A stretch of DNA of 13,252 nt from Bdellovibrio sp. GTDB taxonomy: Bacteria; Bdellovibrionota; Bdellovibrionia; Bdellovibrionales; Bdellovibrionaceae. The notes beneath the pieces are model-generated. The model saw nothing but the letters and a program-made list of their open reading frames with translations, made no database searches and was not told the origin of the DNA. Within the stretch, counting starts at the first letter, position 1. Each line of letters begins with the position of its first letter. Of the stretch, positions 1 to 13,252 are shown in pieces. The stretch spans positions 1-13,252 of the forward strand of contig JAHRXB010000191.1 in NCBI GenBank assembly GCA_019104905.1, in the 5' to 3' direction. The translations under genes were made by a program, and so were the position numbers.

Positions 1-1
1 A

Positions 2-376
2 GGGGGAGGAACTGTTGGTGGCGGAGAAGGCTCTGGCAGCGGATCTCCGTCCAGAGGCGCTGCGGGCGCGGTTGGTGCTGGCGAAAGTTCCCCCGGTGTG
101 AATGGTGGATTTTACGGCGGTGGCAGTGGTCGACTTTTTGGAGGGGGATCAGGTTCTGGTGGTGGTGCCGTCGGAGGTGGATATGGCGGAAGAGCCGTCA
201 CTGGTGTTGCGCCCACAAATCCGGATTTAAAAAAGTTTTTACCCGGCGGCCAATTTGACCCCAAACGAGGAGTGTCTGGTTTAGCTGGGCCCGATGGGAT
301 TACCGGGCCTCATTCCAATATCTGGCAGAAGATTCAGAATCGGTATCAGGTGATGATGCCGACCTTGCTTCCTTAG
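2..376 (+). CDS. C-terminal part of a glycine-rich protein (5' end outside window)
   Basis: The reading frame is open from the left edge to a TAG at 374-376, so this is the tail of a longer gene. A GTG at 98 lies inside the same open frame and is not a convincing start. The first 65 or so residues are dominated by Gly, Ser and Ala (runs such as GGGSGSGGG). The last 50 residues are ordinary sequence with Pro, Lys and aromatic residues, ending MMPTLLP. I recognise no domain. Such Gly-rich tracts occur in secreted or surface proteins, but no targeting signal is visible because the N-terminus is missing. It converges on the aspartokinase gene with only two bases between the stop codons, and no terminator fits there. 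Real coding is supported by the long open frame and biased composition; function is unknown. Confidence 0.6.
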   Translation, partial: GGGTVGGGEGSGSGSPSRGAAGAVGAGESSPGVNGGFYGGGSGRLFGGGSGSGGGAVGGGYGGRAVTGVAPTNPDLKKFLPGGQFDPKRGVSGLAGPDGITGPHSNIWQKIQNRYQVMMPTLLP

Positions 377-378
377 TA

Positions 379-1566
379 TTAAATCAACGGATGTAAACTT
401 TCGATCACTTGCTTTCTGAGCGGGGCCTCGACTAAAACGGTGAGGCTCATCGCACTGAGCATGATTTTGCGGGTAGCGAGTTGTCGCTCTGAAAGAATAT
501 TGAGGACCTTTTGGGTCATTTCGGGCGAAGTCGCCCCCGTGCAGGTCAGGGTCACCGTTGAAAGCTCAGGACCTTGCAGAGAAAAATCGTGATGATTCTG
601 AACTTCCTTTTTTGCCGCCGACATAATTTCTTGAGGGCCGGTTAATAGAATTTCAGTCGTGTCCTGGTTTGCTTCACACTGAAGCAACTGAGGGAAGGCA
701 ATTTGTTTTTGATCAAACAGATGTTGCAGGTTTTGAAGAGCTTTCGCGGGATTTCTTTCTTTGCAGGAAATGCCAAGGACAATTTCGTGAGAATTTAAGG
801 AAAGGGCCTTACAGGATTCAAACATATTTAATCCTTTTTTTACGAGAGTTCCGTCTGAAGTTTTGTTGGAAGCGGGGCCGATGTACAAAGTAACGTCGCG
901 AACTTTTGCGAGCTCGACCGAACGATAGTGAAGAACTTTGGCTCCCCAAAAGGTCATCTCCATCATTTGATCGTAGTTGAGTTCTCGAAGTGGGCGCGCC
1001 GTTTTGACAATATGAGGGTCTGCTGTAAATACGGCCGGAACGTCTTTAAGGATCTCGCAGCGTTCAGCTTTAAAAGAGGCGGCCATGGCGACAGCCGACG
1101 TGTCGGATCCCCCGCGCCCCAGTGTCGTGATTTCTTTAGTTATGGGAGAAACTCCTTGGAAGCCGGCAAGGATAACGACTTTTTCTTGGCGTAAAGATTC
1201 TTCCACTCGTATCGGCTTCACATCTTTAATGAAAGCGTTGACGTGAGAATCATCCGTAAATATTCCCGCTTGGCTTCCGGTAAAACTGATGGCGGGACAA
1301 CCCAAATCATTTAAAGCCATACTCATTAAGGACATGCTGATGCGTTCTCCTACAGTGAGGAGCATGTCCATTTCCCGACGTTGAGGATGTTCAGAAACTT
1401 GGTTGGCCAGATCAATCAAAGAATTGGTGGTTTTCCCCATGGCACTGACGACAACCAGCAAAGAATTCTCTTTTGATTGTGCGGCAATTCTGGCGGCCAC
1501 AGCCTTGATCTTTTCGGGATCTGCGAGAGTAGCGCCACCATATTTCTGAACGATCAGAGGTTTCAT
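379..1566 (-). CDS. lysC: Aspartate kinase (aspartokinase)
   Basis: Phosphorylates L-aspartate with ATP, the first step towards lysine, threonine, methionine and diaminopimelate for peptidoglycan; cytoplasmic. At 395 residues it has the usual length of a monofunctional enzyme. Visible kinase-domain motifs are KYGG (8-11), VVSAMGKTT (39-47), GERIS (73-77), AGFQG (134-138), TTLGRGGSDTSA (147-158), FTADP (180-184) and WGAKVLH (207-213). Residues from about 260 onward are the likely tandem ACT regulatory region and are less conserved. Some core positions differ from the common family form: GGATLAD where GGTSV is usual, and KDVPAVFTADP where TDVDGVYTADP is usual. The catalytic framework still looks intact. 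The ATG overlaps the stop of the upstream transglycosylase gene as ATGA (1563-1566), which implies translational coupling. Sure of the family; feedback properties cannot be read. Confidence 0.93.
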   Translation of the reverse strand: MKPLIVQKYGGATLADPEKIKAVAARIAAQSKENSLLVVVSAMGKTTNSLIDLANQVSEHPQRREMDMLLTVGERISMSLMSMALNDLGCPAISFTGSQAGIFTDDSHVNAFIKDVKPIRVEESLRQEKVVILAGFQGVSPITKEITTLGRGGSDTSAVAMAASFKAERCEILKDVPAVFTADPHIVKTARPLRELNYDQMMEMTFWGAKVLHYRSVELAKVRDVTLYIGPASNKTSDGTLVKKGLNMFESCKALSLNSHEIVLGISCKERNPAKALQNLQHLFDQKQIAFPQLLQCEANQDTTEILLTGPQEIMSAAKKEVQNHHDFSLQGPELSTVTLTCTGATSPEMTQKVLNILSERQLATRKIMLSAMSLTVLVEAPLRKQVIESLHPLI

Positions 1567-2516
1567 TCCAATGCAACTTTCCGATTCTGCTGATGTATGA
1601 ATGAAGAAACAATCTGCCCAGCCCCTTTGGGAACTCGGATAAAATGTTTATCCACTTGGCGAGGAATGTATCCTAAATAGAGCTCGGCGTTCAAATCTTT
1701 TAATGACTTTCTTGTGACCCCGAGATGATCTGCCAAGGGGGAAAGATCAGTTCCTCCGGGGACAAGAACAATGTCGTAATCCAAGGGGTCCATCTTTTCT
1801 AGGTCTCGAAAACCATAAAGATTTGGTGCTTTTGCGATCAGCATTGCGGCCAAGATTTTTGGAACATACTCTTGAGTCTCGGCGGGAAGGGCATCAAGTT
1901 TAATGAGAGACCAGTAATCTTTGGTCCCATATTTCTTAATCTGGCGGCGAAGTCCGTTTTCACCCATGTTGTAGCTGGCGGCGACCAAATACCAAGATCC
2001 GAATTCGGCATGAAGATCTTTGAGGTAGCGGATGGCGGCCAAGGTGCTTTTTTTCAGGTCACGGCGTTCATCCAACCACCAGGTTTTATTCAGTCCATAA
2101 CGAGTTCCCGTGGCTTCGATAAATTGCCAAGGTCCCACGGCACTGGCGTGACTGATAGCATTTGGCGCAAAACCACTTTCGATCATCACCATGTAGGCGA
2201 GATCCATGGGAAGGCCGGCCCTCTTCAATTCAGTTTGAATGAAGGGCATGTATTTGTAGGACCGCTGCAACCACTCGCGAAACCACTTGTTGCTGCGAGG
2301 TCCCTGAAAGTAGGCAATCCATTTGCTGACCTTTTTGTTGTAGGTGACAGGCAAATCAAAGATGAGATTATCAGATTGCACATGTCTTGATTGCGACGTG
2401 AGAGTTTTCAGTTTTTCTTTAAGAGTGAAGGCGGGAACAGGGGCCTCTTTCGGCGTCTCGGCGTGCGCAAAGAGGGAAATAGAAATAGAAAAAATCAAGA
2501 CAGCCCACGTTCTCAT
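1563..2516 (-). CDS. MltD-like lytic murein transglycosylase (GH23), exported
   Basis: Cleaves the glycan strands of peptidoglycan in the periplasm. Starting at the ATG at 2516 gives 317 residues with a signal peptide (MRTWAVLIF...LFAHA, cleavage after about residue 19). The frame is open further upstream, to 2702, but that extension would bury the signal peptide and run into the divergent flagellar promoter, so I chose the internal start. No strong ribosome site is seen. The SLT domain is clear: catalytic Glu113 in MIESGF, GPWQF (128-132) and AASYNMGENG (179-188). The C-terminal region (about 250-305), with DLSPLADHLGV and HFIRVPKG, looks like a degenerate LysM or the helical tail of MltD proteins. 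It shares an ATGA overlap with lysC. Its position divergent to the rod genes, and a FlgJ without a muramidase domain, make a role in rod penetration possible but unproven. Confidence 0.88.
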   Translation of the reverse strand: MRTWAVLIFSISISLFAHAETPKEAPVPAFTLKEKLKTLTSQSRHVQSDNLIFDLPVTYNKKVSKWIAYFQGPRSNKWFREWLQRSYKYMPFIQTELKRAGLPMDLAYMVMIESGFAPNAISHASAVGPWQFIEATGTRYGLNKTWWLDERRDLKKSTLAAIRYLKDLHAEFGSWYLVAASYNMGENGLRRQIKKYGTKDYWSLIKLDALPAETQEYVPKILAAMLIAKAPNLYGFRDLEKMDPLDYDIVLVPGGTDLSPLADHLGVTRKSLKDLNAELYLGYIPRQVDKHFIRVPKGAGQIVSSFIHQQNRKVALE

Positions 2517-2696
2517 AAAGACAATTATGAAGCCGATTCTTTGACACTGTCGACAAAGAACTGACAATACCCTGGCACCATCGACGAAGGTCAATGTTCG
2601 GTCAGATCTAAAAAAACTTGAGTCCAAGATTTTTTTTCCATACGGAGGTCCAGGAAGGAACTCTTTTCCTAGACCAAGATCCGTCCTGTCAAAAGA

Positions 2697-2712
2697 TGGC
2701 ACACGCCTTGCT
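2697..2712 (+). promoter_or_regulatory. Sigma-54 (RpoN) -24/-12 promoter for the flgF operon
   Basis: TGGCAC, five bases, then TTGCT places the invariant GG (2698-2699) and GC (2710-2711) exactly ten bases apart, matching the sigma-54 consensus TGGCAC-N5-TTGCW. The expected transcript start is near 2723, giving a leader of only about 16 bases that holds the flgF Shine-Dalgarno at 2727-2733. Rod and hook genes under RpoN are well known in Vibrio and Campylobacter. No enhancer site for an activator is identified here. A similar TGGCAC at 2573-2578 lacks the -12 element. Confidence 0.72.
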
Positions 2713-2738
2713 GCTCAACAAAGTGTGGAGGAGTGTTC

Positions 2739-3554
2739 ATGGGAGTAAAAGGTGTATATACAGCCCTAAGTGGTGCGATCGCGCAAAGTACAAAGTTGGA
2801 TACGATCGCCAATAATCTGGCCAACGTGAACACACCCGCGTTCAAACGCGACCAGCAACTTTTTCAAGAATATCTAACGGCCAATGAGAAACAGCCGGAA
2901 ACTATTCAGATTCCTCGCGACGTGGCTTCAATCGAAAGCTTCTACAATATGCAGGGCGGAGACAAAAGTTATGTCGATGCCAAAGGCACTTTCACTGACT
3001 TTTCGCAAGGAGGCTTGAAGCCCACGGGGAATGCGTTGGATGTGGCCATTGATGGAAAAGGTTTTTTTGAAGTGGCGACTCCAGGGGGCGTACGACTGAC
3101 ACGGGCCGGGAATTTTACGTTGGATGGCAATGGGCAGTTGGTTACCAAAGAAGGTCACCCTGTTCTTCGCTCGGCAGAGCCGGGAGCTGATCCCGCATCG
3201 CGAGTTATCCGCTTGCAAGGAACGGGAGCGGTGACCGTTGCTGATAACGGAGATGTCTTTGAGGGAACTGAAAATATTGGAAAGTTGTCGTTGGTCAACG
3301 TAAACAATCCAGACTCTTTGCAAAAAATGGGCGGCTCTCTCTACGGTTTTAAGGCCAATAGCATTCCTGACATGACCAATGTGAATAACCCCAGTGTCAA
3401 ACAAGGTTTCTTAGAAACATCCAATGTCAATATCGTACAAGAGATGACAGACATGATATCCACCAATCGTGTATTCGAGAGCACTCAAAAAGCCATCAGT
3501 GCCTATGACCAGATGGCTGATAAAATGGTTAACGTGGTGGGAAAAACAAATTAG
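2739..3554 (+). CDS. flgF: FlgF, flagellar proximal rod protein
   Basis: Structural subunit of the periplasmic rod between MS-ring and distal rod; exported by the flagellar type III apparatus, so it has no signal peptide. The 271-residue protein shows the flagellar basal body rod N-terminus (TIANNLANVNTPAFKR, near residues 20-35), the FlgE/F/G-like central domain (NALDVAIDGKGFFEV) and the C-terminal coiled-coil segment (GFLETSNVNIVQEMTDMISTNRVFES). It is first in the operon before FlgG. Compared with the neighbour it has a longer N-proximal insert and lacks the YTRDGAF signature of FlgG, hence FlgF rather than a second FlgG. A GTG at 2733 is in frame, but GGAGGAG at 2727-2733 is correctly spaced for the ATG at 2739, so that start was chosen. 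Confidence 0.92.
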   Translation: MGVKGVYTALSGAIAQSTKLDTIANNLANVNTPAFKRDQQLFQEYLTANEKQPETIQIPRDVASIESFYNMQGGDKSYVDAKGTFTDFSQGGLKPTGNALDVAIDGKGFFEVATPGGVRLTRAGNFTLDGNGQLVTKEGHPVLRSAEPGADPASRVIRLQGTGAVTVADNGDVFEGTENIGKLSLVNVNNPDSLQKMGGSLYGFKANSIPDMTNVNNPSVKQGFLETSNVNIVQEMTDMISTNRVFESTQKAISAYDQMADKMVNVVGKTN

Positions 3555-3604
3555 GCCATGATGGCCTCTGAAGAATATTAAATAAGCGACGGAAGGATTC
3601 CTAG

Positions 3605-4390
3605 ATGCTTAAGAGTTTGAATACAGCAGCAACCGGCATGGCGGCCCAACAGACGAACATGGATGTGATCGCCAATAACATCGCCAACGTTTCTACAAAC
3701 GGATTCAAAAGATCTCGTGCTGAGTTTGAAGATCTCATGTATCAAACCCAGAAAGAGCCAGGCACGGCCTCCGGGTTGAATGCTTATTCTCCGAACGGAG
3801 TTCAAACGGGTCTTGGTGTTCGTACGGCTGCGATTCAAAAAGATTTCGCTGGTGGGAATGCTCAGGTGACGAAAAATCCTTTGGATTTGCAAATTGAAGG
3901 TTCGGGTTTCTTTCAAGTTCTCACTCCAGACGGTCAGATGGCCTACACGCGCGATGGCGCTTTCAAAAAAGATCCTAACGGACGTCTGGTGGATAAAAAT
4001 GGAAATGTTTTGCAGCCGGAAATCACAGTTCCACCAGATGTTTCAGGAATTGAAGTGGCTCCCAGTGGGGAAGTGCGTGTGATTCAGGGGCTGAGTGATG
4101 CCCCACAAACGATCGGACAGATTGATTTGATTAACTTCGTAAACCCCGCAGGTCTGAAGGCTTTGGGTAAAAATCTATTTTCACAAACTCCTTCCAGTGG
4201 CCAAGCCATAGCGTCTCGGCCTGGTTTGAATGGTACGGGTTATCTGGCGCAAGGACAGCTAGAGGCCAGCAATGTGAACATTGTTGACGAGATGGTGAAT
4301 ATGATCACCTCCCAACGGGCGTATGAAACAAATTCGAAAGTGATTCAGGCGTCAGACCAGATGCTCCAGTCTATTAATAACTTGAGATAA
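3605..4390 (+). CDS. flgG: FlgG, flagellar distal rod protein
   Basis: Subunit of the distal rod that passes through the P- and L-rings; secreted by the flagellar export system. Its 261 residues match the family length. Hallmarks: MLKSLNTAATGMAAQQTNMD at the N-terminus, VIANNIANVSTNGFKRSR, QIEGSGFFQV, YTRDGAF near 115-121, NVNIVDEMVNMITSQRAYE and ending SDQMLQSINNLR, all typical of FlgG. GGAAGG at 3591-3596 is a good ribosome site eight bases before the ATG. It follows flgF by 50 bases. That gap holds a small perfect inverted repeat (3554-3566, arms GGCCAT/ATGGCC) with no T-tract, so it is not a clear terminator. flgA begins three bases after the stop. Confidence 0.97.
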   Translation: MLKSLNTAATGMAAQQTNMDVIANNIANVSTNGFKRSRAEFEDLMYQTQKEPGTASGLNAYSPNGVQTGLGVRTAAIQKDFAGGNAQVTKNPLDLQIEGSGFFQVLTPDGQMAYTRDGAFKKDPNGRLVDKNGNVLQPEITVPPDVSGIEVAPSGEVRVIQGLSDAPQTIGQIDLINFVNPAGLKALGKNLFSQTPSSGQAIASRPGLNGTGYLAQGQLEASNVNIVDEMVNMITSQRAYETNSKVIQASDQMLQSINNLR

Positions 4391-4393
4391 TTG

Positions 4394-5323
4394 ATGAAGA
4401 AGTTTTTTGTAGCCCTTTTCTTTTTAACTCCTCCCGCTTTCGCAAGGCCCGAGGTCTCTATTCCCGGAAGCATTGAGATTTCCCAGCGCGAACTTTTGCG
4501 TTTGGGGGACGTTGCGGTGGTTTCGGGAGGAAATGAAGAGCTTCTTTCTTTCTTGGACAGCATTGTGATTCGTCAGGACGCTCGGGAACTATTGTTGTCT
4601 CAACATCTGAACTCTCCAGAGATTCTGGAGAAGGTGCGTGAGTCGATGAAGTCCCAAGAAGGCCTTAGAAATTTGAATCCTGCGTTTAAGATTCCTTCTC
4701 AAGTAAAGGTGAGCTTTTCTTCGACGCCGATTTCACGACAAGAAGTTGAAAGAAAAATTCATAATACACTGAAAGCCCGTTGTAATGATTGTGAGTACAA
4801 AGTCACCGTTCAAAGCACGCCGGTGCCTTCTCAAAAGCAATGGGAGCTCGATTTTACGCAGCTATCGGCCAAGGGTGGGTTCCTTTTGCCGGTGCGCGAC
4901 GGGGATCAGCGTCAGCTAAAATGGATTTCTGGAACAATTCGTGTGTCCCAATTAACCCCTGTAACGACACGATTGATCCTACAAGGAGAGAGGGTGCAAC
5001 CCACAGATGTGCGCATGGTCATGACCGATGTGACGTATTCCAAGGACGGAGTGCTGCGAGTGGAAGATATTCAAGGTCAACTGGCCGCCCGCTCTCTTCC
5101 CGTCGGAAGCCCTATTTGGACTTCTGATCTCAAACGTGAACCGGCAGCTAAGAGGGGACAGATCGTTAAAGCCATGCTTGGTGATGAGGATTTTGAAATC
5201 TCCATCAACATGCAAGCTGAGGACAATGGTTTTGTCGGAGATTTGATTAAAGTTAAGAATTTAGAAACTCAAAAGGTTCTCTCAGGCCTCGTGATTGAAA
5301 AAGGTGTGGTGAAGTTGCAATGA
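4394..5323 (+). CDS. flgA: FlgA, periplasmic chaperone for P-ring assembly
   Basis: Chaperone that helps FlgI assemble into the periplasmic P-ring. The ATG at 4394 gives 309 residues; a TTG at 4391 directly before it is in frame but unnecessary. A signal peptide is visible (MKKFFVALFFLTPPAFA). The C-terminal part is the recognisable FlgA region: a SAF domain at about 190-250 (VTTRLILQGERVQPTDVR, AARSLPVGSPIWTSDLK), then the terminal beta domain (RGQIVKAML, FEIS, GDLIKVKN, VLSGLV). The protein is clearly longer than the roughly 220 residues of enterobacterial FlgA because of an extended N-terminal half with little recognisable similarity. A CNDC motif at 130-133 could form a disulfide in the periplasm. 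It is tightly placed after flgG with a weak ribosome site and overlaps flgH by ATGA (5320-5323), so its translation is probably coupled on both sides. Confidence 0.9.
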   Translation: MKKFFVALFFLTPPAFARPEVSIPGSIEISQRELLRLGDVAVVSGGNEELLSFLDSIVIRQDARELLLSQHLNSPEILEKVRESMKSQEGLRNLNPAFKIPSQVKVSFSSTPISRQEVERKIHNTLKARCNDCEYKVTVQSTPVPSQKQWELDFTQLSAKGGFLLPVRDGDQRQLKWISGTIRVSQLTPVTTRLILQGERVQPTDVRMVMTDVTYSKDGVLRVEDIQGQLAARSLPVGSPIWTSDLKREPAAKRGQIVKAMLGDEDFEISINMQAEDNGFVGDLIKVKNLETQKVLSGLVIEKGVVKLQ

Positions 5324-6075
5324 AGAATATCAGCGTGAAAACCTTTGCAGGATGTATGACGGTTTTGTTCTTGTTCACGGGCTGCGCTACGATGAACAAT
5401 CTTTTTGATTCTTTGACGGAGCCGCCTGCAAAAACGTCCTTAGAGAATATTAAGTCGGCACCCCGCTATTCAGACGGTCAAAACTTGGGAGTCCCAACAG
5501 ATCGCCAGTATAAACGCATGACTCGCAATCGCATGGAAGAAGAATCGGATGTGGGCAGCAATGCCGGTTCGACATGGGTGATGGAAGGCCAAGGGGCTTA
5601 CCTCTTTGCGCAAAATAAGATGCGTAAAGAAGGTGATCTTTTGAGTGTTAAGTTAGATGGCCCTGCGATGAAGCAAGTTGAAACCAAGGTGTCTGTGATT
5701 AAGAAGCTGCTCAAACAACTTGAAGAACAGCAGCAACAGCAAGAGTTGAACAACTCTTTGGCACAAAATGGAGAGGCGTCTCGAGCGCCAGCTTCGGAGC
5801 AGAAGAAGCCAGAGCCAGCCAAGAGCGAAGAAAAAGATTCAGAAGGATTGGCGGAAGTGCAGAATATCCCGACCCGTTTGGTGGAAAAGTTGGCGGACGG
5901 AAACTATCGTGTCAAAGGTCAGCAACCCTTTATGATTGGAAAACGCGAATACAAAGTTATTGTCACGGGCCTTATTCGTCCCGAAGATTTCAACGATCAA
6001 GGAATCTCCTCAGATAAACTTTTGGATCCTCAGTACGATGTCGTCAGCATCAGAAGGAATACACGCAATGAATAG
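5320..6075 (+). CDS. flgH: FlgH, flagellar L-ring lipoprotein
   Basis: Forms the outer-membrane L-ring bushing of the flagellum. A lipoprotein signal is present: a hydrophobic stretch ending LFTGC, with the lipidated Cys at residue 22. The family core is divergent but readable: GAYLFAQNKMRKEGDLLSVKL (92-112) and the C-terminal block TRLVEKLADGNYRVKG...YKVIVTGLIRPEDF...ISSDKLLDPQYDVVSIRRN (185-246), which corresponds to the usual NGNLVVEG / SGVVNP / VADARIEY segments. Between them, residues about 127-178 are a low-complexity linker with five consecutive Gln and many Lys, Glu, Pro and Ala. The start overlaps the flgA stop (ATGA) and the gene overlaps flgI by eight bases. Position between flgA and flgI supports the call even though similarity is spread thinly. 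Confidence 0.88.
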   Translation: MKNISVKTFAGCMTVLFLFTGCATMNNLFDSLTEPPAKTSLENIKSAPRYSDGQNLGVPTDRQYKRMTRNRMEEESDVGSNAGSTWVMEGQGAYLFAQNKMRKEGDLLSVKLDGPAMKQVETKVSVIKKLLKQLEEQQQQQELNNSLAQNGEASRAPASEQKKPEPAKSEEKDSEGLAEVQNIPTRLVEKLADGNYRVKGQQPFMIGKREYKVIVTGLIRPEDFNDQGISSDKLLDPQYDVVSIRRNTRNE

Positions 6076-7075
6076 ATTTTTTCAGATTCTCGTCATAGTT
6101 GCGCTTTTCATTTTAGGTTACTACGAAGGGGCCAATGCCGCTCGCTTGAAGGACATTGCCAGCATTCGCGGAGTTCGCGAAAATCAGCTGATCGGTTATG
6201 GTATCGTCGTAGGTCTTAAGGGAACCGGGGACGGGAAAAATGAATTCATGAGTAAAAGTGTCGTGCGAATGTTCGACAAGTTGGGCATGAAATTAGATTC
6301 TCCTGAGTTCTCAAGTAAAAATGTGGCGGCTGTAATTATCACGGGTACAATGCCCGCCTTCGGGAAGGCTGGAAACCCTATTGATATTACAGTCAGCGCG
6401 ATCGGAGACGCCTCTTCACTGGCCGGGGGAACTTTGCTACAAGCCCCTCTTCGCGCTGCGAATGAACAAGTGTATGCGGTGGCGCAAGGAAGTATCGTCA
6501 TTGGTGGCGATGGGAAAGATCAACACGGAACTTCGGGCCGCATTCCTAATGGTGCGATCATTGAACGTGATATGACAGCCGATTTTGCGACTCGTAAGAT
6601 GTACCGTCTGACACTGATCAATCCTGATTTCACGACGGCAGCACGCACAGTTCTTACGATTAACAAAGAACTGGGTGGGCACTATGCCTCGGCGAAAGAT
6701 GCGGGTACTATTGATATCATTACTCCGTTTGCTTACGAAAACAGAGGCGTTGAGCTTTTGGCCACGATTGAATCCATCGATATCAATCCGGATATGAAGG
6801 CTCGTGTGGTTGTGAATGAAAAAACGGGCACGATTGTAATTGGCGATAAAGTGAAAATTTCAAGAGTGGCGATCTCGCACGGAGCACTTTCTGTGAAAGT
6901 GGGAGATGGCAAAAAAGGTGGCGAAGAAAAAGTCGCTGTGCTCGAAAGTGGTGTCAGTGTTGGGGAACTCGTGCAAGCACTAAACAAGCTGGGCGTCTCG
7001 CCTAAGGACCTGATAACTATACTTCAGTCCATTAAATCAGCTGGAGCTTTGCACGGGGAACTCGAAGTATTATGA
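6068..7075 (+). CDS. flgI: FlgI, flagellar P-ring protein
   Basis: Builds the periplasmic P-ring around the distal rod. A longer in-frame ORF starts at 5936, but the ATG at 6068 is preceded by AAGGA (6054-6058) and opens a proper Sec signal peptide (MNRFFQILVIVALFILGYYEGANA), so 6068 is chosen: 335 residues. The mature N-terminus ARLKDIASIRGVRENQLIGYG and the following VVGLKGTGDG are signatures of FlgI, as are GTLLQAPL, the central FTTAARTVLTINKE, NEKTGTIVIG, and the ending LNKLGVSPKDLITILQSIKSAGALHGELEVL. It is the last protein gene of the tight flgF-flgI operon. The stop lies in an ATGA (7072-7075), but the frame that opens there is not convincing as a gene. Confidence 0.97.
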   Translation: MNRFFQILVIVALFILGYYEGANAARLKDIASIRGVRENQLIGYGIVVGLKGTGDGKNEFMSKSVVRMFDKLGMKLDSPEFSSKNVAAVIITGTMPAFGKAGNPIDITVSAIGDASSLAGGTLLQAPLRAANEQVYAVAQGSIVIGGDGKDQHGTSGRIPNGAIIERDMTADFATRKMYRLTLINPDFTTAARTVLTINKELGGHYASAKDAGTIDIITPFAYENRGVELLATIESIDINPDMKARVVVNEKTGTIVIGDKVKISRVAISHGALSVKVGDGKKGGEEKVAVLESGVSVGELVQALNKLGVSPKDLITILQSIKSAGALHGELEVL

Positions 7076-7122
7076 AATTTGTGTTTCAAAATGACACAGC
7101 ATTTAATAGAATTGTAAATATA

Positions 7123-7327
7123 GTTTCAGACACATGGATGTGTTTGGAACGCGGGGAGGGTGAGGAAGAGATCGCGAACCATGGAAGGTCAAGAGTCAAA
7201 AGTTTCTCGCAGGAAACAGGAGCAATAGGTCAGCAGGCACCAAGGATTGGTGAACACGAGCCGAAGCTACACTCTAAGAGTCAAGTGCAGGATGCACATG
7301 ATTCTCCGACTCAACTCCCCTTTTTTT
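7123..7327 (+). ncRNA. Candidate CsrB/RsmZ-like CsrA-binding RNA (or structured flgI 3' UTR)
   Basis: Within about 205 bases there are nine GGA triplets, eight outside stems. Three sit at the tip of perfect or near-perfect hairpins: arms 7123-7135/7138-7150 (13 pairs, tip ACATGGATGT, very close to the CsrA SELEX consensus), arms CACCAA/TTGGTG at 7238-7243/7247-7252, and GTGCA/TGCAC at 7285-7289/7293-7297, each of the last two with a bare GGA loop. Further GGAs at 7155, 7164, 7183, 7212 and 7219 lie between them. The first hairpin has two G-U pairs that would be A-C mismatches on the other strand, favouring a + strand RNA. GGGGAG (7153-7158) can pair with CTCCCC (7315-7320), just before seven T's (7321-7327). 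Hairpins with exposed GGA are the defining mark of CsrA/RsmA-sequestering RNAs, and csrA and fliW are in this window. No strong promoter is visible; ATGACA (7091-7096) and TATAGT (7119-7124) are too far apart. It may be cut from the flgI transcript. An alternative is ordinary spacer with chance hairpins. Confidence 0.45.
7278..7327 (+). terminator. Possible intrinsic terminator at the end of the flgF-flgI transcript or RNA candidate
   Basis: GAGTC (7278-7282) can pair with GACTC (7308-7312), enclosing the GTGCA-GGA-TGCAC hairpin, and CTCCCC (7315-7320) is followed directly by seven T's (7321-7327). The CTCCCC can pair over a long distance with GGGGAG at 7153-7158. The T-tract is good, but no compact GC-rich hairpin touches it, so termination strength is uncertain. 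Confidence 0.35.
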
Positions 7328-7348
7328 CTCTTCCACTAAAATTTGCTG

Positions 7349-7524
7349 CTTGTGAGGAAGGTGGGACTCTGCAAAGAGTGGCCGCTTCGGACAGTCCTCG
7401 CGCGGCGAAGTTCTTTTTGGCATCGGTGGGTGCTAGTCTTTTTTCTTCTGAGTTCTATTGCCGATCTTTCTTGGCGCTGCGGAACTTGCGGCAACTCTTT
7501 GCAGAGTCCCACCTTCCTCACAAG
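7349..7524. repeat. Long inverted repeat (31-base perfect arms, 37 with one mismatch)
   Basis: Positions 7349-7379 and 7494-7524 are exact reverse complements over 31 bases. One mismatch (7380 versus 7493) is followed by five more pairs (7381-7385 with 7488-7492), leaving about 102 bases in the centre. Weaker complementarity continues outward (around 7335-7348 against 7525-7537) and inward. As RNA this would be a very stable hairpin; as DNA it could extrude or be the ends of a small non-coding element (MITE-like). I see no convincing target-site duplication and no transposase. It lies between the T-tract after flgI and the ribosome site of the flgJ-like gene, so it is not inside a known protein gene. 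Confidence 0.85.
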
Positions 7525-7592
7525 ACAAAGTTTGTGAGAGAAGCAAAGGGTAATTTTGCGGCGAACGCCCAAATTTCTTTCGGAGGCTGTTC

Positions 7593-8339
7593 ATGAGTGA
7601 CATGAGTGGAGCCTCTGGAAATTCAGGAAATTTTAAAGCCTTTGATTCGAAGTTTATGGGGCGGCCAGTTCAGAAATCTCCGGAGCAGAAGTTGCGGGAT
7701 GTTTCTGATATGTATGAGAAACATTTTTTGCGCGAGATGATGAAGGCGATGCGTTCCACCGTGCATGAGGGTGGTTTCGTTCAGTCGAATCAGGCTGAGA
7801 AAATTTTTAAAGAGCAGTTGGATGATCACTACGTCGAGAAGTGGGGAGAGCGTGGAGGGATCGGCTTGTCCGATATGATCTACAAACAACTCATGGATAA
7901 GTTTGGCGTGATGATGGGAATCAAAGCGCCGGTTGCCAAGCCTCAAGGTCCGTTGCCCTTTGATGCAAAAAGTGAGTACCGAGCGCAACCCTTTCAGCAC
8001 CCTGGAAAAAAACAAGCCGTGTCTTATCGCATTGACGTAAATCGTGCGGAAACGCCGGGTGAGTCGCAGGCAAATAAAGAGCCTGAAGCCGTGAAAGCCC
8101 CGTGGGATGGGGTTTTGCTGGGGAAAAGAGCTTTGGTGGATAACCAGACAATGCTGGAGATAGAGCACGACAATGGTCTTAAAAGCCAGATGGTTTTTAA
8201 GGGGGGAGTGTCTAAAGTTTCGACAGGGCAAAAACTGCAAGCTGGCGACACCCTTGGGTTTTTAAGTCCAGAGGCAAAATCACTCTATTGGACTGTCGAG
8301 CCAGAGGCGGAACCTGGACCAGAAACTGTCTCAGAATGA
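7593..8339 (+). CDS. flgJ: FlgJ-like rod-binding protein with degenerate LytM/M23 C-terminal domain
   Basis: Residues about 32-105 are the rod-binding (FlgJ N-terminal) domain: LRDVSDMYEKHFLREMMKAM, NQAEKIFKEQLDDHY, GGIGLSDMIYKQL. This part acts as the rod cap that helps FlgB/C/F/G polymerise in the periplasm. In enterobacterial FlgJ the rest is a GH73 glucosaminidase; here that is absent. After a Pro/Lys-rich linker (106-167), residues about 168-236 (PWDGVLLGKRALVDNQTMLEIEHDNGL, VSKVSTGQKLQAGDTLGFLS, LYWTVEPE) follow the pattern of an M23/LytM peptidase fold. The metal ligands are missing: the YAHL position reads MVFKG and the HLHFE position reads SLYWTVE, so it is probably inactive and may only bind. 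GGAGG at 7582-7586 fixes the ATG at 7593. The rod-binding call is strong; the tail assignment is inference from pattern. Confidence 0.85.
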   Translation: MSDMSGASGNSGNFKAFDSKFMGRPVQKSPEQKLRDVSDMYEKHFLREMMKAMRSTVHEGGFVQSNQAEKIFKEQLDDHYVEKWGERGGIGLSDMIYKQLMDKFGVMMGIKAPVAKPQGPLPFDAKSEYRAQPFQHPGKKQAVSYRIDVNRAETPGESQANKEPEAVKAPWDGVLLGKRALVDNQTMLEIEHDNGLKSQMVFKGGVSKVSTGQKLQAGDTLGFLSPEAKSLYWTVEPEAEPGPETVSE

Positions 8340-8340
8340 T

Positions 8341-8369
8341 TTGGTGGAACTGTCTCATTGTGGTATTAT
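8341..8369 (+). promoter_or_regulatory. Possible housekeeping-type promoter before flgM
   Basis: TATTAT at 8364-8369 is a good -10, preceded by TG one base upstream (extended -10). Seventeen bases further upstream is TTGGTG (8341-8346), a weak -35. A start near 8376 would give a short leader holding the hairpin at 8382-8401. No sigma-54 or sigma-28 element is visible here. Tentative. Confidence 0.35.
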
Positions 8370-8381
8370 GAAAAGAATAAG

Positions 8382-8417
8382 AGAGTGTGTTTTAACACTC
8401 TGAAGATGGAGGCTCTC
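8382..8417 (+). promoter_or_regulatory. flgM leader with two competing hairpins around the ribosome site
   Basis: AGAGTGT (8382-8388) pairs perfectly with ACACTCT (8395-8401) across a six-base loop, leaving the GGAGG ribosome site (8408-8412) free. Alternatively GAGAG (8381-8385) pairs with CTCTC (8413-8417), which would enclose the ribosome site. The two pairings exclude each other. The GATGGAGG around the ribosome site also has a GGA that CsrA could bind. Regulation is a guess from structure. Confidence 0.25.
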
Positions 8418-8418
8418 A

Positions 8419-8745
8419 ATGAAGATCACTCACAACAAAGTCGGACAAAATTTGAATCTTACTGATTCTGCGAAATCCGATAGAGCCGATGGCATTAAGA
8501 ATAAAGCGGCGGGTTTGACAGACAAAGCCGATGCTCTGACTTCGTCGACGCTTGGTGAATCTTCTCGTGTGGAACTTTCTCCACGAGCACAAGAAGCAAA
8601 GCGCATCAAAGAACTTGCGATGTCAGCTCCTGATGTGGATGAAGCGAAAGTCGCCAAGTTTAGAAAGTTGATCGATGAAGGCAAATACAACATCGATGCA
8701 AAGGCCATCGCGGACAAGATGGTTGACGAGCACCTCGAATTCTAG
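8419..8745 (+). CDS. flgM: FlgM, anti-sigma-28 factor
   Basis: Binds the flagellar sigma factor FliA (sigma-28) in the cytoplasm and is exported through the completed hook-basal body, which releases late-gene transcription. The 108-residue protein has the usual small size and disordered, polar N-terminal half. The C-terminal sigma-binding region is typical: VELSPRAQEAKRIKELA (51-67), PDVDEAKVAKFRKLIDEGKYNIDAKAIADKMVDEHL (71-106), matching the family pattern of DVRxxKVxxLRxxIxxGxYxVdxxxIAxKLL. The ribosome site GGAGG (8408-8412) is six bases before the ATG. It begins the flgM-flgN-flgK-flgL group. Its presence next to a sigma-28-like promoter for csrA suggests that csrA may respond to FlgM export. 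Confidence 0.95.
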   Translation: MKITHNKVGQNLNLTDSAKSDRADGIKNKAAGLTDKADALTSSTLGESSRVELSPRAQEAKRIKELAMSAPDVDEAKVAKFRKLIDEGKYNIDAKAIADKMVDEHLEF

Positions 8746-8763
8746 AGTGCGAAGTTATAGGGT

Positions 8764-8817
8764 GGCATGATGCCGCATTAACTCGGAGCCCTCCGCCGCA
8801 GTCTTGGCGAAGGCGGA
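8764..8817. repeat. GC-rich palindromic sequences in the flgM-flgN gap (REP-like)
   Basis: Three small inverted repeats lie between flgM and flgN: GGCAT/ATGCC at 8764-8774, CGGAG/CTCCG at 8784-8795, and TCCGCC/GGCGGA at 8792-8797/8812-8817. The last two overlap, so they cannot both form. The sequence resembles dispersed intergenic palindromes seen in many genomes, and its nine-base core CGGAGCCCT (8784-8792) recurs before flgK (9379-9387). No T-tract follows, so termination is unlikely. Confidence 0.45.
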
Positions 8818-8832
8818 TCAAGGATGATGAAG

Positions 8833-9351
8833 ATGGACGCAACAGTAGAAAGAGCGTTTCAAAAGTTAGAAGCAAATCTCGAAGAGCTGACCAAAATCTA
8901 TCGTTCTCTTCTCGACATCGTACGCAAAGAAAAAGACATTCTTCTGAAGGCAGATCGCGATGCTTTGGATGAAAGCAATAAACTCAAAGAGGAATTGCTT
9001 TTCAAGCTGCGCGCTCAAGATGCTTTGCGCTCACGTTATGCGATGGATTTGGCCACCTTGGTGGGAGGGGATGTTGAAAACCCTCGACTACTGGAGTTGG
9101 CGCAAAAGCTTGCAGGAACGCCGGCGGCGGATCGTCTGCGCACACAGCACGCCGCTTTGGATATGTTGATCCGAAGAATCACTGAAATTAACAAGGAAAA
9201 TGAAGAATACACGAAGTCGGCATTGCACACGTTGAATGGTGCTTTGGATGACATCAAAGACACTCTCTCCGGAAAGAAAACCTACGGAGGCAAGGGCCAA
9301 TATAAAACGGGCCCACAGGTGTCAGGTAACTTTGTAAGTAAAGAAGCTTAA
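8833..9351 (+). CDS. flgN: FlgN, export chaperone for FlgK and FlgL
   Basis: Cytoplasmic chaperone that binds the C-termini of FlgK and FlgL and delivers them to the flagellar export gate. The protein is a nearly continuous set of amphipathic helices (FQKLEANLEELTKIYRSLLDIVRKEKDILLKAD...) as expected for FlgN, with the conserved-looking pattern of an early L-x-x-L-x-x-L helix and a long second half ending in a flexible Gly/Lys-rich tail. Three in-frame ATGs lie close together (8824, 8827, 8833). AAGGA at 8820-8824 is eight bases before the third and overlaps the first, so 8833 (MDATVERAF, 172 residues) is preferred; 8824 remains possible. The sequence itself is weakly conserved; the position between flgM and flgK makes the call secure. 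Confidence 0.87.
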   Translation: MDATVERAFQKLEANLEELTKIYRSLLDIVRKEKDILLKADRDALDESNKLKEELLFKLRAQDALRSRYAMDLATLVGGDVENPRLLELAQKLAGTPAADRLRTQHAALDMLIRRITEINKENEEYTKSALHTLNGALDDIKDTLSGKKTYGGKGQYKTGPQVSGNFVSKEA

Positions 9352-9387
9352 GGGCGCAAGCCCGCAGTGCTGAAGGGGCGGAGCCCT
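9352..9387. repeat. Paired GGGC hairpins in the flgK leader, one with a GGA loop
   Basis: Directly after the flgN stop, GGGC (9352-9355) pairs with GCCC (9360-9363) around a GCAA tetraloop (GNRA type). A second GGGC (9376-9379) pairs with GCCC (9383-9386) around a bare GGA loop. Further GGAs occur at 9388-9390, 9419-9421 and 9424-9426, the last touching the flgK start. The block shares CGGAGCCCT with the flgM-flgN gap. It could be a REP-like repeat, a processing site or a CsrA-binding leader. Confidence 0.45.
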
Positions 9388-9425
9388 GGAGGCCGAAGCA
9401 GTAACCCACCAGAGATGAGGATAGG

Positions 9426-10835
9426 ATGTCTAAAATCTCGGCCATGATGGACACGGGTAAACGCTCGCTGATGAACTCTCAAACAGCGTTGCAAACCGTC
9501 GGTCATAACATCGCCAATAAATCGACTGAGGGCTTCTCTCGCCAGAGAGTCGAACTCATGACGAACACGCCTATCTCTGAAGGAAATCTTCAAATCGGAA
9601 TGGGTGCTCGCGCAGGTGTGGTCACTCGTGTTAACAATCCCTGGTTAGAAAAGCAGATTCAAAGAGAAGGCATGAACATGGGGTTTCAGGATTCCCGTGC
9701 GGACGCCTTAGGTCGTGTAGAACAAATTTACAATGAACAGACCAATAAGGGTTTGAATCAGTACATGACAGATTTCTTCAACTCTTTCCGTGAACTTTCA
9801 AACAACCCTGAAAGTTTGGCATCGCGAACGATGGTTCGGGAATCGGCTTCGGCATTAACCAAAGACTTCGGTCGAGTGGTTGGTCAGCTCAAAGCCGTGC
9901 AGGAAGACTTGGATGGTCAAATCAAAACAACTGTCGAAGAGGTCAATCAGTTGACCAAAGAGCTGGCGTCTCTGAATGAAAAAATTCAGATGATCGAAGT
10001 GCAAAAGACGCCCGCCAATGATGAACGAGACCGTCGTGATGTGGTTTTAAAGAAGTTAGGTGAAAAAATTGATATCTCTTGGGCCGAGGGTAAAGACGGC
10101 ATGGTCACGGTGACTGCTGGTCGGACCGCCATCTTGGTTTCGGGAGTGAGTTCCTCAGAGCTGAAAGCTCAAGAGACAGACGGGCGCAACCGTGTGGAAG
10201 TTTTCTTCATGGGAAGCGCGGGCTCTCCTGCCAATATCACGAGTCAGATTACGGGCGGCCGAATTGGTGGTGCCTTGGATGTTCGTGATCACGTGATTGA
10301 AGATCTCTTAGGTCATGTGGATAATATGGCCTATACGATGGCGAAAGAAGTCAATGCGGCCCATATCGAGGGATATGATAAAAACGGACGCCAAGGTGTT
10401 TTGTTTTTTGATATGCCTGAAACGACAAAGGGAGCTGCGTCGGTAATCAGCGTAAATAAAACAATCTTTAACGATGTCGGTCGAATCGCGGCAGGTGCTC
10501 AACCCGGAGCTTCTGGAGATAACACTGTTGCGAACGTGATTTCGTCTTTGCAGTATCGTCAGGTGATGGCCGACGGGACGTCGACTTTAGATGACTACTA
10601 CAACACACAGGTCGGACAGATCGGTGCGGTGGTGCAAAGAGCGGTGAAGTCCCAAGAGTCCCAAAAGAACGTCATGAGTCAGTTGACGAATATCCGTGAA
10701 AGTATCAGTGGGGTCTCTTTGGATGAAGAGACGACCAAGATGATTGAATTTCAAAAGACTTACGATGCTTCAGCTCGGTTGATCAAAACGGCCGATGAAA
10801 TGTTGGATACAGTATTGAATTTGAAACGACTGTAA
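9426..10835 (+). CDS. flgK: FlgK, hook-filament junction protein 1 (HAP1)
   Basis: First of the two junction proteins between hook and filament; exported by the flagellar system with FlgN. The N-terminus (MDTGKRSLMNSQTALQTVGHNIANKSTEGFSRQRVEL) is the rod/hook-type domain of FlgK with the HNIAN motif, followed by the heptad-rich region near residues 95-200 (VEQIYNEQTNKGLNQYMTDFFNSFRELSNNPES). The C-terminus (ISGVSLDEETTKMIEFQKTYDASARLIKTADEMLDTVLNL) is diagnostic. At 469 residues it is shorter than the enterobacterial protein of about 547, and the shortfall falls in the exposed central domains. GAGG at 9417-9420 is the likely ribosome site, five bases before the ATG. It follows flgN by 74 bases of structured leader. 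Confidence 0.96.
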   Translation: MSKISAMMDTGKRSLMNSQTALQTVGHNIANKSTEGFSRQRVELMTNTPISEGNLQIGMGARAGVVTRVNNPWLEKQIQREGMNMGFQDSRADALGRVEQIYNEQTNKGLNQYMTDFFNSFRELSNNPESLASRTMVRESASALTKDFGRVVGQLKAVQEDLDGQIKTTVEEVNQLTKELASLNEKIQMIEVQKTPANDERDRRDVVLKKLGEKIDISWAEGKDGMVTVTAGRTAILVSGVSSSELKAQETDGRNRVEVFFMGSAGSPANITSQITGGRIGGALDVRDHVIEDLLGHVDNMAYTMAKEVNAAHIEGYDKNGRQGVLFFDMPETTKGAASVISVNKTIFNDVGRIAAGAQPGASGDNTVANVISSLQYRQVMADGTSTLDDYYNTQVGQIGAVVQRAVKSQESQKNVMSQLTNIRESISGVSLDEETTKMIEFQKTYDASARLIKTADEMLDTVLNLKRL

Positions 10836-10877
10836 CCCAGTAGATAACTGGTAAAGGTATTTTAGGAAAAGGATTGA

Positions 10878-11960
10878 ATGAGAATCGCAGATAAAATGGC
10901 TTTTAATCAGGTGAATCAGAATCTGACGAAGAATCGTTCGGATATGGCTGACTTGCAAAATCAAGCTGCGACTCAGAAGCGTATTAATAAACCCTCTGAT
11001 GATCCTTTGGCTTCGGCACGGGTTTTAGCGGCTCGGACTGAAGAAAAAGGAAACGGTCAGTTCATTAAAAATATTAACAATGCTCGATCCTTCTTAGAGT
11101 TTTCGGATCAATCCTTGGGTGAGTTGTCCGAGATTTTAGTGCGCGCAAAAGAGCTTGCGATCAGCCAGTCGAATGACGCCAGCGGAAATTCAGAAACCCG
11201 CATGGTCACGGCTTCAGAGATCGAACAGATCTACAATCAAGCCGTACAGATCGGAAACCGTAAGTTGGGTGAGCGCTTTATCTTTGGCGGTTACAAAACA
11301 CAAACCACTCCGTTCAGTCAGGCCGGTGAATATTTCGGTGATGATGGGGATATGAAGATTCAAACTCAGAAAGATTCTTTCGTGGCGATGAATATCGCCG
11401 GAAGTAAGGTCTTTTTGGGGCGTGGACTGGGTGGAGACGGCATCGTGCGAGCTAGTTATGATGCTCCCAAAGACGTGGAGCAATTAAAGCAGCACCAGCA
11501 GGAAGAAAACGAAAGAAGCGAGCTCAATCGCGAGATCGAAAATAACTACATTGAAACTCGCGGCCCTGCGTCGCAGCGCCGTCAAAGTCGCTCGGACAAA
11601 CAAGACCCTGTCACCGGGGGCGCAGGCATTAATATCTTTAGCGCCCTTAGGAATTTAGAAGTTTCCTTGAGAACCAACGACAAAGAGGGCGTTCAGGAGA
11701 ATCTGGACACCCTGGATCAGGCTATTTCACAGGTGGTTTTGGCCCGCTCTGAGGTTGGGTCCAGAATTATGGCCGTAAATAATACCATGGACTCCCTCCA
11801 AAAGGCTGTGGTGGATAATCGAGTCACGGCTTCACAACTGGAAGATGCTGATGCTTTCCAGGTCATTTCTGATATCAATAAGACGGATAGCACCCTGAAA
11901 GCGACCCTCGAAACCTCGGGGAAGCTTATTCAACCAAGCCTTCTTGACTTTCTAAGATAA
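10878..11960 (+). CDS. flgL: FlgL, hook-filament junction protein 3 (HAP3)
   Basis: Second junction protein, on which the flagellin filament is built. The N-terminus (MRIADKMAFNQVNQNLTKNRSDMADLQNQAATQKRINKPSDDPLASARV) is flagellin-like, with the NKPSDDP motif of FlgL. FIFGGYKTQTTPF (134-146) is also typical, and the C-terminal helix (VVLARSEVGSRIMAVNNTMDSLQ) matches. The 360 residues exceed the enterobacterial length of 317. The excess includes residues about 195-246, an unusual Gln/Glu/Arg-rich segment (EQLKQHQQEENERSELNREIE, then QRRQSRSDKQD), probably exposed on the junction surface. AAAAGGA at 10867-10873 is the ribosome site. The 42-base gap from flgK has a small hairpin (CCAGT/ACTGG, 10837-10851) without a T-tract, so cotranscription is likely. 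Confidence 0.95.
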   Translation: MRIADKMAFNQVNQNLTKNRSDMADLQNQAATQKRINKPSDDPLASARVLAARTEEKGNGQFIKNINNARSFLEFSDQSLGELSEILVRAKELAISQSNDASGNSETRMVTASEIEQIYNQAVQIGNRKLGERFIFGGYKTQTTPFSQAGEYFGDDGDMKIQTQKDSFVAMNIAGSKVFLGRGLGGDGIVRASYDAPKDVEQLKQHQQEENERSELNREIENNYIETRGPASQRRQSRSDKQDPVTGGAGINIFSALRNLEVSLRTNDKEGVQENLDTLDQAISQVVLARSEVGSRIMAVNNTMDSLQKAVVDNRVTASQLEDADAFQVISDINKTDSTLKATLETSGKLIQPSLLDFLR

Positions 11961-11970
11961 AAATAATACC

Positions 11971-11997
11971 TACAGTTCCGCTTAAAACTACCGATAA
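11971..11997 (+). promoter_or_regulatory. Sigma-28 (FliA)-type promoter for csrA
   Basis: TACAGTTC (11971-11978), an 11-base spacer and ACCGATAA (11990-11997) match the FliA consensus TAAAGTTT-N11-GCCGATAA at 6 of 8 and 7 of 8 positions with the exact spacing. The predicted start, near 12004, leaves a leader of about 17 bases that carries the AAAAGGAG ribosome site of csrA. It begins 11 bases after the flgL stop, so csrA could also be read from the flgM-flgL transcript. Confidence 0.65.
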
Positions 11998-12020
11998 CGA
12001 CTGCAGCAAAAGGAGTTGTC

Positions 12021-12248
12021 ATGCTGGTTCTCACACGGAAGTTGGGTGAAAGCATCGCTATCGATGACCACATCAAAATCAGAGTAGTTCAAATTAAAGG
12101 TAAACAGGTCCGTCTCGGTATCGAAGCGCCCAAAGACACTAAAATCCATCGGGAAGAGGTGTATGTTGCCATTCAAGACCAAAACCAGCAGTCTGCTAAC
12201 GTTCCTGCCGATAAAACTCGCAGTGTAGCTAAATTGCTAAAGCCATAA
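12021..12248 (+). CDS. csrA: CsrA, RNA-binding post-transcriptional regulator
   Basis: Dimeric protein that binds GGA motifs in mRNA leaders and blocks or alters translation and stability; in many flagellated bacteria it controls flagellin. The 75 residues begin MLVLTRKLGESIAI, with the RNA-contact strand LTRK, the central KGKQVRLGIEAPKD, and HREEVY containing Arg44, the key RNA-binding residue. The C-terminal extension after residue 50 (DQNQQSANVPADKTRSVAKLLKP) is longer than in the E. coli 61-residue protein. CsrA proteins that partner with FliW often carry such a tail, which forms part of the FliW contact. AAAAGGAG (12008-12015) is five bases before the ATG. The gene stands after flgL and 181 bases before fliW, in the order opposite to Bacillus (fliW-csrA). 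Confidence 0.97.
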   Translation: MLVLTRKLGESIAIDDHIKIRVVQIKGKQVRLGIEAPKDTKIHREEVYVAIQDQNQQSANVPADKTRSVAKLLKP

Positions 12249-12254
12249 TGGATT

Positions 12255-12316
12255 TTCAGGGGCTTTGAGTCGGGAAACCCACTCCTAGAGCCCTGAAGCG
12301 CCCAGTCAAAGCCCCT
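12255..12316 (+). terminator. Terminator or attenuator-like hairpin after csrA
   Basis: AGGGGCTTTGA (12258-12268) is the exact complement of TCAAAGCCCCT (12306-12316), an 11-pair stem followed after four bases by four T's (12321-12324). The left arm, from TTCAGGGGCT (12255-12264), can instead pair with AGCCCTGAA (12289-12297) with one bulged G. The two folds exclude each other, as in attenuators. A GGG-AAA-CCC mini-hairpin lies in the loop. The T-tract is weak, so partial readthrough into fliW is plausible. Confidence 0.45.
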
Positions 12317-12364
12317 ACGATTTTAATTGAGTCTCCCTAGATTTAGGTCCAGATTTATAGATGT

Positions 12365-12408
12365 ATTCACCATTATACCGGCTTAGTGTGTCTAAAATAT
12401 GGGTGAAT
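12365..12408 (+). promoter_or_regulatory. Stem-loop in the fliW leader
   Basis: ATTCACC (12365-12371) pairs perfectly with GGTGAAT (12402-12408), and two more pairs form inside with one bulged G. It sits 12 bases before the GGAGGA ribosome site of fliW (12421-12426). I found no convincing -35/-10 pair, sigma-54 or sigma-28 element in the 181-base csrA-fliW gap. Role unknown; RNA structure near a ribosome site with GGA repeats would suit CsrA control. Confidence 0.3.
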
Positions 12409-12429
12409 CCTGAGTTTTTGGGAGGATGA

Positions 12430-12957
12430 ATGATCATTTCGACATCACGCTTCGGCCAAGTTGAGCTGAAACAAGAAGATGTTCTGACTTTCCCTGAAGG
12501 TCTTTTGGGCTTTGCGGATTTACGTAAGTTTGCTCTTCTCGATGATCCAAATGATGAGATCTTTGCTTGGTTGCAAAGCTGCGAAGCCCCTCAAATTGCC
12601 TTCCCTGTTCTTGAGCCAGAGCTTTTTGCTCCTCAGTACAAAGCGACTTTAACTAAAGGTGACCTAGAGGCCTTGAAGCTGACAGCGCAAGACAAAGCTC
12701 GCTATTTCTCTATCGTGACTATTCCTGATGATCCAACTCAAATGACGGCGAACCTAAAGGCTCCTGTTGTTGTGAATGTGGCAGAGAAAATGGCACGTCA
12801 GTGTGTTCTTCAGGACAATAACTTGGCTATTCGTGAGCCTATCTTCGCGAAGCTTCAGCAGCGTGTGGTTCAGAACCCATCTGTGGCGATTAAAAATCAA
12901 TCTTCAGGGATTGATGTTGCTACGAAGCTGACTGTCGTTAAGGATGCTGAGCTTTAA
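12430..12957 (+). CDS. fliW: FliW, flagellar assembly factor and CsrA antagonist
   Basis: FliW binds flagellin and CsrA in turn; when flagellin is secreted, free FliW inactivates CsrA and flagellin translation rises (known from Bacillus and Campylobacter). Family marks: TSRFGQVELKQEDVLTFPEGLLGFADLRKFALLDD (5-39), FAWLQSCEAPQIAFPVLEP (45-63), IVTIPDD (94-100), TANLKAPVVVNVAEKMARQCVL (104-125) and IREPIF (132-137). The 175 residues are somewhat longer than many FliW (about 150), with a polar tail after 145. The ribosome site GGAGGA (12421-12426) is close to the ATG. An out-of-frame ATG at 12426 lies between and could form a very short competing start. A perfect 20-base palindrome spans the stop codon. 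Confidence 0.96.
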   Translation: MIISTSRFGQVELKQEDVLTFPEGLLGFADLRKFALLDDPNDEIFAWLQSCEAPQIAFPVLEPELFAPQYKATLTKGDLEALKLTAQDKARYFSIVTIPDDPTQMTANLKAPVVVNVAEKMARQCVLQDNNLAIREPIFAKLQQRVVQNPSVAIKNQSSGIDVATKLTVVKDAEL

Positions 12958-12965
12958 AGCTCAGC
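12946..12965. terminator. Perfect palindrome over the fliW stop, possible bidirectional terminator
   Basis: GCTGAGCT and AGCTCAGC flank a TTAA loop, eight pairs, with the fliW TAA at 12955-12957 in the loop. The next gene, on the minus strand, ends at 12971, so a shared terminator between convergent genes makes sense. Neither side has a clean T-tract (CCCCTCTTAAT on the + side), so efficiency is uncertain. Confidence 0.4.
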
Positions 12966-12970
12966 CCCTC

Positions 12971-13252
12971 TTAATAAAAGACAAATCTTAATTGCACACC
13001 CACATAGGTAGAACTGATACCTTGCTGGTGTTCGTGTTGCTCGTTTCTTACGACCCAGTCCGCTTTAGCACTCTGAATGACCTGAGAGCCCAAGGCTTTA
13101 TTGATGGACGAAGAAAGAGCCCCCATAGGATTTAAAATCACCAAAGCCAACTTACCCAGGGCTTTACTTCCCATAAGTTTTCCTTGATTTGCGACGATTG
13201 AAAGCTCGGCTCGGTACATAAGTTCACCCAATAAAGAGCCAATGATGGGCGT
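12971..13252 (-). CDS. C-terminal part of an unidentified protein (5' end outside window)
   Basis: The minus-strand frame is open from the right edge to a TAA at 12973-12971, giving 93 residues. A TTG at 13231 is in frame but interior. The sequence runs TPIIGSLLGELMYRAELSI, then LGKLALVILNPMGALSSSINKALG, and ends in alternating hydrophobic residues with a terminal aromatic (STYVGVQLRFVFY), which is typical of the last strand of an outer-membrane beta-barrel. The ALGEWLYR/NPxG style hints at DUF3943-type proteins, but this is only an impression. It converges on fliW and is probably unrelated to motility. Confidence 0.55.
   Translation of the reverse strand, partial: TPIIGSLLGELMYRAELSIVANQGKLMGSKALGKLALVILNPMGALSSSINKALGSQVIQSAKADWVVRNEQHEHQQGISSTYVGVQLRFVFY

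Follow-up and report, generated by a model that had tools for sequence, protein, structure and literature searches.

A short stretch between two flagellar genes of a Bdellovibrio sp. contig is rich in hairpins with GGA triplets at their tips, and the question is whether it encodes an RNA and what such an RNA would do. The window, i.e. the whole stretch of DNA analysed, is 13,252 nucleotides long; the intergenic stretch concerned, 7123-7327 on the + strand, lies in it between flgI and a flgJ-like gene. The best explanation is a small RNA of ~207 nt, transcribed from its own promoter, which would sequester the regulator CsrA in the manner of CsrB and RsmZ, and this reading is considered quite probable.

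Components of the locus

The features of the locus are listed below. The GGA counts refer to alignment A2, which is described with the fold.

6068-7075, + strand: upstream neighbour, taken to be flgI from the open reading frame listing, its sequence and synteny
7082-7097, + strand: imperfect palindrome TGTTTC-N4/5-GANAC, overlapping the -35 region and starting 25 nt upstream of the -10-like hexamer
7107-7112, + strand: -10-like hexamer TAGAAT (TANANT in relatives), from the alignment and a promoter scan
~7118 to ~7324, + strand: structured RNA of ~207 nt, its ends estimated by mapping the coordinates of APsRNA1 of B. bacteriovorus HD100
7123-7150, + strand: hairpin 1, loop GGA at 7136, tip ACATGGATGT; strong covariation, GGA in 96/99
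7153-7158, + strand: outer closing helix, 5' strand GGGGAG, pairing with 7315-7320
7161-7170, + strand: inner closing helix, 5' strand TGAGNNAGAG, pairing with 7304-7313
7178-7189, + strand: hairpin 2, ACC-ATGGAA-GGT, loop GGA at 7183; stem nearly invariant, GGA in 97/100
7202-7217, + strand: hairpin 3, GTTTC-TCGCAG-GAAAC, GCAGGA at the border of loop and stem, GGA at 7212; GGA in 97/100
7238-7252, + strand: hairpin 4, CACCAA-GGA-TTGGTG, GGA at 7244; strong covariation, GGA in 85/94
7285-7297, + strand: hairpin 5, GTGCA-GGA-TGCAC, GGA at 7290; strong covariation, GGA in 98/99
7304-7313, + strand: inner closing helix, 3' strand CTCCGACTCA, pairing with 7161-7170
7315-7320, + strand: outer closing helix, 3' strand CTCCCC, pairing with 7153-7158
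7321-7327, + strand: T run, likely the tail of an intrinsic terminator; the HD100 transcript end falls inside it
7593-8339, + strand: downstream neighbour, presumably flgJ; a flgJ match lies on the same strand 3' of the RNA in 103/103 same-contig cases
12021-12248, + strand: csrA, the presumed target of the RNA, encoding 75 aa with L4, R6, R44 and N55 present
12430-12957, + strand: fliW, encoding a protein antagonist of CsrA (PF02623, E 1.3e-38)

The gap between the T run and flgJ also contains a long inverted repeat (7348-7386 and 7487-7526) with arms of 37 bases that are 97% alike in their best stretch. Between the arms lies sequence that is matched at 75% by another site of this genome (C131), which suggests a small repeat or a mobile remnant.

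The transcript and its promoter

In B. bacteriovorus HD100 the same locus and strand give rise to APsRNA1, a transcript of 207 nt with a mapped start (499,375-499,581, + strand; Karunker et al. 2013, PMC3627812). Its level is 50,451 RPKM in the attack phase and 3,181 RPKM in the growth phase, i.e. it is 16-fold up in attack. In that report APsRNA1 carries no FliA promoter mark and is assigned no function, base-pairing is suggested for the attack-phase sRNAs in general, and no significant homology of these sRNAs is reported outside B. bacteriovorus. The RNA of the window is matched in genome G006 at 499,376-499,588. The c-di-GMP-I riboswitch of G006 lies inside the published merRNA interval, which indicates that the two coordinate frames agree. 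Judged by sequence and position, the RNA of the window is the orthologue of APsRNA1. According to the preliminary description, no CsrB-like RNA is known in bacteria of this type. This agrees with the open-licence PubMed Central literature on Bdellovibrio, in which no paper linking APsRNA1 to CsrA was found (the sRNA described in PMC3818213 is a different one), but the transcript itself was already known.

The HD100 coordinates, together with a promoter match, point to a separate transcript with its own start and end; the published measurement is that of HD100. The start predicted from APsRNA1 is about 6 nt downstream of the hexamer TAGAAT. The HD100 counterpart of this hexamer, TACAAT, ends six bases ahead of the published start, and the published transcript end maps to the T run. 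A promoter scan found a sigma70-like element, TTCAAA-16-TAGAAT at 7085-7112, which is a consensus match only and in which TTCAAA (7085-7090) is a weak -35-like hexamer; the scan also gave one match on the other strand (0.6 expected). The -10-like hexamer is kept in the family. The script that anchored the rows on it yielded no candidate for 6 of 100 rows and settled on a different hexamer for some others, so that the promoter claim is limited to family f1 and, elsewhere, to the rows inspected. In genome G028 the flgI stop and the conserved upstream block are 160 nt apart. This separation, the mapped start in HD100 and the kept hexamer all argue against the 3'-UTR-derived sponge of the preliminary description, which had seen no clear promoter where the HD100 start predicts one and where the consensus match is found.

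The palindrome that overlaps the -35 region is present in the alignment in family f1 and in some genomes of other families. A script counting TGTTT/TTTC at the palindrome spacing found it in 21 of 46 f1 loci and 9 of 48 others, the f1 figure being an undercount because another -10 was chosen in some rows, including that of the window. The palindrome is possibly an operator or activator site for a regulator of the RNA. In Gammaproteobacteria such RNAs are associated with the GacA/UvrY box, TGTAAG-N6-CTTACA. With up to three mismatches, this box had one match in the window, at 5427, where 3.8 were expected. The palindrome near the -35 region is a different one.

At the other end, the outer closing helix is directly adjoined by the seven T's, as had been described. 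A terminator scan that allowed loops of 3-8 only did not report the T run 7321-7327.

Fold and covariation

The RNA folds into a 5' hairpin followed by a domain that a long helix closes; five hairpins in all carry a GGA. The minimum free energy (MFE) of 7123-7340 is -69.1 kcal/mol compared to -58.9 +/- 4.5 for shuffles (z -2.29). The three hairpins named in the preliminary description all exist, with 12 pairs rather than 13 in stem 1 of the MFE fold, and two more conserved GGA hairpins (2 and 3) had been missed.

Alignment A1, which was not fitted to the structure, was made with MAFFT from 33 sequences of one family (G006 was omitted, its RNA being identical to that of G002). RNAalifold predicted 35 pairs on A1, 17 of which have compensatory double changes. 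The hand-set structure has a covariation score of 0.263 on this alignment; 500 shuffles gave 0.117 +/- 0.007 and slid partners no more than 0.075. Alignment A2 was obtained by fitting 100 loci to model R2. Of these, 68 had been found by model R1 and 6 are from genus g3; the remaining 26 belong to the initial set of 34 family loci, from which eight near relatives had been removed. Double changes occur in 41 of the 47 pairs of A2 (659 cells) and its score is 0.416 versus 0.150, a value to be read as that of an alignment fitted to a covariance model. Alignment A3, also fitted, retains 83 of the 100 loci after 17 were dropped for long insertions, cut ends or duplication.

Significance was assessed with a tree-based null of our own design (not R-scape), in which substitutions were re-dealt among columns on a FastTree tree. 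Significant pairs numbered 17 of 47 in the fitted A3, 9 of 47 when the same 83 sequences were aligned with MAFFT and not fitted, and 10 of 47 in A1. When all columns were compared against all, the pairs above threshold were without exception within the structure (11/11, 3/3 and 2/2, respectively). The covariation check proposed earlier found stems that covary, and the significant pairs are confined to hairpins 1, 4 and 5. Each of the 12 pairs of hairpin 1 has double changes in some row of A2.

For hairpins 2 and 3 and for the closing helices, the support comes from pairing and conservation. Hairpins 2 and 3 barely vary, so that covariation is no test of them. The stem of hairpin 2 is almost invariant, with little covariation, and is paired in 95.1% of cells of the unfitted alignment of 83; hairpin 3 is paired in 90.5% of cells there and in 94.4% in A2, with few double changes. 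The outer closing helix is paired in 82.5% and the inner one in 83.6% of cells of the unfitted alignment (84.8% in A2 for the inner helix, whose three central pairs are mostly non-canonical in the family alignment). Model R2, which includes the closing helix, scores higher than R1 in 38 of the 52 loci outside the family and lower in 14, with a mean of +5.0 bits; these model scores favour the closing helix as support rather than proof. A pairing of 7162-7167 with 7205-7210, suggested by RNAalifold, was rejected, as it is formed in 53.3% of cells compared to 83.6% for the inner closing helix in the same unfitted alignment; the two foldings might alternate. Two further helices, each in competition with the inner closing helix, were kept out of the model, namely 7193-7197/7308-7312 of the window's MFE fold (73.7% of cells paired, unfitted alignment of 83) and an extension of hairpin 5, 7277-7283/7299-7305 (55.8%).

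The GGA motifs

The count of nine GGA triplets in 7123-7327 given in the preliminary description is right, but the enrichment read from it is weak. At least nine are present in 146 of 2000 dinucleotide shuffles (mean 6.1), and nine are reached by about 1% of the 205-base windows of the + strand, 7123-7327 itself included. The HD100 orthologue has 7 GGA in 207 nt, with 4.7 expected. The number of GGAs alone is weak evidence, and the real signal is in their position and conservation. In MFE folds, 3.73 GGAs per RNA are found on hairpin tips in 100 homologues, compared to 0.56 in shuffles, and three or more such tips occur in 92 of the 100 homologues and in 30 of 2000 shuffles. The window's own RNA has five. 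The GGAs of the five hairpins are conserved in A2 as listed above, the closing-strand GGA is kept in 71/100, and those at 7219, 7164 and 7146 are poorly kept (33/94, 22/100 and 12/96). Several conserved GGAs in hairpin loops, a mark of CsrA-sequestering sRNAs, are present.

The stem sequences of hairpins 1, 4 and 5 vary, and the GGA with its immediate flanks is kept. Changing stems with constant tips are the pattern that a protein reading GGA in a hairpin loop would impose. The commonest tip of hairpin 1, ACATGGATGT (41 of 99), agrees in 9 of 10 positions with the SELEX core within RUACARGGAUGU, and the tip of hairpin 5 is GCAGGATGC or ACAGGATGT in 79 of 99 rows of A2. The flanks of both motifs resemble the SELEX site and the CsrB repeat. 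According to a 2020 review (PMC7652899), RUACARGGAUGU is the CsrA SELEX consensus, with the GGA in a hairpin loop in most ligands and mostly four or fewer contiguous pairs, and the CsrB repeats are CAGGA(U/A/C)G.

Another attack-phase sRNA of HD100, APsRNA4 (562,984-563,081), has 4 GGA in 98 nt, with 1.6 expected.

No Rfam family matches the RNA of the window at the gathering score; at E up to 10 there are only two unrelated matches, both below their own gathering scores. The Rfam covariance models of CsrB, CsrC and RsmX/Y/Z do not match it. The earlier assignment to the CsrB/RsmZ type stands as the best explanation, having passed the comparative test, but not as membership of the CsrB/RsmZ Rfam families.

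Distribution among genomes

Model R1, built from the 33 sequences of one family only, has matches in 102 of the order's 140 genomes, including 52 outside the family. Model R3 derives from 83 sequences of the order, so that its matches there are partly circular (108 of 140 genomes); it matches 111 of 143 genomes of the class and 111 of 368 of the phylum. The three class genomes outside the order, which were not used in R3, all match. Outside the class, none of the other 225 genomes of the phylum has an R3 match with strict filters and E up to 0.001; the visible divergent copies in G069 and G071 escape R3, so that the RNA may have been missed elsewhere too.

Each positive genome has one match. 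In all 103 genomes in which a single contig carries both the RNA and flgJ, the two share a strand and the RNA is 5' of flgJ, at a distance of 18-552 nt (median 89) from the flgJ match; in two genomes (G003 and G088) they are on different contigs. A flgJ match is found in 105 of 108 RNA-positive and 8 of 32 RNA-negative genomes, and those 8 all belong to genus g3. The impression given by R1 that genus g3 is wholly devoid of the RNA was wrong in part. A divergent copy is present in 6 of 10 flgI-flgJ gaps, and in the other four flgI directly adjoins flgJ (G079, with too short a sequence, G073 and G078 are outside this count of 10). These four g3 genomes (L106, L109, L110 and L115) have no R3 match and still have csrA and fliW. 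They are likely natural losses, although, given the copies in G069 and G071 that R3 misses, a copy may lie elsewhere in them.

CsrA and FliW

The genes csrA and fliW are on the same strand as the RNA, about 5 kb downstream, as had been stated. A csrA match is found in 131 of 140 genomes, including 102 of 102 good ones, and a fliW match in 117 of 140. Among the 108 RNA-bearing genomes, 103 have csrA and 100 have both genes; the other eight have no fliW match, and five of these have no csrA match either. Some flgJ, RNA and fliW negatives of the co-occurrence table were read from absence in match lists (for fliW, in G129, G130 and G134).

The RNA-contact residues L4, R6 and R44 are intact in the CsrA of the window, to which this statement is restricted, and N55 is located in its extended C-terminus. 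L4 and R44 are named as RNA contacts in PMC7652899, and N55 is proposed to contact FliW in PMC13407953. According to the latter, CsrA is antagonized by sRNA principally in Gammaproteobacteria and by FliW elsewhere. FliW and the CsrB/C sRNAs are described as anti-correlated (PMC4894983), and so are FliW and BarA-UvrY (PMC7652899). According to the 2020 review, it has yet to be established for any species whether FliW and sRNAs jointly control CsrA (PMC7652899). The presence of the RNA, csrA and fliW together in 100 of 108 genomes makes such joint control testable.

Small genomes of family f4, 1.2-2.0 Mb in size (G101, G102, G108-G110, G124, G125, G127-G130) retain a csrA match and have no fliW, flgJ or RNA match, some of these negatives being read from match-list absence. 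In G121 both csrA and fliW are matched twice (C197, C207), and an additional fliW lies on a different contig of G020 (C2).

Function of the RNA

From the comparative evidence we infer CsrA binding and titration, as well as the targets and the role of the RNA in the predatory cycle. Transcription would start at the RNA's own sigma70-like promoter just 3' of flgI and would end at the helix and U-run before flgJ. CsrA dimers would bind pairs of GGA hairpins and would be withdrawn from mRNAs by competitive sequestration, as with CsrB and RsmZ. The RNA probably soaks up CsrA in hunting cells: in the attack phase, its abundance would keep CsrA inactive in the motile, non-growing cell, and in the growth phase, with 16-fold less RNA, freed CsrA would repress flagellar and attack mRNAs. 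FliW would be a second, allosteric input on the same CsrA. That the rise and fall of the RNA helps predators to change from motile attack to growth within prey and back is an even bet.

The conserved structure and loop GGAs, the lack of codon constraint, the linkage to flgJ and the co-occurrence with csrA and fliW were established here, and the transcript, its start and its attack-phase bias by the published work on HD100. In favour of CsrA sequestration count the covariation, the kept hairpin GGAs, the consensus-like tip of hairpin 1, the presence of csrA with its RNA contacts, the expression and mapped start in HD100 and the single match per genome. Several properties count against it: there is little variation in hairpins 2 and 3, and hairpin 3 has its GGA at the border of loop and stem; the HD100 RNA has 7 GGA only; hairpin 1 has 12 pairs, compared to the four or fewer contiguous pairs of most SELEX ligands; and the gammaproteobacterial GacA/UvrY box is absent. 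The RNA is also missing from 4 of 10 g3 gaps in genomes that keep csrA and fliW, which indicates that CsrA can do without it.

The main rival is cis attenuation of flgJ, because the place of the RNA is so constant. The RNA and its terminator would be part of a flgI-flgJ operon, and CsrA or another GGA-binding factor would set the read-through into flgJ and beyond. The invariable position before flgJ (103 of 103 same-contig cases) also suits a cis role, and so does a closing helix that abuts a U-run. However, the HD100 report describes a discrete transcript with its own start that is abundant in the attack phase (PMC3627812), the upstream block persists far from the flgI stop in G028, and four g3 genomes have flgI directly beside flgJ with the RNA absent. 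Attenuation as the explanation of the locus is unlikely on balance, and cis and trans roles can coexist.

Slightly less probable still is a structured sRNA whose GGA hairpins serve another use, such as pairing with Shine-Dalgarno sequences of mRNAs or binding a different protein. It would suit the general suggestion of base-pairing by the HD100 transcriptome authors (PMC3627812). The stems of hairpins 1, 4 and 5 change while GGA and flanks stay, and csrA is nearly universal in the genomes examined, both of which argue against this reading.

Finally, a frame of 174 codons, 7072-7596, overlaps both flgI and flgJ by ATGA; a tblastn search with it matched 34 of 59 relatives. Read from the flgI overlap, the frame stays open for 84 codons or more in 33 of 34 f1 genomes, and an open + frame runs through the RNA in 35 of 42 f1 loci outside g3. 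Relatives keep the hairpins and loop GGAs, whereas codon constraint was not found in the frame: the three codon positions vary to a similar extent (0.128, 0.162 and 0.132 for the first, second and third), and the pooled pN/pS over 11 Bdellovibrio genomes is 1.10. The length and C-terminal part of the frame vary between genomes. In 43 of 100 homologues the RNA is not spanned by any open + frame (7/42 in f1 outside g3, 5/6 in g3 and 31/52 in other families). The codon-position, pN/pS and open-frame data argue against 7072-7596 as a protein gene; this reading was rejected, and that the frame is the functional unit is extremely improbable.

Comparison with known systems

A CsrA-sequestering RNA at this locus would resemble CsrB/CsrC and RsmX/Y/Z of Gammaproteobacteria in being a discrete sRNA with several hairpin-loop GGAs that match the CsrA consensus, in occurring in genomes with csrA and in being high in a non-growing phase. 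Unlike them, the APsRNA1-type RNA has no Rfam match and no GacA/UvrY box, has five fixed hairpins and a long closing helix running into a U-run, and lies inside a flagellar cluster beside fliW. In Campylobacter jejuni, RNA and FliW likewise tie CsrA to flagellar genes, and canonical sRNAs are reported absent (PMC4894983). The RNA there is the flaA mRNA leader with two GGA stem-loops, whereas a separate RNA with five is found here. The merRNA of HD100 is another abundant, attack-phase-specific RNA of the same organism, proposed to be a sponge for c-di-GMP, but it carries a riboswitch for a small molecule and lies at a different locus (PMC3627812). To APsRNA1, published as an attack-phase sRNA, the present analysis adds the structure, the class-wide distribution and the reading as a CsrA sponge, by which an abundant orphan transcript of a model predator gains a testable function.
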